The notes under the pieces were generated by a model. The model was not told the DNA's origin and made no database searches. It worked only from the letters and a program-made list of their open reading frames with translations. A stretch of DNA of 64,000 bases from Deltaproteobacteria bacterium (GTDB lineage Bacteria > Myxococcota_A > UBA9160 > UBA4427), in the NCBI GenBank assembly GCA_019310385.1, contig JAFDEK010000014.1, positions 1 through 64,000 of the forward strand, in the 5' to 3' direction. How positions within the stretch are numbered: the first letter of the stretch is position 1; the number at the start of each line of letters is the position of its first letter. Shown here one piece after another: positions 1 through 64,000 of this stretch. Both the position numbers and the translations under genes were made by a program.

Positions 1-195
1 CCAGAATAATCCCAATCCGTGTCGGATGTACAGAATTCTTTGTCCTTTTCCTCATGGGAAACGGCCGTCTCGAATCTGTGTGGCCCTTTGCCTGCGCCAT
101 CCTTTCACCACGCGGTCCCAGATGTGCGCCTTGGGGGGCACTGCCGTAGAGTGGAGCCTGCGCCGGGTAATCTGCCCGGCAGAAGATTTCCAGCC

Positions 196-873
196 ATGCC
201 TGCCGACCCCAGACTCGCCGCCACCCTGGTCCTCCTGCGCGATGCCGATCCGGGGCCAGAGGTGCTCCTCGTCCGCCGCAGCCCGGCTCTCGCCTACCAC
301 GGTGGGGACTGGGTCTTTCCTGGCGGGCACGTCGATCCGGAAGACCGGGAGACCGCGGCCGACGGCCGCGAAGCGCTCGAGATCGCGCGGGTAGCAGCCG
401 TGCGTGAGGCCCGAGAGGAGGCGGGGGTGCGGGTGGGTCGCGCGTCGACCCTGTGCTTCGCCGAGTGGACTACGCCCGAGGTGAGTCCCACGCGCTTTCG
501 CACCTGGTACTTCGCGGCCCGCTGGGCTGGGGACCCGGTGGTGGTGGACGAGACGGAGACCGTCGATCACCGCTGGCTGCGACCCGCCCAGGCCCTGGAC
601 GCCCAGGCGACCGGCGAGCTTTCGATCCCCCCGCCCACTTATGTGACCCTGAGCCAGCTCGCTGCCTGCGGGTCGGTCGCCGAGGCACTGGCTCAGCTGG
701 GCGTGGCTGCGCCGGCCGTCAACCGGCCGCGCATCATCGATGTGCCGGGTGGCCATTGCTCCGTCTGCGAGGAGGATTCCGCCTACGCGGGGGGCGACTT
801 CGATCGGCCGGGACCCCGGCGCCGCCTCTGGATGCTCGATTCCGGCTGGCACTGTGAGTGGCGCGAGGGCTGA
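196..873 (+). CDS. NUDIX hydrolase, NUDT19/CoA-diphosphatase-like
   Basis: The protein is 225 aa and probably hydrolyses a nucleoside-diphosphate-linked substrate in the cytoplasm. The Nudix box is visible as 'FPGGHVDPED' (residues 41-50) followed by 'REAREEAGV' (70-78). The stretch between the two halves is about ten residues longer than in the classical box, as in NUDT19-type and some CoA-pyrophosphatase-like members. I chose the ATG at 196 because homology begins right after it ('ATLVLLRD'); the ORF-track start at 19 would add about 60 residues of non-conserved sequence. The tail is Cys/Trp-containing ('HCSVCEEDS...'). The substrate cannot be read from the sequence. The next gene converges on it with a 12 nt gap. 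Confidence 0.85.
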   Translation: MPADPRLAATLVLLRDADPGPEVLLVRRSPALAYHGGDWVFPGGHVDPEDRETAADGREALEIARVAAVREAREEAGVRVGRASTLCFAEWTTPEVSPTRFRTWYFAARWAGDPVVVDETETVDHRWLRPAQALDAQATGELSIPPPTYVTLSQLAACGSVAEALAQLGVAAPAVNRPRIIDVPGGHCSVCEEDSAYAGGDFDRPGPRRRLWMLDSGWHCEWREG

Positions 874-885
874 GCCCCCAGCCCG

Positions 886-1731
886 TCACTCCAAGCCCTC
901 GAAGAGCTCCAGCACACCCTCGCCGTAGGCGCGCCGAGCCACGCGACCGCCGCGGGCGCGGCACAGGGCCTCGAGCTCGGGGTTGGCATTGGCGGGGCAG
1001 AAGCCGTGGGGGAGCAGCTCGAAGGCCGAGCGGTCGTTGCTGCCATCGCCCACCACGAGGGCCTGCTCGGGTGCGAGGCCCAGCTGCGCGAGGAGGAGCG
1101 CGATCCCCTCGGCCTTGTCGACGAGGCCGAGAACGTCCAGGTACTCGCTGCTCTCGTGGCACTCGAGCAGCTCGCTGCGCAGCTCGGGGTGTTCGTCGAC
1201 CAGCTTCAGCAGCTCGCGATGGATCTGTGCGGCCTCGAGCTGCTCGGGAACGCAGAAGCAGAGGCTCGCGCGCTTTTCGATGGTTTCGCAGGGCGCTCCC
1301 AGACGCTCGCCCAGCTGGTGCCGCCCCTCCGTGGCGAACCACTCCATCACCCGGGCGATGTGCTCCGTACTCTCGTACTTGCGGGCGATCTCGTGGAGCT
1401 CGAAGTGTTGGGCCAGATCGAGGAGGTCGGGGTAGTGATCCTGCTCGAGGTCGTAGACGACCGAGCCGTGCTCCAGGATCAGGTAGCGGAGCTTGGCGCT
1501 CGAGAGCCCTTCGGCGATGAAGCGCGTGTCGGCGTACTTGCGCCCGGTGTTGAGGACCAGGTGCTCGACCGGCGAGGCGTCGACGGCGCGGCCGATGCGC
1601 GCCAGCATGGCGCCCTGGCGGGCGCTCAGACGGGCGCTCTGCGCTCCGACGCTGAAGCTCTCGCCGTCGGGCGGGTTGAGGCAGCCATCCACGTCGAGGA
1701 AGACCGCCCTGAGGTCGGTGGGCAGGCTCAT
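886..1731 (-). CDS. HAD-superfamily phosphatase
   Basis: This is a 281 aa cytoplasmic phosphatase of the Asp-nucleophile HAD type. Motif I is 'FLDVDGCL' with D13 and D15. Motif II is the threonine in 'LNTGRKY' (T62). The C-terminal motif 'VVGDGSNDRSAF' supplies the Mg2+-binding acidic residues. A lysine expected for motif III can be placed in 'DKAEGIALLL'. The layout (cap between motifs II and III, 'GDGSND') is that of the Cof/sucrose-phosphatase-like class IIB group; the substrate is unknown. The start is placed at the ATG at 1731, the last Met before motif I; the longer ORF to 1809 would run into the next gene. It lies 62 nt downstream of the phosphopantetheinyl transferase on the same strand. 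Confidence 0.8.
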   Translation of the reverse strand: MSLPTDLRAVFLDVDGCLNPPDGESFSVGAQSARLSARQGAMLARIGRAVDASPVEHLVLNTGRKYADTRFIAEGLSSAKLRYLILEHGSVVYDLEQDHYPDLLDLAQHFELHEIARKYESTEHIARVMEWFATEGRHQLGERLGAPCETIEKRASLCFCVPEQLEAAQIHRELLKLVDEHPELRSELLECHESSEYLDVLGLVDKAEGIALLLAQLGLAPEQALVVGDGSNDRSAFELLPHGFCPANANPELEALCRARGGRVARRAYGEGVLELFEGLE

Positions 1732-1793
1732 GGGGTGGGGAGCGTGCGGGTGAGTCCCCGATCGTGCAAGCGCGAGCCGGGGCGCATGGGCTC

Positions 1794-2561
1794 TCAGCCG
1801 CGTGGCCATTGCTCGCGGAGCACGAGCTCGCGGTCCGGACCCTCTCCGCGTCGCAAGGCCACGGCGAGCCGATGGTCATCGGAGATGGGCTGCAGTGCGA
1901 CCTGCCAGTGCTCGGGCCGATCGTCGATGTCCTCGCCGAAGGAGATCGACGGAGCCTCGGCACTGCTCTCGAAGTCGAAGCGGACCGCTCGCACGGGAAG
2001 CTGGAAGCCGAGTCCCCGGGCCTTTGCGTAGGCCTCCTTGAGGGTCCAGTACTCGGTGAAGCGGATGTCGCGGGCCGGCCCCTCACGAGCGAAGAGTGCG
2101 CGCCGCTCTCCCTCGGAGAGGACGCGCTTGGCGACGCCCGCGAGATCCTTCACGCGGCCGACGCACTCCACGTCGATGCCGCAGTCGATCTGTGTGCAGA
2201 TCACGCAGGCCACGAGCCCGGAGGTGTGGGAGAGGTTGAAGCGCAGGGGCGGCGCCCCCGACGGTCCGGAGACCTCCGGCTTGTCGTGCTCGCCCTTCTC
2301 GAATTCCCACGCGGCGGGTCGTACCTCGGCATAGCGGGAGAGGGCGCTGCGCACGAGAGCGTGGGCGACGAGGAAGTGGTGGCGGTCCGGCTCGCGCACG
2401 AAGCGTCGGGCGCGCTCGTGCTCCTCGGGCGAGAGCAGGGCGTGGTAGCCCTCGAGCAGGGCCGGGTCGAGGTGCTCGTCGGGCCGGGCCAGCCATACGT
2501 GGGCCTCGCCCTCGAGGCGGGCGAACTCCTGGGCGGGGTCGGGTGCTCGGGGGTGGGTCAT
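1794..2561 (-). CDS. 4'-phosphopantetheinyl transferase (Sfp/AcpT type)
   Basis: At 255 aa it has the usual length of the Sfp-type two-domain family, which transfers the phosphopantetheine arm from CoA to a serine of acyl or peptidyl carrier proteins. The diagnostic motifs are all present: 'FNLSHTSGLVACVI', the Mg2+-binding 'GIDVE', and the family signature 'FTEYWTLKEAYAKARGLGF' (W-x-x-KEA-x-x-K). The N-terminal part contains 'SPEEHERARRF' and 'FLVAHALVRSALSRY', also typical. No carrier protein or synthase is encoded nearby, so its target lies outside the window. The gene heads the leftward pair with the HAD phosphatase. The start ATG at 2561 follows a short gap from the divergent glycan operon. 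Confidence 0.92.
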   Translation of the reverse strand: MTHPRAPDPAQEFARLEGEAHVWLARPDEHLDPALLEGYHALLSPEEHERARRFVREPDRHHFLVAHALVRSALSRYAEVRPAAWEFEKGEHDKPEVSGPSGAPPLRFNLSHTSGLVACVICTQIDCGIDVECVGRVKDLAGVAKRVLSEGERRALFAREGPARDIRFTEYWTLKEAYAKARGLGFQLPVRAVRFDFESSAEAPSISFGEDIDDRPEHWQVALQPISDDHRLAVALRRGEGPDRELVLREQWPRG

Positions 2562-2719
2562 GAAGGCCAGTGTTGCCTTGCCCGGGCGGTCCTGCCAGGG
2601 GCCCGGGTCCCCACCCCCGCTGCCCGTCTGCCGAATTTTCTTTGGGAATTCCAGTACTTCCCTCTGCTAAGCTGAGCGCCGCCGCGCGCCGATCAAGGGC
2701 AGCGCAGCGCGGAGCGGAA

Positions 2720-3505
2720 TTGAGAATCGCAATCTTCACCCAGGACGATCGGGTCTACCTGCCGGCCTCCGTGGGAACGGTCGTCGAGGCAATGCCGGAG
2801 CAGATCTCCTGCATCGTGCTCTCGCCCCCCATGTCGACCCATGGCGGCGCGGTGAAGGGGCTGCTGCGCCACCTGCCGGTATTCGGGGTGCAGGGCACGC
2901 TGCGCATGGGGTGGCGCGTCATCTGGGCGCGCATCGGCCCGAAGCTGGGCTTTGGGCCCCCGGGCGGGCGCCAGTACTGGTCCATCGAGGACGTGGGCCG
3001 CCGCTTCGGGATCCCCACCTTCTATGTCGACGAGGTGAATTCTCCGCAGATGCACGAGATCCTGGACGACCATCCCTCGGATCTGCTGGTCTCGGTCTCT
3101 TGTCCCCAGATCATCCGCGCAAAGCTGCTGCGCCGCTTCACCCACGGTGGCATCAACGTCCACTCGGCGCCGCTGCCGCGCTACCGGGGTCTGATGCCGG
3201 CCTTTTGGGTGCTCTACAACGGCGAGAAGGAGACCGCGGTCACGGTCCACGACCTGGCCGAGAAGCTCGACAACGGGGAGATCCTCCACCAGGAGCCCAT
3301 CGCCATCGAGGCGGGCGAGACCTGGAACTCGCTGCTCGGAAAGACCAAGGGAGCGGCGGGTACGGCCCTGGTGAAGGCCATTGGCCAGATCGCGGATGGC
3401 ACGGTGGTGCGCAGGCCCAACCGCGACGAGGACTCGACCTACTTCAGCTTTCCTACCTGGAAGGAGGCCCGCGTGTTTCGCTCTCGCGGGCGGCGGATGT
3501 TCTGA
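2720..3505 (+). CDS. formyltransferase-family protein
   Basis: This 261 aa protein carries the formyl-transferase signature 'GINVHSAPLPRYRGLMPAFWVL', in which the Asn-His pair is the catalytic N-x-H of the N10-formyl-THF-dependent transferases (Fmt, ArnA, WbkC type). 'TVHDLAEKLDNGEILHQEPI' matches the later conserved D-x-G-x-I block. I chose the TTG at 2720 because an AGGAG-like 'GGAGCGGA' lies just upstream and the product then begins 'MRIAIFTQDD', the expected first beta strand; the track ORF from 2570 adds a non-conserved leader. It begins an operon with a polysaccharide deacetylase (4 nt gap) and a glycosyltransferase, so it probably formylates an amino-sugar nucleotide rather than initiator tRNA. 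The acceptor is an inference. Confidence 0.8.
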   Translation: MRIAIFTQDDRVYLPASVGTVVEAMPEQISCIVLSPPMSTHGGAVKGLLRHLPVFGVQGTLRMGWRVIWARIGPKLGFGPPGGRQYWSIEDVGRRFGIPTFYVDEVNSPQMHEILDDHPSDLLVSVSCPQIIRAKLLRRFTHGGINVHSAPLPRYRGLMPAFWVLYNGEKETAVTVHDLAEKLDNGEILHQEPIAIEAGETWNSLLGKTKGAAGTALVKAIGQIADGTVVRRPNRDEDSTYFSFPTWKEARVFRSRGRRMF

Positions 3506-3509
3506 GGCG

Positions 3510-4358
3510 ATGCCCAACGTCTTCTCCGTCGACGTCGAGGACTGGTTCCATCTACTCGACAGCAGCGAGGCGCCCGAGTACGAGCGCTGGGCGAGTCTGG
3601 AATCCCGGGTGCGCCGCAACACCGAGCTCTTGCTCGCCGAGCTGGCCCGGCGCGAGGTCCGCTGCACCTTCTTCGTGCTCGGCTGGATCGCGGAGCAGCA
3701 CCCGGAACTCATTGCCGAGATCGCGGGCGCCGGTCACGAGATCGCGAGCCACGGCTACGCTCACACTCTCATCTACACCCAGAGCCCCGAGGCCTTCCGC
3801 GACGATCTGCGGCGCGCGAGTGACGCCATCGTGGCGGCTTGCGGCGTGAAGCCCCGGGGTTTTCGCGCGCCCGGCTTCTCCATCAAGCGGCAGAACCTGT
3901 GGGCCTTCGACGTGCTGAAGGAAGAGGGCTTCGTCTACGACTCGTCGTCTTTTCCCGCCCCGCGCTCTCACGGCGGCCTGCCCGGCACCACTCCGCTGCC
4001 CACGGTGCTCGACAACGGACTCGTCGAGTTTCCGATCTCGACCGTCGACCTGCGGCTTGCGCGCTGGAGCTATCTGGGCGGCGGCTACCTGCGGCTGCTC
4101 CCCAAGCGCCTCGTGCTCTCCTGGGCGGCGAGCCAGGAGAAGGCCGGCATCCCGCTCATCCTCTACATCCACCCCCGCGACGTCGACTCCGGGCAGCCGC
4201 GCCTTCGGCTCTTGCCCCACAGCTACTTTCGCACCTATGTCGGGGTCTCGAGCTGTCTCGATAAGGTGTCGGCGCTGCTCGACCGCTTCGAGTGGACCAG
4301 CTTCGAGGAGTACCTGCGCTGCGCTCCGCCCCAGGGCCAGGAGAGGGCCTCGGCATGA
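3510..4358 (+). CDS. polysaccharide deacetylase, XrtA/PEP-CTERM-locus type
   Basis: A 282 aa NodB-fold deacetylase. The opening 'FSVDVEDWFHLLDSS' is the hallmark of the exosortase-A-associated deacetylases, with the metal/base Asp pair in 'DVED'. It is followed by 'CTFFVLGWIAEQHPELI', the metal-binding 'EIASHGYAH', 'FRAPGFSI' and 'YDSSSFPAPRSHGG'. The start at 3510 is four bases after the formyltransferase stop and begins exactly at the conserved first strand. The stop overlaps the next start as ATGA. In known loci these enzymes N-deacetylate hexosamines of an exported polysaccharide whose genes accompany exosortase. No exosortase is in the window, but a candidate sorted protein lies at 7.1-9.0 kb. 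Confidence 0.92.
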   Translation: MPNVFSVDVEDWFHLLDSSEAPEYERWASLESRVRRNTELLLAELARREVRCTFFVLGWIAEQHPELIAEIAGAGHEIASHGYAHTLIYTQSPEAFRDDLRRASDAIVAACGVKPRGFRAPGFSIKRQNLWAFDVLKEEGFVYDSSSFPAPRSHGGLPGTTPLPTVLDNGLVEFPISTVDLRLARWSYLGGGYLRLLPKRLVLSWAASQEKAGIPLILYIHPRDVDSGQPRLRLLPHSYFRTYVGVSSCLDKVSALLDRFEWTSFEEYLRCAPPQGQERASA

Positions 4359-5590
4359 AGATCCTCTTCCTCACGGACAACTTCCCGCCCGAGTCGAACG
4401 CACCCGCCATTCGTACCTTCGAGCACACCCGGGAATGGGTGAAGGCCGGTCACGAGGTCACGGTGCTGACCTGCGCGCCCAATTTTCCGCGAGGTCGGGT
4501 CTACGAGGGCTATCGCAACCGTCTCTTCCAGCGCGAGGAGATCGAGGGGATCCGCGTCGTTCGCGTGTGGAGCTGGATCGCGGCCAACGAGGGCTCGCTC
4601 AAGCGCATCCTCGACTACATGAGCTTCATGCTGAGCGCCGTCGTCGCGTCGCTCTTCCTGAAGCGGCCCGACGTGGTGATCGGAACCTCACCCCAGTTCT
4701 TCACCGCCGCCGCGGCCTGGATGGTGGGCAAGCTGAAGCGGCGCCCCTGGGTCTTCGAGCTGCGCGACCTCTGGCCCGAGACCATTCTGGCCGTCGGGGC
4801 CATGAAGAAGGGACGCCTGGTCGAGGCCATCGAGCGCTTCGCGGATTTTCTCTATCGCGACGCCGACCTCGTGGTGCCCGTCACCGACTCCTTCGCGCGG
4901 CATCTCGAGCAGGTGGGGGTGGACCCCGAGCGGATCGTCGTCGTCACCAACGGGATCGAGCCCGGTCAGCACGTGCCGGAGCGCGCTCCCGCGGCGGTGC
5001 GGGAGCACTGGGGCATTCCGGCGGACGCCTTCGTCGCGGGCTACATCGGCACGGCGGGCCTGTGTCACGGGCTCAGCGCGGTCCTCGACGCGGCGGTCCT
5101 CCTGCAGGGCGATCGCGGCTTCCACTTCGCCCTCATGGGGGACGGGGCCGACAAGGACGAGCTGAGGGAGATCGCCCGGGAGCGAAAGCTCGAGAACGTG
5201 ACGATCATCGACGGACAGCCGCGGCAGGCAGCCCTCGAGCTGCTCAATGCCGTCGATGTCTCCCTGGTCGTGCTCAAGAACTCGCCGCTCTTCGAGACCG
5301 TGATCCCGTCGAAGATCTTCGAAGCCATGGAGCTGCGCAAGCCGATCCTGATTGGTGTGCGGGGCGAGAGCCGCAAGATCGTGGTGGACGAGGTGGGTTG
5401 TGGGGTTGCTTTCCCGCCGGAGGATGCCGAGGCGATGGCGGCCGCCCTGCAACGGCTCGCCCGGGACGACGAGGAGCGCCAGCGGCTGGCCCAGCGCGGC
5501 GGCGAGGCCCTGGTCGAACGCTTCCGGCGCAGCGCCCTGGCGGCGAAGATGCTCGCCGCCCTCGAGGCTCTGGTCCGCAGCCGGCACTGA
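4355..5590 (+). CDS. group 1 (GT4) glycosyltransferase, WbuB-like
   Basis: This 411 aa GT-B glycosyltransferase probably adds a sugar to a lipid-linked glycan at the inner face of the membrane. The N-terminal half begins 'MKILFLTDNFPPESNAPAIRTFEH', the usual first strand and glycine/proline loop. 'WVFELRDLWPETI' is highly characteristic of WbuB-like enzymes. The C-terminal domain holds 'NGIEPGQ', 'YIGTAGLCHGL', 'GDGADKDEL' and 'PSKIFEAMELRKPILIGVRGE', the donor-binding E-x7-E region. Its ATG overlaps the deacetylase stop, so translation is likely coupled. With the two upstream genes it makes a compact amino-sugar modification and transfer module. Confidence 0.92.
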   Translation: MKILFLTDNFPPESNAPAIRTFEHTREWVKAGHEVTVLTCAPNFPRGRVYEGYRNRLFQREEIEGIRVVRVWSWIAANEGSLKRILDYMSFMLSAVVASLFLKRPDVVIGTSPQFFTAAAAWMVGKLKRRPWVFELRDLWPETILAVGAMKKGRLVEAIERFADFLYRDADLVVPVTDSFARHLEQVGVDPERIVVVTNGIEPGQHVPERAPAAVREHWGIPADAFVAGYIGTAGLCHGLSAVLDAAVLLQGDRGFHFALMGDGADKDELREIARERKLENVTIIDGQPRQAALELLNAVDVSLVVLKNSPLFETVIPSKIFEAMELRKPILIGVRGESRKIVVDEVGCGVAFPPEDAEAMAAALQRLARDDEERQRLAQRGGEALVERFRRSALAAKMLAALEALVRSRH

Positions 5591-5602
5591 GCTCCGCCAG
5601 AC

Positions 5603-5663
5603 GCAGCGCCTCCGTTAGTGGCAGCGCCTCTGTTAGTGGCAGCGCCTCTGCTAGTGGCAGCGA
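5603..5663. repeat. 18-bp tandem repeat (3 copies plus a partial)
   Basis: The unit 'GCAGCGCCTCTGTTAGTG' occurs three times (5603-5620, 5621-5638, 5639-5656) with one or two substitutions, then seven further matching bases. It fills the gap between two convergent genes. On the minus strand the last copy contains the TAG stop of the small lipoprotein gene, so the array looks like repeated duplication of that gene's own 3' end. Confidence 0.95.
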
Positions 5664-6001
5664 TAGATGCCGTACTCGCGCTTTCCTTCCTCGACCTCGC
5701 CGACCGGCGCCACGGCGTTCCCTTCGAGCCCCACCGCTGAGTTGCGCGCCATGGTCTCGAGCTCGGCGGCCACCTTGTCTTTGCCCCGCGAGACGAAGCC
5801 CACCTTGGCGGGGACCTCGACCAGGGTCTCGCCCAGCCTCCGGCAGCTCGGGCGGTTGGCCTCGTCGGCGGAGATCACGCGGACTTCACTCGCGCCAGGA
5901 GCGGGCTCCACGTGCTTGCAGCCCGAAGCGAGTAGCGCCGCGGCGGCGAGCAGCACGCATCCGGCGAGCGTGGGAATGGAAAGCAGTCTGGAGCCGATCA
6001 T
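5651..6001 (-). CDS. DUF4156-like small lipoprotein
   Basis: A 116 aa predicted lipoprotein. The N-terminus is a typical type II signal peptide, 'MIGSRLLSIPTLAGCVLLAAAALLASGCKH', with lipobox 'ASGC' at residues 25-28. The mature part 'ASEVRVISADEANRPSCRRLGETLVEV' followed by a central 'LETMARNSAVGLEGNAV' and a final 'YGIYRC' resembles the DUF4156 family (E. coli YjeI-like), whose role is unknown. The two mature cysteines (near residues 53 and 115) may pair. The ORF-track entry reaching 6586 is not the gene; the start is the ATG at 6001. Its stop lies inside an 18-bp tandem repeat, so extra copies of the last six codons trail behind it. Confidence 0.8.
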   Translation of the reverse strand: MIGSRLLSIPTLAGCVLLAAAALLASGCKHVEPAPGASEVRVISADEANRPSCRRLGETLVEVPAKVGFVSRGKDKVAAELETMARNSAVGLEGNAVAPVGEVEEGKREYGIYRCH

Positions 6002-6042
6002 CGCGATACCCCCCTCGAGTTTCTTGGCGGCGAGCCGCGCCC

Positions 6043-6852
6043 TCAGGCCCGGTACATACCGCCGTTGGCGTGAAAGATCTGTCCCGTCGTGTAGCCGAAG
6101 AGCTTCGGGTCCGCGATGGCGCAGATGGTGTTCGCCATCTCCTCGGGCTCGGCGATGCGGCCCACCAGGGTCGTGCGCGCCATGGCGGCCATGCCCTCGT
6201 CGCCGATCGCGGCCAGCATGGGGGTGCGCACGGGGCCGGGTGCGATGGCGTTCACCCTCACGCCGTAGCCCGCGAACTCCCGGGCCGTCGTGCGGGTGAC
6301 GGCCTCGATGGCCCCCTTGGCGGCGGTGTAGTCGACCTGGCCGATGTTGCCGTCCCGGGCGCTCACCGACGAGAAGTTGACGATGTAGCGGTTCACGCCG
6401 TCGTCGAGCGGCTGGTTGCCGTTGGCCTTGAAGAGCGGGTGCCAGTGCTGGGCCGCGGCCTCGCGGGTGAAGAGGAAGGTCCCGTGCAGGTGCACGGCGA
6501 CGACGGCCTTGAAGTCGTCGTAGGACTTCTTGGCGATGCGGGCATCGCGGGTGATGCCGGCCACGTTGACGACTCCGTTGATGCACCCCGTCGCTTCGAG
6601 GACGGCGGCGACCACGCCCTTCACATCCTCTTCGTCGGTGACGTTTGCGGGGACCACCAGGGGCTCCGTGGCGGCGAAGCCCGCGAGCTCGCTCTGCACC
6701 TCTCGCAGCCGCCCCTCGTCGAGGTCCACGAGGGCCACGCAGGCGCCGTGGGCGGCCAGGGCCGCCGCTACGCGGTTGCCGATGCCCTGGCCGGCTCCGG
6801 TCACGATGTGGGTTTCGCCCGTGAAGGCGCCTTCGCGCAGCACGCGTTCCAT
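6043..6852 (-). CDS. short-chain dehydrogenase/reductase, FabG-like
   Basis: The 269 aa protein is a classical SDR oxidoreductase. The cofactor-binding 'TGAGQGIG' lies at residues 18-25, with 'VDLDE' at the end of beta 2; an Asp there usually favours NAD(H). The structural 'NVAG' motif, the catalytic serine in 'NFSSVSA' and the catalytic 'YTAAK' (Y-x3-K) are all present, and the end 'TGQIFHANGGMYRA' is the standard SDR C-terminus. An insert of about ten residues, 'HPLFKANGNQPLDDGVNR', sits before the catalytic serine strand; this is unusual for FabG and resembles SDRs of acyl-CoA metabolism. The substrate is not predictable. It has no operon partner; the lipoprotein follows after 41 nt. Confidence 0.88.
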   Translation of the reverse strand: MERVLREGAFTGETHIVTGAGQGIGNRVAAALAAHGACVALVDLDEGRLREVQSELAGFAATEPLVVPANVTDEEDVKGVVAAVLEATGCINGVVNVAGITRDARIAKKSYDDFKAVVAVHLHGTFLFTREAAAQHWHPLFKANGNQPLDDGVNRYIVNFSSVSARDGNIGQVDYTAAKGAIEAVTRTTAREFAGYGVRVNAIAPGPVRTPMLAAIGDEGMAAMARTTLVGRIAEPEEMANTICAIADPKLFGYTTGQIFHANGGMYRA

Positions 6853-6860
6853 GTGGGATC

Positions 6861-6890
6861 TCTCTTCAGTTGGCTTCAGTCTGCTTCAGC
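6861..6890. repeat. 10-bp tandem repeat upstream of the SDR start
   Basis: Three consecutive 10-bp units sharing 'CTTCAGT' or 'CTTCAGC' ('TCTCTTCAGT', 'TGGCTTCAGT', 'CTGCTTCAGC') lie just upstream of the SDR start codon, in its presumed leader. It is one of several short tandem arrays in this window. Confidence 0.6.
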
Positions 6891-7019
6891 CGGTTGAGGT
6901 CTGTGAAGCTCTGGATTTCGGCTACGGGCTCCGGTGTGGATTCGCACCGGCCGGCCCAGAATATTGCGGTCCCCGGAGCGAATCACAAGCGTCCGCCGGC
7001 GGAGGTGCCTGAAGGCCGA

Positions 7020-7052
7020 AGAGCCCCCGGAGCGGGCAGCTCCGGGGGCTCT
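7020..7052 (-). terminator. strong hairpin after the Cys-rich protein gene
   Basis: 'AGAGCCCCCGGAGC' (7020-7033) and 'GCTCCGGGGGCTCT' (7039-7052) form a perfect 14-bp stem with a five-base loop, about 33 nt past the stop codon of the minus-strand gene at 7086. There is no clear T-run, so it may be an imperfect intrinsic terminator or an mRNA-stabilising hairpin. Confidence 0.65.
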
Positions 7053-7085
7053 CCATTGGATCCAAACGATGCTCGACTTGCGCTC

Positions 7086-9002
7086 TCAGGTCTCCGAGCG
7101 CCTGCGCCGTGCCACCGTGACGCTCCCCGCGGCGAGCAGCAAGAGCGCCAGCGCGACGTGCCCCGGCCCGGCGAGTCCGGGCACCTCGGTGCTCGGGGGA
7201 TCGATGCTGCAGCCCGGGATCCACTCGTTGCCGCAGCCCACCAGGGCGTCGCAGCTGTCGGCCGTGCAGGGATTCGTGTCGTTGCACTGGGCGTCGTTCG
7301 CCAGGCCCACGATGCTGTCGCTGCCCTCGTCGCAGGCGTCGCCGGTCGTACAGGCGACGCCGTCGTCGTCGGCGGGAGGCGTGCCGGTTTGACAGTCGTT
7401 GACCGCATCGCAGGTCTCGTCGCCGTCGCAGAAGAGCCCGTTGTCGCAGAGGCTGTGGTCGGGAGTGCCCACGATGCTGTCGCTGCCCTCGTCGCAGGCG
7501 TCGCCGGTGGTACAGGCGACGCCGTCGTCGGCGACGGGAGGCGTGCCGGTTTGACAGTCGTTGACCGCATCGCAGGTCTCGCTGCCGTCGCAGAAGAGCC
7601 CGTTGTCGCAGCTGGCGTGGACGGGGAAGTGGACGATCTCGTCGCTGACGTCGTTACAGAAGTCGGCCGTGCAGGAGACGCCATCGTCCAGGACGAGGGG
7701 AGGCCCGGGCCGACAATTGAAGACCGGGTCGCAGACTTCGACACCGTCGCAGAAGATCATGTTGTCGCAGGCCGCGTGGCTGGGGAAGTGGACGATCTCG
7801 TCGATGGATTCGTTGCAGAAGTCAGCCGTGCATACGACGCCGTCGTCCATGTCGAGGGGCAGGCCGAGCACGCAGTTGTTCACCGGATCGCAGACTTCGT
7901 CGCCGTTGCAGAAGAGACCGTCGTCGCACTGGTTGTCGTCCGGAGCGAAAACGAAGCTGTCGTTGACTTCGTCGCAAGTGTCGACGGTGCAGGGGACGCC
8001 GTCGTCGGGCACCGGCGGCGTGCCGGGCTGGCAGCCGAGGAGTGCGTCGCAGAGCTCGACGCCGTCGCAGAATTGCCCGTTGCTGCACACGACCGGTGCG
8101 CCCGCGACACAGGCGCCCGCGCCGTCGCAGAGGTCGATGTCGGTACAGAGGTTGTCGTCGCTGCAGCTACTGCCGTTCGCCTCGAAGGTGCAGGTCGCCG
8201 AGCAGCAGTCGCCGTCGGCGGTGTTGCCGTCGTCGCACTCCTCGGGGCCTTCGGGAATGCCGTCACCGCAGATCGACACCAGCTCGACCTGCACGGAGAA
8301 GCCGCTCACCGGGAGATTGCCGTAGTAGAGGTGCCCGTAGGGGCCCGTCGACTTCTTGTCGTCGTGGGGCGCCACCCAGAGGTAGACCCCGCCCGGCGGC
8401 ACCTCGACCTCGACGCTCGTGGTCGAGATGAAGAAATCCTCGGCGATGTCGGTGTTGAAGGAGGCGGCCTCGGACAGCCCCATCAGGCCCGTGTTGTAGT
8501 CGACGCCGGAGTCGATGGCGGAAATGACGCGGGGCGAGCTGTAGGGGCTACCGTCGAGGAACGCGCAGCTGGAGCTGGAGAAGCCGAAGCAGGGGGTGAC
8601 GTAGTCATCCGAGCTGAAGAGGCCGATCATCTTCGAGATGACCGACTGGTTGGCCTCGCCGGAGAAGATGAAGGGAAAGGGGTTGGAGCGTCCGGTCTTG
8701 AAGCTCCCCACCGCGGTGAGGCGAACCGTGTCGCCGGCCACGATACCGAGGCCCGGCAGGTAGATGGGGTCGTCGGTGCCCCAGGTCTCTTGCCAGCGCG
8801 GGCAAAAGAGGGAGCCGGCCGGGCAGGGATCCCAGGCGGCGGTCTCGTCGCTGCCGGCGCCGAGGAAGCTCTGGTCCACCGTCACGTCGAACTCGAAGAC
8901 CTGGGCGCCAGCCGGGGCGGAAAGGGTCAGTAGGGCAAGGAGCAGCACGTACGCAAGGCGAACGCGTCCCAGCGCATCAGGTGCAATGCGCACGAGCTTC
9001 AT
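7086..9002 (-). CDS. secreted Cys-rich DUF4215-like repeat protein with C-terminal sorting tail
   Basis: The 638 aa product starts with a signal peptide ending near 'LSAPAGAQVF'. Residues 35-250 form a beta-rich domain with few cysteines. 'CGDGIPEGPEECDDGNTADGDCCSATC' is the DUF4215/myxobacterial Cys-rich signature. It is followed by six to seven Cys-rich repeats of about 50 residues, with cores such as 'CDNGLFCDGDETCDAVNDCQTGTPP' and 'DDGVACTTGDACDEGSD', which look disulphide-bonded and possibly Ca2+-binding. The tail 'VPGLAGPGHVALALLLLAAGSVTVARRRR' is a Pro-containing motif, hydrophobic helix and Arg cluster, resembling PEP-CTERM/IPTL-CTERM-type sorting signals. It is probably exported and then processed or anchored by an exosortase encoded elsewhere. 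Function unknown. Confidence 0.85.
   Translation of the reverse strand: MKLVRIAPDALGRVRLAYVLLLALLTLSAPAGAQVFEFDVTVDQSFLGAGSDETAAWDPCPAGSLFCPRWQETWGTDDPIYLPGLGIVAGDTVRLTAVGSFKTGRSNPFPFIFSGEANQSVISKMIGLFSSDDYVTPCFGFSSSSCAFLDGSPYSSPRVISAIDSGVDYNTGLMGLSEAASFNTDIAEDFFISTTSVEVEVPPGGVYLWVAPHDDKKSTGPYGHLYYGNLPVSGFSVQVELVSICGDGIPEGPEECDDGNTADGDCCSATCTFEANGSSCSDDNLCTDIDLCDGAGACVAGAPVVCSNGQFCDGVELCDALLGCQPGTPPVPDDGVPCTVDTCDEVNDSFVFAPDDNQCDDGLFCNGDEVCDPVNNCVLGLPLDMDDGVVCTADFCNESIDEIVHFPSHAACDNMIFCDGVEVCDPVFNCRPGPPLVLDDGVSCTADFCNDVSDEIVHFPVHASCDNGLFCDGSETCDAVNDCQTGTPPVADDGVACTTGDACDEGSDSIVGTPDHSLCDNGLFCDGDETCDAVNDCQTGTPPADDDGVACTTGDACDEGSDSIVGLANDAQCNDTNPCTADSCDALVGCGNEWIPGCSIDPPSTEVPGLAGPGHVALALLLLAAGSVTVARRRRSET
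7306..7612. repeat. 162-bp tandem duplication inside the Cys-rich gene
   Basis: The blocks starting 'CCCACGATGCTGTCGCTGCC' at 7306 and at 7468 are nearly identical over most of a 162-bp (54-codon) unit. The remaining Cys-rich repeats of the gene are much more diverged in DNA. This points to a recent in-frame duplication of one protein repeat. Confidence 0.85.
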
Positions 9003-9329
9003 CCGTTATCTCCCGGGATCCGCGGACTCGAGGGTCAGAGGGTGGGGGATGGGCACAACGGCCGGCAGTTTACGGGGTGGCGGGCCCCGAGATCAAGCAG
9101 GAAATGTGCAGATCTCCCGCACCCGCACCGGCGCTCCGGACCGGGCAGGAGGCAACTTCGTCGCCCATGGGAAACGCGCGCATCTCATTGGCGAGAAGAG
9201 CCCGGGGCGCGGCAAGGGCGCGGGCGCGCTGGGCAGGGCCGCTCGCGGCCGGGTCGCCGTGGGAGGCCTCGCCCTTCATGGCTGCCGTGCTTGGCTGCTC
9301 TTTACTCAGCGCCCACGCTTGCCGTCCAC
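9003..9329. other. intergenic region, promoter area of the Cys-rich gene
   Basis: This is 327 bases between the start of the minus-strand Cys-rich gene and the end of the minus-strand YfhO gene. I see no convincing ORF on either strand and no clear operator. It presumably holds the promoter of the Cys-rich gene. Confidence 0.5.
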
Positions 9330-12062
9330 TCAGGCCCCCCGATTCCGCCGATTCCGAAGCAGAAGATAGGCGCTCGCGAGCCCCAGGCTCAGCAGGGAGA
9401 GGGTTGCTCCCCGACGCAGAGACGGGGGCCGGAATTCGAAGCGTACGCGGTGGGTGCCCGGAGAGAGCGAGACCGCCTTGAAGGCGTCGTTGGCGAGCAG
9501 GATCTCGGCCGGCTCGCCGTCGACGGAGGCTCGCCAGCCGGGGTAGTGGGGATCCACGAAGGTGAGGATGCGCGGACCCGGCAGGTCGCGGACCTCGACC
9601 TCCACCGCGTTGGCAGAGCGCGAGACGATACGGATGTGCGCGTCTTCGTCCTGCCGATCGCTCTCGAGCCAGGCCTCGGTCAGCTGAAGATGGCCGCGCG
9701 GATCTTCCAGCTCGGTGATCAAGGTGATGCGCAGGGTTTCGAAGTCGGGCAGCGGTAGCTCGAGCTCGGCCGCTGCGTCACCGGTGGCCGCGAGGGTGAG
9801 GCGTTTGCCCACGGAGTCGCGCTCGGCTCGCGTATCGACGATCTCGCTCGAGAGAGTGGCAGCCGTGTCGCTGCGGTAGCGCAGCTTCAGGCTGCCGTGG
9901 AGGGGCGGCTGGCGCAGCTCAGGCAGGGTCAGGGCGCTGCGCATCGGCGCGCCCGTCTTGCTGCCCGTCTTCGCACGCCAGTGGAGCTGTGGGGGCAGGG
10001 CGATGGGGCTGCGCTCGATGTCGACCGATACCCCGCTGGCTTCGAGATCGCTCCGTGCGACCCGGGGCAGCGACAGACCGCCGGGCGGGTCCTCGAGAAA
10101 GACCGTGCTCGCGGCCGGAAAGGGGGTCTCGGAATCGGGAAGGGGGCCCTCTACGTAGCGCCGGGCCAGCCAGAAGGAGCGCTTGAGGAAGAGGTTGCCC
10201 CGCTGGCTCTCCTCCACCGTGTCTTCGCGCGTCAGGTAGGGCGTGTAGCGGTCGGCGCCCACCAGCGCGCGGTGGGCGCGGGCGATGTAGAGGGAATCGT
10301 AGCCATTGATGGCCGGCTGCAGCTCCAGCATGTTCCGGTTGGGATACTCCCAGGCCAGGCGGCGGTTATCGGCCCAGAAGCTCGGCGACGGCTCCCACGC
10401 GAGAGGGCGATCGATGCGGGTGTCATGGCCGAGCCAGTCCAGCGTGAAGGGAACCAGGCCCCGATTCCAGACTACGATCTCGGCGAGCAACAAGAGTGGC
10501 AGCGCTATTCCCACCGCGATGCCTGAAGTCGGACTCGCGGGCGCCCCGCTGCCCCGCAGCCGCAACCCCGCGAGCGCGACGACCGCCAGGATGATGCAGG
10601 GCAGCACGACCACCGCGTCGCTCACCGGCAGCCTTCCGCGCGGCGGCAGGAAGCCGTAGAGCCTCCAGAGCAGCAGGCACCCGATGCCGAGACAGAGCAG
10701 TGACGGCCACAGGCTGAAGCGCCTTTCGGCCCAGCGCCGCGCGGTGGCGTCGACTCCGTAGCCCGCGAGCATGGCGAGGGGAAAGCAGGCCCAGGTCATG
10801 GCGCGGGAGAGAGTGTTGAGCCGGTAGGGCGCGACGGCAATGAAGAGCTGGGAGAAGGGAAGGGGTGGGCCGATGGAGATATCGACGAAGACGTAGAAGA
10901 GGAAGAGGTATAGGAGCACCGTTCGTCGACTGGGGTGGCAGAGGGCGGCGAGGGCCAGCAGGACGGAGCCGAGACCCGCCAGTCGGTAGTCGAGCTTCAG
11001 GTTCCATTCGCCCCAGTAGGTGGAGAAGATCCGCAGCAGCCAGGCCGCGTCCGGTAGCTTCGACGGGATGAGGTTGGGCATCCGGCCCCGCAAGCTGAAG
11101 CTCGAGAACTCCGCGGCCGGGATCAGCATCACGGCCGCGATCCCCGCGCCGAGAGCGAAGACGAGCGCCCCCATCGCGAAGTCGCCGCCCAGGGTCGTGG
11201 CCCACTCGCGGGGAGCCCGCCCGGTGGGCCACCTCTCGATGAAACGATGGCCCACGCCCCAGCACGCGATGCAGACACTCATGAGCAGGGTCATGTGGGG
11301 TGAGCCGGCCAGCAGTGCGAGGCCGAAGAAGAGCCCGGCGATGAGGGCAGGGCGGATGCGTTCGCGCAGCTCTTCGGCGAGGAAGCAGCGCCGCAGGAAG
11401 AGCAGCACGTAGGGCAGCCACGCCGTGGTCGTGACGAAGATGCCAGCGAGAGCCTGACGCACGAAGCCCGCACTGAAAGCGAATACGAAGGCCGTCGTCA
11501 TGCAGGCCGCGAAGCTCAGCCCGTGATCCCGCGCGAAGAGAAAGGCGCCGACGCCTGCGAGGAGAACATGCAGGGCGGTCATGATCGCGATGCTGTAGTG
11601 GGCCGAGAGCGGAGTGGCGCCGAGGTCGAGGAGGCCGCGCAAGAGGTAGGGGGGATAGAAGACGAAGGAGTTCGGGTTCGCGGAGAAGGGCGTCCCGCTC
11701 AGCAGCAGCGGGTTCCACAGCGGGAGCTCGCCGCGTTGCAGCGCCGTGTCGAAGAATACCGCCTGGGGGAGATAGAAGTTCCAGTGATCCCGCAGGCCCG
11801 TGAGCTGGCTCGGGTCGGCGAGGCGCGCGGGCAGATCGAAGACGAGGGCCCCGGCCAGCGAGATGAACGCGACGGCGGCGAGGACGCGCGGGATGCCTTG
11901 GGTGGCGAGGAGCCAGGACCAGCGGCTTTCGGGCAGTGTGCCGCCATGTGCGGCGAGATTTCCCACTCCGGTCCTGCTCCGTCTGTTACGTGATGGGCCA
12001 CGCGTGACAGGCCAGATGGGGCATGGCGCCACCCTCGAGGCGCCGATGTGCCGGCGGACCAT
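9330..12062 (-). CDS. YfhO-family polytopic membrane protein
   Basis: This is a large membrane protein of about 910 aa. It begins with one helix ('VLAAVAFISLAGALVF'), then a periplasmic loop with 'NFYLPQAVFFDTALQRGELPLWNPLLLSGTPFSANPNSFVFYPPYLL', the acidic/aromatic loop typical of GT-C-fold glycosyltransferases and the YfhO family. About ten more hydrophobic segments follow. The soluble C-terminal domain ends with 'HYPGWRASVDGEPAEILLANDAFKAVSLSPGTHRVRFEF', the conserved end of YfhO proteins. Family members are implicated in glycosylating cell-envelope polymers from lipid-linked sugars. The start is uncertain: the ATG at 12062 is chosen, while the track start at 12191 adds a non-conserved leader. 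It is divergent from the kinase gene. Confidence 0.82.
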   Translation of the reverse strand: MVRRHIGASRVAPCPIWPVTRGPSRNRRSRTGVGNLAAHGGTLPESRWSWLLATQGIPRVLAAVAFISLAGALVFDLPARLADPSQLTGLRDHWNFYLPQAVFFDTALQRGELPLWNPLLLSGTPFSANPNSFVFYPPYLLRGLLDLGATPLSAHYSIAIMTALHVLLAGVGAFLFARDHGLSFAACMTTAFVFAFSAGFVRQALAGIFVTTTAWLPYVLLFLRRCFLAEELRERIRPALIAGLFFGLALLAGSPHMTLLMSVCIACWGVGHRFIERWPTGRAPREWATTLGGDFAMGALVFALGAGIAAVMLIPAAEFSSFSLRGRMPNLIPSKLPDAAWLLRIFSTYWGEWNLKLDYRLAGLGSVLLALAALCHPSRRTVLLYLFLFYVFVDISIGPPLPFSQLFIAVAPYRLNTLSRAMTWACFPLAMLAGYGVDATARRWAERRFSLWPSLLCLGIGCLLLWRLYGFLPPRGRLPVSDAVVVLPCIILAVVALAGLRLRGSGAPASPTSGIAVGIALPLLLLAEIVVWNRGLVPFTLDWLGHDTRIDRPLAWEPSPSFWADNRRLAWEYPNRNMLELQPAINGYDSLYIARAHRALVGADRYTPYLTREDTVEESQRGNLFLKRSFWLARRYVEGPLPDSETPFPAASTVFLEDPPGGLSLPRVARSDLEASGVSVDIERSPIALPPQLHWRAKTGSKTGAPMRSALTLPELRQPPLHGSLKLRYRSDTAATLSSEIVDTRAERDSVGKRLTLAATGDAAAELELPLPDFETLRITLITELEDPRGHLQLTEAWLESDRQDEDAHIRIVSRSANAVEVEVRDLPGPRILTFVDPHYPGWRASVDGEPAEILLANDAFKAVSLSPGTHRVRFEFRPPSLRRGATLSLLSLGLASAYLLLRNRRNRGA

Positions 12063-12223
12063 CGATTCTACCGCCGGAGAGGCGCCAGCGCTTGCGCGTC
12101 CCGGTCTCGGTGTTTTTCCCCACTTCCCATGGAGCTTCAGCCTTCGTGTCCTGCTGTACAGCGCTGTTGCTCCCCGCGTACTGACAATCAAGCGTATCGC
12201 CGGGGCCGCCGATCCACGACGCG

Positions 12224-13702
12224 ATGAACCCCGCGTCCGTCTTCTCGGCTGGTGTGGCCTTGCTGGTACTGATGACTGCCCTGCTCAACGGGTGGGTCTA
12301 CGCGCTGCGCCGCCAGGAGAAGGCCCACCTGTGGCTCGCCGTGGTGGCCCTCGGGATCATGGTCCTGGCAACGGCCCGGGCGGGAGCCTACGCGAACACC
12401 GAGGTCGCTGAGGCGGAGACGTGGCAGCGCCTCGCCTTGCTCTGCATCCCCTTCGTTGTCGTGGGATTCGTGCGCTTCTCCTTTCACTTTCTCGAGCTCG
12501 AGCGTCCGTGGCTGGACCGCGCGGCCTTCCTGATCGGCGGGTTGGCGATTCTGGGCAGTGTGCAGCCGTGGCTCTTCTTCTCGGGTGAGCCCGTCCACCA
12601 TCGCATCTCGTGGCTCGGTATCGAGCACGTGGAGCCCGGCGTCTCCCTCTTCGGGACGCTGCTCTTCACCGCGATATCGGGCGTGATCCTCTACCTGATC
12701 CCCCTCTACGCCTCCCAGCTCCACCGCCTCCAGGAGGATTCGCGACTGCTCTTCATTCCCCTCTGCGTCTGGCTCTTCGCCTGCTTCAATGACATGGCGG
12801 TGTCGGGAGCGATCTACGAGGCGCCCTACCTCACCAGCTTCGGCTATGCGACCTTCATCCTGGTCTTCTCGGGCGTCCTGATCCGGCGTTTCGTGAGCTC
12901 CATGGAGGAGGCGGAGCGCACGAAGGAAGACCTCGAGGGCCTCGTGGAGGCACGCACCGAGGATTTGCGGCAGAAGGACCTGCTGCTCGCCCACGGCGAG
13001 CGCATGGCAACCATCGGGACCCTGGCCGCGGGGGTCGCCCATGAAATCAACAACCCCATCGCGTACGTGACCTCGAATCTCAACTGCCTGCAGGAGTTCT
13101 ACGGGCGGCCCGAAGAGCGCGCCGAGGCGGATGAGATCTTCGTCGAGTGCCGCGAAGGTCTGGGGCGGGTCAGCAATATCGTCGCCGAGCTCCTCGCCTT
13201 TGCACGTCCGAGCGAATCGCCGCCGCAGCTCGTCGACCTGGGCGAAGCCGTGCGGGGGATTCTGCCCATCATTCGCCACGAGGCGAAGGGTCGCGCCGAG
13301 ATCGTAATCGAGCTCGCGCAGGTGCCGCCTGTCTGGGGAGATGCCCGTGTCCTCGGGCAGGTGTGCATGAACCTGGCCATCAATGGCATCCAGTCCATTC
13401 CCAGGGGAGGCAAGGGAGACGATCGCGTCGTCCTCTCCACGTGCCGCGAAGGAGATCGAGTGGTTCTGCGCGTGAGCGATACCGGCTGCGGGATTCCCGA
13501 AGACGTGTTGCCCCGGATCTTCGACCCCTTCTTTACCACCAAGGATCAGGGCGAGGGGACGGGCCTCGGTCTGGCGATCACCCATCAGCTGGTGGCGCGC
13601 CACTCGGGCGAGATCGCGGTCGAGAGCAGTCCGGGAGGGACCACATTCCTGGTCTCGCTTCCGATCCCCGAGACCGAGGCGGCGGGTAGCCGGATCCAAT
13701 GA
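12224..13702 (+). CDS. membrane sensor histidine kinase
   Basis: The 492 aa sensor kinase has about six transmembrane helices in residues 1-220 with little periplasmic sequence, suggesting it senses within or near the membrane. A short coiled linker ('MEEAERTKEDLEGLVEARTEDLRQKD') leads to the dimerisation domain, with phospho-acceptor H273 in 'LAAGVAHEINNPIAYV'. The ATPase domain has the N box 'CMNLAINGIQSIP', G1 'VSDTGCGIPE', F box 'IFDPFFTTK' and G2 'GEGTGLGLAI', all intact. 'HEINNP' and the overall layout are those of NtrB-like/HisKA kinases. The receiver gene begins 127 bp downstream on the same strand and is its likely partner. Confidence 0.92.
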   Translation: MNPASVFSAGVALLVLMTALLNGWVYALRRQEKAHLWLAVVALGIMVLATARAGAYANTEVAEAETWQRLALLCIPFVVVGFVRFSFHFLELERPWLDRAAFLIGGLAILGSVQPWLFFSGEPVHHRISWLGIEHVEPGVSLFGTLLFTAISGVILYLIPLYASQLHRLQEDSRLLFIPLCVWLFACFNDMAVSGAIYEAPYLTSFGYATFILVFSGVLIRRFVSSMEEAERTKEDLEGLVEARTEDLRQKDLLLAHGERMATIGTLAAGVAHEINNPIAYVTSNLNCLQEFYGRPEERAEADEIFVECREGLGRVSNIVAELLAFARPSESPPQLVDLGEAVRGILPIIRHEAKGRAEIVIELAQVPPVWGDARVLGQVCMNLAINGIQSIPRGGKGDDRVVLSTCREGDRVVLRVSDTGCGIPEDVLPRIFDPFFTTKDQGEGTGLGLAITHQLVARHSGEIAVESSPGGTTFLVSLPIPETEAAGSRIQ

Positions 13703-13829
13703 TGGGGGAGGGTTCCGCTGCCACACCAGTCAACCGTCGACGGGTCGACCCCACGCGGTCAATCCTCGGCGTCCACTGGCCGATGCGTCTCTTGACCCGG
13801 ATCTCCGGGCATCTCGCGGGAGGTAGTGC

Positions 13830-14234
13830 ATGGCAGACGACCTGAGGATCGTCACCGTCGACGACAGCAGGGTCGCATTGGCTCAGCTGGAGAGTGTCGT
13901 CGACGGCGTGGAGGGCGCCGAGGTGGTGGGCAGCGTGCGCGACGGCGCCTCTGCGATTCGTGCCGTGGCGGAGCTGGAGCCCGATCTCGTCATGATGGAC
14001 ATCGTAATGCCCGACATGGACGGCCTCTCGGCACTGCGTGTCATCATGGCAAACCACCCCGAGGTCCGCGTCGCGTTGGTCACCTCCCTGGGCGGCTCGG
14101 GCAGCCACGCGGAAGAGGCCTTCCGGCTGGGCGCCATACAGGTGATCGCCAAGCCCTTCGAGCCGGAGCTCATCGAGGCCCTGGTCGAGGGCGAGCGAGA
14201 GCATCGCGACGCCGAGTCGAAGAGGGGATCGTGA
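13830..14234 (+). CDS. CheY-like single-domain response regulator
   Basis: The 134 aa protein is a stand-alone receiver domain. The acidic pocket is D11/D12 ('VTVDDSR'), the phosphorylation site D57 lies in 'MMDIVMPDMDG', the conserved Thr/Ser is in 'ALVTSLGG' and the Lys in 'VIAKPFEPEL'. No DNA-binding or enzymatic output domain follows, so it signals through protein contacts, as CheY or Spo0F does. A GGGAGG-like ribosome-binding site precedes the ATG. The stop overlaps the GTG of the next gene (GTGA), so the receiver and the CheX-like protein are probably made together. Confidence 0.93.
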   Translation: MADDLRIVTVDDSRVALAQLESVVDGVEGAEVVGSVRDGASAIRAVAELEPDLVMMDIVMPDMDGLSALRVIMANHPEVRVALVTSLGGSGSHAEEAFRLGAIQVIAKPFEPELIEALVEGEREHRDAESKRGS

Positions 14235-15064
14235 GCGTCAAGTTCTTCGGCCAGTACCTCATCGAGCAGGGCGAGATCGACGCCGCCTCGCTGCGCGAGG
14301 CCCTCGACCTCATGGAGCTCGAGAACCAGACCCTCGGCGAGCACGCCGTGGCAGCGGGCTTTGCGCGAGAGGCGGACTGCCGCCGGGTCAACGGCGAGCA
14401 GCGCCGGCTGGACCGGCCCTTCGGTGAGCTGGCCGTCGACATGGGCATCCTCAACTCGGTCGAGCTGGAGGAGCTGCTGCTGCGGCAGCAGATGAGCCGG
14501 CTCGAAGTGAGCGATGCCCTGCTGCGCCTGGGTCACGTCGTGCAGGATCGTATGGCCCTGCTGCTGGATCGCTTCAAGCAGGAGCAAGCCCCCCACGCTT
14601 GCGGCAGCGTCGAGCTGCCAGAAGGACTGCGCGGGAATCGACTCGCGCGCTCCCTCGTCGATTTGTTGCCTCGTTTCTGTGTCAGGGTGGGAGGCCTCGA
14701 GCTGAAGGTGAAGCCCCCAGTGGCCGTCACCACCCTCGACCCGCGCGATCTCGTGGCCTCCGTGGTGGTGGTCGCCAATCCGGGCGTGGAGATGGCGCTG
14801 CTGGCCGATTGCGGCTTCGGGCAGAAGCTGGCTTCGGGCATCTCGGGGCTCGACCTCTCGACCCAGCCCGTCGAGCTGGCCGTGGATGCCCTGGGCGAAT
14901 TCCTGAACGTCCTCGCCGGTAACGTGATGAGCGCCCTCGAGCAGGACGAAGGCCTGGAGTGCCGCCTCGAGGCACCCCGCTTCGGCGTGCTACCCGGGGA
15001 GGGCTACGAGTTCGAGCTGGTTTCCCTCTGCGGCGAAGCCAGCTTCGTGCTCGCTCCGTGCTGA
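14231..15064 (+). CDS. MshEN-like plus CheX-like signalling protein
   Basis: The 277 aa protein starts at a GTG overlapping the receiver gene's stop. The first half holds two repeats like the N-terminal domain of GspE/PilB/MshE ATPases, 'FGQYLIEQGEIDAASLREALD' and 'FGELAVDMGILNSVELEELLLRQQ'; in MshE such repeats bind cyclic di-GMP. The second half contains 'TQPVELAVDALGEFLNVLAGNVMSALEQDEG', which resembles the catalytic helix of CheX/CheC phosphatases (E-x2-x-N). A CheX-like domain beside a CheY-like receiver suggests that it dephosphorylates or reads out that receiver. Domain assignment is from motif resemblance only; the c-di-GMP link is inference. Confidence 0.65.
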   Translation: MSVKFFGQYLIEQGEIDAASLREALDLMELENQTLGEHAVAAGFAREADCRRVNGEQRRLDRPFGELAVDMGILNSVELEELLLRQQMSRLEVSDALLRLGHVVQDRMALLLDRFKQEQAPHACGSVELPEGLRGNRLARSLVDLLPRFCVRVGGLELKVKPPVAVTTLDPRDLVASVVVVANPGVEMALLADCGFGQKLASGISGLDLSTQPVELAVDALGEFLNVLAGNVMSALEQDEGLECRLEAPRFGVLPGEGYEFELVSLCGEASFVLAPC

Positions 15065-15082
15065 GCCCCGTCTTCTTTTGGC

Positions 15083-15129
15083 CAGGAACGGCCTTCGAAC
15101 AGGAACGGCCTTCAAACAGGAACGGCCTT
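15083..15129. repeat. 17-bp tandem repeat across the MFS gene stop
   Basis: 'CAGGAACGGCCTTCGAA' (15083-15099) and 'CAGGAACGGCCTTCAAA' (15100-15116) are followed by 13 more matching bases. The TGA stop of the minus-strand transporter gene (15112-15114) is inside the second copy. Because 17 is not a multiple of three, the extra copies shift frame. Confidence 0.95.
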
Positions 15130-16287
15130 TGCGCTCGTCTCCGAGGCGGGCAGGACGCTGCTCGCGATGAACGCTACCGCCATGAGGAGGCCAGCCAGCA
15201 GATAGGGGGCGCCCATCTGGTAGTCGTAGAGGGCGCCCGCGGCCAGGGGGCCGAAGACCCGAGCCAACGCCGACGCCGACTGGAAGCCGCCCATGACGGC
15301 GCCGCGGGTTACCGAGGTTGCGCGCAGGGACACCATGCTCATCAAGGAGGGCTGGCTGATTGCGCGTCCCACGGCGGATAGGCCGAGGGGGAGCAGCAGC
15401 AGGGTCACCCGGTACATCCAGGGGATGGCGAAGAAGGCCGACGACATGAAAGCGACGCCGGCCACGAGCAGGGTCTTCTCGCCGAAGCGCCGCGCCAGGC
15501 CCCGGATCGCGCCGCCCTGGATGCTCATGGTAATAAAAGCCATGAAGACCAGGATGAAGGCGACCTGCATGGCGTCGTAGGAGAAGCGGTCCTTCATCAG
15601 GTAGGCGAAGGTGGTCTCGAGCTGGCAGACCGCGAAGGTGAAGATGAAGTTGATGGTGCAGAGCCGGCGCACGGCGGGGTCGGCGAGAACCTCGCGGGGC
15701 CGCGGCACATCGCTCTCCCGGGGCAGGTGCCTCGCGGGCTCCTTCAGGACGAAGCAGGCGTAGACGAAGTTGACGGTCGCCATGCCCGCGGCGGCCAGCA
15801 TGGGCACGCCGTATCCGTAGGGTGAGAGCAGGCCGCCGATGGCGGGCCCGAGGAGGAAGCCCACTCCGAAGGAGGCGCCGATCATTCCCATCCAGCGCGT
15901 CCGCTCTCCCTCCTCGGTGACGTCGCTCAGGTAGGCGGTCGCCACGCTGATATTGGCGCCGAAGATGCCGCCCAGGATGCGGGCGATGAAGAGCCAGATG
16001 AGGGAGTCGGCGAGGCCCAGCAGGAGCAGCGCCGCGCCGGTGCCCGCGATGGTGACGAGCATGACCGGGCGGCGGCCGACGCGATCGGAAAGGCGCCCCC
16101 AGATCGGCGCGAAGACGAACTGCATGGCGGCGTAGCAGGTCAGGAGCAGGCCCAGCACCGTGGCGCTCGCGCCGTAGGCGTCGGCGTAGAAGGGCAGGAT
16201 AGGCAGCACGATGCCAAAGCCGATGAGGTCGACGATGACGATGCTGAAGAGGATCGGCAGGGTCGACTTGGGACGGTCCGCGGGCAT
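15112..16287 (-). CDS. MFS transporter, TetA/DHA1-like
   Basis: The 391 aa protein has twelve predicted helices and should act as a proton-coupled exporter in the inner membrane. 'GRLSDRVGRRPVML' between helices 2 and 3 is the MFS motif A (G-x-L-x-D-x-x-GRRP). 'DLIGFGIVLPILPFYADAYGASA' is the helix-1 sequence of the tetracycline/multidrug DHA1 group. 'GASFGVGFLLGPAIGG' in helix 5 is motif C, the antiporter signature of drug:H+ exporters. The substrate is unknown. The C-terminus 'SAKAVPV' is encoded by one unit of a 17-bp tandem repeat, so the original end may have been different. It is divergent from the zinc-ribbon gene. Confidence 0.9.
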   Translation of the reverse strand: MPADRPKSTLPILFSIVIVDLIGFGIVLPILPFYADAYGASATVLGLLLTCYAAMQFVFAPIWGRLSDRVGRRPVMLVTIAGTGAALLLLGLADSLIWLFIARILGGIFGANISVATAYLSDVTEEGERTRWMGMIGASFGVGFLLGPAIGGLLSPYGYGVPMLAAAGMATVNFVYACFVLKEPARHLPRESDVPRPREVLADPAVRRLCTINFIFTFAVCQLETTFAYLMKDRFSYDAMQVAFILVFMAFITMSIQGGAIRGLARRFGEKTLLVAGVAFMSSAFFAIPWMYRVTLLLLPLGLSAVGRAISQPSLMSMVSLRATSVTRGAVMGGFQSASALARVFGPLAAGALYDYQMGAPYLLAGLLMAVAFIASSVLPASETSAKAVPV

Positions 16288-16364
16288 GCAGGGGGTCTCT
16301 GTGGATTGCAGTGGGGGCGGAATCGGAGCGCGCCCGACTATATCGGATGCTGGATTCCCGTGCC

Positions 16365-16390
16365 GATCCGCCTCCGATCGGAGGCGGATC
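16365..16390. repeat. 26-bp perfect palindrome
   Basis: 'GATCCGCCTCCG' and its exact reverse complement meet without a spacer ('GATCCGCCTCCGATCGGAGG...'). It lies between the divergent MFS and zinc-ribbon genes, 60-80 bases from each start, a position that suits a dimeric repressor site better than a terminator. No regulator gene is adjacent. Confidence 0.85.
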
Positions 16391-16450
16391 CGAGAGGGCT
16401 AATCCCAGAGCTCCAGTTGGACGAAGGAGGGTCTGGAGGGAAGAAAACCC

Positions 16451-17137
16451 ATGTTCTGCAACGCCTGTGGCACGCGAGTCGGCGGCTTCGATCGCAACTG
16501 TCCCAACTGCGGGCGCGGTCTCAAGGCGCGCGGGTCCGGGAGCAGCATGTCGAAGACCAATGAGCCCTCGGCGTCCCAGTCCCTCTCTCCCTCGTCCGCC
16601 CAGATGCCCAATCCCAGCAAGTCGTCCCTCGACCCGAAGCCCGCCGCCAAGGGCAAGCCCAAGTCGGCTGCCCGGCCTGCGGGCTCCAAGGCCAAGCAGG
16701 CTGCTCGTCCTCCGGCCGCGGCTCCGGTCGTCTCCGGCGGTGGCGCCCCCGACATCCGGAGCCTGCTGTGGGAGACACCCGAGGAGTTGGAACCGGGTCT
16801 CAGCGTCTACCAGGACGCCGAGTCGAAGCCCGTCGGGATCCGCTACGAGAGCGAGGTGGGGCAGATCGATCTGCTGGCCCGCGACAACGGGGGCGGCCTC
16901 GTCGTGGTGATGGTCGCGGACGAGAGTGAGAAGAAGGGCAAGGAGCTGGTGTCCGACGTCCTCGAGCGGATCGGCTGGGTGCGGCTGCAGGTCGCCGAGT
17001 CCGGGCAGGAGGTGCGCGCCATCGTCCTCACCGGCTCCGTTCCCGACGATCTCAGCTACGCGGCGGCCGCGGTTTCCGGGACGGTCGCGTTCAAGACCTA
17101 TCGCGTTGCGGTCGCCTTCGAAGACGTCATCGTCTGA
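16451..17137 (+). CDS. zinc-ribbon protein with degenerate NucS-like domain
   Basis: A 228 aa cytoplasmic protein. Residues 3-20 form a zinc ribbon with paired cysteines (C3/C6, C17/C20). Residues 30-98 are a low-complexity Ser/Pro/Lys/Ala linker. Residues 105-228 resemble the C-terminal nuclease domain of NucS/EndoMS-type PD-(D/E)xK enzymes: 'VGQIDLLARDNGGGLVVV' keeps the Asp (D140) and 'LERIGWVRLQVAESGQEVRAIVLTG' matches the following helix and strand. The E-x-K triad, however, is replaced by 'MVA' at residues 154-156, so nuclease activity is unlikely. It may bind nucleic acid or protein through the ribbon. The fold assignment is from motif pattern only. Confidence 0.6.
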   Translation: MFCNACGTRVGGFDRNCPNCGRGLKARGSGSSMSKTNEPSASQSLSPSSAQMPNPSKSSLDPKPAAKGKPKSAARPAGSKAKQAARPPAAAPVVSGGGAPDIRSLLWETPEELEPGLSVYQDAESKPVGIRYESEVGQIDLLARDNGGGLVVVMVADESEKKGKELVSDVLERIGWVRLQVAESGQEVRAIVLTGSVPDDLSYAAAAVSGTVAFKTYRVAVAFEDVIV

Positions 17138-17312
17138 CACCGGCGCCCTCCTTGGGAGCTCCCGGGCGCGGCTCTCGGCCGTGCGCCCCCGTCACGCCTT
17201 CACTCACGCCTACGCCCGCCTTCACCTCGAGCTCGTCTACACGCTAAGCTCGGTCAATGCACGAACTTCGTTCCAGGGAGATCGCGCGCGCCGACGCCGG
17301 CGCGCCTCCACC

Positions 17313-19313
17313 ATGGCACGCGCCGGATGGCTTCCCCTCGCCCTGGTGATGTTGGCCGGCGCCTGCGCGTCGCCCGCTGGGCCGGAAGGCAGGCCCAGGG
17401 AGCCCGGCGGCGAGCCGGGAAGGGCGGCTGTCAGCGCGCGGGGTGACGACGGCGCTGCGGTCGCGGCTCGCGACGAAGAGGGGGCCACGCCGCTTCATCT
17501 GGCTGCGGGTCTTCCCCCGTCGTCGGCCGATCCGGCCGAGGCCTCCGACGGGGCGGCGGCCCGGCGCGAAGGGGCCGTCGAGCAGCTTCTCGCGGCCGGG
17601 GCGCCCATCGAGGCTCGGGACTCGCGGGGGCGCACACCTCTCCACTACGCAGCCCGGGCGGGCAACGGCGACGCCGTGCGCGCGCTCTTCGTAGCGGGTG
17701 CCGAGCTCGATGCACAGGACGATTCCGGTGCGACGCCCCTGCTTCTCGCCATCGTCGAGGGACAGAGCGCACTGGCGAAGCAGCTCATCGATCTCGGAGC
17801 CGCCCTCGACATTGCAGCCGAAATCGGAGGCAAGGGGGGCAGGACCGCCCTGCACCAGGCGGTCGTGGCCGCCAGCCCCAAGCTCGTCGAGGCGCTGCTC
17901 GAGAACGGTGCTGATCCCAACCTGGGCGACGCCGCGGGCGACACACCGCTGCACCTCGCTGTTCGGGAAGGGAGTCCCCGTCTGGCCGCCCTGTTGCTCG
18001 AGAAGGGTGCGGACCCCGGTATCGAGAATGCCGGGGGAAGCAGTCCACGCGAGATGGCGCGGGAGCGCAAGCGGGATCCGACCGCCCGTCTCGTCGAGGC
18101 CTCCGCCTCGCCGCTGCACCGTGCGGCCGCGCAGGGGGATATCGAGCAGATGCAGAAGCTGCTCGAGCACGGCACGGATGTGGACCGCCGTGACGTCAAC
18201 GGAGCGACTCCCCTGGCGGCAGCCGCTGCCGCGGGCCAGGTGAAGGTGGTGGCCCTGCTGATCGAGCGCGGCGCCGACGTGGACCTCGCCGACGAAGGTG
18301 CTGCCACGCCGCTCCACGGCGCGGCTCGGGCCGGCAGCCTCGAGGTCATCGAGCAGCTGCTTGCGGCCGGTGCAGCGGTCGATCCCCGGAATGCCAGGGA
18401 GGTGACGCCCCTGCTCGCCGCGATGGAGGCGGGCCACGCCGCGGTGGCGGCTGCGCTGCTCGAAGCGGGAGCCGATCCCCGATGGACCAGCCGCCACGGA
18501 GAGACGCCGCTATTTCTCGCGATTCAGCGAGGAGAGGCCGCGTTGCTCGAAGCCCTCGTGGAACGGGGGATCGAGGTAGACCGCCGCCTCGTCAACGGCT
18601 CGACGCCTCTGGCGTTTGCGGCGGCGAGTGGTCGCCCGGAGCTGGTCGCCCTGTTGCTCGCCGCCGGTGCCGAGGTCGTCGTGACCGATGGCTCCGGTCG
18701 CACGCCTCTCTTCCTGGCCATCAAGCAGGGATCTCCGGAGACCGTGGCGCTGCTGCTCGACCACGGCGCTGACCCCCAGGCGCGGCTCTCGGGCGAGCTC
18801 ACCCCGCTGCTCCTCGCCCTCCAGGAGGGCCACGGCGATGTCGCCCTGTCGTTGCTCAGTCCATCGACGGATCTGGCCGCGACGAATCTGCGCGGTGACA
18901 CGCCGCTCGTGGTTGCGGCGGAGACGGGTCAGCGTCGGGTCGTCGGCGCGCTGCTGGGCGAAGAAGCGGCGGGCGCCCTCGGCGGCGGCGCCGAGCCGCC
19001 TACGGAGGCGGAGCTCTCCAAGGCGTTGTTGCGGACCCTCGTCGGCATGGAGCGGGTGGCCCGGCCGCTATCGCAGAGGCGAGGCACGCCCGGGGTTGCG
19101 GTGCGTCGACACGGCCCCGCCCTGGCCGCGGAGCCGCTCGAGCGGTACCGCGCCGTTGCCCGTGCGCTTCTCAGCGCGGGGGCGAAACCCGACCTCGAGC
19201 GGGACGCTTCCGGGAGGACCGCCAGGCAGCTGGCGAGTGCGCTTGGCGAGGAGGAGCTCCTCGAAGCGATGGAGGATTCGAACGCTGAGCCCGAACCCCT
19301 GTCGCTCGATTGA
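17313..19313 (+). CDS. ankyrin-repeat lipoprotein
   Basis: The start is the ATG at 17313, giving 666 aa; the track ORF from 16926 is read-through. The first 22 residues are a signal peptide with a possible lipobox ('LVMLAGACAS'), so the protein is probably anchored in the cell envelope. From about residue 50 to 560 it is built of ankyrin repeats of about 33 residues, with cores such as 'GRTPLHYAARAGNGDAVRALFVAGAELDAQD' and 'GATPLHGAARAGSLEVIEQLLAAGAAVD'. Around 15 copies can be counted, the last ones degenerate. Ankyrin arrays bind proteins; the partner is unknown. A second ankyrin lipoprotein is encoded at 31.6-33.0 kb. Confidence 0.9.
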   Translation: MARAGWLPLALVMLAGACASPAGPEGRPREPGGEPGRAAVSARGDDGAAVAARDEEGATPLHLAAGLPPSSADPAEASDGAAARREGAVEQLLAAGAPIEARDSRGRTPLHYAARAGNGDAVRALFVAGAELDAQDDSGATPLLLAIVEGQSALAKQLIDLGAALDIAAEIGGKGGRTALHQAVVAASPKLVEALLENGADPNLGDAAGDTPLHLAVREGSPRLAALLLEKGADPGIENAGGSSPREMARERKRDPTARLVEASASPLHRAAAQGDIEQMQKLLEHGTDVDRRDVNGATPLAAAAAAGQVKVVALLIERGADVDLADEGAATPLHGAARAGSLEVIEQLLAAGAAVDPRNAREVTPLLAAMEAGHAAVAAALLEAGADPRWTSRHGETPLFLAIQRGEAALLEALVERGIEVDRRLVNGSTPLAFAAASGRPELVALLLAAGAEVVVTDGSGRTPLFLAIKQGSPETVALLLDHGADPQARLSGELTPLLLALQEGHGDVALSLLSPSTDLAATNLRGDTPLVVAAETGQRRVVGALLGEEAAGALGGGAEPPTEAELSKALLRTLVGMERVARPLSQRRGTPGVAVRRHGPALAAEPLERYRAVARALLSAGAKPDLERDASGRTARQLASALGEEELLEAMEDSNAEPEPLSLD

Positions 19314-19337
19314 CGGTCCGCGGCTAGCCGCTGTCCG

Positions 19338-21359
19338 CTATGGAGCCGCGGAGCCTGGTGGCGGAGTCGTCGCCGCGGCGGCGCTCGGGTCGGGTGCCGC
19401 CGCTGGCTGGGACGGGACCTCGGAGGGCAGCGCGAGGTGCTCGTTCACCACGGGCTCTGGCATGGAGCTGCTTTCGTGGACGATGGGGGCGTGGACGATG
19501 GGGGACGTCGCCGGCGCCGGCTTGCTGGTGGATGAGGCCGGCGCTTCGCCGAGGCTCGCGCCTGGCCGAGCGGGGCTGGCTCCGCCCACGCTGTCGGCCT
19601 GCTGGGCGGGCGTGCTCTGAGGTGGGTCGACGGGCTGCACCGGCACTGGCTTCGCCGCTGAGCGGGCTGCGGTCGGGGCCGACTCGCTCGACGGGCCGCC
19701 CGCGGCGGCTCCGATCACCGCTCTCACATCCTCTGGCTTCACGGCCTGCAGCGGCGACCTCTGCGGCTCGGGCTGAATCGGCGCGGCGTTCGCGACCTCC
19801 GCCGCCTCGGCGAGAGGCAGCGTCGGAAGATCCTCCGGCAGCGCCGCCGGCGCCTCGTCAATGGCGTCGAGCACCGCAGCCACGCTGCCGGGTCTGGCCG
19901 TTCCCGCGCTGTTGGGCCTGGCCGTTGCGGCGTCGCTGGGCGCGGGCGGTCGAGCGAGCTGCAGGGTCTCGCGGGCCTGCTCGGGGAGGAGAGTGTGGAT
20001 GAAATCCGTCGGGTCACCCTGACGCAGGTATCCGGCGCCGGCCAGGGCAGCGAGCAGGAGCAGCAGCAGCCGCGTGTGATCTCGTCTTGCTGGCTTCCTC
20101 CGGCTGCGACTGCTCCCGGCGGCAGGTGCGGGCCGGTGCGTGCGGATACCCGAAGCGGGAACGCTGCCTCGCCCGGGGGAGTTGGCATTTCCCAGGTCGC
20201 TCTCGTCGGCCAGCTCGAGGGAGGAGTGGGTCGCCGATGCCTGGGGCGTGACGAAGGGTTCGTTGCTCAGCTCGAGCTTGGAGCTCGCGCTCCCTGCGCC
20301 CGCTTTGGCGAAGGGGTTGTCGGCCAGCTCGAGCTGCGAGGGGTCGGGAGGCGGTGCGGGCGGGGGCCGCGGCTCGCTCCGGGGTGCGGGTGCATCGGCG
20401 CGGGGCTCGTGGGTCGGACGGCGGGTCTCCCTGCGCGCGCTCTCGACGTAGGGGGTGGCGTCGAGCAGGGACTGGGCGGAGAGGCCGCTCTGTCCGCTCA
20501 GGCTGCCGCTCATGTTCATGCTGGGCGAGCTCTCCTCGAAGCTCATGTCGTCCAAGGGAGGTAGGGCCGCTGCGATCGTTTCGTCGAAGAGCTCCTCGAC
20601 CAGCTCCGAGCCGATGGCCGCGAGGCCCCGGGAACTCGCCTCGCCGAGAGCCCTCTCACACAGGTCGTTCACCGCGCTGGGGACGCCGCCGGTGAGGCGG
20701 TGGATGGCGAGGCAGGCCTGGGGACTGAAGAGGTCGCCGCCCGGCCAACCCGCCTTCTGCAGACGCTTCTCGATGTAGTGGTGAATGCCCTGGGCGGGGA
20801 TCGGCGCGAAGCGCAGCTGCAGGGTCGTGAGCTGATCGAGCCACCAGAGCAGCGGGATGTCGGCTCCGGCCGGAGCGGCCTCGAGATTCGCGAAGAGAAC
20901 GCAGTGGAGCAGCTGGCGGTCGTCGTCGTCCTGATAACGCATCAGGGTGTCGAGGTGTTCCAGGGCTTCTCGGCTGAGGCGCTCGGCCTGATCGATGGCG
21001 ATGATCAGGTAGCGGTGGTCGCCCCGGGCGGCCAACATGCTTCCACGCGAGAGTGATCCGCCCTCGAGGCCGAGCCTGCGGACGATGATGGTGCGGACCT
21101 CCGGCCATGGACGGTCGGGGTTCATGATCTGCACCAGCTGCGCCGAGTCGCTGAGGAGCTTGGGGAGGGCGCGGCACAGGCTCGTCTTGCCCAGGCCCTC
21201 GCCGCCGCCTACGCAGATGCGTGGTGCTCCCTGCTCCAGGCCCTGCTTGATCTCCTGGAAGGCTTTGCGAAGGGCCTTGGTGCCGAGCACGACGCCGCCG
21301 CTTCCCTTGGCGTCGAAGGGCGACTTCTGGAGCTCGAAGAATTTGAGGTACGACTCCAT
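19338..21359 (-). CDS. ExeA/GspA-like AAA ATPase with membrane anchor
   Basis: The 673 aa protein begins 'MESYLKFFELQKSPFDAKG', the normal N-terminus of the ExeA/GspA-type AAA ATPases. Walker A is 'GGEGLGKTS' (52-60), Walker B 'YLIIAIDQAE', and sensor and lid sequence 'FAPIPAQGIHHYIEKRLQKAGW' and 'LTGGVPSAVNDLCERAL' follow. A Pro/Ala/Ser-rich segment with three 'LELA(D)NPF'-like repeats links this to a single transmembrane helix ('HTRLLLLLLAALAGAGYL'). A long low-complexity Pro/Ala-rich tail of about 230 residues presumably lies in the periplasm. ExeA with ExeB helps insert the secretin of type II secretion into peptidoglycan; the usual peptidoglycan-binding domain is not recognisable here. 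The start ATG at 21359 fits the family. Confidence 0.8.
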   Translation of the reverse strand: MESYLKFFELQKSPFDAKGSGGVVLGTKALRKAFQEIKQGLEQGAPRICVGGGEGLGKTSLCRALPKLLSDSAQLVQIMNPDRPWPEVRTIIVRRLGLEGGSLSRGSMLAARGDHRYLIIAIDQAERLSREALEHLDTLMRYQDDDDRQLLHCVLFANLEAAPAGADIPLLWWLDQLTTLQLRFAPIPAQGIHHYIEKRLQKAGWPGGDLFSPQACLAIHRLTGGVPSAVNDLCERALGEASSRGLAAIGSELVEELFDETIAAALPPLDDMSFEESSPSMNMSGSLSGQSGLSAQSLLDATPYVESARRETRRPTHEPRADAPAPRSEPRPPPAPPPDPSQLELADNPFAKAGAGSASSKLELSNEPFVTPQASATHSSLELADESDLGNANSPGRGSVPASGIRTHRPAPAAGSSRSRRKPARRDHTRLLLLLLAALAGAGYLRQGDPTDFIHTLLPEQARETLQLARPPAPSDAATARPNSAGTARPGSVAAVLDAIDEAPAALPEDLPTLPLAEAAEVANAAPIQPEPQRSPLQAVKPEDVRAVIGAAAGGPSSESAPTAARSAAKPVPVQPVDPPQSTPAQQADSVGGASPARPGASLGEAPASSTSKPAPATSPIVHAPIVHESSSMPEPVVNEHLALPSEVPSQPAAAPDPSAAAATTPPPGSAAP
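19476..19505. repeat. 15-bp direct duplication in the ExeA-like gene tail
   Basis: 'GTGGACGATGGGGGC' (19476-19490) is followed directly by 'GTGGACGATGGGGGA' (19491-19505). It keeps frame and lies about 46 codons before the end of the gene, in the low-complexity tail. Confidence 0.85.
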
Positions 21360-21492
21360 TGGACCCTGCTTCCGCCCTAGCTCGGCTCCCCGCGTATTCG
21401 GCATTCCCGCGGCTTTTCATAAGCAAATCCGGGCATTCAGGGCACGATCCCGCACGCAGCGCGCGGGGGCCGACCCAGGTAGGCTCCCGGGC

Positions 21493-21555
21493 TCTCGGGC
21501 GGCCGGGATGCGGGCCCTCAGTGTCGACTACCGCCTCGCTCCCGAGCACCCTTTG
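21493..21555 (+). pseudogene. remnant of an alpha/beta-hydrolase (HSL-type esterase)
   Basis: The reading 'SRAAGMRALSVDYRLAPEHPL' is found in frame in the intergenic region between the ExeA-like and glycosyltransferase genes. 'VDYRLAPEHP' is the near-invariant strand-turn of hormone-sensitive-lipase/esterase proteins (alpha/beta hydrolase fold 3). The preceding 'A-A-G-x-R-A-L-S' also fits that family. No oxyanion 'HGGG', catalytic 'GDSAGG' or downstream His region follows, and the frame continues into unrelated sequence. It is therefore a roughly 20-codon scrap of a deleted gene rather than a functional CDS. Confidence 0.6.
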
Positions 21556-21640
21556 CGAGAGTGGTGCGACCATGGACAGCAACGCGGCGACACCTTGTTG
21601 AAGGATCAGGTCGCTCGAGGGCATCTGCTAGTTTCGCCCG

Positions 21641-22879
21641 ATGAATCTCGCTTCCCTGGCGCTTCAGGGCCTTCTGCTGATCCCCGTCGTCGTTGGAGCC
21701 GCCTACGCGTTGATCCGTCTCGGCGCGGTTGCGTGGTTCGCCCTTCGGCGACCCTGGCGCGAGCCCGGCGACGGCTCCGGGAGCCACTCCGTCGCTGATT
21801 CCGCGCAGAACGTCTCCTCCGAGGGCCCGTCCTCCCCCAACTCCTACGCGCCTCCGGTCACGCTCCTGAAACCGGTCTATGGTCTCGAGAAGAACCTCGA
21901 GGAGTGCCTGCGCAGCGCCTGCCTGCAGGACTACCCCGAGTACCAGGTGCTGATCTCCTTGCAGCGGCCCGACGACCCCGCGCTGCCGCTGCTGCGCAAG
22001 CTCGAGACCGAGTTCGGCAGCGAGCGCGTCACCATCACCATCGCCAAGGGGGAGCCGCGGGCCAACGGGAAGGTCTTCAACGTCTCCAACGCCATGCCCG
22101 AGGCGCGTCACGAGCTGCTGGTCCTCAGCGACAGCGACGTGCGACTGCGGCCGAACTTCCTGCGCGTCATCGTGGCGCCTCTGCGCGACTCCGCGATCGG
22201 CTATGCGTGCACCATCTACCGCGGCCGCAACGCCCATAGCTGGCACGAGCGGGTCGAGCTGCTCTCGCTCCACGACCTCATGGCCAACGTGATCTTCGCC
22301 CATTCGACCGGCGCATCGGACTTCTGCCTGGGCTCGTCCATGGCCTTTCGGCGTTCGAGCCTCGACGCCATCGGTGGCTTCGAGCCCCTCGAGAATTACC
22401 TCGTCGAGGACTTCGAGATGGGGCGGCGCATCCAGGAGCTGGGGCTGGGCATCGCCCTCGTCGCCTACTCGGTCGACACCATGATCGATCTCGACAGCGT
22501 TCGCGATTGGTGGCGGCACCAGCTCTACCTCGAGCTCAACAATCGCATGGCGCGGCCCATCGGCTTCTTCGCCACCATCGTGATCCAGCCGCTCCCCTTC
22601 GCGCTCCTGCTCTGTCTGTACCGTCTCTTCGACCCGCTCAGCCTCGGCATCCTGGTCGGTAGCATCCTCCTGCGGCTGGTGACCACCGGGCTGAGCATGC
22701 CGCTCATGGGCGAGCGCGAGGGTCTGCGCAATCTGCTCTTCATGCCCCTGCGCGACCTCGCGGCCTCGGCGAGCTGGCTGCTGGCCCTGCGCATGAGCAC
22801 CGTCACCTGGCGGGGCGTGGAGTTTCGCCTGGGCCGTGACGGGCGCATGGTTCCGCTCGTGCGGGACCGGAGCGGGTGA
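21641..22879 (+). CDS. ceramide-glucosyltransferase/HpnI-like glycosyltransferase
   Basis: The 412 aa membrane glycosyltransferase belongs to family GT21, which contains ceramide glucosyltransferases and hopanoid HpnI. It has an N-terminal helix ('LLLIPVVVGAAYALIRLGAVAWFAL') and a cytoplasmic catalytic domain starting 'PPVTLLKPVYGLEKNLEECLRSACLQDYPEYQVLISLQ'. The donor/metal motif is 'VLSDSDVRLRPNFL', the acceptor motif 'FCLGSSMAFRRSSLDAIGGFEPLENYLVEDFEMGRRI', and the (Q/R)-x-x-R-W-like motif 'RDWWRHQLYLELNN'. Two to three C-terminal helices complete the layout. The likely acceptor is a membrane lipid (hopanoid, sphingolipid or similar); which one is not decided here. The lipoprotein gene starts three bases past its stop. 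Confidence 0.88.
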   Translation: MNLASLALQGLLLIPVVVGAAYALIRLGAVAWFALRRPWREPGDGSGSHSVADSAQNVSSEGPSSPNSYAPPVTLLKPVYGLEKNLEECLRSACLQDYPEYQVLISLQRPDDPALPLLRKLETEFGSERVTITIAKGEPRANGKVFNVSNAMPEARHELLVLSDSDVRLRPNFLRVIVAPLRDSAIGYACTIYRGRNAHSWHERVELLSLHDLMANVIFAHSTGASDFCLGSSMAFRRSSLDAIGGFEPLENYLVEDFEMGRRIQELGLGIALVAYSVDTMIDLDSVRDWWRHQLYLELNNRMARPIGFFATIVIQPLPFALLLCLYRLFDPLSLGILVGSILLRLVTTGLSMPLMGEREGLRNLLFMPLRDLAASASWLLALRMSTVTWRGVEFRLGRDGRMVPLVRDRSG

Positions 22880-22882
22880 CCG

Positions 22883-23365
22883 ATGTCCAAGAACGAGATG
22901 TCCAAGAACAGGACTTCCAGGAGCAGGGTCGTCCTGAGCAGCCTGATCGCTTTGAGTGTCGCGCTCGTGCCGGGCTGTTCGGACCCGTCGGCTCCCGAGC
23001 CCGAGAAGCTGCGCGAGACGGTGGAATCCATCGAGTGGCGTGCCCGCGCCAACGAACTCTACGAGCTGTTGCGGGTACGCGGTGAAGAGGCGCCGGGCGA
23101 GGTCAGCGACTGGGCCCAGGAGGACCTCGAGAGCATCGGGGCCTGGGAGTACAAGGTCGAGCCCTTCCCGCCCGGTGACCCCGCGGCCATCGAGGCGCGC
23201 ATGAACGAGCTGGGTGCCGAGCGTTGGGAGTGCTTTTCGGTCACGCCGTCGCCCACCGGCCCCGTCCTGCTCTTCCGCCGCCCGGTGCGCAGCTACCTGG
23301 GCTCGATTCCGTTGATGGAGCTCCTGAGGCTCCTCGCTCTCGGCGGCGCCCTCTCGTCGGGCTAG
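22883..23365 (+). CDS. small lipoprotein with DUF4177-like domain
   Basis: The 160 aa protein starts with 'MSKNEMSKN', the product of a perfect 12-base match in a direct 15-bp duplication (22883-22912). A signal peptide ending in the lipobox 'VPGC' (C32) follows, so it is a predicted lipoprotein. Residues 80-135, 'GAWEYKVEPFPPGD...ARMNELGAERWECFSVTPSPTGPVLLFRRP', look like DUF4177 ('WEYKVV...LNELGAEGWELV...FKRP'), a small beta domain of unknown function. The C-terminus has a hydrophobic stretch 'PLMELLRLLALGGAL'. It follows the GT21 gene by three bases and is probably co-transcribed. Confidence 0.75.
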   Translation: MSKNEMSKNRTSRSRVVLSSLIALSVALVPGCSDPSAPEPEKLRETVESIEWRARANELYELLRVRGEEAPGEVSDWAQEDLESIGAWEYKVEPFPPGDPAAIEARMNELGAERWECFSVTPSPTGPVLLFRRPVRSYLGSIPLMELLRLLALGGALSSG

Positions 23366-23437
23366 GAGCCCGACCCTGCAAGCTGCGCGCGCCCGCCGGC
23401 TGCGGATGCCGTGGCTTCTGTGCTACACCAAGGCGGT

Positions 23438-23452
23438 TGTAACGGCGTTACA
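23438..23452. promoter_or_regulatory. palindromic operator 5' of the TetR/RND operon
   Basis: 'TGTAAC-GGC-GTTACA' is a perfect inverted repeat with 6-bp arms, about 100 bases before the tetR start. Similar GTAAC...GTTAC boxes are common targets of TetR-type repressors of RND pumps, so autorepression by the adjacent gene is the simplest reading. Binding itself is inferred. Confidence 0.65.
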
Positions 23453-23554
23453 TGAACTGCACGTCGTTAATCTGATTAGCCCAGAGGCGCTCCACGGCGG
23501 CGAAGCAGGCCCCGGCGGCGCTCATCCGCGTTGAAGTTCTCGGGTTCGGGTCCA

Positions 23555-24226
23555 ATGGGTCTCCAGGAAGCACAGCAGCGCCGCCTCCAGAATCGCTCGG
23601 AGGCGCGACGCGTCATCCTCGACTCGGTCGAAGCGCTCCTCGCCGAGGGGGGCTATCGGAACTTCTCCATGCGCAAGCTGGTCGAGCGTTGCGGCTACGC
23701 GGCGCCCACCATCTATCACTACTTCGGCGACAAGACGGGCCTGCTGCGCGAGCTCGTGGACGCCCGTTTTCGCGTGCTGGTGGGCGAGCTCGAGCGCGTG
23801 AGCCTGGGGCGCGATCCCGTCGAGAATGCCCGGGTCCTGGGCCGGGCATTCGTGGATTTCGGCCTGCGTCACTCGACCCACTATGGCCTGCTCTATCTCA
23901 GCCATCTCACATCGCTGTCGCCCGAAGGGCGGGCGCCGGATAGCGAAGTGGGCGAACAGTCCGAGGCCGCCGAGGAGGCGCGTCGCATCCTCGAGGCTCC
24001 CATGCTCGAAATCGACGCCCTCGGGCGGCTGCGGGGCATCGACCTTGAGACCGCCCGCCAGGCCATCTGGGCGCTGTGCCACGGCGTCATTTCGCTGCAA
24101 ACGAGTCGTGCCGATCTCGAGTGGTCTCCAGATCTCTTCGAGCAGGCCTTTGACGCCATGCTGTGCGGCCTCGTCGAGCCCGATCGGGCGACGGGCGCCA
24201 GGGCGCGCAAGGAGAAAGCAAGATGA
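23555..24226 (+). CDS. TetR-family transcriptional regulator
   Basis: The 223 aa regulator has an N-terminal helix-turn-helix at about residues 16-60: 'ARRVILDSVEALLAEGGYRNFSMRKLVERCGYAAPTIYHYFGDKTGLLRELV'. The 'TIYHYFGDK' recognition helix is classic TetR. The C-terminal ligand-binding half is diverse and does not identify the inducer. The ATG at 23555 is chosen over the TTG at 23531 as it leaves the usual short arm before the HTH. Its stop overlaps the start of the membrane fusion protein gene (ATGA), placing it first in the pump operon it probably represses through the palindrome at 23438. Confidence 0.93.
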   Translation: MGLQEAQQRRLQNRSEARRVILDSVEALLAEGGYRNFSMRKLVERCGYAAPTIYHYFGDKTGLLRELVDARFRVLVGELERVSLGRDPVENARVLGRAFVDFGLRHSTHYGLLYLSHLTSLSPEGRAPDSEVGEQSEAAEEARRILEAPMLEIDALGRLRGIDLETARQAIWALCHGVISLQTSRADLEWSPDLFEQAFDAMLCGLVEPDRATGARARKEKAR

Positions 24227-25500
24227 AGCCGCGCTGCATCGTGGTCGGAGGCCCGGGCTCTGCGCGGAGCTTCGCAGCACTCGCCGAGCGCCTCGTGGCC
24301 ACGGGCTCTTCGTTGGTCGCGGGCTCTTCGTTGGTCGCGGGCGCTTCATTGGTCGCGGGCGCTTTGTCGGCTGCGGGCGCTGTGTTGGCCGCTTCTTTTT
24401 TGTTGGCCGCAGGCGCTATCGGCTGCGGCCAGGAGCCGGAGCGCGCGACGGTGATCGAGGCGCCGCCGGTGATGATCACCTCGGTGGTGGCCCGGGATAT
24501 CGTCGATCGCGTCGAGGCCACCGGGCAGCTCACCGCCAAGGCCGAAGCGAGCATTGCCGCGCAGGTGCGCGGGCAGATCACCTCCATCGGCGCTCGCGAG
24601 GGAGAGGCCGTCGAGGCGGGACAGGTGGTTCTGGAGATCGATCCGGAGCGCCGGCAGCTGGAGCAGGCCAGCCAGAAGGCCAGGGTGGTCGAGGCCGAGG
24701 CGACCCTGGCCGAAAGCCAGCGGGAGCTCGCGAGGATCCGCAAGCTCCGCTCCAGCAACGCGGTGTCCGGCGCGCAGCTCGACGCCGCGGAGACCGCCTC
24801 CTCCCTGGCCGGGGCCCGCCTGGAAGCCGCGCGGGCCCAGCTCGGCCTCGCTCGACGTGCCCTGGGCGACTCGAGCGTCCAGGCTCCCTTCGCGGGGCTC
24901 ATCGCCCGGCGCTACGTGAGTCCTGGCGAATTCGTGAGCCAGGGCCAGAAGCTCTTCGATCTCGTGGCCCTCGATCCCGTCGAGGTGGAATTCCATCTGG
25001 CCGAGGTGGATTCGAGCCTCGTCGAGCTCGGCGACCCGGTGGGCGTGCGGGTGGCACCCTTCCCCGACGAGGTCTTCCAGGCCACGGTCACGGTGATCGC
25101 CCCCACCATCGACTCGGCCACGCGCACCCTGCGCGTGAAGGCCGAGCTCCCGAATCCCGCTGGGCGTCTGCGGCCGGGGCTCTTCGCCCGGGCCGACCTC
25201 GGAGTGAGCGAGCGCAGCGGCGTGCCCATGGTGCCCGAGGACGTGATCCTCCAGCGCGCGGATGGCGCCGTGGCCTTTCGCATGGCGGACACTCGCAGCG
25301 TGCAGCGGGTGAACCTGCAGCTGGGAGTGCACCGCGAGGGACTGGTCGAGGTCCGGGGAGGGCTCGTGGTCGGCGACCAGGTGGTGATTCGCGGTCAGAC
25401 GGGCCTCATCGACGGCTCGGTGGTCTCCCTGCGCAACGCCGACGGCACCAGCGCCGCGGCGGGTGAAAGCGCTGCGGCGGGTGAAAGCGCCGCGCGATGA
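24223..25500 (+). CDS. RND efflux periplasmic adaptor (membrane fusion) lipoprotein
   Basis: The 425 aa adaptor links the inner-membrane RND pump to an outer-membrane channel. After an abnormal repeat-built signal sequence ('SSLVAGSSLVAGASLVAG...') comes the lipobox 'AIGC'. The barrel-sandwich domain has 'RVEATGQLTAKAEASIAAQVRGQITSIGAREGEAVEAGQVVLEID'; the alpha-hairpin is 'LEQASQKARVVEAEATLAESQRELARIRKL...'; then 'VQAPFAGLIARRYVSPGEFVSQGQKLFDLV'. The beta-barrel and membrane-proximal domains end with 'GLVVGDQVVIRGQTGLIDGS'. The final 'AAAGESAAAGESAAR' is another 18-bp duplication. It overlaps tetR and the pump gene by four bases each. No outer-membrane channel gene is nearby. Confidence 0.93.
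   Translation: MKPRCIVVGGPGSARSFAALAERLVATGSSLVAGSSLVAGASLVAGALSAAGAVLAASFLLAAGAIGCGQEPERATVIEAPPVMITSVVARDIVDRVEATGQLTAKAEASIAAQVRGQITSIGAREGEAVEAGQVVLEIDPERRQLEQASQKARVVEAEATLAESQRELARIRKLRSSNAVSGAQLDAAETASSLAGARLEAARAQLGLARRALGDSSVQAPFAGLIARRYVSPGEFVSQGQKLFDLVALDPVEVEFHLAEVDSSLVELGDPVGVRVAPFPDEVFQATVTVIAPTIDSATRTLRVKAELPNPAGRLRPGLFARADLGVSERSGVPMVPEDVILQRADGAVAFRMADTRSVQRVNLQLGVHREGLVEVRGGLVVGDQVVIRGQTGLIDGSVVSLRNADGTSAAAGESAAAGESAAR
24303..24410 (+). repeat. 18-bp tandem array inside the adaptor's signal peptide
   Basis: Six consecutive 18-bp units related to 'GGGCTCTTCGTTGGTCGC' run from 24303 to 24410. The first two are identical and the last is diverged. Each encodes six residues of the type G-S-S-L-V-A, so the hydrophobic export signal grows in six-residue steps. 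Confidence 0.92.
25450..25491 (+). repeat. 18-bp duplication at the adaptor's C-terminus
   Basis: 'GCGGCGGGTGAAAGCGCT' and 'GCGGCGGGTGAAAGCGCC' are adjacent (25456-25491) and preceded by six bases matching the unit's end. They encode the terminal 'AAAGESAAAGES', immediately before the stop. Confidence 0.92.
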
Positions 25501-28500
25501 CACTTTCTGATGTCGCAATCCAGCGCCCCATCCTGACCTGGATGATGACCCTCGGGCTCATCGTCTTCGGGGTCCTGGGCTACAACCGACTCGGCGTCGA
25601 CCAGTACCCCAACATGGAGTTTCCGGTCCTCGTGGTCACCGCCGCCCTTCCCGGCGCGGGGCCCGAAGGCATGGAGGAGGACGTCGTCGACGTCCTCGAG
25701 GAGTATCTCAACACCATCGCGGGCGTGCGCTCGATCCGCTCCACCAGCTACCAGGGGGCGGCGCAGATCGTGGTCGAGTTCCAGCTGGGCGTCGACCTCG
25801 ACATCGCGGCCCAGGACGTGCGCGACAAGGTCGCCCAGGCGCGCATCGAGCTGCCCAGCGAGCTCGAGACGCCTGTGGTGGCGACCTTCAATCCCAACGA
25901 CCAGCCCGTGCTCTGGATCCCCATGAATTTCCAGACCACCCAGGTCGAGGCCAGCGAGTACGTCAGGCGCCAGGTCAACCCCTACATGGAGACCATCCCA
26001 GGCGTCGCCGGGGTGGCGATGTTCGGGCGTGAGGATCGCAACATCCGCATCTGGCTGGACGGCGAGGCCCTGCGATCGCGGGGGCTGGCTGCGAGCGATG
26101 TGCTGGCCGCCATCGGCCGCGAGCACGTGGAGGTCCCCGGCGGCACCATCGAGAGCCGTCGGGTCGAGTACGCGGTGAAGACCGACGCCGAGTTCCGCAC
26201 CATCGAGGAGCTCGAGGGCCTGGTGGTGACTCACGCGGACGGCGCCCCGGTGCTGCTGCGTGACGTGGCCCGGGTGGAGGACGGCGCCCAGGACGTCGAC
26301 ATGATCGCCCGCTACAACGGCGCCAACGCCGTGGGCCTCGGCATTCGGAAGCAATCCGGCGGCAACACCGTGGGCATCGTGGACGATGTGTATGAACGTC
26401 TTGATCAGGTGAAGAAGATCCTGCCCGCCGGCCTCGAGTTCTACGACTCCGAGGGCTTCATCGACTTCTCCAAGGGTGTGCGCGAGGCCGTAGCGGAGAC
26501 GAAGTTCGCCCTGGTCTTCGGCGCGCTCCTCGCCGTACTGACGGTCTTCGTGTTTCTGCGGCGCACGCGGCCGACCCTGATCGTGGCCGCGGCGATTCCC
26601 ATCTCGCTCCTGGCGACCTTCGGTCTCGTCTGGCTCTTCGGCTTCACCCTCAACACCATGACGCTGCTCGGGATGACCCTTGCGGTGGGCGTGGTGATCG
26701 ACGACGCAATCGTGGTGCTCGAGAACATCGAGCGGCATCGCGAGATGGGCGAGAACAACTTCGAGGCCGCCGCCAAGGGCACGCGGGAGATCGCCTTTGC
26801 GGCCACGTCAGCCACGATCTCGGTGGCGGCGGTATTCCTGCCGACCTTCTTCATCGAAGGACTCGTGGGCAGCTTCCTCGGTGAGTTCGGTCTCACGGTT
26901 GCGGGCTCGGTGATGATCTCACTCTTCGTCGCCCTGACCCTCACCCCCATGCTGGCTGCCCGCATGCCGCCGCCGAAGGCGCGGCGCCACGGCGGCTTCT
27001 ACGATCGCCTCGAGCGCAGCTTCGTAGCGCTGGAGAACGGCTACCGCGCCGTTCTCGGCTGGTCCCTGGCCCATCGGGGCTTGACAGTGCTCTTCGCCGG
27101 ATTCTCCCTGGGCCTGGCCTTCCTCTTCGGCTCCCGGCTCGAGGGGGAGTTCTTTCCGCCGGCCGACGAGGGCATCTTCTTCGCCCAGATCGAGGCGGCA
27201 CCGGGCAGCTCCCTGGAGGCCACCCTCGAGTATCTCGAGCAGGACGAGGGCTGGTTTCTCGCCCAGGAGGAGGTCGACGGGATCTTCTCGGCGGCGGGGA
27301 TGGCGGGCGGCATGGACCTGCCGCGCACCAACATGGGGATGATCTTCGGCACCCTCAGCGAGCGCGCCAAACGCGAGCGCAGCGTCTTCGACCTCATGAG
27401 GGCCGCGCGGGAGCATCTGGGCCGGATTCCCGGACGCGCGATCCGCATCTTCAATCCTGGCGAGCTGATGTCGGGCGCGGGCGGCGGCTTCGAGGTGGAG
27501 ATCCGCGGCAACATGCCGCTCTCCGAGCTCAACCTGCTCGCCCAGCGCATGATCGTCGCCCTCGAAGAGCGAGGCGGCTTCGTGGACCTCGACTCGAGTC
27601 TGAAGCTGGGTCTGCCCGAGCTGCGGGTGGTGCCCGACCGCGAGAAGGCCGCGGCCCTGGGCGTCGACGCGCGCAGCATCGCGACGGCGATCCAGGTCAT
27701 GGTCGGCGGCATGGACGTGGCGGTTTTCAAGGAGGCCGGGCGGCGCTACGACGTTCGCGTGCGACTCGAGGCGGAGGACCGCGACGATCCCGAGTCGATC
27801 CAGTCCCTCTACGTGCGCGCGAACGACGGTCGCAGTGTCGCGCTGCGCAACCTGGTGCGTATCGAGCGGGGCGCCGCGCCTTCGGAGATCACGCGCACCG
27901 ACCGCCAGCGCAGCGCCAAGGTCAGCGCCAACCTGGTGGGGAAGACCCTGGGCGAGGCCATCGTGGACGCGCGGGAGATCGCCGACGCGATCCTGCCGCC
28001 CCATGCGCGCCTGGCCCTCTCGGGCCAGGCCGAGGCCATGGAGGAGGGCGTAGAGCAGTTCGGTCTCGCCCTGGGCCTCGCAGTGCTGGTGATCTACATG
28101 GTGCTGGCCGCCCAGTTCGAGAGTCTGATCCACCCCCTCACGGTGATGCTCGCGCTGCCCCTCGCCATGGTGGGGGCCCTGGGCGGGCTGCTGGCTCTGG
28201 GCCACACCCTGAACCTCTTCAGCCTGATCGGGATCGTGCTGCTCTTCGGCCTGGTGACGAAGAACTCGATCCTCCTGGTCGACTACGCGAACCAGCTGCG
28301 CCGGGAACAGGGTATGGACAAGCGCGAGGCCATGGCCATGGCCGCGCCGGTGCGCATGCGGCCGGTCCTCATGACCGCCATCTCGATGATCTTCGGCGTG
28401 CTGCCCGCCGCCCTGGGGCTCGGGCCCGGCGCCGAGAGTCGCGCTCCCATGGCGGTGGCGACTGCGGCGGGGATGTTCTCGTCGACCCTGCTGACCCTGC

Positions 28501-28613
28501 TCGTCGTTCCCGTCTTCTATCTGCTGATCGACGACGCCGGGGACTTCGTCAAGCGCCTCTTCTCGCGTATCTTCGGGGCTCGGACCGACGAGGAGTCCAC
28601 TTCGCTCTCCTGA
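25497..28613 (+). CDS. RND-family efflux pump, HAE1-like permease
   Basis: The 1038 aa protein has the full AcrB/MexB layout: helix 1 ('TWMMTLGLIVFGVLGY'), a large periplasmic loop, helices 2-6, a second loop and helices 8-12. The proton-relay residues are intact: the Asp pair in helix 4 ('VVIDDAIVVLENIERH') and the Lys in helix 10 ('LVTKNSILLVDYAN'). The family-specific 'GVDQYPNMEFPVL' and 'AAQFESLIHPL' are present. It should export amphiphilic compounds using the proton motive force; the substrate is unknown. The ATG overlaps the adaptor's stop. With tetR and the adaptor it forms a three-gene operon; the outer-membrane factor must come from elsewhere. Confidence 0.95.
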   Translation: MTLSDVAIQRPILTWMMTLGLIVFGVLGYNRLGVDQYPNMEFPVLVVTAALPGAGPEGMEEDVVDVLEEYLNTIAGVRSIRSTSYQGAAQIVVEFQLGVDLDIAAQDVRDKVAQARIELPSELETPVVATFNPNDQPVLWIPMNFQTTQVEASEYVRRQVNPYMETIPGVAGVAMFGREDRNIRIWLDGEALRSRGLAASDVLAAIGREHVEVPGGTIESRRVEYAVKTDAEFRTIEELEGLVVTHADGAPVLLRDVARVEDGAQDVDMIARYNGANAVGLGIRKQSGGNTVGIVDDVYERLDQVKKILPAGLEFYDSEGFIDFSKGVREAVAETKFALVFGALLAVLTVFVFLRRTRPTLIVAAAIPISLLATFGLVWLFGFTLNTMTLLGMTLAVGVVIDDAIVVLENIERHREMGENNFEAAAKGTREIAFAATSATISVAAVFLPTFFIEGLVGSFLGEFGLTVAGSVMISLFVALTLTPMLAARMPPPKARRHGGFYDRLERSFVALENGYRAVLGWSLAHRGLTVLFAGFSLGLAFLFGSRLEGEFFPPADEGIFFAQIEAAPGSSLEATLEYLEQDEGWFLAQEEVDGIFSAAGMAGGMDLPRTNMGMIFGTLSERAKRERSVFDLMRAAREHLGRIPGRAIRIFNPGELMSGAGGGFEVEIRGNMPLSELNLLAQRMIVALEERGGFVDLDSSLKLGLPELRVVPDREKAAALGVDARSIATAIQVMVGGMDVAVFKEAGRRYDVRVRLEAEDRDDPESIQSLYVRANDGRSVALRNLVRIERGAAPSEITRTDRQRSAKVSANLVGKTLGEAIVDAREIADAILPPHARLALSGQAEAMEEGVEQFGLALGLAVLVIYMVLAAQFESLIHPLTVMLALPLAMVGALGGLLALGHTLNLFSLIGIVLLFGLVTKNSILLVDYANQLRREQGMDKREAMAMAAPVRMRPVLMTAISMIFGVLPAALGLGPGAESRAPMAVATAAGMFSSTLLTLLVVPVFYLLIDDAGDFVKRLFSRIFGARTDEESTSLS

Positions 28614-28662
28614 GGGGAAGCGGAGGGGACGATGAGCGGGACGTGGGGGTGGGAGGAAGAGC

Positions 28663-29325
28663 ATGCTCGGACGCATTGCCTCGCTGGCGCTGATCGTCGT
28701 GCTCGCGGGCGCCGGCTTCATGGGCTTTCGGCTGTTGGCCACGGGGCTCGAGGCGCGGGTCTACCGCGCACGCCTCGAGGAGCTGGGCGCGGACTATGAC
28801 GCGCTGCGGGAGCAGTACAACCGGGCAGTTCGCAAGACCGCGGTCACGGAGCTCGTGGTCGAGGACGGAAAACTCGCCATTGCGATCCGCACCGGAGACG
28901 GCGCGCTCCAGCGCTTCGACACCCCCTTCGATCCCAGCAAGGAGATCTACGTCGACTATGTGGTTGTGGGCGGCCGGCTGTGGATTCGTCGGATCTTCGA
29001 CGAGGATACGGCGCCAGGCAGCGGCATGATGATCGATCCCCGCTTCGTGGACGTCAACTGGAGCGACGAGGACGCGCACCACGGCAAGGCCGCCTACCGG
29101 GAGCTCGAGGAGGGCGTCTGGGTCGTGAGCGTCACCGGTGACGGCTCCCTGGGCCTCGCCCGGCGCGAGGAGGGCGAGACCGGCGATCTCGCCGCCGCGC
29201 CGCCCGTCCGCAGCTACGCGCCCGTGGAGGAGGAGGTGGAGGCGGCGCTGCGAGACATCGAGGCCGGTGAGCTGCTGCAGGGTCTCGCGCAGGCGCTGCG
29301 CCTCAGGGAGCACGCGGCTCGATAG
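28663..29325 (+). CDS. membrane-anchored protein of unknown function
   Basis: The 220 aa protein has one N-terminal membrane helix ('ASLALIVVLAGAGFMGFRLLATGL') and then a predicted periplasmic part. That part starts with a short coiled segment ('RLEELGADYDALREQYNRAVRKT') and continues with a beta-rich region ('VTELVVEDGKLAIAIRTGDGALQRFDTPFDPSKEIYVDYVVVGGRLWIRRIFDED'). The C-terminus is acidic and helical. I recognise no domain. The ATG at 28663 has a good GGAGGAAG site upstream and lies 49 bases after the RND pump stop, so it may be the fourth gene of that operon. Confidence 0.7.
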   Translation: MLGRIASLALIVVLAGAGFMGFRLLATGLEARVYRARLEELGADYDALREQYNRAVRKTAVTELVVEDGKLAIAIRTGDGALQRFDTPFDPSKEIYVDYVVVGGRLWIRRIFDEDTAPGSGMMIDPRFVDVNWSDEDAHHGKAAYRELEEGVWVVSVTGDGSLGLARREEGETGDLAAAPPVRSYAPVEEEVEAALRDIEAGELLQGLAQALRLREHAAR

Positions 29326-29382
29326 CGGCGCGCTGCAATCGGGCGGGTGGGCGACCATCGCCCTCGGATATACTCCGGCCCC

Positions 29383-31593
29383 ATGTTCGAGCGCTTGCTG
29401 CCGATTCTTCGCGCCCGCCCCCGCTTCGCCATACTCGCCATTGTAGTCGCGGTCGGGGTTGCGGCCTTTGCGCTGCCCCTGGTTCGCCGCTCTCTCACCC
29501 TCGCCGACGAGGGTTACCTCCTACTCCAGTCCCTCGACATGCTCCACGGAAAAGTCCTCTACCGGGATCTGGACGCCTTCGTGACGCCGGGCCTCTGGTT
29601 CGTGTTGGCGGGGCTCTTCTCCCTGGTCGAGCCCAGCGTCATCGCATCGCGCATCCCGGTCTTCATCGCCTATCTCGCCATGGTGGGGATCAGCTATCGC
29701 ATCGTCGCTCTCATGGCAGGCTGGCGTGCGGGACTCGTCGCCGTGGCACTCATGCTGGTATGCACGGTGTGGGCCTTTCCCGCCTGGACCTTTGCCTTCT
29801 ACTCCCCCTTTTCGGTGCTCTTCGCCCTGGCGGGGCTGGAGCGTCTGCTCGTGTGGTCCGGCGGCGCTCGCGGGCGCGATCTGGTCTGGAGCGGGGTCTT
29901 CTTCGGAATCGCAATCGTGTTCAAGCAGAACTACGGCGCCTTCGCGCTGGTCGGGGCCGCAGTCGGCGTGGTGGCTCTGCACCTCGAGCGCGCCGAGCCC
30001 ATCAAGTCGACCCTCCGCCCGCTCGCGGCCGACGCGGCGCGCATGGCGGTCGGAGTCGCGGCCGTGGGCTTGCCCGTCTTCGGGTACTTCGTCTTTCAGG
30101 GAGTGGTGCCGGAGCTCTTCCAGAGCCTCCTTCTCCACCCCTTCGAGTTCAGTGGAAAGCACGACATCTCCTACCTGGGCCTCGGCAAGCTCTTCGACGG
30201 CGCCTTCATGCGCGAGAGCGTCGAGATGTACACCTACGCCGCACAGCCCGTCTACCGCACCCTGCCGCCAGGCGGTCTCGTCGATGAATGGAGGGTGATC
30301 GAACGGCTCCACGTTCTGATGTACTGGATTCCACCCGGGGTCTTCTTCGCGGGAGCGGCACTCGCGCTCCTCCCGGGCCAGTCCTCGTCCCCGGCCCCGG
30401 AGCGTCCTCGGCTCGTGAACGGGAGACTGGTCGCGGTGGTGGCTGTGTGCTTCTTCCTCTTTCTTGGCGTCTTCCCGCGTGCGGACTTCAACCACCTCAT
30501 CAACGTCTATCAGGGGGTCGTGGTGGCGGGGGTCGTGGTCACCCACGCCCTGCTGGCCCGTCTGCCCCAGCCGGGGCCTTTGTGGCTGCGCGCAACCCTG
30601 GGGGCGGCTGCGGCGGTGTTCGGTCTCTACGCGGCAGTGGCGGGCTATTGGTACTACGAGCTCATGATCCGCATGGACACACCCATCGCCGCCAAGCGGG
30701 GCGGCGTGATCGTGAACGAGTTCGATGCGGCACAAATCAAGATCGTATTGAAGACCATCGATCTGCTGGTTCCGCCCGGAGAGGCGCTACTGACGATTCC
30801 CGACCTCGCCATGCTCAACTTCCTGTCCGGTCGACCCATGCCCAGCGCCTACTACAACCTCTACGAGCACCACATCGGCCACGACCGGGGCGCTTCGGTC
30901 GTGGAGGGGGCCGAGGCCCACGGAGTCAATATCGCGCTTACCCGCTACGACGACTTCTTCTCGGACCGGTCAGGCTTGCGAGACTACGCTCCAGCGCTCG
31001 TCGACTACCTCGAGACCCGATTCGAGATCACCGGGACGGTGGGAGACGAGGACTATCTGGTTCTCCGACGACGTTCGGCCCCCGTTCCACTCGAAGTGAG
31101 TAGCCGGCTGCTCGAACATTGCGACACGGGCACGGCATCCCAGGTGGGGCGCGAGCATCTCTTCTTCGACTCACTCTACCACTACCCCGGCATCGGGCTG
31201 GAGGAGTCGAGGGGAGAGGTGCAGACCGAGTGTCGGCTGCGGATTCCGGCCGAGGGGGCCGAGTTGGTGACCCGCATCGGGGTTCGCGAACCGGCGGTAG
31301 TGGTGGAGCCAGGAGCCGTGACCATGGAGATCGACTTGCTTCGCGACGGCCAGGATTCGGAGCGGCTCCTCACGCAGGTCTTCGCGCTGCAAGCGAAGGA
31401 CTTGCGGCATTCCTACTTTCCACGCCATGGCGAGTACCGGGTCGATCTCTCCGAGCATGCGGGCGAGGAGGTCACCCTCGTCTTTCGAAGCATCCGGGAG
31501 GGTCGCGTCCTCGTGCTCTACGGCAGATTCGCCGACTTCGGGAGTGTCTTCGAAGATCTACGCATCGTGCCCGCCAGGAACTCAGGGGACTGA
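29383..31593 (+). CDS. GT-C-type membrane glycosyltransferase-like protein
   Basis: The 736 aa protein has about eleven helices in its first 460 residues and a soluble periplasmic C-terminal part. 'LADEGYLLLQSLDMLHGKVLYRDLDAF' after helix 1 is the first-loop signature of ArnT/PMT-like GT-C enzymes, with the Asp-Glu pair that binds the lipid-linked donor. The rest of the transmembrane part matches the 'hypothetical membrane glycosyltransferase' group (GT39/83-like). The C-terminal 270 residues, including 'DEDYLVLRRR' and two beta-rich segments, are not recognised. It probably transfers a sugar from a polyprenyl carrier on the outer face of the inner membrane; the acceptor is unknown. The start is the ATG at 29383. 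Confidence 0.7.
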   Translation: MFERLLPILRARPRFAILAIVVAVGVAAFALPLVRRSLTLADEGYLLLQSLDMLHGKVLYRDLDAFVTPGLWFVLAGLFSLVEPSVIASRIPVFIAYLAMVGISYRIVALMAGWRAGLVAVALMLVCTVWAFPAWTFAFYSPFSVLFALAGLERLLVWSGGARGRDLVWSGVFFGIAIVFKQNYGAFALVGAAVGVVALHLERAEPIKSTLRPLAADAARMAVGVAAVGLPVFGYFVFQGVVPELFQSLLLHPFEFSGKHDISYLGLGKLFDGAFMRESVEMYTYAAQPVYRTLPPGGLVDEWRVIERLHVLMYWIPPGVFFAGAALALLPGQSSSPAPERPRLVNGRLVAVVAVCFFLFLGVFPRADFNHLINVYQGVVVAGVVVTHALLARLPQPGPLWLRATLGAAAAVFGLYAAVAGYWYYELMIRMDTPIAAKRGGVIVNEFDAAQIKIVLKTIDLLVPPGEALLTIPDLAMLNFLSGRPMPSAYYNLYEHHIGHDRGASVVEGAEAHGVNIALTRYDDFFSDRSGLRDYAPALVDYLETRFEITGTVGDEDYLVLRRRSAPVPLEVSSRLLEHCDTGTASQVGREHLFFDSLYHYPGIGLEESRGEVQTECRLRIPAEGAELVTRIGVREPAVVVEPGAVTMEIDLLRDGQDSERLLTQVFALQAKDLRHSYFPRHGEYRVDLSEHAGEEVTLVFRSIREGRVLVLYGRFADFGSVFEDLRIVPARNSGD

Positions 31594-31647
31594 GGGCCGC
31601 TCCTCGCGATCCGCCCCCCGCCCACTTCCCAACCGCTCCGCTCGGGC

Positions 31648-33003
31648 TCAGCGGCCGCGTTCGAGGCCGTGTTCGAGGCCGTGTTCGAGGCCGTGAAGTA
31701 GAGCCGCGGCGTCGGTGTTGCCCTTCTCGCTGGCGAGGTCGCCGGGCGTCTTCCCCCTGGCGGTGCGGGCGTCGACCTGGGCGCCGTGGTCGAGCAGCAC
31801 GTGGATGGCGTCGAGCTTTCCCTTCTCGCCCGCGGCGTGGAGGGGGGTGTGGTTGCCGATGGCCGCCCGGTTCACATTGGCGCCGCGTTCGAGAAGGACG
31901 AGCATCACGTAGTGGCGGCCCTGCTGGGCGGTCATGTAGAGGGGCGTCACGCCGTCCTGGTTGGCGACGTCGAGGGGGGCGCCGCGCTCGAGGAGCAGGA
32001 GCACGAGCTTCTCGTTTCCGATGCCGGCAGCGTTGTGAAGTGGCGTCGAGCGCGACTTGTTGCGCGCGGCGGCATCCGCCCCGCGCTCGAGCAGCAGCGT
32101 GGCGGCCTCTTGGTGGCCCTTGCGCGCGGCGCGGTGGAGCGGCGTGTCACCCCTTTGGTCCCGGCTGTCGACGTCGCTGCCGTCGTCGAGAAGCGCCGCG
32201 ATCACGTCTTCGTGGCCCTTGCTCGCCGCCACGTGAATGGGTGTCTCGCCTTCGTCGTTGTGCGCATTCGGGTCGGCGTTCTCGGTGAGCAGCTCGCTCA
32301 CCGCGGCGGCATGTCCCTGGCGCGCCGCGAGGTGGAGCGGTGTGTCGCCATTCGAGTTGCGTGCGTCTACCCGGGCGCCGGCGATCACGAGCGCGGCGAG
32401 CGCCTCCGCGTTGCCCTCGCGCGCGGCCACGTGGAGTGGTGTCACGTCTTGTGGGCCCGGGTCGTCGATGGGGTAGCTCCGCCGCGCGAGGCTGCGGATG
32501 AGTATCGCGCTGCCGCCCTGTGCGGCGACGTGGGCCGCCGACCAACGATCCCTCGCGAGGGCAGTCAGGTCGCCGCCCCGGGCGAGCAGGAGCTCGGCCG
32601 CCACGTCCCGGCCCTCCTGGACCGCGAGGTAGAGGGCCGTCCAACCCCCGCTCGTACGGGCTTCGAGGTCGGCACCGTGTTCCAGCAAGAGCCCCAGGAT
32701 CTGGGCGTGACCGTTGCGCGCGGCGATGTGGAGCGGAGTCCAGCCTCCCGCTGCCCGGGCATCGATCTCGGCTCCGAGCTCGAGCAATCGCCGCGCCTCG
32801 GCGATCTCTCCCGCCTGGGCTGCGAGGAAGAGCCCGGTCTCGCCGTAGGGGCTGCGCGCTACGAGGTCGAGCTCTTCCGACCCACCGGATTCGGCCGTGA
32901 GATCAGTCGAGGAGGCGGGCCGCATCTCTCCCTCCCCACCGCTGCAGGCCGCGAACAGGGGCAGGGCGGCCACGAGGGAGAGGATGGGATTCGATTGCCT
33001 CAA
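31648..33003 (-). CDS. ankyrin-repeat lipoprotein (second copy type)
   Basis: A TTG start at 33003 preceded by 'AGGAG' gives 451 aa, beginning with the signal peptide 'MRQSNPILSLVAALPLFAACSGG' and lipobox 'FAAC'. The track ORF to 33201 overlaps the phosphodiesterase gene and is not the gene. The mature protein is about twelve ankyrin repeats, for example 'GGWTPLHIAARNGHAQILGLLLEHGADLEARTS' and 'GDTPLHRAARKGHQEAATLLLERGADAAARN'. It ends in 'HGLEHGLEHGLERGR', three copies of a 12-bp repeat. It is 8 nt downstream of the lipoprotein phosphodiesterase, so the two are probably co-expressed and may act together in the cell envelope. Confidence 0.88.
   Translation of the reverse strand: MRQSNPILSLVAALPLFAACSGGEGEMRPASSTDLTAESGGSEELDLVARSPYGETGLFLAAQAGEIAEARRLLELGAEIDARAAGGWTPLHIAARNGHAQILGLLLEHGADLEARTSGGWTALYLAVQEGRDVAAELLLARGGDLTALARDRWSAAHVAAQGGSAILIRSLARRSYPIDDPGPQDVTPLHVAAREGNAEALAALVIAGARVDARNSNGDTPLHLAARQGHAAAVSELLTENADPNAHNDEGETPIHVAASKGHEDVIAALLDDGSDVDSRDQRGDTPLHRAARKGHQEAATLLLERGADAAARNKSRSTPLHNAAGIGNEKLVLLLLERGAPLDVANQDGVTPLYMTAQQGRHYVMLVLLERGANVNRAAIGNHTPLHAAGEKGKLDAIHVLLDHGAQVDARTARGKTPGDLASEKGNTDAAALLHGLEHGLEHGLERGR
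31659..31694 (-). repeat. 12-bp tandem repeat at the ankyrin gene's 3' end
   Basis: 'GTTCGAGGCCGT' occurs three times without change (31659-31694). Read on the minus strand it encodes the terminal repeated 'HGLE' tetrapeptides just before the stop. Confidence 0.95.
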
Positions 33004-33011
33004 CGGCTCCT

Positions 33012-34316
33012 CTACTCCTCGTCCTCGATGTAGCCCAGGGTGCGAAGGTGCTCGACGATGTCCTGCTCGACGCCGGACTCCGTATCTTCGACGAAGCTGA
33101 TTTCGACGTCGTCGTAGCTGTCGATGGGAGTCTTGGGAGGAGATTCGAGGAAGGAAGCCGGCCCGCCGTCCATGTCCCGGGCGATGGGGAGGCCCATCCA
33201 CAGGAGAAGCGTGGGCACGACGTCGCGCACCGTCATCTTGTGGGGCCGGCTGCCCGCCGGGACGCCCGGCCCGCGAGCGAAAACGATCCCATGGATGGCG
33301 TCCTTGCTGTCGTGAACGCCCGAAAGGCGCATCAGGGCCTGTCCCGCCTCGAATCCGTGATCCGAAACCACCATGACGAGATCGTCAGGGCCATAGTCGG
33401 CGATGAGCTCGCCGATCAAGGCGTCCACGTACTCGTAGTAGGCGAAGAGGGCATCGCGCCCCCCCGCTCGACCCTCCGGCGTGGGACGTAGACCCGGCGG
33501 GTACATTTCCTCGGGCTCGAGGACGCCCCAGATGTAGTGGGAGATCCGGTCGATGCCGGGCAGGAGCACCATGAGGAGATCGGGCTGCGTCCCGCGCTCG
33601 ATCTCGAGCGCCAGACGCGTCAGGGCGCCGTCCTCGGCAAAGCGCCGGGAGAGCTCGTCGCGCAGGACCCAGCGCGGAAGCACCTTGTCCTCCGCGAAGG
33701 GGTTCGGGTGGTCGGGCAGGGGCGTTGCGTTCGCCCGCATGAGCTTCGCGAGGCGGTCGTTCCAGCTCGGGGGGTAGATGACGGCGCCGGTCGGTGTGGT
33801 GGCGGCGCCGGTCATGCGTTCGCGGCCGTCGATCTCCTTGGCGAGCACGTGGTCGGAGACCATGACGCCGTTCACCCGCTCGAGGGGATAGGTGTTCCAG
33901 AAGTTCACCACGCCCACGGTCATGCCCTTCGCCGAGGCGATGCTCCAGATGGTGCGCGCAGTGCGATCGGTGGAGAGGAAGAGGTGGTGGACGCCCTGGG
34001 CGTCCTTCTTCGAGAAGCTCGCGATTCCGTGCTTGGAGGGCATCTGCCCGGTGACGATGGTGTTCCAGATGCGCGGCGATTCGATCGGCTGGGAGGATTT
34101 GAGATCGCCGGCGGCGCCCTCCTCCTTCAGGCGGGCGAGGTTGGGAAGCCGTCCCTGGAGGATGAGTTCGGCTACCACCTTCGGCGAGGCGCCGTCTACA
34201 CCGATCAACAGGACACGGCCGGGCCGCTCATAGGGTTCGCTGCACCCGCTGAATCCCGCCGCGAGTGTGAGGGACAGGAACGCGACGAGGGGCCGCGTGA
34301 TTCGATTCGAATACAT
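33012..34316 (-). CDS. type I phosphodiesterase/nucleotide pyrophosphatase-like lipoprotein
   Basis: The 434 aa protein carries a lipobox 'FSGC' (C25) after a signal peptide. The alkaline-phosphatase-superfamily elements are present: metal-binding Asp in 'VLLIGVDGASP', the Thr nucleophile in 'IWNTIVTGQMPSKHGI', 'PGIDRISHYIW' with the D-x3-H pair, 'VVSDHGFE' and the final His in 'DAIHGIVFARGPGV'. The group is annotated as type I phosphodiesterase / alkaline phosphatase family and acts on phosphodiesters outside the cytoplasm; the substrate is not known. 'LRTLGYIEDEE' at the end is a common tail of this group. It is the first gene of a pair with the ankyrin lipoprotein. Confidence 0.88.
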   Translation of the reverse strand: MYSNRITRPLVAFLSLTLAAGFSGCSEPYERPGRVLLIGVDGASPKVVAELILQGRLPNLARLKEEGAAGDLKSSQPIESPRIWNTIVTGQMPSKHGIASFSKKDAQGVHHLFLSTDRTARTIWSIASAKGMTVGVVNFWNTYPLERVNGVMVSDHVLAKEIDGRERMTGAATTPTGAVIYPPSWNDRLAKLMRANATPLPDHPNPFAEDKVLPRWVLRDELSRRFAEDGALTRLALEIERGTQPDLLMVLLPGIDRISHYIWGVLEPEEMYPPGLRPTPEGRAGGRDALFAYYEYVDALIGELIADYGPDDLVMVVSDHGFEAGQALMRLSGVHDSKDAIHGIVFARGPGVPAGSRPHKMTVRDVVPTLLLWMGLPIARDMDGGPASFLESPPKTPIDSYDDVEISFVEDTESGVEQDIVEHLRTLGYIEDEE

Positions 34317-34440
34317 GCCAGTCTTGCCTCGAGAACTCTGAAAACGGTGACCGAGCCTAGCATGCCTGCGTGGACACCGTCGTCTCCGTCAGCGCGCCCG
34401 ACGCTCTCGTTCCCGGGGCCTCTCACTCACCGTATCGACC

Positions 34441-36726
34441 TCAGCATTCCGATCCGGACCGGCCCTGGCGGCCCTCTTCCGCGAGCCAGCTCCGCAGCTT
34501 CGACCAGCGCCGGAGCTCCTGCCCTTTTCCCTGCACCGCCATGGCGAGGGCGCGGCGCTGACCGATCAAGACCACCAGCTGCTTGCCGCGGGTCAGCGCG
34601 GTATAGATGAGATTGCGCTTCAGCATGGTGTAGTGCTGGGTCGTGATGGGGATCACGACGGCTGGGTATTCGGAGCCCTGGGACTTGTGCACCGTGATCG
34701 CGTAGGCGAGCACCAGCTGGTCGAGCTCGTCGAAGCCGTATGGGACGCTGCGCTCGTCGAAATCGACGACGAGCTCGCCCTGCTCCGGATCGACCGCCTC
34801 CACGAATCCCACGTCTCCGTTGAAGACCTTCTTGTCGTAGTCGTTCTCGATCTGCATCACCTTGTCGCCGAGCGCGTAGGTCCAGCCAAAGCGCTCCACC
34901 CTCGCTCCGGTCTTCGCGGAGGGATTGAGGGTCTCCTGCAACGCGAGGTTCAGCGCCCGGGCTCCGAGCTGCCCCCGGTGCATGGGGCAGAGTACCTGGA
35001 CCTCGCGCATCGGATCGAAGCCGAAGCGCTTGGGGATGCGCTCCCGCACCAGGGTGAGGATGCGCTGGGCTGCGTCGTCGGGCTCGGCGGTCTCGATGAA
35101 GTAGAAGTCGCTTCCCTCCTCGGCGGCGAGATCGGGCAGCTGCCCTTCGTTGACGCGATGGGCGCTGCGCACGATGCGACTCGTCGCCGCCTGACGGAAG
35201 ATCTCGCGCAGGCGCACCACGGGAACAGCACCCGAATCGATGATGTCGCGCAGCACCTGGCCGGGCCCCACCGAGGGCAGCTGGTCGACGTCTCCCACCA
35301 ATACGAGCGCGGCCGTCGGCGGCACCGCCTTCAACAGGGCGAAGAGGAGGGGCACGTCCACCATCGAGCTCTCGTCTACGACCAGGAGCGCGCAGTCGAT
35401 GGGGTTGGACTCGTCGCGCTTGAAGCCCCCGCTGCGGGGATCGGCCTCGAGCAGGCGGTGGAGGGTTCTGGCCTCCTGGCCCGTCGCCTCGGCGAGGCGT
35501 TTGGCGGCGCGGCCGGTCGGGGCCGCGAGGGCCGTGCGCACCTTCTTTCCGCGCAAGACGGCGAGGAGTGACTTGACGAGGGTGGTCTTGCCCACCCCTG
35601 GGCCGCCGGTCATCACGACCACCTTCGAGCGCAGCGCCCGTGTGAGGGCTGCGCGCTGACTCTGCGCGAGCTCGATAGCGAGCTTCTCCTCCACCTGCGC
35701 GATGGCGGGCGCGGCGTCGATCTCTCCCCACGGCGGCGCTCCCCGGGCCAGGGCGAGGAGCCGCGCAGCGGCGCTTCGCTCCGCTCCGTAGAGCCCGGAC
35801 AGGAAGACGCAGGGCTGCTGGTCGATGTCGTCGCGAACGATCTCACCCGCGCGAAGCTCAGCGGCGAGCGCGCTCTCGACCCGCTCGGCATCCACGTCGA
35901 GGAGCTCGCGGGCCTGTCTGTGGAGCTCGGCCTCGGGTAGGCCGCAGTGGCCGTCTGAGACGGCTTCGCGCAGCACGTGGCTCACCCCTGCCCGCACGCG
36001 CTCGAGCGCGTTTGGCTCCACGCCGAGCTGCCGGGCGAGGGCGTCTGCGGTGAGGAAACCGATGCCGCGGATGTCCCGGGCGAGACAGTATGGGTCCTCG
36101 CGGATGCGCTCGAGGGCGGCTTCGCCGTAGCTGCGGTAGATGCGCACGGCGCGCGCGGTCCCCACGCCATGGGAATAGAGGAAGACCATGATCTCCCGCA
36201 CCCGCTTCTGCTCCGCCCAGGCGGCGACGATGCGCTCGCTTCGCACGCTTCCCACACCCTGCACCTCGCGCAGGCGTTCGGGGGAGCCTTCGATCACGTC
36301 GAAGACCTGCTCGCCGAAGCTCTCCACCAGGCGCTTGGCCAGGCCGGGCCCGATTCCATGGACCAGTCCCGAGCCGAGATAGCGCTCCATGCCCTGGCGG
36401 CTGGTGGGCGCCGCCACCCGCAGCTCGCTCGCGCTGAACTGCTGACCGTGGCGGGCGTCGTGGCTCCACTCCCCTTCGGCTTCGATGAATTCGCCCGGGC
36501 TCACCCGGGCGGCCTTGCCCACGACGGTGGCAAGCTCCCGGCGCCGCGGCAGTCTCACCCGCAGGACGCTGAAGCCCGTGTCTTCGTTGTGAAAGGTGAC
36601 CCGCTCGATTACACCGGAGACATGGTTCTGCTCCGCCGGGCCGTCCAGCTCCAGCCTTCCCTGGGCTCGGGGAGACACGCCGTTCCGGGAGGCATCGAAG
36701 GGCTCGGGCAATTGGACTCCCCGCAT
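34441..36726 (-). CDS. recD2: RecD2-type SF1B 5'-3' DNA helicase
   Basis: The 761 aa protein matches the RecD2/RecD-like helicases found without RecBC. The N-terminal domain ('VSGVIERVTFHNEDTGFSVLRVRL') and the helix-hairpin-helix region ('YLGSGLVHGIGPGLAKRLVESFG', 'REVQGVGSVRSERIV', 'DIRGIGFLTADALARQLG') are characteristic. Walker A is 'GGPGVGKTT' (374-382), motif II 'LLVVDESSMVD', motif III 'LVLVGDVDQLPSVGPGQ', motif IV and the SH3-like insert are present, then motif V/VI 'VLAYAITVHKSQGSEYPAVVIP...LIYTALTRGKQL'. All catalytic residues are present. It should unwind DNA 5'-3' in repair. It stands alone between unrelated genes. Confidence 0.95.
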   Translation of the reverse strand: MRGVQLPEPFDASRNGVSPRAQGRLELDGPAEQNHVSGVIERVTFHNEDTGFSVLRVRLPRRRELATVVGKAARVSPGEFIEAEGEWSHDARHGQQFSASELRVAAPTSRQGMERYLGSGLVHGIGPGLAKRLVESFGEQVFDVIEGSPERLREVQGVGSVRSERIVAAWAEQKRVREIMVFLYSHGVGTARAVRIYRSYGEAALERIREDPYCLARDIRGIGFLTADALARQLGVEPNALERVRAGVSHVLREAVSDGHCGLPEAELHRQARELLDVDAERVESALAAELRAGEIVRDDIDQQPCVFLSGLYGAERSAAARLLALARGAPPWGEIDAAPAIAQVEEKLAIELAQSQRAALTRALRSKVVVMTGGPGVGKTTLVKSLLAVLRGKKVRTALAAPTGRAAKRLAEATGQEARTLHRLLEADPRSGGFKRDESNPIDCALLVVDESSMVDVPLLFALLKAVPPTAALVLVGDVDQLPSVGPGQVLRDIIDSGAVPVVRLREIFRQAATSRIVRSAHRVNEGQLPDLAAEEGSDFYFIETAEPDDAAQRILTLVRERIPKRFGFDPMREVQVLCPMHRGQLGARALNLALQETLNPSAKTGARVERFGWTYALGDKVMQIENDYDKKVFNGDVGFVEAVDPEQGELVVDFDERSVPYGFDELDQLVLAYAITVHKSQGSEYPAVVIPITTQHYTMLKRNLIYTALTRGKQLVVLIGQRRALAMAVQGKGQELRRWSKLRSWLAEEGRQGRSGSEC

Positions 36727-36750
36727 TGCGTGTCGCGTAGATCGACTCGG

Positions 36751-38610
36751 CTAGAACCGGAACTCGCCCGCCACGAGTCTATCGTGGAGCTTGCGGTCCA
36801 GAGGAGCGAATGCATGCGATTCGGGATCGGCGAAGTAGAGCAGATCCAGGACCTCGAGCGGATCGAAGCCCTGCTTCACGAGGTCCATCTTCTTGTGCTT
36901 GAAGGTCCCCGTGGTCTCGATCTCGCGCTGGAGGCGGATGAAGAGGGGGCGCGCGTAGGGGGCAAGGTGGGCCTCGAGATAGTCGGGGAGGGCCTCGAGG
37001 TCGAACTCGGTGTCGACCACCAGCGCTGCCATGCCGGCCCGGCCCTCCGCACCCGGCACCTCGACGCCGTAGACGTTGGCCTCGAGCACGCCCGGGTAGA
37101 CGGAGATCACTTCGGCGACTTCGCTCGTGGAGACGTTCTCCCCCTTCCAGCGAAAGGTGTCTCCGATACGGTCGACGAAATAGAAGTAGCCGCGCTCATC
37201 CTTGCGCATCAAATCGCCCGTGCGGAACCAGGCGTCGCCATTCTTGAATACGTCGCGCAGGATCTTCTTCTCGGTTGCCTCCGCGTTTGCGTAGCCCTCG
37301 AAGTGTCCGATGGGGAGCAGGGACCGCTTCGGGATCAGGCCGATGGCCTCGCCCACCTCGCCAGGCCGGCACTCGATGCAGCGGCCCTTTTCGCCGCGCA
37401 CGGGCACCTCGTGTTCGACGTCGAATCGGATCAGTCTTACGTGGAAGACCCAGTTGAGGTAGAAGGGCAGGCGGCCGACGGAGCCCACCTTTCCGTCGGA
37501 GTTCATGATCGCGACATTGCCCTCGGTGGCGCCGTAGAACTCGAAGATGCGCGGGATTCCGAAGCGCTGCTGGAAGGACTCCCAGATCTCCGGGCGCAGG
37601 CCGTTACCCGCGCACAGGCGCACCTTGTGCTCGCGCTCGTCCTGGGTGATGGGCGCGTTGAGGAGATAGCGACACAGCTCGCCGATGTACTGGAAGATCG
37701 TTACGTCGTACTTGACGCAGTCCGACCAGAATTGGCTCGCCGAGAAGCGTCGCCTCAGAACGATGCAGGCGCCGGCGTGCAGGGCCATGCCCACCGCCAG
37801 GACGCCTCCGGCGGTGTGGTAGAGCGGCAGGACGACGTAGATGCGGTCGCTGGGCGTGACCTTTGCCGCGGCCGCGAAGCCGGCCGTCAGGAGCCGGAAG
37901 CGCATGTGGCTGATGTTCGCCGCCTTGGGGTTGCCCGTGGTGCCGCTGGTATAGATGTAGAAGAGCTTGTCGCGGGCTCGCATGCCTTCCCGGGGCTTGC
38001 CCTCGAGAGGAGCCGCCCAGGTGCGGTCGAGGGCGGCGTCGAGGTCGAGGGCGCCCGCGAGCTCCGGCTCGTCGGCCTCGTCAGGCTCCGGCGGGTCGAG
38101 GGTCGGCTCCTGGAGCTCCGGCGGCGAGCCGTGGATCCAGACCTGGGGCTCCGGCTCGAGGAGCCCCTGCGCGCTCGCGTAGGCGTCGACGAGCTCCCGG
38201 CCCAGGATGCAGTGCCGTGCGCCGGAAATGCGCAGGCAGTGGGCGAGAGGAGCGCCGCTGAGGTGCGTGTTGATGAGCGCCGTCACCGCGCCGATCTTCG
38301 CCATCCCAAGCCAGGCGAAGATGTACTCGGGCCGATTCTCCATGAGGAGCGCCACTACGTCTCCCCACTTGATCCCCTGGGCCTGGGCCCAGTGGGCGTA
38401 GCGGTTCCCCCAGGTATCGAGCTCTGCGTAGGTGACGAGGCGGTCTTCGAAGCAGATGGCTACAGCGTTGGGGGCCTTCTTCGCCCAGCCCTCGACGATG
38501 TCGGCCGCGGTGCTGCGCGAATTCTCCGACACTCCGCGCAGACCAAGGCCCATCCGAAGGGCATCGGAGAGATAGCGCGACTCGCGGCGGATGGCGTCGA
38601 AGAGGGGCAT
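36751..38610 (-). CDS. long-chain acyl-CoA synthetase, FATP/FadD6-like
   Basis: The 619 aa enzyme of the ANL superfamily activates a fatty or other carboxylic acid with ATP and CoA. The P-loop is 'FYIYTSGTTGNPKAANISH'; the adenine-binding motif is 'FEFYGATEGNVAIMN'. 'WFRTGDLMRKDERGYFYFVDRIGDTFRWKGENVSTSEVAEVI' contains the ATP-binding Asp, the hinge and the FATP signature. The C-terminal catalytic Lys lies in 'TGTFKHKKMDLVKQGFDP'. 'FATP-like' rests on 'GDTFRWKGENVSTSEV' and the 'YGATEGN' motif. It is 24 bases from the recD2 start on the same strand, but a functional link is not obvious. Confidence 0.92.
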   Translation of the reverse strand: MPLFDAIRRESRYLSDALRMGLGLRGVSENSRSTAADIVEGWAKKAPNAVAICFEDRLVTYAELDTWGNRYAHWAQAQGIKWGDVVALLMENRPEYIFAWLGMAKIGAVTALINTHLSGAPLAHCLRISGARHCILGRELVDAYASAQGLLEPEPQVWIHGSPPELQEPTLDPPEPDEADEPELAGALDLDAALDRTWAAPLEGKPREGMRARDKLFYIYTSGTTGNPKAANISHMRFRLLTAGFAAAAKVTPSDRIYVVLPLYHTAGGVLAVGMALHAGACIVLRRRFSASQFWSDCVKYDVTIFQYIGELCRYLLNAPITQDEREHKVRLCAGNGLRPEIWESFQQRFGIPRIFEFYGATEGNVAIMNSDGKVGSVGRLPFYLNWVFHVRLIRFDVEHEVPVRGEKGRCIECRPGEVGEAIGLIPKRSLLPIGHFEGYANAEATEKKILRDVFKNGDAWFRTGDLMRKDERGYFYFVDRIGDTFRWKGENVSTSEVAEVISVYPGVLEANVYGVEVPGAEGRAGMAALVVDTEFDLEALPDYLEAHLAPYARPLFIRLQREIETTGTFKHKKMDLVKQGFDPLEVLDLLYFADPESHAFAPLDRKLHDRLVAGEFRF

Positions 38611-38804
38611 CGGTCCTCCAGGGCGATGGTGCCCCGGAGCGGATTATACGGGCAGAGCGGGAGGACGGGGAGCGCGGCGACGCCGACATCCCTGGGTGGA
38701 CCCGGCGACCCTTCCCCTTCGATCTCGGCCGCCAGCGCTTGACCTGCCCTGAAGGGAGGACGAGAATCCGGAAACGGCGTTGGATTGCCGGCGGAGCATC
38801 GACA

Positions 38805-38836
38805 ATCGCATCGGCCTGCGATCGCATCGGCCTGGG
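38805..38836. repeat. 16-bp direct duplication in an intergenic region
   Basis: 'ATCGCATCGGCCTGCG' (38805-38820) is followed immediately by 'ATCGCATCGGCCTGGG' (38821-38836). It lies in the 268-base divergent gap upstream of the pRiA4b-type gene. Apart from this duplication no other element stands out there. Confidence 0.9.
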
Positions 38837-38878
38837 AGAGTGGCGTGAGGCGGTGCGCGGAGAGGCGCGCGGAGAGAG

Positions 38879-40156
38879 ATGATGACCGGGAAAGGCAGCG
38901 ACGGGCCTCGGTCGCCCGCCTGGCGGGGCAGGGCGGAGCGTCTCGGCTGGCTGATAGAGGCTGCCACCGTGCGTCCCGCCGGCCTCGAGTTCCAGACCAT
39001 CCTCCAGTGCAATCGGCGCCCCCAGCGCCGACGTTGCGGGGCTTGGATCGGTGTGCGCCGCCTGGACATTCCGGAGGAGATCCACTGGCGCTGTCCGTCT
39101 TGCGGTGACCAGGGCGTGATCCACGGCTGGCGAGGATCGGCATGGGATTTCTCGGAACGGGCCGCGGCCCGGCGCAGTACCGAGACCGAATACGCCGAGG
39201 TCCGGCTCGTCGAAGAGGACCATCGTCTGCTCATTGCCCAGGTGCTCGACGCCTCGGCTCGGGGCGTCGTCATGGGCGCCGAGCCGTCTGGATCGGAGGT
39301 CCTGCTCGAGGCGAGCCTGGTGGATTTCGAGCGCCTGCGCGAGTGCGTTTCGCGGCTGATGGGTAGAGAGCGAAGCGGGGTGCGCTCTCGCAGGCTGCGG
39401 CGGATCTTCGAGAGCATCGATGAGGTCTTCGGCGACATCGCGGTCAGTGCGCAGCAGCTCGAGGACCTGCCTTCGGCCTCGCCCTTTGGACTGGGACTGG
39501 GACAGGGGCTGGGACAGGGACAGGGGCCGGGACTGGGACAGGGGCCGGGGAGGGGCCTCGCTGTCGTTCCCGTCAGGCCGCCAGCCGCCGACCCGGTGGC
39601 GCGCCGCGCCGTCTACGAGCTGCGCATGGAGCTGTGCGACGTCAAGCCGCGTATCTGGCGGCGAATCCGGGTGCCGGGCGACATCGACCTCGGGCGCCTC
39701 AGCAATGTGCTCTTATGCGCCATGGGGTGGTCGAACACACACCTCCACGAGTTCATCGCAGGTGGCGTGCGCATTGGGGACAGCGAAGTCGACGACTTCG
39801 ACGACTTCGATGACATCCCCCATGTCATCGAGGAGAGAAAGGTGAAGCTCGGGGACGTCGTTTCGGAGGTCGGCGATCGTCTCTTCTACGTGTATGACCT
39901 GGGCGACGATTGGCGCCACGAGATCTGCGTGGAGCAGGTGGTGACCGACGAGAAGTGCTCCCGACTCCCACACTGCCTGGCTGGCCAACGCGCCTGCCCG
40001 CCAGAGGATTGCGGGGGAATCCCCGGCTACGAGCACCTGCTCGAAGCGGTGGGGGACCGCAAGCACCCCGATCACATCGAGATGCTCCACTGGATCGGCG
40101 GCTCCTTCGACGCCGAGACCTTCTCCGTGGCCGACGTGAATCGCCGCCTCTCCTGA
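38879..40156 (+). CDS. zinc-ribbon / pRiA4b ORF-3 (TnpR-like) fusion protein
   Basis: The 425 aa protein has three parts. Residues 20-100 contain four cysteines ('LQCNRRPQRRRCGAW...HWRCPSCGDQG') followed by 'VIHGWRGSAWDFSE', a pattern seen in small zinc-ribbon proteins. Residues 200-225 are an unusual linker, 'GLGLGQGLGQGQGPGLGQGPGRG', from short 'GGGACAGG'-type DNA repeats. Residues 240-425 are the pRiA4b ORF-3-like domain: 'YELRMELCDVKPRIWRRIRVPGDIDLGRLSNVLLCAMGWSNTHLHEF', 'YVYDLGDDWRHEICVE', 'CPPEDCGGIPGYEHLLE'. The domain is often found on plasmids or with IS1096-like elements, but its biochemical role is unknown. The ATG-ATG start at 38879 follows a GGAGAG site. Confidence 0.8.
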   Translation: MMTGKGSDGPRSPAWRGRAERLGWLIEAATVRPAGLEFQTILQCNRRPQRRRCGAWIGVRRLDIPEEIHWRCPSCGDQGVIHGWRGSAWDFSERAAARRSTETEYAEVRLVEEDHRLLIAQVLDASARGVVMGAEPSGSEVLLEASLVDFERLRECVSRLMGRERSGVRSRRLRRIFESIDEVFGDIAVSAQQLEDLPSASPFGLGLGQGLGQGQGPGLGQGPGRGLAVVPVRPPAADPVARRAVYELRMELCDVKPRIWRRIRVPGDIDLGRLSNVLLCAMGWSNTHLHEFIAGGVRIGDSEVDDFDDFDDIPHVIEERKVKLGDVVSEVGDRLFYVYDLGDDWRHEICVEQVVTDEKCSRLPHCLAGQRACPPEDCGGIPGYEHLLEAVGDRKHPDHIEMLHWIGGSFDAETFSVADVNRRLS

Positions 40157-40382
40157 GGGGGCGCCGGCGCTGCCTGGCAGGGGTGGGCCGACTCGAAGCG
40201 CCCCACCGCGCAGATTCCGAGCCTCGATCCCCCGAGGGAATGGGTTTCGAACACAGCTGATTCGTCTGTGGTGTAGGGGATCTGACCCATTCGCTTGCCG
40301 GGAATCCGCGCTCAAGTCGCAGATGGGTGTATGCCGATCTCATTGCGGACCGACTCAGCATGTCGGTGAGGGGGGACCGGCC

Positions 40383-40907
40383 ATGACAGAACCTCGTTCC
40401 ACGGCGATTTCCTCGTCGACGGGCCATTCGTCGACGGGCCATTCGTCAACGGGCAACTCGTCAACGGGCAAGTCCGGCGTGACCGGACCGATGCAAACCC
40501 GCCAGCAGCATCCGCGGGTGGACACTCGCATGGGGGTTCGCCTCTCGACGGTGGATCCGGAAACCGATTCCCAGGGCAAGGCCTTCTTCAGGAGCTCCGA
40601 GGAGCGCTGCTTCGACATCTCCCGGGGAGGCACCTTCGTCATGACCTCCGATCCCATCGAGCCGGGTCTTCGTGTGCTGCTCGAGCTCGATATCCCGGGC
40701 GGCAGCACCGTACAGACCCTCGCCCGCGTGGTGTGGAAGACCGTCGAGGCGGGAGGCTCGAGGCCCGCTGGCATCGGGGTCGAGTTCCTGGGCGGACGGA
40801 CCGGGCAGTTCGGCGAGCTCGAGAAGCACCTGGCTCGGGCCCGCCGCTGGTCGGCCGCGAGACGGCTGGACCGGCAGGCGACGCCGCTCCTGCAGGAGAT
40901 TCCCTGA
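40383..40907 (+). CDS. PilZ-domain protein
   Basis: The 174 aa protein starts at the ATG at 40383, after an upstream AGGGGG site. Residues 10-35 are 'SSTGHSSTGHSSTGNSSTGKS', four copies of a 15-bp repeat. The rest has a PilZ-like pattern: the arginine region 'QHPRVDTRMGVRLS' (an imperfect R-x3-R motif), 'CFDISRGGTFVMTSDPIEPGLRVLLELDIPGG' (D-x-S-x-x-G-like) and 'ARVVWKTVEAGGSRPAGIGVEFLG'. PilZ domains usually bind cyclic di-GMP through these two motifs; the first arginine pair is imperfect, so binding is uncertain. No output domain is present. Its neighbours do not show a pathway. Confidence 0.75.
   Translation: MTEPRSTAISSSTGHSSTGHSSTGNSSTGKSGVTGPMQTRQQHPRVDTRMGVRLSTVDPETDSQGKAFFRSSEERCFDISRGGTFVMTSDPIEPGLRVLLELDIPGGSTVQTLARVVWKTVEAGGSRPAGIGVEFLGGRTGQFGELEKHLARARRWSAARRLDRQATPLLQEIP
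40413..40472 (+). repeat. 15-bp tandem repeat, four copies, near the PilZ gene start
   Basis: Units 'TCGTCGACGGGCCAT' (twice, identical), 'TCGTCAACGGGCAAC' and 'TCGTCAACGGGCAAG' follow each other from 40413 to 40472. They encode the repeated S-T-G-H/N/K-S stretch ahead of the folded domain. Confidence 0.95.
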
Positions 40908-40973
40908 GTCGGGAGCCCAGAAGCGGGTGGCGGGGGAGTCATGCTGAGGTCATCCTGAGGATATGGTGAGGTC

Positions 40974-41765
40974 ATGGTGACAGAGATGGCCCCGGCCGCC
41001 GCCGGCCTGCCCGTGCGCGCCCTGCTCTTCGACCTCTTCGACACCCTCGTCGATCTCTACATGGAGAAGCTGCCCCACTTCCGGCACCGCGGCCTCGCGT
41101 TGCCCGCCTCGGCCCGGGCCATTCACGCGGCGCTGCCCACCCGGGCGGGTATCGACTTCGACACCTTCGCGAGGGCTCTGGGCCAATTGGATGCCCAGTT
41201 CCTGGTGTCGCACTACAAGAAGGACATCGAGCTCCCCAGCGTGCAGCGCTTCTCCACCCTGAGCGCGCGCCTCGGCCTCCCCGACGAGGGGCTTCCCGAG
41301 ATCCTGGCGCAGGTCCACATGGATCTTCTGCGCGAGGAGGTGGCGATGCCACTGCACCACCTGGAGCTGCTGGCCACGCTGGGGCGGCGGGTGCGAATCG
41401 GCGTGTGCTCCAACTTCAGTCACTCGCGCGCCGCCACGGGGATTCTCGAGGACTACGGTCTGGACGACCACCTGGCGGCCGTCGTGGTCTCCGAGGACAT
41501 CGGCCTGCGCAAGCCACGCGGCGAGATCTTCCTGGCCGCCCTGGAGGCGCTCGGCGTTGGCCCCGAGGAAACCCTCCACGTCGGAGACAACCTCGCCGCC
41601 GATGTGACCGGCGCCGCGGCGCTGGGCATTCGCACTGTCTGGGTCACGCGCCGGGTCAGCGATCCCGAGGAGCTGCTCACGCGGCACGCGGGCCCCAGAC
41701 CCGACTATCGGATTGCGGATCTGAACGAGCTTCCGGGGATCCTCGATGAGGTCGGCACGGCGTGA
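40974..41765 (+). CDS. HAD-superfamily hydrolase, DxF variant
   Basis: The 263 aa protein has the HAD subfamily-IA layout. Motif I is 'LLFDLFDTLVD', where the residue two after the nucleophile is Phe rather than the acid/base Asp. Motif II Ser is in 'IGVCSNFSHS', motif III Lys in 'LRKPRGEIFL', and motif IV 'HVGDNLAADVTGAAALGI' is intact. The D-x-F form is widespread in proteins annotated as REG-2-like or haloacid-dehalogenase-like, and makes plain phosphatase activity less certain. It overlaps the sulfur-carrier gene by four bases (GTGA), so the two are probably translated together. The substrate is unknown. Confidence 0.82.
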   Translation: MVTEMAPAAAGLPVRALLFDLFDTLVDLYMEKLPHFRHRGLALPASARAIHAALPTRAGIDFDTFARALGQLDAQFLVSHYKKDIELPSVQRFSTLSARLGLPDEGLPEILAQVHMDLLREEVAMPLHHLELLATLGRRVRIGVCSNFSHSRAATGILEDYGLDDHLAAVVVSEDIGLRKPRGEIFLAALEALGVGPEETLHVGDNLAADVTGAAALGIRTVWVTRRVSDPEELLTRHAGPRPDYRIADLNELPGILDEVGTA

Positions 41766-42040
41766 GGGTGCGCCTCTTCGCGGGGCTGCGCGCGATCGTG
41801 GGCCACGCGACGATCGAGGTCGAGCTGGCTCCGGGCGCAACCCTATCGGACTTGATCGATCGCCTGGCCGCGCTGCACCCCGACCTGGCCCCCGAGCTCT
41901 TCGACGAGGCCGGTGCGCTCTCCCGGCATATAAACCTCATCGTCGACGGCCGCAGCGCCGCACATCTTCCCCAGCATCTAGCCACCCCCCTCACGACCCA
42001 AGAAGAAATCCACATCTTCCCCGCCGTCGCGGGCGGCTAG
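41762..42040 (+). CDS. MoaD/ThiS-like sulfur-carrier protein
   Basis: The 92 aa protein begins at a GTG overlapping the HAD gene's stop. It has the ubiquitin-like fold signature: 'MRVRLFAGLRAIVGHATIEVELAPGATLSDLIDRLAALHP' and 'HINLIVDGRSAAHL', and ends in 'EEIHIFPAVAGG'. The terminal Gly-Gly is adenylylated and thiocarboxylated in MoaD, which then donates sulfur to make molybdopterin. Its stop lies seven bases from the end of the convergent aldehyde:ferredoxin oxidoreductase gene, a tungstopterin enzyme. MoaD-like genes often sit beside such oxidoreductases and probably supply that enzyme's pterin dithiolene. Confidence 0.9.
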   Translation: MRVRLFAGLRAIVGHATIEVELAPGATLSDLIDRLAALHPDLAPELFDEAGALSRHINLIVDGRSAAHLPQHLATPLTTQEEIHIFPAVAGG

Positions 42041-42047
42041 CAGGCTG

Positions 42048-43871
42048 CTAGAGAAGGGCCAGCTCTTCCAGCTTCTCGTCGGGCACGACGCCGTCCTCCC
42101 AGCCGCGGGCTTCGTAGTACTCCTCGAGCATGAGCTCGAGCTCGCAAACGTGGCCCTTGGAGCCCGGCGCCGTGGAGGGCTCCCGGGTGTAGCGCTCGGG
42201 CAGGGTGTCGGAGCCGGGGCCGAAGCCCGCCAGGTTGTTGTAGTGGCGCTCGAGGTTGTAGACGCGCTCTCCGATTTCGAGCACGTCGTCGGCGCTGCAC
42301 TCGATCCCCAGGGCCGCGGCGTACTGTTGCGCGTACTCGTCGGCGCCCTCCGCGAAGGCGCTGAACTTGCATAGATCGAGACTGTCCGAGAAGGCGGCCA
42401 GATCCTGGAAGAGCTTCAACAGCGCCCCCTTTCCCTTCCACTCCAGGGGGTCCGCCTTGATGGGCAGAACGCCGAGCTCCGCTGCGGCCACATATCCGCG
42501 CAGGTGACAGCCGCCCCGGTTGCTGGTCGCGTAGCCGAGCCCCATCCCCTTCATGCCCCGGGGCTCGTAGGCGGCCACCGCCTGTCCCTTCGCCACCATG
42601 GCGATCTCGCTGTGGCCGAAGTGGGCGGCGGTCCGGGCGGTGCCCTCGGCGAGAACGTCGCCCATGCCCTTGCGCAGGGCGATCTGCTCGATCAAGGCGA
42701 TCATCTGCCCGTGGTCGCCCCACTCGAGGGAGCCTTCCTCCTTGCCGTTCAGGTATCCCTTCTGGGAGGCCTCCATGAAGGCGGAGAAGACGCCGCCGAG
42801 CTCGATGGGATCGAGGCCGTAGTCGTTGCACTGGTCGATCATCTTCGCGATGGAGGCGATGTCGTCGTTGCCGCAGTTGGCGCCCAGGGACCACGCCGGC
42901 TCGTACTCGACACTCTCCATTCGGAGCCCCGCATGCGGCCCCTCGGTGATCTCGACCTCCTTCTTGCAGGCCACGGGACAGGCATGGCAGGTGGGATCGT
43001 TCACGAGGATCTTCTCCTGCACGTACTCGCCGCTGATCCGCTCGGCCCGCTCTCCGAAAGTCGTCTCCTGGCTGTTGCGCGTGCCCAGGGCGCCGATGCT
43101 GTTCACGATGTTCATGAGCACATTGGTGCCGTACACGGACAGACCGCCCTTCTTGGGGCTGGTCACAGTGGACTCGTCCCGAATCGCCGCGAGAGCGACC
43201 CGGCGGGCTTCCCTCCAGGCCTCGGTGTCCGGCACCTGGCTCTTTTGTGGCCCTGCCTTGATGACGATGGCCTTGAGCTTCTTGCTCCCGCCGACAGCTC
43301 CGGTGCCGCCGCGACCGAAGGCACGGTCGTCCTCGTTGATCCAGGCCGAGTACAGAACCTGCTTCTCCCCCGCGACACCGATGGTGCAGACCGAGAGATG
43401 CCTGGCGCCGTAGCGCTCGCGGAAGAAGTCGACGGTCTCGTGCACGTTCTTGCCCCACACCTCCGAAGCGTCGCGCAGGGACACCGCACCGTCCTCGACA
43501 TAGGCGTAGACGGGCTGCTCGCTGCGCCCATCGAAGACCAGACCGTCCAGGCCGGCCCAGCGCAGACGGGCGGCGCTCCATCCTCCCTGGTGGCTGTCGG
43601 TGATGGTTCCGGTGAGCGGCGACTTGGTGACGGCCGCCCAGCGACCACTCATGTTGACCTCGCTGCCGCTGAGCGGGCCGTTCATGAAGCAGAGGAGGTT
43701 CTCGGGTGAAAGAGGGTCGACATCGGCGCCTCGTTCGAAGACATAGCGCACCCCGAGTCCGCGACCGCCGACGTACTTGCGCACCCATTCTTTCGGCGCG
43801 GCGCGCAGCTCGACGCTGCGTCGGGAGAGATCGATGTGAGCAATGTGCGAACCGAACTCGTCGAGCTTCAT
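42048..43871 (-). CDS. aldehyde:ferredoxin oxidoreductase (tungsten) family protein
   Basis: The 607 aa protein is collinear with AOR-family enzymes, which use tungsto-bispterin and a 4Fe-4S cluster to oxidise aldehydes or reduce acids with ferredoxin. The N-terminal domain has 'YVGGRGLGVRYVFERGADVDPLSPENLLCFMNGPLSGSEVNMSGRWAAVTKSPLTG'; domain 2 has 'GRGGTGAVGGSKKLKAIVIK'. The cluster cysteines are in 'CHACPVAC' with the fourth in 'DSLDLCKFSAF'. Pterin-binding 'EYEPAWSLGANCGNDD' and 'DPIELGGVFSAFMEASQKG' are present. The exact substrate is undefined; the closest named groups include AOR and related benzoyl-CoA-type or acid reductases. It implies anaerobic or low-potential chemistry in an organism that also has NQR. 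Confidence 0.93.
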   Translation of the reverse strand: MKLDEFGSHIAHIDLSRRSVELRAAPKEWVRKYVGGRGLGVRYVFERGADVDPLSPENLLCFMNGPLSGSEVNMSGRWAAVTKSPLTGTITDSHQGGWSAARLRWAGLDGLVFDGRSEQPVYAYVEDGAVSLRDASEVWGKNVHETVDFFRERYGARHLSVCTIGVAGEKQVLYSAWINEDDRAFGRGGTGAVGGSKKLKAIVIKAGPQKSQVPDTEAWREARRVALAAIRDESTVTSPKKGGLSVYGTNVLMNIVNSIGALGTRNSQETTFGERAERISGEYVQEKILVNDPTCHACPVACKKEVEITEGPHAGLRMESVEYEPAWSLGANCGNDDIASIAKMIDQCNDYGLDPIELGGVFSAFMEASQKGYLNGKEEGSLEWGDHGQMIALIEQIALRKGMGDVLAEGTARTAAHFGHSEIAMVAKGQAVAAYEPRGMKGMGLGYATSNRGGCHLRGYVAAAELGVLPIKADPLEWKGKGALLKLFQDLAAFSDSLDLCKFSAFAEGADEYAQQYAAALGIECSADDVLEIGERVYNLERHYNNLAGFGPGSDTLPERYTREPSTAPGSKGHVCELELMLEEYYEARGWEDGVVPDEKLEELALL

Positions 43872-44001
43872 GCGGGCCTCCTCCTCACGGCTCCTTCATG
43901 GCCATGGCTCCGAGTATAGGCTCGCGAACGCGGCGTGGGAGACTGCCGCACGAAGGCTCCTGGCCGCGCGGCCGTGCGGGTTCTCGGAGCAGAGGAGGCG
44001 C

Positions 44002-44559
44002 TCAGCTGGGAGGCTGTGGCGGAGGGCCCATGGATTGGAGCACGAAGTGATACATCAGCAGGCAGACGTAGAGCACGAAGGAGCCCCACAGGCCGATGCG
44101 GGCGATGCGGAAGTTCTTGTGAGCCATGAGAATCAGCAACCAAAGCCCCACCACGAGACACTTCTGGAAGAGGAAGAGGAGGTCGCTGGTCTTGATGAGC
44201 TGGTCCATGAGGGGGTTGCCCTCGGCGCCGCCCATCTGAAGCCAACGCAGGGTGAAGAAGGCGTCGAGGATGTTGAGGATGAAGATCCCCAGGAGCAGAG
44301 CGACGTCCCGCTTGCGAAAGACGTCGACGTAGGTGTCCTGGGTCTCGCCCTGGCGCCGCCCGGTGCGGCGACGACGATGGAAGAGGGAATCCCAGCCTCG
44401 GGTGGGCTGGCCGCGGCGGTCACCCTCCTCTCGGCGCTCCCACTTGGTCGAGTTCGGCTTCGTGGAAGGTCGAAGCAGGGTCAGATTTCCCAGTGACACC
44501 GGGGGGCACTCGTTCTCGCCTTCCTGGTCTCTTCGATCAGAGCCCAAGGCTCCCTCCAT
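44002..44559 (-). CDS. DUF5658 small membrane protein
   Basis: The 185 aa protein has an Arg-rich cytoplasmic N-terminus ('KWERREEGDRRG...HRRRRTGRRQGETQDTYVDVF') followed by three membrane helices. 'DVALLLGIFILNILDAFFTLRWLQMGGAEGNPLMDQLI' in helix 1 and the following loop is the DUF5658 signature, with its conserved L-D-A-x-F-T-L. The basic, Arg-Arg-repeated N-terminus with 'Y-V-D' before the first helix is also usual for that family. The function is not known. The start at 44559 is uncertain because the first 40 residues are poorly conserved. It stands alone. Confidence 0.78.
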   Translation of the reverse strand: MEGALGSDRRDQEGENECPPVSLGNLTLLRPSTKPNSTKWERREEGDRRGQPTRGWDSLFHRRRRTGRRQGETQDTYVDVFRKRDVALLLGIFILNILDAFFTLRWLQMGGAEGNPLMDQLIKTSDLLFLFQKCLVVGLWLLILMAHKNFRIARIGLWGSFVLYVCLLMYHFVLQSMGPPPQPPS

Positions 44560-44849
44560 CTGTCGCTACTGCTTCGGTCGCTCACTGCATCGGATCAGCC
44601 GCTACGAGTCTCCGCCGCCGGGAGCTGACGCACCGCTTCGCCGACTTATCGGCCCGACGTGCGTCTCACGCGAGACGAAGGTCCGACTTTTCGGGATCGG
44701 GCAGGGGGCCTGCGTATCACCTGGGGTAGTGGATCGGACATTCGCGCTGGAAAGCTCGGGCTCCCTCTGCCTGCGCGCTGCCCATCCGATCGCACTGGAT
44801 GGGGCACAGCCCTATTGGACCGACGCCGGGGCGCGCACAGCGGCACGCT
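44560..44849. other. intergenic region with no recognisable gene
   Basis: These 290 bases lie between the start of the minus-strand DUF5658 gene and the end of the minus-strand permease gene. Short ORFs on both strands have no recognisable motif. The only structured feature is the 17-bp repeat that begins at its right edge. Confidence 0.4.
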
Positions 44850-44883
44850 TGTTTCAGCCAGGCGCCTGTTTCAGCCAGGCGCC
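44850..44883. repeat. 17-bp direct duplication across the permease stop
   Basis: 'TGTTTCAGCCAGGCGCC' occurs twice without change (44850-44866 and 44867-44883). The permease's TGA (44854-44856, minus strand) lies in the distal copy and arises because the 17-base duplication shifts the frame ('...AWLKQAPG' then stop). Confidence 0.95.
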
Positions 44884-45630
44884 GATCAAGGCCACGAGCA
44901 CGAGGCCGAAGATGACGCGGCGAAGAGTCTCATGCCCGGTCGAGACCGCAAAGCGCACCGCCAGGCGTGCCCCGGTGACGGATCCCGCCGCGAGCACGAG
45001 GCCGGGTAGCCAGACGATCTGATCGGCCGCGATGAAGACCAGGAGCGAGGTGCCGGTGAAGGCCGCCACCATCACGACCTTGAGCGCGTTGGCGCGCACG
45101 AGGTCGAAACGCAGCAGGCCAGAGAAGCTCGCGAGCAGAAAAATTCCCACACCCGCCTGCAAGAAGCCGCCCCAGAAGCCCGCACCGAAGAGTGCGAGGG
45201 CGGCGATCGGCCGTTCCCGGATTCCGAGAGTCGGGGTTCCCTCCGCGGGCGCCAGGACCTGCGGCTTCCACACGAGGGTGAGAGCGATGAGGGCGAGTCC
45301 GGCGAGAAGGACCGGCTCGAAGACGGCAGCGGGAAGCCGTGAGGCCGCGACGGCACCGGCCACGGCTCCGGCGAGGGCCAGCGGGAGCAACGAGGCGGCG
45401 GCGCGCCGATCGAGCTGGCCACGGCGGTCGAAGGCCTCTCCTCCGACCAGGGAATGAAGAAAGACACCGACCCGGTTCGTCGCGTTGGCGTGCTGGGCAG
45501 GAAGGCCCAGGAGCATGAGCACCGGGACGGTGAGCAGGGATCCGCCCCCCGCAAGCGTGTTGACGAAGCCCGCAAGCAGGCCGGCGGCGAGCAGCAGGGG
45601 GACCTGCCAGAAGCCTTCGAAGCCCGTCAA
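44854..45630 (-). CDS. TSUP (TauE/SafE) family permease
   Basis: The 258 aa protein has about eight helices and should export or import a small sulfur-containing or organic anion such as sulfite, sulfoacetate or a thiol-derived compound. 'GLLAGFVNTLAGGGSLLTVPVLMLLGLPAQHANATNRVGVF' near the N-terminus is the family's conserved first half-repeat. A second copy is 'FGAGFWGGFLQAGVGIFLLASFSGLLRFDLVRANALKVVMV'. The start is a TTG at 45630 overlapping the apaG stop (TTGA), so the genes are likely co-translated. Its C-terminus is set by the 17-bp duplication. Confidence 0.9.
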   Translation of the reverse strand: MTGFEGFWQVPLLLAAGLLAGFVNTLAGGGSLLTVPVLMLLGLPAQHANATNRVGVFLHSLVGGEAFDRRGQLDRRAAASLLPLALAGAVAGAVAASRLPAAVFEPVLLAGLALIALTLVWKPQVLAPAEGTPTLGIRERPIAALALFGAGFWGGFLQAGVGIFLLASFSGLLRFDLVRANALKVVMVAAFTGTSLLVFIAADQIVWLPGLVLAAGSVTGARLAVRFAVSTGHETLRRVIFGLVLVALIGAWLKQAPG

Positions 45631-46037
45631 TGGATTGCGTGAGGCTGGCTCAGTTGAAACATGCGAATCTCGGCGTCGAAGCTGGTTCCGTCGCCACGGG
45701 TCATCTGGTAGGTCCCCGCCATGGAGCCGAAGGGCGTGGTGAGAGGGCAGCCCGAGGTGTACTCGAAGGACTGGCCGGGAGCGAGGGTGGGCTGCTCGCC
45801 CACGACTCCGGGGCCGTGCACCTCCTCGGTCTTCCCGGTGGCGTCGATGATGAGCCAGCGCCGGCTCAGTAGCTGCACCTGCTCCGCGGATTCATTGGTG
45901 ATCGTGATGGTGTAGAGGAAGAACCACTGGGACAGGGACGGCGCCGACCGCTCTGGTTCGTAGCGGGCGCACACCTTGACGCGGACGCCCTCGGTGATGG
46001 CCTCGGAGGTCGATACGGGCAGCTCGGCTTCGCTCAC
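45627..46037 (-). CDS. apaG: ApaG-family protein
   Basis: The 136 aa single-domain protein has the immunoglobulin-like ApaG fold. Matching stretches are 'VRVKVCARYEPERSAPSLSQWFFLYTITITNES', 'VQLLSRRWLIIDATGKTEEVHGPGVVGEQPTLAPGQSFEYTSGCPLTTPFGSMAGTYQM', the most conserved part of the family, and 'FDAEIRMFQL'. ApaG is linked to Co2+/Mg2+ handling and diadenosine-tetraphosphate metabolism, without a settled biochemical role. The start is a GTG at 46037, which overlaps the stop of an amidase remnant (GTGA). It overlaps the permease gene at its 3' end. Confidence 0.93.
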   Translation of the reverse strand: MSEAELPVSTSEAITEGVRVKVCARYEPERSAPSLSQWFFLYTITITNESAEQVQLLSRRWLIIDATGKTEEVHGPGVVGEQPTLAPGQSFEYTSGCPLTTPFGSMAGTYQMTRGDGTSFDAEIRMFQLSQPHAIH

Positions 46038-46201
46038 GCTGAAGATCCTAGCCTGGGTCGGCGCTCGAAGTAGCGCGTCACCAGATCACTGTCGTGGTCT
46101 GCGACGGGGTCGGAGAAGAAGCGGCAGCCGTTGGTGGTGCGGGTGCCCGCGTAGAGGTCGACGAGATCCTTGAGCAGGAAGGGAACGCCCTGGAAGGGAC
46201 C
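46034..46201 (-). pseudogene. internal remnant of an amidase-signature gene
   Basis: Read on the minus strand in one frame, the sequence gives 'GPFQGVPFLLKDL', 'YAGTRTTNGCRFF' and 'ADHDSDLVTRY'. This is the region around the first catalytic Lys of amidase-signature enzymes ('GPL-x-GVPFLLKD'), as in 6-aminohexanoate-cyclic-dimer hydrolase and GatA relatives. About 50 codons are recognisable. Upstream the homology stops at a 'GGCCGGCAAGCCGGCC' inverted repeat. Downstream the frame ends in a TGA overlapping apaG's start, with no Ser-cis-Ser-Lys core. It is a truncated relic, too short for the ORF track in this frame. Confidence 0.75.
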
Positions 46202-46328
46202 GGCCGGCAAGCCGGCCGCTACACCTGCTGGTCCTCACCAGAGAATGCCCCGCGGGTGATCGAGCGGGGAACACCGTCGGACTGCGCCGGGTCTGACCGT
46301 GTGGGCGAGGAGGAATCCGCTCGCCCAG

Positions 46329-46346
46329 CGCACAAATATTCGTGCG
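46329..46346. promoter_or_regulatory. inverted repeat in the gspC upstream region
   Basis: 'CGCAC-AAATATTC-GTGCG' has 5-bp arms around an AT-rich centre, about 100 bases before the gspC start. It stands out in otherwise GC-rich sequence and could be an operator. There is no other support. Confidence 0.35.
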
Positions 46347-46445
46347 TAAAGGCGGTACGCCCGACTACTCTATCGAGAGGGGCGATCGGCGGGCTACTTG
46401 TGTGTGCATATGGCCCCGCCCCGTCCCCCCGGAGGACATCAGGAG

Positions 46446-47342
46446 ATGCGCGGCGTACTCATACGCCTCACGAACGTGGCGCTGTTCACGCTGGCGTGTT
46501 GGCTCGTCTCGCTGGTGTTCAACGAGATTCTCGCCGAGCGGCTGCGGCCTCATGGCATCTCCGCCCAGGCGGGCGCGGCCTACGTTCCCGAGAGCGCGCC
46601 TCAATGGGACGAGCGCAAGGTCATCATCGATCGCAACCTCTTCGGCGCGAAAGTGGCTCACGAGCCGTCTCCCGTGCCGGTAGTCGAAGTGTCGGAGGAG
46701 GTCGAGGAGACGAAGCTCCCCCTCGAGCTCCTGGGAACCCTGTGGTCGTCGGACTCGCAGCTTTCGACGGCTGCGATCCGCGACACCAGCAGTCGCGTCG
46801 ACCAGGTGCTCGCCGTTGGGGAGACCCTCGAGGAGCGTGACCAGGTGACGGTGGCCGCCATCGAACGGGGCCGTGTGATCCTCCAGAACGGCTCGCGCCG
46901 GGAAGAGCTGCTCCTCGCCGAGGCCGGTGAGACCGTGGGAGGCAGGCCGCTCCCGGGTGAAGCCACGAACAGCGTGAGTCAGAAAGTGAGTCGCGCGCGT
47001 TCGTCGCGTTCTTCGCGCGCTCCGTCCTATCCGGTCGCGAAGGCGGGAAGCTCGAGCCCTTCGCGATCCCCGGTGGCGCGCACGGAAAGAAGCACGCGTT
47101 CGAGTCGAGGGGCCGACAGGGAATTGTCACCTTCACAGGCTTCCAGGGGACGCCGGCAGGCGCGAACAGAGAAGCAGCGGACGGCCAGATTGAACCATCG
47201 CCTCTCGACGCAGGAGATGGGGACCTCGAAGGCGAGCAAGGAAGAGCAGCTGGAGGTCCAGCGGGTCCTGAAGTCGTTGATCGAATCCGGCGCAGACCCC
47301 GACGAGATCAGCGCGCGCATGAACGAGATGGAGCGCGAATAG
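46446..47342 (+). CDS. GspC-like type II secretion protein
   Basis: The 298 aa protein starts at the ATG at 46446, with GGAGG (46431-46435) ten bases upstream; the track start at 46398 has no such site. The architecture is that of GspC: a short cytoplasmic N-terminus, one helix ('LTNVALFTLACWLVSLVFNEIL') and a periplasmic homology region 'KVIIDRNLFGAK...LPLELLGTLWSSDSQLSTAAIRDTSSRVDQVLAVGETL...VTVAAIERGRVILQNGSRREELLL', which in GspC contacts the secretin GspD. In place of a PDZ domain it has a long Ser/Arg-rich low-complexity stretch and a short helical C-terminus ('EEQLEVQRVLKSLIESGADPDEISARMNEME'). No other gsp genes are adjacent. Confidence 0.8.
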   Translation: MRGVLIRLTNVALFTLACWLVSLVFNEILAERLRPHGISAQAGAAYVPESAPQWDERKVIIDRNLFGAKVAHEPSPVPVVEVSEEVEETKLPLELLGTLWSSDSQLSTAAIRDTSSRVDQVLAVGETLEERDQVTVAAIERGRVILQNGSRREELLLAEAGETVGGRPLPGEATNSVSQKVSRARSSRSSRAPSYPVAKAGSSSPSRSPVARTERSTRSSRGADRELSPSQASRGRRQARTEKQRTARLNHRLSTQEMGTSKASKEEQLEVQRVLKSLIESGADPDEISARMNEMERE

Positions 47343-47433
47343 CGCAACAGGAACAGGGCGAACAAGGCCAGCGCAAGAACGAGTCGTGAAGACGACTTCG
47401 CCCCACGCTTTCGCCGGCGGCTCGAGGTGCAGA

Positions 47434-48075
47434 TCAGGCGGGTGACCTTTCGAGGGCCCGCTCGAGTAATCGCCCCTCCTCGGGCGGGAAATCCATGGAC
47501 AGGGCCTCGCGGCATCCGGCCTCCGACATCAGGCGCAGGGTCTTGCGCAGGACCTCCACCATCTTCTCGTCCGCGAGGCGGCTGGCCAGGCTGCTGAACT
47601 GGGTCTCGAGAAAGACGAGGCAGAGGGCATCCTCGAAGGTCTGCACCTCGGGGTCGCGCCGCAGGCCCTGCTTGCGGATCACGCCTCGCACCCGCGCGAT
47701 GGTGTCGCTCTCGTAGCCCAGCTCTGCGAGGAGGCACGCCGTCACTTCGGCATGGTGATCCTGCAGGGCCTTGCGCCAGCGCAGGTAGCCCTCTCGTCCG
47801 TCCGGGTACTCGCCGCGCTCGACCGCCCAGCGCTCTACATGGTGTGCCCGCCCGGCCAGCCGCAGGGCTTCGCTCGCCGAGGGTCTCAGCCGCTGGATCC
47901 ACTCGCTGACGAGCTGCGCGTGCAGGAGCTCCTTGGGCCCATCCTCGCCTCGCACGGTGACCCGATTGGGGTCTCCGGCGTTTACGGCATCGATGGCTGC
48001 AATGGCCTTCTCGAAGCGTTCCAGGTCGGGGATTCCAGACGGACCGACACGGTCGGTCTCCTCTCGTGAGTCCAA
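47434..48075 (-). CDS. DUF4202 family protein
   Basis: A TTG at 48075 preceded by GGAGGG gives 213 aa; the track ORF to 48399 adds unrelated residues. The sequence follows the DUF4202 pattern closely: 'FEKAIAAIDAVNAGDP', 'GPKELLHAQLVSEWIQRLRPSASEALRLAGRAHHVERW', 'YPDGREGYLRWRKALQDHHAEVTACLLAELGY', 'VRGVIRKQGLRRDPEVQTFEDALCLVFLETQF' and 'DEKMVEVLRKTLRLMSEAG'. The His/Asp distribution (H-A-x-L, 'AHHVERW', 'DHHAE') resembles the helical HD-domain enzymes, so a metal-dependent hydrolase is possible. No function is established. It lies downstream of the sensor kinase on the same strand. Confidence 0.85.
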   Translation of the reverse strand: MDSREETDRVGPSGIPDLERFEKAIAAIDAVNAGDPNRVTVRGEDGPKELLHAQLVSEWIQRLRPSASEALRLAGRAHHVERWAVERGEYPDGREGYLRWRKALQDHHAEVTACLLAELGYESDTIARVRGVIRKQGLRRDPEVQTFEDALCLVFLETQFSSLASRLADEKMVEVLRKTLRLMSEAGCREALSMDFPPEEGRLLERALERSPA

Positions 48076-48197
48076 TGGCGGATCCCTCCGCGAGTCCGAG
48101 TGCGGGGTGGAGCATATCACGGCCCCGCGATCTCGAGCCGCAGCGCGTGAGAGCAGAGCGCGGGGAGCGGGCGCCGAGAAGGCTCGGTCCTGGCAGC

Positions 48198-49931
48198 CTA
48201 CTCCGCCACTGGGAGATGGATCGAGAAGGTCGCGCCGTCGCCGGGCTTGCTGCGAACGTCGATGCGGCCGCCACATTGCTGCACCGCGTTGTACACGATG
48301 GAGAGCCCGAGCCCTGTTCCCTGACCCTGCTTGGTGGTGTAGAAGGGTTCGAAGAGTCGGGACAGGGTCTCGTCGTCCATGCCACATCCGACGTCGCACA
48401 CCTGCAGCTCGACGAAGCGGCCCTGGGGCCGGACCCCGTGGCGCCGTCTCTCGCTGAAACCCGGATCCTGCATCGCCGTCGAGACGCGCACCGCTCCGCC
48501 TTCGGGCATGGCGCCGCTGGCGTTCACGACGAGATTGATCAGGATCTGCTCGAGCAGGGTCGGATCGCCGACGACCGGCGGCAGGTCGGGGGCGAGCTCG
48601 AGCTCGAGCTGGGTGTGTTCCTCGAGCAACCGCCGGAGCAGCTCCTCGAGGGTCTCGATGGTTTCGTTGAGGTCGACGGATCGGTGGCCCGCACGGGGCG
48701 GACGGCTGAAGTCGAGCAGCTGGCCGGTGAGCTTGGCCGCGCGCTCGGCGGCCCCCCGGATCTCGCTGACGTCGTCGCGGATCGCCTGGCCTTGGGGAAG
48801 CTCTTCCAGGAGTGCCTGGCTGAAGCCCAGGATGACGGTAAGGAGGTTGTTGAAATCGTGGGCGATGCCGCTGGCCAGGCGTCCAACCGCCTCCATCTTC
48901 TGGGACTGGAGAAGCCGGGCGCGGCTATGCTGGAGCTCCTCCTCGGCGTGTTTGCGCTGAAGGGCGCTCGAGAAGATCCGCGCCACGAGGCGAAGCGGGT
49001 CGATCTCCAGCTCGCTCCAGCCGAGCTTCCGGCCCTCGCGCTCGAAACAGAGGTAGCCGATCAGGCGCTTGCCCGATCGTACCGGGATCCCGAGGAGCGA
49101 GCCGACGCCGCGAGCCTCCAGGTCTCGCGCCTCGGGCTCCGCGTCGTCGGGAAGCGCCCCGACGTCCGGAATGTGCAGGGTCTGGCCCTGCCGAATGATG
49201 TCGAAGGACCAGGTGAGCTTGCGCGTCTGCTGGCGGTTGATTACCGGGGGCGCGATGGCAGAACCCGGCGCCTGCCAGGCGTAGACCTGATGCTCGTAGG
49301 GTGGCTCCGATTTCATCGTGACGAGGTATGCGCGGCTGGCTGCGGCCATGGTGGCCGCCGATTCGACTCCGGCCAGCATGGCCTCTCCGAGATCTTCCGC
49401 CGAGTGGTCGAGAAAGCGCCGCGCCAGCTCGGAAATCGTGTGTTCCACGTCGCGCTGGCGTTCCAGGGTCTTCGCGAGCGCGTGGCTCCCGCCGCTGACG
49501 TCGTGGATGAGGCCCTCGAAGGCGACGACCCGGCCCTGCCGATCCAGCACGGGCTCGCCTTCTTCCCGGAGCCAGCTTTCTCCATCGCGCTTCGCATGCG
49601 CGCGGTAGCGGACCTCGTAGCCGCTGTACTGGCTCGCTGCGTTTTCGAGGGCGCGAGTCAGGCACTCGCGGTCGCTCGCATGCACGAGCTCCGCAAAATC
49701 GCTGAGCTGCGAGGGGCCCGGGGCCACGACGCCGAGGCGCCGCCAGACCTTTTCGCCGCCCCAGGCCGCTTGGAGGCTCGCACCCTCGCCCGCAGCCCGG
49801 CGAAACGCAATGGCGGGCAGGCGCCCATCCAGCTGGCTGAAGGGAAGCGAAGCGCCGGCCTCGTCGGAATCACGCGATCCGGAATCACGCGATAGGATGT
49901 CGACCTTCTCTAGCGGGGCGCCCTGGCTCAT
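48198..49931 (-). CDS. soluble hybrid PAS/GAF sensor histidine kinase
   Basis: The 577 aa kinase has no membrane helix. Residues 35-150 are a PAS-like domain with PAC ('GYEVRYRAHAKRDGESWLREEGEPVLDRQGRVVAFEGLIHDVS'). Residues 180-325 are GAF-like ('LEARGVGSLLGIPVRSGKRLIGYLCFE'). H358 in 'LASGIAHDFNNLLTVILGF' is the phospho-acceptor of a DHp domain of the HisKA type. 'LINLVVNASGAMPEGG', 'VCDVGCGMDD', 'LFEPFYTTKQGQGTGLGLSIVY' are the N, G1, F and G2 boxes. 'HDFNN' puts it with the large group of orphan myxobacterial-type kinases. It has no adjacent regulator. The N-terminal 'SRDSGSRDSDE' comes from a 15-bp duplication. Confidence 0.92.
   Translation of the reverse strand: MSQGAPLEKVDILSRDSGSRDSDEAGASLPFSQLDGRLPAIAFRRAAGEGASLQAAWGGEKVWRRLGVVAPGPSQLSDFAELVHASDRECLTRALENAASQYSGYEVRYRAHAKRDGESWLREEGEPVLDRQGRVVAFEGLIHDVSGGSHALAKTLERQRDVEHTISELARRFLDHSAEDLGEAMLAGVESAATMAAASRAYLVTMKSEPPYEHQVYAWQAPGSAIAPPVINRQQTRKLTWSFDIIRQGQTLHIPDVGALPDDAEPEARDLEARGVGSLLGIPVRSGKRLIGYLCFEREGRKLGWSELEIDPLRLVARIFSSALQRKHAEEELQHSRARLLQSQKMEAVGRLASGIAHDFNNLLTVILGFSQALLEELPQGQAIRDDVSEIRGAAERAAKLTGQLLDFSRPPRAGHRSVDLNETIETLEELLRRLLEEHTQLELELAPDLPPVVGDPTLLEQILINLVVNASGAMPEGGAVRVSTAMQDPGFSERRRHGVRPQGRFVELQVCDVGCGMDDETLSRLFEPFYTTKQGQGTGLGLSIVYNAVQQCGGRIDVRSKPGDGATFSIHLPVAE
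49866..49893 (-). repeat. 15-bp direct duplication near the kinase start
   Basis: 'GGAATCACGCGATCC' (49866-49880) is followed by 'GGAATCACGCGAT' (49881-49893). In frame it encodes the repeated 'SRDS' at residues 14-22 of the sensor kinase, before the PAS domain. Confidence 0.85.
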
Positions 49932-50064
49932 CCAAAGGGATATCGGTCACTTGAATTCGCGAGCGGAGCCTCCTGCGTGGTGAATTCGCGCGAAGCGGCG
50001 GCGCCCGTCCCGCCTGCGTGAAGGTCGTCCGCTCTCGCTGGAATGCGCCTGTCCGGGTGCCCAG

Positions 50065-51411
50065 TCAGCCTTCTGCGAAAGTCCGCAGGATGAACCAGTA
50101 GAGGCCCAGGCCGCAGATTGCCGCGGAGGCGATCTGCGAGGTCAGTCGATACCAGCGTCCTTCCGAAAGCCGCCTCGCTAGCTGCAGCAAGGGCCAGGCC
50201 AGCGCCACTACGGCGAGCTGGCCCACCTCGACCCCGAGGTTGAAGCCGAAGAGGGCCGGCGCGAGGCGGGACGTGGGCAGCGACATCTCGGCGAGCACGC
50301 CCGCAAAGCCGAAGCCGTGCACGAGCCCGAAAGCGAAGGCCAGGGAGGTGCGAACCCGCGTGGGGCGGAGCGTGCGCGCGAGCAGCTGGAAGTGACACAG
50401 CGAGAAAAGGGAGAGACCCAAGAGGGTCGCGACAGAGAGAACGCCATGACCGGCGAAGGCCAGCGCGCAGAGCAGGAGCAGGCCAAGGAGCGAAGCCGCG
50501 ACGATGCGCGGGTCGCGTCCCGAGAGCAGCCAGCCGTTCTCCGCGGCGATCAGGGCCACGGAGAAGCCGATCACGGCTTCCACCGCCGCGGCCTCCGGAT
50601 GCAGGAGCCCGAGCACGGCGAGGCCCAGGGTGATGCTGTGGGCGATGGTGAAGCCCGTCACCAGGCCTGCGACCTGGCCCAGGCTTCCGGCAAGGAGCAG
50701 CAGCGCGAGGACGAAGGCCAGGTGGTCGTAGCCCGTGAGAATGTGCTCGATGCCGAGGAGGAGATACTGGTAGAAGGAGCTACCGGTGGGCTCCACGACG
50801 CCAGGGCTGCCATCGATCGCCTCGCCGCCCCACCCGCCCAGCTTCCAGACTGGGGCGGCTTCGGTGAGCACGCGTTCCAGTCCGGTCGCTTCGCCACCGG
50901 CTCCGTCGTCACCAGCTCTGTCTTCACCGGCCCCGTCGCCACTGGCCCTGTCGCCCGAGGACACCCGTGCAAAGTGGAGATGGGACGGGGCGACGTCCAG
51001 GAAGATGCGGCTCTCGATGGCGCGCTCGCCGCTGGCCCGGCAATCCAGCCGCCATTGAAAGGCGATCCAACCCTCCGCTGCGGGACGGGGCGTTGGCGGT
51101 GCAGCCGGAGAGCAGAGCTCGTCGTCGACTCGCAGCCCAAGCCGGCTCAGCAGATAGCGAGCGATGTTGCTGGACGGTCCAGGCGCCGAAGGGCGTGCGG
51201 CCTCGGCGCCGGTCAGTGGAAGCCGCGTGAAGTCGAGGCGCGAGACCCGCACGCTCACTTCCGCGCCCGCTTCGTCGAACTCCCAGCTCGAGTAGGAGAT
51301 GCTGCGGCCGTGGGCATGGCTCGGCGCGGGTGCCGCGGCAATGTGCGCGAGGCCGAGCGCGAGCGCGATCATCGCGGACGCGCAGGAGGGTGCCAACCTC
51401 ACCCCTCTCAT
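50065..51411 (-). CDS. HupE/UreJ-like membrane protein
   Basis: The 448 aa protein has a signal peptide, a periplasmic domain of about 170 residues and seven to eight helices. The second half matches the HupE/UreJ_2 family: 'LLLGIEHILTGYDHLAFVLALLLLA', 'VTGFTIAHSITLGLAVLGLL', 'FGLVHGFGFAGVLAEMSLP' and 'FNLGVEVGQLAVVALAW'. The His/Asp pattern (H-x4-GYDH, A-H-S, V-H-G-F) could bind a transition metal. Relatives are proposed nickel/cobalt transporters, and some are tied to hydrogenase or urease, neither of which is in this window. Residues 155-180 ('SSGDRASGDGAGEDRAGDDGAGGEATG') are a degenerate 15/18-bp DNA repeat in the linker before the helices. Confidence 0.85.
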   Translation of the reverse strand: MRGVRLAPSCASAMIALALGLAHIAAAPAPSHAHGRSISYSSWEFDEAGAEVSVRVSRLDFTRLPLTGAEAARPSAPGPSSNIARYLLSRLGLRVDDELCSPAAPPTPRPAAEGWIAFQWRLDCRASGERAIESRIFLDVAPSHLHFARVSSGDRASGDGAGEDRAGDDGAGGEATGLERVLTEAAPVWKLGGWGGEAIDGSPGVVEPTGSSFYQYLLLGIEHILTGYDHLAFVLALLLLAGSLGQVAGLVTGFTIAHSITLGLAVLGLLHPEAAAVEAVIGFSVALIAAENGWLLSGRDPRIVAASLLGLLLLCALAFAGHGVLSVATLLGLSLFSLCHFQLLARTLRPTRVRTSLAFAFGLVHGFGFAGVLAEMSLPTSRLAPALFGFNLGVEVGQLAVVALAWPLLQLARRLSEGRWYRLTSQIASAAICGLGLYWFILRTFAEG

Positions 51412-51505
51412 CGGCTCACCGGGTCGACCATGGAACTCTCGTTGCCATCGCTCTTCGTCGTCATGTGGGCGCGGGCCTATTGTTCACCACGCCGACCCAT
51501 TTGTC

Positions 51506-51566
51506 GCCGGTCCATTCGCAAGAGTGGGGCGCCCACCCATCAGGGTGGCGGGGTCCGTAGACCGGC
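51506..51566 (+). other. candidate structured RNA element (three-way junction)
   Basis: 'GCCGGTC' (51506-51512) and 'GACCGGC' (51560-51566) can pair and enclose two hairpins: 'CATTC-GCAA-GAGTG' (51513-51526), capped by a GNRA tetraloop, and 'CCACCC-ATCA-GGGTGG' (51533-51548). It lies between the HupE-like gene and a MORN-like remnant, in a 312-base stretch with no real gene. It might be a small RNA, a regulatory leader or chance; folding and conservation are untested. Confidence 0.35.
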
Positions 51567-51689
51567 AAAACCCATGCTGCGGAGCCAGTTCGAGGTGAGA
51601 TTTCAGGAGTTGAGAGCGACTTTTCGATAGTTGGGGAAGACAGACTTGCGCGATCTCGAATCTGGGCTATATTTGTAAGATCGTCACCG

Positions 51690-51717
51690 AAAAAGCCCGC
51701 CAACCCGGCGGGCTTTT
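51690..51717 (-). terminator. intrinsic terminator
   Basis: 'AAAAGCCCGCC' (51691-51701) and 'GGCGGGCTTTT' (51707-51717) form an 11-bp stem with a 5-base loop and an A/T run on each side; on the minus strand the run is five T's. It is seven bases after the stop of the minus-strand MORN-like remnant and would terminate transcription from that direction. Confidence 0.9.
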
Positions 51718-51723
51718 CTCGTT

Positions 51724-51954
51724 CTAGGATTCGGAATCGGAGGCGATGAGGCGGCCGTGCTGTAGGCCGTTACGAAACTCCGCCTGCACGCGCTTCAGGC
51801 CGTTCGCGTACCAGCGTGTCCAGACGCCGACCCGCAGCCCTTCTCGGAACTCGCCCGCTGCGGAAGGTCGCCCGTTGTCGTGCCACTCCGCGTACCAGCC
51901 GTGCTTGAGTCCGGCGCGTTCGCTCGTGAGCTCGCACCACTCCTCGAAGGCCGC
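51724..51954 (-). pseudogene. 5'-truncated MORN/YwqK-type repeat gene
   Basis: The minus strand reads 'AFEEWCELTSERAGLKHGW' then 'YAEWHDNGRPSAAGEF', 'REGLRVGVWTRWYANGLKR' and 'AEFRNGLQHGRL', ending with a TAG at 51724-51726. The alternation 'G-x-x-H/V-G-x-W...W-Y/H-x-N-G' is the MORN_2 repeat of YwqK-type proteins; three copies remain. No start codon, ribosome-binding site or upstream part of such a gene is visible in frame, and this frame is missing from the ORF track because it lacks a start. The intact terminator directly after it shows that it was once a real transcription unit. Confidence 0.65.
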
Positions 51955-52133
51955 CGGCGGCGGGGCTCCCCTGCGTTGGGTACCCGCAGGGCAGTCCGGG
52001 CTGAGGCGGGCTCGTCTCTCCGCGCGGTATTAATGCGAACGTGTTCGAATTAAAAAATGAAGTCCGCAGGGCGCCTGGTGTCTTCACTCGCTTGAAGGGC
52101 TGGGGTCGGTCGAGCTGTGATTGCGATTTTCTC

Positions 52134-52160
52134 TTGAAATCGAAATCCATTTTCGATAAA
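52134..52160 (+). promoter_or_regulatory. putative sigma-70-type promoter of the porin/flavin operon
   Basis: 'TTGAAA' (52134-52139) and 'GATAAA' (52155-52160) are plausible -35 and -10 boxes with a slightly short 15-base spacer, in an AT-rich patch unlike its surroundings. The first palindrome covers the spacer and -10; the second would cover the start site, an arrangement suited to repression. Confidence 0.5.
52139..52157. promoter_or_regulatory. Fur-like 19-bp palindrome, first site
   Basis: 'ATCGAAATCCATTTTCGAT' has 7-bp inverted arms. Its length and A/T-rich half sites are in line with a Fur box ('GATAATGATAATCATTATC'), though it matches the consensus less well than the second site. Confidence 0.5.
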
Positions 52161-52173
52161 ACCTGAAGTTCTT

Positions 52174-52192
52174 AATGAAAATGGTTTTCATT
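52174..52192. promoter_or_regulatory. Fur box, second site
   Basis: 'AATGAAAATGGTTTTCATT' is a perfect 19-bp palindrome (8-bp arms, 3-bp centre) closely resembling the Fur consensus, with 'AATGA' and 'TCATT' outer arms. Its centre is 35 bases from that of the first site and about 85 bases before the porin start. Confidence 0.75.
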
Positions 52193-52267
52193 TCCTGTCG
52201 AGTTCCATCGCGCTCCTCGCCCTGACCGGTCGCGGAGCGTATCGAGCACGATTCCGAGGAGACGAGC

Positions 52268-53581
52268 ATGATGACGAGAAGCACCGCCCGAATTGGGCTG
52301 GTGGTCTTTGCGGTAATGGCCCTGGCGGGGCCAACCGTGGCGAGGGGCGGCGACGCCACGAACGACGCGAAGATCGAGAAGCTCGAGGAGCAGCTCGCGG
52401 TGCTCGCCGAGGAGATCGACAAGCTCCGCAAAGAGGAGGCGGTCCCGGAGAAGAAGCCGCTCGTGAGTGAGTGGGGCCTCGGTCCGGCGGCCTCGAAGGT
52501 CTACCAGAAGGAGCGCGGCGTCTCCATCGGCGGCTACGGCGAGATCGCCTTCCGGGGCTTCCTCGACGACTCGGCGCCCGACGGCAAGAACAACGTCTTC
52601 GACGCCGTGCGCGCCGTCCTCTACGCCGGCTACAAGTTCAACGACAACTGGGTCGTCAACGGCGAGTTCGAGTTCGAGCACGCCGGCACCGGCGGCGGCG
52701 GCTCGGTCTCGGTCGAATTCCTGACCCTCGACTTCCTCTGGAAGGACCCGCTCAACCTGCGCGGGGGCCTGCTGCTGATCCCCATGGGCTTCATCAACGA
52801 AATGCACGAGCCCACGACCTTCTACAGTGTGCAGCGACCGGAGACGGAGCGGCGCATCATCCCCAGCACCTGGCGCGAGAACGGCGTGGGCATCTTCGGC
52901 AGGTGGGGCGATCGGGTGACCTACCGCGCCTACGCGGTCAACGGCCTGGACGGAACGGGCTTCGACGAGACCGGCCTGCGCGGCGGCCGCCAGAAGGGGA
53001 GCGAGGCCCTCGCCAACGATTGGGCGGGCGTCGGGCGAATCGATATCGACGTCTGGCGCGGCATCGAGTTCGGCGGCTCGGTCTACGCGGGGAACTCGGG
53101 GCAGAGTCAGTCGTTGAACGGCCTCGAGGTGCCCGACCTCTTCACCACGATCTGGGAGGTCCACACCCAGTGGGAGGGCTATGGCGCGAAGATCCGGGCC
53201 CTGTACAGCGAAGCCTACGTGACGGACACCGCCGCGTTCAATGTCATCAAGAACGTCGGCGTCCCCCCGGCCGACCAGGACTTCCTGGCCGAGACCATGA
53301 GGGGTGGCTACGTCGAGGCGGGCTATGACATCATGCCGCTGATGCTCCCGGAGACGCGGATGTCACTGTCGCCCTTCCTTCGCTACGAGTACATCAACAC
53401 CCAGGCCGAGATGGCCGCGGGCTTCGATCCCAACGAGGCGCTGGTGCGGGACATCATCACGGCGGGCTTGAACTACAAGCCCATTCCGCAGGTCGTCGTC
53501 AAGCTCGACTACGAGAACACCATGCCGAAGGGCGAGGACGACATCCACGTGATCCAGTTTGGCCTGGGTTACGTCTTCTAG
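52268..53581 (+). CDS. outer-membrane porin (OprP/OprO-like)
   Basis: The 437 aa protein has a signal peptide ('MMTRSTARIGLVVFAVMALAGPTVARGG'). A coiled-coil 'DAKIEKLEEQLAVLAEEIDKLRKEE' follows, which may trimerise or bind peptidoglycan, then a beta-barrel of alternating aromatic strands ending in the outer-membrane C-terminal Phe ('HVIQFGLGYVF'). 'SIGGYGEIAFRGF...NVFDAVRAVLYAGYKFNDNWVVNGEFEFEHAG' resembles phosphate-selective porin O/P-type barrels. Its start is 76 bases after the second Fur-like site. It begins the operon with an FMN-binding protein (23-base overlap), a membrane protein and ApbE. In an iron-controlled operon it more likely passes an iron-containing or electron-carrying solute than phosphate. 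That last point is inference. Confidence 0.85.
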   Translation: MMTRSTARIGLVVFAVMALAGPTVARGGDATNDAKIEKLEEQLAVLAEEIDKLRKEEAVPEKKPLVSEWGLGPAASKVYQKERGVSIGGYGEIAFRGFLDDSAPDGKNNVFDAVRAVLYAGYKFNDNWVVNGEFEFEHAGTGGGGSVSVEFLTLDFLWKDPLNLRGGLLLIPMGFINEMHEPTTFYSVQRPETERRIIPSTWRENGVGIFGRWGDRVTYRAYAVNGLDGTGFDETGLRGGRQKGSEALANDWAGVGRIDIDVWRGIEFGGSVYAGNSGQSQSLNGLEVPDLFTTIWEVHTQWEGYGAKIRALYSEAYVTDTAAFNVIKNVGVPPADQDFLAETMRGGYVEAGYDIMPLMLPETRMSLSPFLRYEYINTQAEMAAGFDPNEALVRDIITAGLNYKPIPQVVVKLDYENTMPKGEDDIHVIQFGLGYVF

Positions 53582-54209
53582 CAGGAAGGCGGTCGCGGTC
53601 GCGGCCGTCGGTCTCGCGCTCGGCGGGCTCCTCCCGGAGCCCGCCAGCGCGAAGGTCTTCCTGAGCCAGGAGGAGGCGCTGACCCTCGCCTTCCCCGAGG
53701 CCGACCGCAGCGAGAAGCAAACCCACGTCCTGTCGCCGGAGCAGGTCGAGCGGATCCAACGCCGGGCGCGAGCCAGGCTCGAGTCCAAGCTCGTTAGCGT
53801 CCACAGCGGCTGGCGGGGCGAAGTGCTCCTCGGCTACGCCTTCATCGACGTACACCGGGTGCGTACGCAGGCGGAGGCGCTGCTCGTGGTTCTGGGACCG
53901 GCGGGCGAGCTGCGCTCGGTGCGGGTTCTCGCCTTTCACGAGCCCCTCGATTACCTTCCTTCCGATCGCTGGTATGGGCAGTTCGAGGGGAAGCCGTCCG
54001 ACGATGCCTTCCGCGTCGGTCACGATGTCCACGGCATCATGGGGGCCACGCTCTCGGCCCGCGCCACGGCGGACGCGGTGCGACGCTCGCTGGCGTTCTA
54101 CGAGGTGCTGGTTCGAGGCGCCCAAGAGCCTTCGGTACACGACCAGCCGACGATCAGGAAGACAGACCAGGAAGACCGAGCAGAAAGAGAGACCAGGAAG
54201 AGCGAGTAG
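53559..54209 (+). CDS. exported FMN-binding (flavinylated) protein
   Basis: A TTG at 53559, inside the porin gene's end, gives 216 aa. The first 31 residues are a signal peptide ('AVAVAAVGLALGGLLPEPASA'). The FMN_bind domain ends with 'DVHGIMGATLSARATADAVRRSL', matching the flavinylation motif D-x-x-(S/T)-G-A-(S/T): T164 would carry FMN through a phosphodiester bond, as in NqrC and RnfG. The enzyme for that, ApbE, is the last gene of the operon. The protein is expected in the periplasm, free or membrane-attached. Its Arg/Glu/Lys-rich tail is repetitive ('RKTDQEDRAERETRKSE'), from duplicated 'AGACCAGGAAGA'-type DNA, and looks like another terminal expansion. Confidence 0.82.
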   Translation: MAWVTSSSRKAVAVAAVGLALGGLLPEPASAKVFLSQEEALTLAFPEADRSEKQTHVLSPEQVERIQRRARARLESKLVSVHSGWRGEVLLGYAFIDVHRVRTQAEALLVVLGPAGELRSVRVLAFHEPLDYLPSDRWYGQFEGKPSDDAFRVGHDVHGIMGATLSARATADAVRRSLAFYEVLVRGAQEPSVHDQPTIRKTDQEDRAERETRKSE

Positions 54210-54230
54210 GAAGTCCGGGGGGTCTATCGC

Positions 54231-54767
54231 GTGCGCTTCGTCATCACCGGGGAGTGGGCGCGGAACCGTCTGCTCCAGACCATCGTGGTCCTCTACAGCG
54301 CCTACGTGGGCCTGCTCTGGATCACCAACGCGCTTCTCTACTTCCAGAAGATGAGCCTCGCTCCGGCCTCGGTGGTGGCCTACTACCTGGGCAATGAAGA
54401 GCAGTTCCTGCTCCCCCGCACCTACCAGGGGCTGCTCGAGGTCGCTCACTTCCATCTCTTCGCCATCGGGATGCTGCTGCTCGTCTTGACCCACCTCATG
54501 CTCTTTATTCCGGCCCGCCAGGGCCTCAAGGCCTGGCTCATCGCGCTGCCCTTCGTGTCGGGCATCATCAGCGAATCGGGGGGCTGGCTCGTGCGCTTCG
54601 TCAGCCCCCACTTCGCGCTGGTCAAGATCGGCGGCTTCCTGCTGCTCCAGACCAGCTTGCTCGTTCTCGTGCTCGTCTCGCTCTGGGCCACCTTCACGCC
54701 CGAGCAGGCGGTGAACTACATCGGGCCCCTCGACGACGAGGACGACGAGGATGACGAGCTCGACTGA
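54231..54767 (+). CDS. four-helix membrane protein, putative haem b electron carrier
   Basis: The 178 aa protein starts at GTG 54231. It has four helices (about residues 16-37, 71-94, 100-118 and 127-155). Histidines lie at helix-forming positions: H73 and H75 at the start of helix 2, H88 inside it ('VLTHLMLF') and H127 at the start of helix 4 ('SPHFALVK'). Such spacing (H73/H75 to H88, H127) could ligate haem as in small cytochrome b-like proteins. I do not recognise a named family and cannot exclude another role. The C-terminus is strongly acidic ('DDEDDEDDELD'). It lies between the flavoprotein and ApbE, overlapping apbE by 17 bases, and would link the quinone pool to the periplasmic flavin. 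Confidence 0.6.
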   Translation: MRFVITGEWARNRLLQTIVVLYSAYVGLLWITNALLYFQKMSLAPASVVAYYLGNEEQFLLPRTYQGLLEVAHFHLFAIGMLLLVLTHLMLFIPARQGLKAWLIALPFVSGIISESGGWLVRFVSPHFALVKIGGFLLLQTSLLVLVLVSLWATFTPEQAVNYIGPLDDEDDEDDELD

Positions 54768-55800
54768 TCCGCGGCACCGGGCGCGCGCTCTCGCGCTCCC
54801 CATCGTCGCGCTCATCGCCGCCGCCTGCTCGTCGACAGCGCCGACGGCGCCCTTCTCCCTGGTCAGCGACGGCCGCCCCTTGATGGGGACGGTGCTCGAG
54901 CTGAGCGTCGTCGCCCGGGACGCGGCCGCGGCCCGGGAGTGGATCGCCGACGCATTCGAAGAGGTGGGGCGACTCGAGGCGTTGCTCTCGCGCTTCGATG
55001 CCGAGAGCGACGTGAGTCGGCTGGGCCGGGCCGCGGGCCAGGGGTCGCTATCCGTGGACCCGGCGACCCGCGACCTGCTCGATCGGGCGCTGAAGGGAAG
55101 CGCCCTGACCGGGGGCGCCTTCGATCCCACCGTCGGCCCCCTGATCGAGCTGTGGGAGAGGACGGCGCGGGAGGGTCGCGTGCCTGCGCCCCGGGAGCTG
55201 GAGGCCGCGCGGGAGCGGGTCGGCGCCCAGCTCGTCCGGCTGCCCTCCGAGGCGAGCGCCGAGCTGCGGCGCGCCGGCATGTCCATCGATCTCGGCGGAA
55301 TCGCGAAGGGCTACGCCCTCGACCGGCTCGCCACGTCCCTGCGCGAGGCTGGCGCGAAGGGCGCTCTCTTGAGCTTCGGCCAGAGCAGCGCCTGGGCGCT
55401 CGGGTCGCCGCCCGACGCTCCGCGTTGGAAGCTGCTCCTACGCGCGCCTTCCGGCGGATGGGCGGGCGTGGTCGAGCTGCGCGATCAGGCCATGTCCATG
55501 TCGTCGAGTCTGGGACAGTGGAGCGAGATCGAGGGGCGGCGCTACGGCCACGTGGTGGACCCGCGCAGCGGGCGTCTCCTCGAGCGCGGCATCGAGGCCG
55601 CGGTGGTGGGTCCCGATGCGACCTGGGCCGAGATCCTCAGCACGGCGTTGCTCGTGCTGGCAGAAGGAGACGGACTGGCGCTGATGGAAAGACTCGAAGG
55701 TTGCGAGGCGATGCTCATCGACGCGGAGGGTCGGGTGGCGATGACATCGGGCTGGGAGAGCGCTACCCGCTTCCGCGGCGTAGATCTACCGGCACAGTGA
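54751..55800 (+). CDS. apbE: ApbE-type FAD:protein FMN transferase, lipoprotein (operon copy)
   Basis: The 349 aa lipoprotein (signal peptide to 'LIAAAC', C26) belongs to ApbE. The conserved elements are 'GTVLELSVVARD', 'VDPATRDLLDRAL', 'LTGGAFDPTVGPLIELW', 'MSIDLGGIAKGYALDRLA' and 'GHVVDPRSGRLLE', the Mg2+/FAD-binding region. In place of the usual '...TSG-Y' segment stands 'AMSMSSSLGQWSE', which departs from the family. It transfers FMN from FAD to a Thr/Ser of a periplasmic protein; its obvious client is the FMN-binding protein two genes upstream. It is the last gene of the Fur-boxed operon and ends seven bases from nqrM on the other strand. Confidence 0.93.
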   Translation: MTSSTDPRHRARALALPIVALIAAACSSTAPTAPFSLVSDGRPLMGTVLELSVVARDAAAAREWIADAFEEVGRLEALLSRFDAESDVSRLGRAAGQGSLSVDPATRDLLDRALKGSALTGGAFDPTVGPLIELWERTAREGRVPAPRELEAARERVGAQLVRLPSEASAELRRAGMSIDLGGIAKGYALDRLATSLREAGAKGALLSFGQSSAWALGSPPDAPRWKLLLRAPSGGWAGVVELRDQAMSMSSSLGQWSEIEGRRYGHVVDPRSGRLLERGIEAAVVGPDATWAEILSTALLVLAEGDGLALMERLEGCEAMLIDAEGRVAMTSGWESATRFRGVDLPAQ

Positions 55801-55806
55801 GGCGGG

Positions 55807-55998
55807 TCAGGACGCGCTTCCCTCGTGGGCCTCGTCTCGCTTCGTCGCGCAGGCCCTGCGGCGCTCCTCGCTGCACTCGCAGCCTTCTTCCGTGCCGCCA
55901 CAGGAGCCTCTCAGACTGCGGCCCGTGGCGATGACGCCGATCGCCATGATGCCGACGACGGCGAGGAAGAGGACGAGGGTTGCGAAGAAGGTCTCCAT
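55807..55998 (-). CDS. nqrM: Na+-NQR maturation protein NqrM
   Basis: The 63 aa protein has a single N-terminal helix ('TLVLFLAVVGIMAIGVIATGR') followed by a cysteine cluster: 'SLRGSCGGTEEGCECSEERRRAC' (C33, C40, C42, C50). The 'GSCGG' motif and this layout identify NqrM, which helps assemble the Fe centre between NqrD and NqrE. It is the last gene of the nqr operon, after apbE, the usual order. Its 3' end faces the other apbE with a six-base gap. Confidence 0.92.
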   Translation of the reverse strand: METFFATLVLFLAVVGIMAIGVIATGRSLRGSCGGTEEGCECSEERRRACATKRDEAHEGSAS

Positions 55999-56040
55999 GA
56001 CGCCGTAGGATAGCGCCCCGGGTCTGCCCAGGGAAAGGGC

Positions 56041-57186
56041 TCAGTGATCCCTGTGGGTGTCGCCCGGCGTTCCCGGGCTCTCGCCGCCGACCGCGGCACC
56101 GAAGGCCGCCGTCGCGATGCTCCGGAAGCTGCCGTCGGGCTCGCGGACGATGAAGAGGGCGCCGAGGCCATGTTGCTCGGCGACCGCCAGGCCGCGTTGG
56201 AGCCCGAGAACGTTGAGAGCGGTTGCCAGTGCGTCGGCGCGCACGGCTTCGGGGTGCAGGATGCTCACCGAAGCGACGCCGTGGCGAATGGGCTCGCCCC
56301 GGCGCGGATCGATGGTGTGGGAGACGCGCTCGCCGCCGACTTCGTAGTAGTTACGGTAGTCGCCCGAGGTAGCGATCGCCGTGTCGCGCAGCTCGATGAT
56401 TTCGTGGATGCTCCTGGCCGCGCCATCCTCGGGGCGCTCGATCGCGACCCTCCAGCCGCCGCCCTCCCGCTTGCGCCCCCGGGCGCGCAGCTCGCCCCCG
56501 ACTTCGACGAGGAAGTTCTCGTAGCCGAGCTCCACCAGTCCCTCGGCTATCCGATCGACGCCATGGCCCTTGGCGATGGCGGAGAGATCGCAGGTGGTGT
56601 CGGGCTCGGTCTTGCGCAAGGTTCCCGCCACCTCGTCGAGCTCGATCTTCCAGTAGCCCACCCGCTCGCGCAGGGCGGCGAGCTCCGCCGTGGCGGGTGG
56701 CTCGGGCAGCCGGTCGGTGGCGCCGAAGCCCCACGCCGCCACCAGGGGCGCCACGGTGACGTCGAAGGCTCCCCCGCTCAGGTCGCTGACCTCCCGCGCG
56801 GCGCGGAACACCGCCAGGGTCTGGGGCGAAACCGCGAAGGGCTCGGTGGAGTGGTGGCGATTGAAGCGCGACAGCTCCGACTCGGGACGCCAGGTGGACA
56901 TGAGGGCCTCCACCTCTTCGAGGCGCCCCTCGATCTCGGCCGTGATGCGCGCCTGGGCCCCGGCCTCGAGGCTCTCCTCGGCGAGCTTCACCGACCAGGT
57001 GGTCCCCATGGTGGCGCCCGCGAACTCGAAGTAGGGCAACCCGGGCGCCGCACAGTGGAGGCGGTAGACCGAGAGTGCAAGGAGGCCCAGGATGCAGAGC
57101 GGAAGCGCCAGCTTCGCCCGGCCGCTCAAGCCGCCACCCGACCCTCTCTTTGCGGATCCGCGGCCGGAGTCAGCCGCCGAAGTCAT
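56041..57186 (-). CDS. apbE: ApbE-type FAD:protein FMN transferase, nqr-linked
   Basis: The 381 aa protein has one N-terminal helix ('[21 protein letters not shown]') and a periplasmic ApbE domain. Conserved stretches are '[12 protein letters not shown]', '[15 protein letters not shown]', '[20 protein letters not shown]', '[17 protein letters not shown]', '[15 protein letters not shown]' and '[29 protein letters not shown]'. All catalytic and metal positions of the family appear present. It attaches FMN to NqrB and NqrC; its 3' neighbour is nqrM and its 5' neighbour nqrF, which it overlaps by 17 bases. The window thus has two ApbE proteins, probably with different clients. Confidence 0.95.
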
Positions 57187-58396
57187 CGAAGAGGACGTTC
57201 TCCCGCTCGACGCCCAGATCCGTGAGCATCTGGATCACGGCGTCGTTCATCATGGGCGGACCGCAGATGTAGTATTCGCAGTCCTCGGGAGCCCTGTGGT
57301 CCTTGAGGTAGTTGTCGTAGAGAACCTGGTGGATGAAGCCCGTGAGACCCGTCCAGTTGTCCTCTTCGAGGGGCTCCGAGAGGGCGAGATGCCACTGGAA
57401 GTTCTCGAACTCGCTCTGGATCGAGTCGAAGTCTTCGATGTAGAAGGCCTCGCGCAGGGAGCGGGCGCCGTACCAGAAGCTCACCTTGCGCTGCGATGCG
57501 AGCCGCTTGAACTGGTCGAAGATGTGGGAGCGCATGGGCGCCATGCCCGCGCCGCCGCCGATGAAGATCATCTCGTTGTCGGTGGGCCGTGCGAAGAACT
57601 CGCCGAAGGGGCCCGAGATGGTCACCTTGTCGCCGGGCTTGAGGCCGAAGATGTAGGAGGACATCTTGCCGGGCGGAACGTCGGGCATGCGCGGGGGCGG
57701 CGAGGCGATGCGGACGTTGAGCATGATGACGTCCTTCTCGTCGGGATAGTTCGCCATGGAGTACGCGCGCAGAACCGTCTCGTCCACCTTGGAGACGTAG
57801 CGCCACACGTCGAACTTGTCCCAGTCCTCCCGGTACTCCTCCTCGACGTCGAAGCCCTTGTAGGAGACCTCGTGGGGCGGGCACTCGATCTGGATGTACC
57901 CGCCGGCCCGGAAGGGGACCTCCTCGCCCTCGGGCAGCTCGAGTACGAGCTCCTTGATGAAGGTGGCGACGTTGTGGTTGGAGCGGACGGTGCACTGCCA
58001 CTTGCGGACGCTGAAGACCTCGGCGGGGATCTCGATCTTCATGTCCTGCTTGACCTTCACCTGGCAGGCGAGGCGGCAGCCTTCCCGGGCCTCACCGCGG
58101 CTGATGTGGGTCTCCTCGGTGGGAAGCAGCGCTCCGCCGCCATCGAGAACCTTCACCTCGCACACGCCGCAGGTGCCCTGTCCGCCGCAGGCGGAAGGGA
58201 TGAAGATCTGGTTGTCCGCCAGGGTTCCGAGCAGGGTCCCCCCCGCCGCGGTCTTCAGGGAGTGCTCGGGGTCGTCGTTGATCACGATCTCGACGTCGCC
58301 GCTGGCCACCAGCTTCGACTTGGCGAATAGCAGCACCACCACCAGCGCCAGGATGACGACCGTGAATCCGATCACACCGAAGATTATTGTCCACAT
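57170..58396 (-). CDS. nqrF: Na+-translocating NADH:quinone reductase subunit F
   Basis: NqrF is the NADH-oxidising subunit. The 408 aa sequence has the N-terminal anchor helix, a 2Fe-2S domain with C70, C76, C79 and C111 ('[12 protein letters not shown]', 'CRLAC'), the same numbering as in Vibrio NqrF, and a ferredoxin-NADP-reductase-like part. '[11 protein letters not shown]' binds FAD, '[19 protein letters not shown]' and '[17 protein letters not shown]' bind NADH. The C-terminal 'DDFGG' is typical. It takes electrons from NADH in the cytoplasm and passes them through the Fe-S centre to the membrane subunits. Confidence 0.97.
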
Positions 58397-58463
58397 TTTC
58401 GCGCCACCTCTTACCTGGTACCTGGATGCTGCCGCTCTTGCCTGGATGCTGTCGCGGGTCGTC

Positions 58464-59075
58464 TCAGAGCTGGATTCCCGAGAAGGCCATGAAGCCGATG
58501 GACATCAGTCCCACGATGATGAAGGTCACCCCGAGCCCGCGCAGGGCGGGCGGGACGTTGCTGTAGCGCAGCTTCTCGCGGATGGAGGCCAGCGCCACGA
58601 TGGCGATGGCCCAGCCGATCCCCGACCCGACGCCGAAGACGGTCGCCTCGCCCAGGGTGTAATCGCGCTCCACCATGAAGAGCGAAGCGCCGAGGATGGC
58701 GCAGTTCACTGCGATCAGCGGCAGGAACACGCCCAGGGCGTTGTAGAGCCCCGGCGAGTAGCGGTCGAGGGCCATCTCCACGATCTGCACCATGGCCGCG
58801 ATGGTCCCGATCAGGGTGAGGAAGCTCAGGAAGCTGAGATTCACGTCGCCGAGCCCCAGCCACGACAACGCCCCCTCTTCGAGGAGGACCTTGTTGAGGA
58901 ACTGGTTCAGCGGACAGGTGACCGCCAGCACGAAGATGACGGCTCCGCCCAGACCGATCGCGGTCTCGACCTTCCTGGAAACGGCTAGGAACGAGCACAT
59001 CCCCAGGAAGAAGGCCAGAGCCATGTTCTCAACGAAGATTGCCTTCGTAGCCAGGCTCAAGAAGTGTTCCAACAC
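58464..59075 (-). CDS. nqrE: Na+-NQR subunit E
   Basis: The 203 aa membrane subunit has six helices. '[25 protein letters not shown]' and '[74 protein letters not shown]' are the inverted-repeat signatures shared with RnfA. The cysteines in 'GMCSF' and 'NCAILG' are those that hold the Fe centre with NqrD. The start overlaps the end of nqrD by 47 bases. It closely follows the gamma-proteobacterial type of the subunit in length and content. Confidence 0.97.
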
Positions 59076-59700
59076 GGAATTCTTCCTCCACTTGCTCGGG
59101 TTTCCAGCTCCTCACGACCCAGATGAAGCAGCCGATCAGGAAGAAGGCTGCGGGGGCGAGGAGCATGAGTCCGTTGGGGACGTACCAGCCGCCCTGGTTG
59201 ACGGGCTGGAGGATCGTGTAGCCGAAGAGCGATCCGCTGCCGAAGAGCTCGCGCACGAAGGCCACAGCCATGAGCACGATGCCGTATCCGGCGCCGTTGC
59301 CGAGACCGTCGATGAGGCTCAGCTTGGGGTCGTTCTGCATCGCGAAGGCCTCGGCGCGGCCCATGATGATGCAGTTGGTGATGATGAGCCCGACGAAGAC
59401 CGAGAGCTGCCGGCTGATGTCGAAGACGAAGGCCTTCAGGACCTGGTCCGTCACGATCACCAGGGAGGCGATGATGGTGAGCTGCACGATGATGCGAATG
59501 CTGGAAGGAACCATGTTGCGGATGAAGCTCACCGCGACGTTGGCGCCGACCGTCACCGCGATCACGGCAAAGCTCATGACCAGCGCGACCTCCATCTTCG
59601 TCGTCACCGCCAGGGCCGAGCAGATGCCGAGCACCTGCAGGCTGATGGGGTTGTTGTTGAAGAGGGGATCGATGAGCGTCTCACGCTCGATGCTTGCCAT
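59029..59700 (-). CDS. nqrD: Na+-NQR subunit D
   Basis: The 223 aa membrane subunit matches NqrD/RnfE: '[32 protein letters not shown]', '[23 protein letters not shown]' and '[46 protein letters not shown]'. The cysteines in 'GICSAL' and 'TNCIIMG' are the metal ligands partnering those of NqrE. The C-terminal extension ('[27 protein letters not shown]') is slightly long and runs into nqrE. It forms part of the membrane path for Na+ translocation. Confidence 0.97.
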
Positions 59701-59739
59701 GGGGTTTCCTCTCTCTTCTCTCTCTGGTGTCTCGGGTGC

Positions 59740-60525
59740 TCAGAGGGTCCCGCTGCTGCGGATGCCGGCGAGGTAGGGGCCGAATGCGTCGTTGCCGAGC
59801 CAGAAGCGAAGCAGGTTGGTCACGCCGCGGCTCGTGAGGGTCGCGCCCGCGAGACCGTCCACGTTGTAGGGGTCGCTCGCGATGGGGCCCGCCGCGCCCT
59901 TCTTGACCGCGATGCGGGGCTTCCAGCGCTCGTCGAAGGCCAGGCGGCCGGGCCACAGGGCCTTCCAGCGCGGGTTGTCGACCTCGCCACCGAGCCCGGC
60001 CGTCTCGCCGTGCTCGTAGAAGGTGATGCCCTTGATGGTGCGGGTGTCGGGCGCCAGGGCGATGTAGCCGTAGAGGGTGGACCAGAGGCCCTTGCCCTCG
60101 ACCGGGAGGATGATGGCCTCGACCTCTTCGCCGGGCTGTTGCACCAGGTAGACGAGACCGTAGTCGGGTACCCGCATGACCCGGGCTCCGTTCTTGGGTG
60201 CCGGCTTGCTGCGCGCCGGATCGGAGGCGGCCTTGCGCTGGTCGTAGCTGCCCGCGTCGACCGCGGTGTCCGCGTAGCTCCCGCTCGCGATCTCCACCAC
60301 TCGCGGCTTGATGCTCTCCGCGAAGATGCGTCCGATCTCCTCGGCGGGGAGGCTCTGTCCCTCCTGCATGAGTCCCGCCACGGTGAGGACCTTCGACTGG
60401 CGGTCCAGCAGGATGTTGGCGTCCTGGCGGTCCTTGAGCAGCACTGCCGAGCTCGCAACGAAGACCGAGCACACGAGACAGACCGCCACCGCGAATCCGA
60501 TGATGTAGCCCGTACTATGCTGCAT
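59740..60525 (-). CDS. nqrC: Na+-NQR subunit C
   Basis: The 261 aa subunit has one N-terminal helix ('YIIGFAVAVCLVCSVFVASSAVLL') and a periplasmic FMN-binding domain. 'NVDGLAGATLTSRGVTNLLRFWL' is the flavinylation motif, with T229 the predicted FMN site. 'GLWSTLYGYIALAPDTRTIKGITFYEHGETAGLGGEV' is conserved NqrC sequence. The start overlaps the end of nqrB by 11 bases. It passes electrons from the Fe centre to NqrB-bound FMN. Confidence 0.96.
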   Translation of the reverse strand: MQHSTGYIIGFAVAVCLVCSVFVASSAVLLKDRQDANILLDRQSKVLTVAGLMQEGQSLPAEEIGRIFAESIKPRVVEIASGSYADTAVDAGSYDQRKAASDPARSKPAPKNGARVMRVPDYGLVYLVQQPGEEVEAIILPVEGKGLWSTLYGYIALAPDTRTIKGITFYEHGETAGLGGEVDNPRWKALWPGRLAFDERWKPRIAVKKGAAGPIASDPYNVDGLAGATLTSRGVTNLLRFWLGNDAFGPYLAGIRSSGTL

Positions 60526-61738
60526 AACGGGCGGCCCTCCGCTTGATGTTCCCCTGAACGATGAAGTGGTCGATGAGCGGCGCGAACATGTTCATGAACA
60601 GGATCGCGAGCATCATCCCCTCCGGATAGGCGGGGTTCACGACCCGGACCAGCACACAGAGGACGCCGATCCCGAAGCCGTAGAAGAGCTTGCCGCGGTC
60701 GGTGAAGGCCGAGGACACCGGATCCGTGGCCATGAAGACTGTGCCGAGGGCCCAGCCGCCCAGCACCATGTGCCAGTGGAAGGGGATCGCGAACATGGGG
60801 TTCGTCTCGGAGCCCACCATGTTGAGGAAGGTGGCCATGACGAAGGTGCCCAGGGCAACGCCCAGCATGGTGCGCAGGGACGCCACGCGGGTCGAGATCA
60901 GGAGCGCGGCGCCCAGCAGGCAGGCCAGAGCCGAAGTCTCCCCCATGGATCCCGGAATGAAGCCGAGGAAGGCGTCCCACCAGCTATGGGCCTCGAGGGC
61001 GCCGGGCGTCGAGGCCGCCTGGGAGAGCCAGGTGGCGCTGGTGAAGGAATCGACGCCGCTGGTGATGGCCGCGATCCAGGGCTCGTCACCGCTGATCTGG
61101 GCGGGGTAGGCGAAGAAGAGGAAGGCTCGCGCCACCAGGGCCGGGTTGAGGAAGTTCATCCCCGTGCCGCCGAAGACCTCCTTGCCGAAGATCAGTCCGA
61201 AGGCCATCCCCATGCCGACCTGCCACAGGGGGATGGTGGCGGGCAGGGTGAGGGGCAGCAGCATGCCCGTCACCAGGAAGCCCTCGTTGACCTCGTGGCC
61301 CCGGATGATGGCGCCGCCGATCTCGACGGCCCCACCTACCACGAAGGTCACGATGAGGACGGGCAGGTAGTAGAGGGCTCCGAAGGCGATGCAGAGGAGC
61401 GGGTTCGCGAAGTCGAAGGACAGGCCCACGCCGGCCCAGATGGCCATGCGCCAGTCTTCCAGCGGGATCGCGCCGCTCGCGATGGCGAGCTGGGCCTGGT
61501 AGCCCGTGTTGTACATGGAGAAGAGGATGCAGGGCACGAGCGCGATCACCACGGTGATCATCATGCGCTTGAGGTCGATGCCGTCGCGCACGTGGGAGGC
61601 CGTCTTGGTGACGTCGCCCGGCGTGAACATGACCGTGTCGTGCACTTCCCAGATGGGATAGAGCTTCTCGAGCTTGCCTCCCTTCTCGAAGAGGGGTGCG
61701 ACCTTGTCGTGTGCGTCGCGGAGCAGCTTGAACTCCAT
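60515..61738 (-). CDS. nqrB: Na+-NQR subunit B
   Basis: The 407 aa membrane subunit with ten helices shares its first A with the last base of nqrA's stop (TGATG). The track ORF to 61819 is longer than the gene; 'MEFKLLRDAHDKVAPLFEKGGKLEKLYPIWE' is the normal start. FMN attaches to Thr in 'DSFTSATWLSQ' (T236, the same number as in Vibrio cholerae NqrB). 'GAIIRGHEVNEGFLVTGMLLPLTLPATIPLWQVGMGMAFGLIFGKEVFGGTGMNFLNPALVARAF' is the most conserved block. NqrB holds riboflavin and the Na+ channel and donates to quinone. Confidence 0.97.
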   Translation of the reverse strand: MEFKLLRDAHDKVAPLFEKGGKLEKLYPIWEVHDTVMFTPGDVTKTASHVRDGIDLKRMMITVVIALVPCILFSMYNTGYQAQLAIASGAIPLEDWRMAIWAGVGLSFDFANPLLCIAFGALYYLPVLIVTFVVGGAVEIGGAIIRGHEVNEGFLVTGMLLPLTLPATIPLWQVGMGMAFGLIFGKEVFGGTGMNFLNPALVARAFLFFAYPAQISGDEPWIAAITSGVDSFTSATWLSQAASTPGALEAHSWWDAFLGFIPGSMGETSALACLLGAALLISTRVASLRTMLGVALGTFVMATFLNMVGSETNPMFAIPFHWHMVLGGWALGTVFMATDPVSSAFTDRGKLFYGFGIGVLCVLVRVVNPAYPEGMMLAILFMNMFAPLIDHFIVQGNIKRRAARYAA

Positions 61739-63114
61739 CAGCCTTCCTTCTCGATCATCTCGAGGTTTCTGCGCAGAACGGGCCCGAAGTCGGTCTTGCC
61801 GGGATCCACGAAGGTGCACAGGGCGAGGTCTTCTTCGTCGAGCTCGAGGGCCCCCAACTCTTCCGCGCGTTCGATGTCACCCACGAGCAGGGAGCGAAGC
61901 AGGAAGGTGGGGAGGATGTCCAGGGGCATGATGCGCTCGTACATGCCGATGGGGACCATGGCCCGGGGCGAGCCGTTGGTGGCGGTCGTGAAGTCGAAGC
62001 GTTTGCCGCCGAGCAGGCGCGAGAGATAGATGGGGATGGTGGAGAACTTGTTCATGCCCGGATCGAGCCAGCCCATGAACTCGCGCTCGCGCCCCTCGCG
62101 GATGACGCTGATCTGCAGGTCGTAGCGGCCCATGAACTCGAAGGCGCTCCCCATGGCCTTCTTGCCCGAGAGCACCGAGCCAGCGATCACCCGGGCCTCG
62201 GCGGAGAAGCTGTTCCCGGTGATCTCGTCCACGCAGGCGCCGACCCGGGTGCGCAGCAGGCGCGGATCCTCGACGAGAGGGCCCGCGACCGAAATGACCC
62301 GGTTCACGTCGAGCTTCCCGGTCGCGAAGAGCTTGCCCGCGGACACTACATCCTGATAACCGATGTGCCAGACGGTCTTCGCACGGCTCACGGGCTCGAC
62401 GAGGTGGATGTGCAGGCCGGTGGTGCCGGCCGGGTGCGGGCCCGTGAAGCGCTCCAGCGTCACCGGTGCGTCGACCCAGTCGTCGATGGCCGAGTGAGGG
62501 TCGATGCAGAGGTAGGTGTTGCCTTCGGTGAGCTTCGAGAGAAGCGCGAGGCCCCGGTTGAAGCTCTCTTCTTCACCGGCCAGCACGACCTCGGGCAGGG
62601 GCGCGAGGGGATTGCTGTCCATGGCGTTGACGAAGATCGCCGCCGGCGCGGTGTCGGTCGCGGGCACCTTGCTGAAGGGGCGCGTGCGCAGGGCCGTCCA
62701 CAGGCCCGACTCGACGAGCAGGGCGACGACGTCTTCTCGGCCCAGGGACGCCGGATCTGCGGCCTTGTAGCTCTCGAAGGCCATGAACTCCGAGTCGTCC
62801 GGCGTGCCGGCCCGCTCGCTGTTCGAGAGATCGATCACCACCGACTGCAGCACGCGCCGCGCGCCGCGGTAGATGCCGATGACGCGTCCGGCTCCCGGCG
62901 CCGTATGGATCACGCCCGCGGCCTTGCGGTCCTCGAGGAGGGGCTGACCGCGTTTTACGGTCTCGCCCTCTTCGACGAGCATGCCCGGCTTCAGGCCCGG
63001 GAAGTCGTCGGCCATCACCGCAACGCGGGTTGGCAGGACGGACTCTCGAATAATCTGGATCGGCTGACCCGAAATAGGCAGGTCGAGCCCCTTGGCGATC
63101 TTGTGCACTACCAT
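61738..63114 (-). CDS. nqrA: Na+-NQR subunit A
   Basis: The 458 aa cytoplasmic subunit is typical of NqrA: 'KIAKGLDLPISGQP', 'ADDFPGLKPGMLVEEGETVKRGQPLLEDRK', 'HTAPGAGRVIGIYRGARRVLQSVVI', 'GLWTALRTRPFSKVP', 'TGPHPAGTTGLHIHLVEPVSRAKTVWHIGYQDV' and 'GSVLSGKKAMGSAFEFMGRYDLQISVIREGREREFMGWLDPG'. The start is the ATG at 63114; the longer track ORF has no homology upstream. It is the first gene of nqrABCDEF-apbE-nqrM, a complete Na+-pump operon, transcribed leftward from the region 63.1-63.7 kb. The organism probably lives in a Na+-containing, perhaps marine, environment. Confidence 0.97.
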   Translation of the reverse strand: MVVHKIAKGLDLPISGQPIQIIRESVLPTRVAVMADDFPGLKPGMLVEEGETVKRGQPLLEDRKAAGVIHTAPGAGRVIGIYRGARRVLQSVVIDLSNSERAGTPDDSEFMAFESYKAADPASLGREDVVALLVESGLWTALRTRPFSKVPATDTAPAAIFVNAMDSNPLAPLPEVVLAGEEESFNRGLALLSKLTEGNTYLCIDPHSAIDDWVDAPVTLERFTGPHPAGTTGLHIHLVEPVSRAKTVWHIGYQDVVSAGKLFATGKLDVNRVISVAGPLVEDPRLLRTRVGACVDEITGNSFSAEARVIAGSVLSGKKAMGSAFEFMGRYDLQISVIREGREREFMGWLDPGMNKFSTIPIYLSRLLGGKRFDFTTATNGSPRAMVPIGMYERIMPLDILPTFLLRSLLVGDIERAEELGALELDEEDLALCTFVDPGKTDFGPVLRRNLEMIEKEG

Positions 63115-63779
63115 CGCTGTTCGTCCATCGGCGTTCGTCGCTTCTCCGATTCCACGGACCGAAGGCCCGCCCGCGCGTTGGCCGCTGCGCGGCCGTTGCT
63201 TCCGAATTGCGTGGTGCCCCGAGCCTCGAGTCACCCTCCACTGCCGGCGGACCGCGAAGATCTCGCACGGTGGGTCACTGGTGTCGGGAGGCTCTGCGCC
63301 GGGCGCTCGAGATCGCGTTCCTGCGACCTGCTTGCTCTCGGAAGCGACTGAGCGTCGCAGAGATTAGAACAAACCGCCGCGCTTACAATGGACCTCGGGG
63401 TCCAATTTCGAACTTCGAAGCGCTTTCTGGGATCCTCTGGCACGCTGCATGCGAATCGGAGTGTGGCCAAAAAAACGCACCCAATTGAGCAGGAAGTCGA
63501 ACAGGAGTGGTCTGGCTCACAGGGCGCACTCCCGGAAGCGCCGAAGCAGCAGTCGAGGAGGCTCTCGCCCGCCCGCAGGTAGCTGAAATTCGGTGGGATT
63601 TCGCACTTCTCGCCTTGCCCATCCCGTCCGCGTCCGCGTAGAATGTAGCTAGCGAGACCGGCAGGTGAATGGCCCGGCGCCAGCATTCACCTGGCTCGAG
63701 GGTCTTGGTGGCGTCGATGCGTCCACGGGCTTCCCCGCGAGGGGTGCTCGAACGAGACTCTGCCAAGAGGTGCCCGACC
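63115..63779. other. divergent intergenic region between nqrA and the CBS gene
   Basis: These 665 bases hold no convincing ORF. They must contain the promoter of the nqr operon (minus strand) and that of the CBS gene (plus strand; one candidate is listed separately). Small ORFs on both strands lack recognisable motifs. Confidence 0.5.
63615..63644 (+). promoter_or_regulatory. putative sigma-70 promoter for the CBS-domain gene
   Basis: 'TTGCCC' (63615-63620) and 'TAGAAT' (63639-63644), 18 bases apart, resemble -35 and -10 elements, and the CBS gene starts 136 bases downstream. The leader would be about 125 bases. Confidence 0.5.
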
Positions 63780-64000
63780 ATGACCCAAGCGCATCGCATT
63801 CCCACCGCCCGAGAGATCATGACCAGAGATCTGGTCACGCTCGGCACCGAAACCTGCATCTTCGAAGCCATCGGTGTTCTGCTCAAGAACAAGATTTCCG
63901 GAGCGCCGGTCGTGGATGTCTACGGCCAGCTGGTGGGAATGCTCTCGGAGGCCGACTGCCTCCGGGTGCTCGCGTCGGGCGATTTCCATAGCGAGAACCT
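63780..64000 (+). CDS. CBS-domain protein (3' end outside the window)
   Basis: Only the first 73 residues are in the window: 'MTQAHRIPTAREIMTRDLVTLGTETCIFEAIGVLLKNKISGAPVVDVYGQLVGMLSEADCLRVL'. This is one CBS motif, with the typical 'A-x-x-I-M-T' start and 'S-G-A-P-V-V-D-x-x-G-x-L-V-G-x-L-S-E-x-D' core that binds adenosyl ligands. Stand-alone CBS pairs regulate enzymes or channels in response to AMP/ATP. What follows is not visible. The ATG at 63780 has 'AGAGGTG' upstream and follows a possible promoter. Confidence 0.88.
   Translation, partial: MTQAHRIPTAREIMTRDLVTLGTETCIFEAIGVLLKNKISGAPVVDVYGQLVGMLSEADCLRVLASGDFHSEN

Follow-up and report, generated by a model that had tools for sequence, protein, structure and literature searches.

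The gene and its product

The sequence analysed here (the window) is a stretch of 64,000 nucleotides. An open reading frame at positions 16451–17137 of its forward strand encodes a protein of 228 amino acids, with a purine-rich stretch immediately 5' of the ATG. From N- to C-terminus the protein consists of a zinc ribbon, a linker of low complexity and a domain that resembles the nuclease domain of NucS (Pfam NucS_C). Its neighbors in the window are a divergent MFS transporter gene and the genes of an ankyrin-repeat protein and an AAA protein; this is not a defence-gene neighborhood. The features of the gene are as follows, with counts taken from an alignment of 29 full proteins, all from one order.

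16451..17137, + strand: gene for zinc ribbon, linker and NucS_C-like putative pseudonuclease domain, 228 aa
16451..16516, + strand: N-terminal zinc ribbon, residues 1–22, with Cys3, 6, 17 and 20 invariant in the family; DZR and Zn_Ribbon_1 matches
16517..16747, + strand: low-complexity linker, residues 23–99, from the alignment; the fastest-evolving part by dN/dS
16583..16594, + strand: short conserved linker motif LSPS, residues 45–48; L[SP]P[SA] across the family linkers
16748..17134, + strand: NucS_C-like PD-(D/E)XK domain, residues 100–228, from profile and homologue matches
16868..16870, + strand: Asp140, retained and aligned with the catalytic Asp of NucS_C in 2vld and 5gke; Asp in 29/29
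16910..16918, + strand: M154-V155-A156 at the E-x-K position; Glu 0/29, Lys 0/29
16955..16969, + strand: D169...R173, replacing the QxxxY of intact-motif relatives; Gln 1/29, Tyr 0/29

The protein begins with MFCNACGTRVGGFDRNCPNCGR, a CxxC/CPxC zinc ribbon of pattern CxxC-(10)-CPxCG. The two CxxC pairs that supply the four metal-ligand cysteines are present in all 29 members, and Pro18 and Gly21 are also invariant. At E ≤ 1, DZR is matched by all 29 proteins and Zn_Ribbon_1 by 26, the window protein's own matches all lying below the Pfam cut-off. The ribbon is of the same form as the N-terminal modules of DZR and Zn_Ribbon_1, with the distinction that here it is fused to a putative pseudonuclease.

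The linker is rich in S, P, K and A in the window protein, and its length ranges from 68 to 205 residues across the family. The motif L[SP]P[SA] occurs in 20 of the 29 linkers, in 19 of them at 20–26 residues past the zinc ribbon. Shuffled linkers give a mean of 1.6 and a maximum of 6 of 29, a comparison that is indicative only, the sequences being related. A second, acidic-hydrophobic motif [DE][ILV]x[LMV] (e.g. EEEIEMAL, EIELPLDEEV) is found in 18 of the 29 linkers, including those of L025, L026, L028, L019, L020 and L034 (shuffled mean 3.9, maximum 11); on reading, the window linker does not contain it.

The C-terminal domain of about 130 residues contains GQIDLLARDNGGGLVVVMVA and IGWVR, and is the conserved part of the alignment, in contrast to the length-variable linker.

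The NucS_C-like domain and its active site

An earlier note on this DNA had aligned the C-terminal residues by eye with the NucS/EndoMS nuclease domain. The strings that it quoted, VGQIDLLARDNGGGLVVV, IGWVR and MVA (residues 154–156), are all present in the protein. The homology is weak for the single sequence and clear across homologues. Alone, the window protein matches NCBIfam NucS with E = 5e-4 and Pfam NucS_C with E = 0.19, both below the curated cut-offs. Pfam NucS_C is matched at E ≤ 1 by 21 of the 29 members, with a best value of 2.3e-7. Used as a query, the domain of a relative with intact motifs, also of this phylum (locus L058, genome G207), finds the window protein with 37% identity and E = 2.9e-15. 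L058 consists of DUF7669 and NucS_C (Pfam 3.3e-13) and has the ID, ELK and GQVLRY motifs intact; the words 'intact' and 'active' refer here to the presence of the motifs in the sequence. Comparison of the family profile with two intact-motif relatives gave a probability of 99.4%. Proteins annotated 'endonuclease NucS domain-containing protein' in plasmid records from Hydrogenophaga, Pseudomonas and Paracoccus align with residues 101–226, with E down to 6e-11. The PADLOC candidate PDC-S02 is matched by the window protein at E = 2.1e-8, and by intact relatives at up to 2e-45.

A profile search of the PDB restricted to the domain returned just NucS (2vld) and EndoMS (5gke), at weak E values of 0.1–0.2, together with one coiled-coil artefact, and the alignment to these structures places Asp140 at the catalytic Asp and MVA at E-x-K. 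The corresponding search with the full-length alignment was swamped by zinc-finger and low-complexity matches, and a PDB sequence search with the single window protein gave no match. A single-sequence AlphaFold model has a pLDDT of 45; its order of secondary structure, H-E-E-E-E-H-E, fits a PD-(D/E)XK core with low confidence, and a Foldseek search with this model was uninformative. At the level of sequence comparison the homology of the domain to the NucS_C PD-(D/E)XK domain is confirmed, and an alpha-beta-beta-beta-alpha-beta PD-(D/E)XK fold is predicted from that homology.

The active site is altered throughout the family. The position of the Glu of E-x-K is occupied by M (18), L (3), K (2) or single other residues, and that of the Lys by A (13), P (5), V (5) or others, so that neither Glu nor Lys is found at its place in any of the 29 proteins. 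The earlier note had proposed conservation of this loss among relatives as its own test, and it is indeed conserved; none of the 29 members has an intact triad at another position. E-x-K and QxxxY are both present in all five intact relatives compared. The note's description of a domain 'without its catalytic triad' is right for E-x-K, and QxxxY has gone too, but it is slightly too strong, as Asp140 and the motif-I Glu (Glu114, in 28/29) are kept. Also conserved are the helix GWVRKH (W176 in 28/29, H180 in 27/29), an invariant R189 and a nearly invariant Y203. In Sulfolobus EndoMS the mutants D159A, E173A and K175A are catalytically deficient (PMC7736090). Given that E-x-K is lost family-wide, and that the same positions are mutated in catalytically deficient EndoMS, the C-terminal domain is very likely to be catalytically inactive. 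Since Asp140 and the motif-I Glu are retained, metal binding or some unusual residual activity is possible.

Distribution, selection and ancestry of the family

Homologues are found in 31 of 61 genomes (the window's own and 60 relatives) and in 18 of 36 genera, so the window protein is more than a chance occurrence; genus g10 and families f4, f5, f6 and f8 are among the non-carriers. Among 284 genomes sampled across the phylum, the complete architecture of zinc ribbon, linker and domain was confined to the window's own order; the distant hits were two intact-motif nucleases (G207 and G073) and two matches to zinc ribbon and linker only. One apparent member lacking the zinc ribbon (L032) proved to be a contig-end artefact: a second contig from that genome carries a matching ribbon at its end. 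A scan of genome contigs with the single protein as query gave only a match to zinc ribbon and linker. No relatives were found in viral contigs in two scans using intact relatives as queries, and the family is undescribed in the open-access literature searched.

Pairwise dN/dS values are 0.04–0.24 for the dead domain, 0.00–0.23 for the zinc ribbon and 0.23–0.65 for the linker. These values indicate purifying selection on the dead domain; this rules out a decaying pseudogene and points to a second, non-catalytic use of the NucS_C fold. In a maximum-likelihood tree the family splits from the five intact-motif relatives with support of 100/99, and within it the clusters follow genus and, in part, family. 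This single split, together with the grouping by genus, fits one loss of the motifs and largely vertical descent. Resolution along the backbone of the tree is poor, which leaves room for transfers inside the order. Most simply, E-x-K and QxxxY would have been lost once, before the order diversified, with mainly vertical inheritance thereafter.

The earlier note supposed that the protein derives from a repair nuclease, and here the comparisons point elsewhere. As judged by sequence, the intact-motif proteins nearest to it belong with the stand-alone NucS_C nucleases (DUF7669-NucS_C type; PDC-S02) and not with mismatch-repair NucS. The whole C-terminal domain of the window protein aligns with them at roughly 30–41% identity, starting at the motif-I region and continuing past ID(L/I)LA, GWV, VRG(I/V) and RYA to the end. 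The window family differs from them in lacking E-x-K and QxxxY, and in having a zinc ribbon where they have DUF7669 or other N-terminal domains. It is also order-specific and mainly vertically inherited, and in the window it is not beside restriction-modification genes, unlike several of the stand-alone proteins. The intact relative in Hydrogenophaga adjoins a DNA methyltransferase gene, that in Pseudomonas an IS21 transposase as well as an abortive-infection gene, and that in Paracoccus is flanked on its two sides by a methyltransferase gene and a restriction S-subunit gene. An intact-motif nuclease in the latter arrangement (L122, 739–1818 in NZ_CP067132.1) overlaps its flanking DNA methyltransferase and restriction S-subunit genes by a few bases, and the overlap with both suggests that it belongs to that restriction operon.

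NucS recognises its substrate through an N-terminal DNA-binding and dimerisation domain, and carries a C-terminal sliding-clamp motif [E/K][L/Y][T/R]LF (PMC8228993). The C-terminal domain of the window protein is homologous to that of NucS/EndoMS, with the catalytic Asp aligned, but the protein lacks the N-terminal domain (residues 1–99 are ribbon and linker, with no Pfam N-domain match) as well as E-x-K. On reading the alignment, the clamp motif was not found at the C-termini of the family, the window protein ending in VAVAFEDVIV. The window genome encodes MutS; it is 88% complete, so that gene absences in it are provisional. The presence of MutS, and the absence of the NucS N-domain, E-x-K and the clamp motif from the protein, rule out a role in mismatch repair.

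From the neighborhoods of the intact relatives and the PDC-S02 matches, a defence ancestry is likelier than a repair ancestry. We consider defence ancestry of the domain to be probable, PDC-S02 being a candidate system only and the sample of neighborhoods small. On these data the domain was more probably recruited from a defence-type nuclease than from mismatch repair; the ancestor may have been a stand-alone, probably defence-associated nuclease of the NucS_C/PDC-S02 type. Automatic annotation may call such proteins 'endonuclease NucS domain-containing' despite the family-wide loss of the cutting residues.

Proposed role and genomic surroundings

The domain is strongly acidic, with a mean pI of 4.5, a mean net charge of about −11 and a net charge of −8.3 per 100 residues. 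The neighboring open reading frames (n = 206) have a median of −1.4 per 100 residues, and 3% are as acidic as the domain. The zinc ribbon is slightly basic (mean net +2.7). The acidity of the domain favors protein binding over DNA binding. Yet the intact relatives are also mildly acidic, if less so (net −1.5 to −7.3 per 100 residues, pI 4.9–5.4), so acidity alone is compatible with binding of DNA by the domain.

On balance it is fairly probable that the gene encodes a clade-specific pseudonuclease, descended from a defence-type NucS_C protein and now a non-catalytic binding module. The acidic domain would most likely dock a protein partner. A second partner, either protein or nucleic acid, might be contacted by the small basic zinc ribbon, which the flexible linker with its LSPS motif tethers to the domain. 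A tethered, two-ended protein adaptor is the simplest reading, and one that we favor with some reserve. A more specific proposal is a single domestication, in the order, of a nuclease domain of the phage-defence type, giving a dead, vertically inherited housekeeping adaptor fused to the ribbon and with a conserved docking motif in the linker. This is tentative, and we would put it at somewhat short of even. If true, it would provide a route from a defence nuclease to a host regulatory protein.

The domain might instead retain affinity for DNA without cutting it, in which case the protein, with its ribbon, would be a DNA-bound regulator or a shield of specific DNA structures. The nuclease ancestry is consistent with this, as are the conserved basic and aromatic helix with W176 and H180 and the invariant R189, and zinc ribbons are able to bind nucleic acid. 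However, the charge and pI of the domain argue against it, and the protein has no counterpart of the N-terminal domain used by NucS for substrate recognition. We regard such a DNA-binding pseudonuclease as unlikely, and nucleic-acid binding by the domain is in general doubtful to the same degree. It is very unlikely that the protein has remained catalytic by means of a relocated or atypical active site, in which Glu114 and Asp140 would act together with other conserved polar residues (His180, Arg189, Tyr203). Migration of active-site residues is known in the PD-(D/E)XK superfamily, the two acids are kept, and H180, R189 and Y203 are nearly invariant. But neither a conserved Lys nor a second acid is present close to the E-x-K strand, QxxxY is lost too, and equivalents of R189 and Y203 occur in the intact L058, so these two look structural and not newly catalytic.

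Paralogous dead copies often regulate active ones, and given the defence-type neighborhoods of the intact relatives the domain could be imagined as a decoy or immunity-like regulator that mimics active NucS_C-like nucleases and blocks or heterodimerises with them. This is highly improbable: no NucS_C domain exceeds the cut-off in the window genome, which is 88% complete, and the one separate intact-motif NucS_C protein among the 60 relatives (G047) is in a genome lacking the family. Finally, the very weak single-sequence Pfam score might have indicated a chance resemblance or a decaying pseudogene. That explanation is refuted by the match to the intact-motif relative, the spread of homologues over 18 of 36 genera and the purifying selection.

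Across the 20 neighborhoods compared, of which the window alone was annotated gene by gene, no shared neighbors were found beyond close genera, and neither a conserved operon beyond the nearest genera nor a binding partner was found. Directly downstream on the same strand is the ankyrin-repeat gene (17208–19313, about 700 aa, Ank_2 E = 2.7e-83); its pairing with the pseudonuclease gene, and the AAA protein beyond, are kept in four genomes of one genus (g5). The latter is an AAA_22 ATPase (19338–21404, − strand, E = 9.5e-9) with a long Pro/Ala-rich C-terminal part containing repeated LELADNPF-like motifs. Between the divergent MFS gene and the pseudonuclease gene, at 16365–16390, is a perfect 26-bp palindrome, GATCCGCCTCCGATCGGAGGCGGATC, which lies 60 bp upstream of the latter's start. 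The genome holds no second copy of the 22-bp core at up to three mismatches, and a search upstream of 16 relatives gave nothing comparable; the palindrome may be either operator-like or a terminator. Elsewhere in the window, at 12224–15064, are a 7TM-sensor histidine kinase, a stand-alone response regulator and a further same-strand open reading frame downstream.

Follow-up and report, generated by a model that had tools for sequence, protein, structure and literature searches.

A Fur-boxed operon encoding a porin, an FMN_bind protein, an unnamed four-helix membrane protein and ApbE: a candidate flavin-based route for iron

What is the work of an operon that places a porin, an exported flavoprotein, a four-helix membrane protein and a flavin transferase behind two Fur-type palindromes? 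The question is raised by a 64,000-nucleotide stretch of DNA from a Deltaproteobacteria bacterium, the whole of which is called the window here. The answer that we judge probable is an assimilatory Fe(III) reductase, flavin-based and released from Fur repression at low iron, that has a porin of its own and would feed Fe(II) to Feo uptake. Composition and Fur regulation are read from the sequence, and every redox step is a proposal.

Operon layout, surroundings and Fur boxes

Positions 52268-55800 of the window hold four same-direction genes that overlap or are separated by short gaps. All four genes of the original prediction are present at the coordinates below, as are its two 19-bp Fur-like palindromes. 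The features are as follows.

50065-51411, minus strand: HupE/UreJ_2-type membrane protein, upstream of the operon and divergent from it
52136-52154, unstranded: distal Fur box GAAATCGAAATCCATTTTC; dFUR core at 52140-52156, 12/16
52177-52195, unstranded: proximal Fur box GAAAATGGTTTTCATTTCC; dFUR core ATGAAAATGGTTTTCAT at 52175-52191, 15/16
52268-53581, plus strand: porin, 437 aa, outer-membrane, with a coiled-coil-like N-terminus; weak OMP_b-brl, BBP2 and Porin_O_P matches
53559-54209, plus strand: exported FMN_bind protein, 216 aa, TTG start, overlapping the porin gene by 23 nt; RnfG/NqrC fold
54231-54767, plus strand: four-helix inner-membrane protein (memb), 178 aa, GTG start; in no Pfam or NCBIfam family
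54751-55800, plus strand: ApbE flavin transferase with a lipoprotein signal (IAAAC), 349 aa, overlapping memb by 17 nt; PF02424
55807-58396, minus strand: NqrM-like small ORF, second ApbE and NqrF, downstream of the operon and convergent with it

The HupE/UreJ_2-type gene stays beside the operon in several relatives (for example, loci L065, L071, L072 and L121). In the gap between this gene and the operon, a GC-rich hairpin (AAAAAGCCCGCCAACCCGGCGGGCTTTT, 51688-51722) with flanking A and T runs looks by eye like a terminator, although no clear gene adjoins it; no tRNA and no Rfam family or RNA element was found in the window, the region upstream of the operon included. On the far side, the NqrM-like ORF is assigned on inspection and on its conserved position rather than through a profile. 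Some genera (for example, loci L071-L073) have lost the operon's own ApbE and have the NQR ApbE as neighbor, which suggests that one ApbE may serve both the operon and NQR. Spread of the cluster by plasmids was considered and rejected, a search of PLSDB having returned no match.

Support for the palindromes as Fur boxes comes from a pattern search of the 4.93-Mb source genome, in which up to three mismatches were allowed, palindromic sites were counted on both strands and the reversed pattern served as control: 18 matches were found against 1 for the control. Three sites carry a single mismatch, namely the pair in front of the porin gene and another in front of a gene identified through Pfam as feoB; the next, with two mismatches, precedes the genes for a bfd-like ferredoxin and a ferritin (bfd-bacterioferritin). 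The boxes of the operon thus match those of feoB and bfd-bfr in the same genome. That genome, whose assembly is 88% complete, yielded one Fur-family protein. When the two sites are scored against the independently published delta-proteobacterial dFUR consensus WTGAAAATNATTTTCAW (PMC545781; scores in the list above), the proximal score is reached by none of 122 control windows from the same 64 kb; with the Escherichia coli Fur consensus, 0/210 control windows from this stretch reach the score of the proximal box.

Conservation in relatives, which the original prediction had made a test of itself, is evident. Of 77 unique regions upstream of the porin, 59 have a dFUR box of at least 13/16 within 1 kb, compared with 23 of 1409 control windows (1.6%), and tandem boxes occur in 17/77 relatives and 2/1345 control windows. 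The signal reaches across Myxococcota, Binatia and Methylococcaceae, and at several loci that lack a box inside 300 bp one is found farther upstream. For the DUF4198-type and haem-c-type gammaproteobacterial relatives described below, the short flanks searched held no convincing site. Judged by these patterns, the Fur boxes upstream of the operon are real, and its control by iron is well supported.

Conservation of the gene set and the exported components

Relatives of memb number 176 in the species-representative genome set, and matches, distant ones counted, occur in 109 of the 379 genomes of the phylum; carriers of the operon are mostly uncultured bacteria, from Myxococcota to methane-oxidizers. 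For gene order, 80 named loci were kept, and each denominator comprises the loci whose sequence allows the call. The predicted order recurs: FMN_bind lies directly 5' of memb at 77/77 loci, and the porin gene lies upstream of that pair at 64/68. ApbE is adjacent at 55 of 77 loci (51 after memb, 4 upstream), nine more have the ApbE of an adjoining NQR operon next door, and 13, mostly of Methylococcaceae, have none nearby; two Methylococcaceae genomes with such loci were checked and encode ApbE elsewhere. In two Binatia genomes (G381 and G383), no ApbE was found beyond that of the cluster, nor any FMN_bind protein elsewhere that passes the Pfam cut-off, which ties the cluster ApbE to the cluster FMN_bind protein.

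The FMN_bind protein of the window, taken alone, scores 16.8 bits, short of the 22 bits set as cut-off in Pfam. PF04205 is matched by 45 of 54 members of its family, and the family profile finds RnfG of the solved Rnf complexes (9eri_G) with E=3e-13; the AF2 model (pLDDT 90.7) is matched by Foldseek to RnfG and NqrC. The D-x5-G-A-T motif is present, with GAT at residues 162-164, and among 100 sequences G162 is kept in 98 while the flavinylation residue T164 is threonine in 97 and serine in 3. The exported FMN_bind protein with a flavinylation motif that had been proposed is borne out by profile, fold and motif, and covalent FMN is likely, given the RnfG/NqrC fold and a T or S at position 164 in 100/100. 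The ApbE lipoprotein scores 208 bits against PF02424 (curated cut-off 25.6) with an N-terminal IAAAC signal.

The porin of the window matches the OMP_b-brl, BBP2 and phosphate-selective porin models weakly; 6 of 42 porin homologues match PF07396 (phosphate-selective porins) at E<0.01, the window porin not among them. Residues invariant across the 42 are E133, E135 and E137, E150, H180, R115 and R165. The three glutamates at alternating positions, together with E150 and H180, suggest an acidic strand that would face the pore and hence a cation-friendly channel.

The four-helix membrane protein and its distant relatives

Of the four products, memb is the one without a name. A search of Pfam and NCBIfam placed it in no family, and a Pfam scan of 58 members, including for DUF4405, PepSY and COX1, gave no match. 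Four helices are seen in the AF2 model (pLDDT 89), and G54, E70, H73, H75, H88 and W119 are invariant in 58 sequences down to 20% identity, so the four-helix protein with conserved histidines is as predicted; all three of the histidines are on TM2. By the positive-inside rule, TM2 would run from the periplasm inwards, which would place E70, H73 and H75 towards the outer face of the membrane and H88 towards the inner face; H88 is 15 residues from H73 and 13 from H75.

Several candidate relationships were tried and rejected. The VAHFH of TM2 recalls helix X of the haem-copper oxidases (COX1), for which the hhalign probability is 0.4 and Foldseek gives no oxidase. Membership in DUF4405 (hhalign probability 0.2) is rejected mainly on the negative Pfam scan of the 58 members, because the DUF4405 comparison set was small and mixed; for PepSY_TM_like_2 the hhalign probability is 0.1. 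A MAPEG-type four-helix fold heads the Foldseek matches, but with E>1 and an rmsd of about 12. Against solved structures in the PDB, Foldseek returned no significant relative of the model and no haem-protein fold.

With all three invariant histidines on one helix, a bis-His haem in memb would need an oligomer. FezC is a reported precedent, its haem sites having been modeled as made by homodimerizing (PMC11334425), and our leading guess for the memb cofactor is haem b at a homodimer interface. The interpretation first offered for the locus, an iron-starvation system passing electrons from quinol via haem to a periplasmic flavin, is therefore kept in part. Its iron-starvation operon and its protein with covalent FMN are well supported by Fur boxes, gene order and a flavinylation threonine conserved across phyla; the quinol-to-haem step is weaker, given no solved haem fold, no link to DUF4405, PepSY or COX1, three histidines on one helix and the absence of H88 from the haem-c homologues.

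Those homologues form one of two distant gammaproteobacterial groups, which hhalign joins to memb at 98.7% (haem-c group) and 97.6% (DUF4198 group); both keep the HxH pair, and H88 is absent in both. In the first, a haem-c motif (CxxCH, with weak matches to Pfam cytochrome c models) lies in the stretch that joins TM1 to TM2, which supports a redox role for the memb family. Its members (L179 1447-2193, minus; L183 1084-1848, plus; L186 1444-2184, minus; L191 1273-2277, minus; and similar) are about 240-330 aa long, with a HIHLFG-type TM2 and a membrane part covered by no Pfam family. In the second group, the memb-like gene lies between DUF4198 and an FMN_bind-like protein without the flavinylation threonine. 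This trio of DUF4198, memb-like and exported FMN_bind-like proteins is conserved (L177 786-2903, minus; L178 800-2884, minus; L187 365-2433, plus), and its memb-like protein has an acidic Met/His-rich loop, metal-binding in appearance.

The same residues invite another reading, in which memb would be an inner-membrane Fe(II) permease with E70, H73, H75 and H88 as ligands, completing a route from porin through flavin reductase to permease while the FMN drew its electrons from elsewhere. A Glu/His set on one helix does resemble metal ligands, no haem-protein fold was recovered, and flavinylation clusters often hold Fe(II) transporters such as VIT1, according to PMC8238504. We nonetheless consider the permease unlikely: a FeoB with a Fur box is already encoded in the genome, haem c in memb homologues fits redox, and the operon would keep no dedicated membrane donor to FMN.

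A proposed route for iron, and known systems

Taken instead as an assimilatory Fe(III) reductase, the operon would act in a simple order. At low iron, Fur would leave the promoter, and porin, flavoprotein, memb and ApbE would be made. The porin would admit ferric or chelated iron, and ApbE would attach FMN to Thr164 of the FMN_bind protein in the periplasm. By way of a cofactor bound at its TM2 histidines, memb could then carry electrons from the membrane quinol pool to the FMN, which would reduce periplasmic Fe(III) to Fe(II) for entry via FeoB, itself Fur-boxed in the source genome. Fe(III) reduction is a reasonable inference here, drawn by likeness to Fur-repressed PepSY-DUF2271 clusters. 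Counted against the proposal are the TonB-type uptake present in the genome (two TonB plug domains), the loci without a nearby ApbE (13/77), the absence of H88 from haem-c homologues, and the confinement of the three invariant histidines to one helix.

The operon could also be a Fur-induced, iron-sparing respiratory branch, with flavin in place of iron-rich cytochromes and quinol electrons passing to a different acceptor, periplasmic or external, that the porin lets in. Control by Fur would make sense for a flavin substitute that contains no iron, much as flavodoxin stands in for ferredoxin (argued in PMC8238504), and NQR genes adjoin the operon in the source family. However, an adjacent NQR gene was not found in most other lineages, the operon has no terminal reductase and its dedicated porin fits uptake better, so that such a branch seems distinctly improbable. 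Least probable of all is that the cluster deals with a different metal or with some redox-active chelate (copper, for example), with Fur a link to iron status only: it does occur in methanotrophs, which need copper, and one distant memb relative family has a Met/His-rich loop, but its boxes agree with the ones at feoB and bfd-bfr, only a single Fur-family protein was found, and the window memb has no such loop.

Returning to the Fe(III) reductase, a broader claim may be advanced more tentatively, as a possibility that falls somewhat short of an even chance: memb may found a new transmembrane redox family, without kinship to PepSY or DUF4405, that drives the reduction of covalent flavin in porin-fed, Fur-controlled iron uptake in bacteria ranging from Myxococcota to methanotrophs, and its gammaproteobacterial relatives with haem c may represent the same fold with a flavin or a haem partner. 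Of the genomes that encode ApbE machinery, about half are without a previously characterized flavinylation system (PMC11334425), and many flavinylated proteins are thus without an assigned membrane electron donor. A widely conserved, Fur-controlled operon with an unnamed memb provides one concrete candidate for such a donor, and it offers a way to Fe(III) through a porin, open to testing, in lineages of which few members have been cultured. The Fur-boxed delta-proteobacterial porins listed in 2004 (PMC545781) may also gain a role, if they are orthologous.

Systems of this kind are already known, since flavinylation clusters tied to iron reduction (PepSY, MsrQ and VIT1-linked) appear in PMC8238504. 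Flavinylation-linked iron reduction is thus known in kind, and the composition of porin, FMN_bind protein and unnamed four-helix protein appears to be new. That composition is not among the systems in the excerpted text of that paper, the word "porin" is absent from PMC8238504 and from its 2024 successor PMC11334425, and no paper describing this gene set was found in the main texts of the open-licence papers searched.

The closest likeness is to the PepSY-DUF2271-ApbE clusters (eLife 2021, PMC8238504), which similarly combine a covalent-flavin periplasmic protein, ApbE and a membrane redox protein, with Fur repression reported in some species and iron reduction proposed. In contrast to these, the operon has FMN_bind rather than DUF2271 as its flavoprotein, adds a porin where TonB receptors accompany some PepSY clusters, and has in memb an unrelated membrane protein (see the hhalign comparison above). 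The DUF4405/FezC cytochromes (mSystems 2024, PMC11334425) are, like memb, membrane proteins with conserved histidines, and DUF4405 is found near apbE; memb shares no sequence or profile similarity with them and has four helices with its invariant histidines all on TM2. RnfG and NqrC share the FMN_bind fold and flavinylation threonine of the operon's flavoprotein, whereas the latter has a porin and memb as gene neighbors and lacks pump subunits that belong to it. Finally, the psp porin of Geobacter metallireducens and Desulfuromonas (PMC545781) resembles the operon's porin in being Fur-boxed, with two tandem boxes, and weakly like phosphate-selective porins; the excerpted text of that paper mentions no flavoprotein or membrane partner for it, and the likeness of the two porins is one of description.
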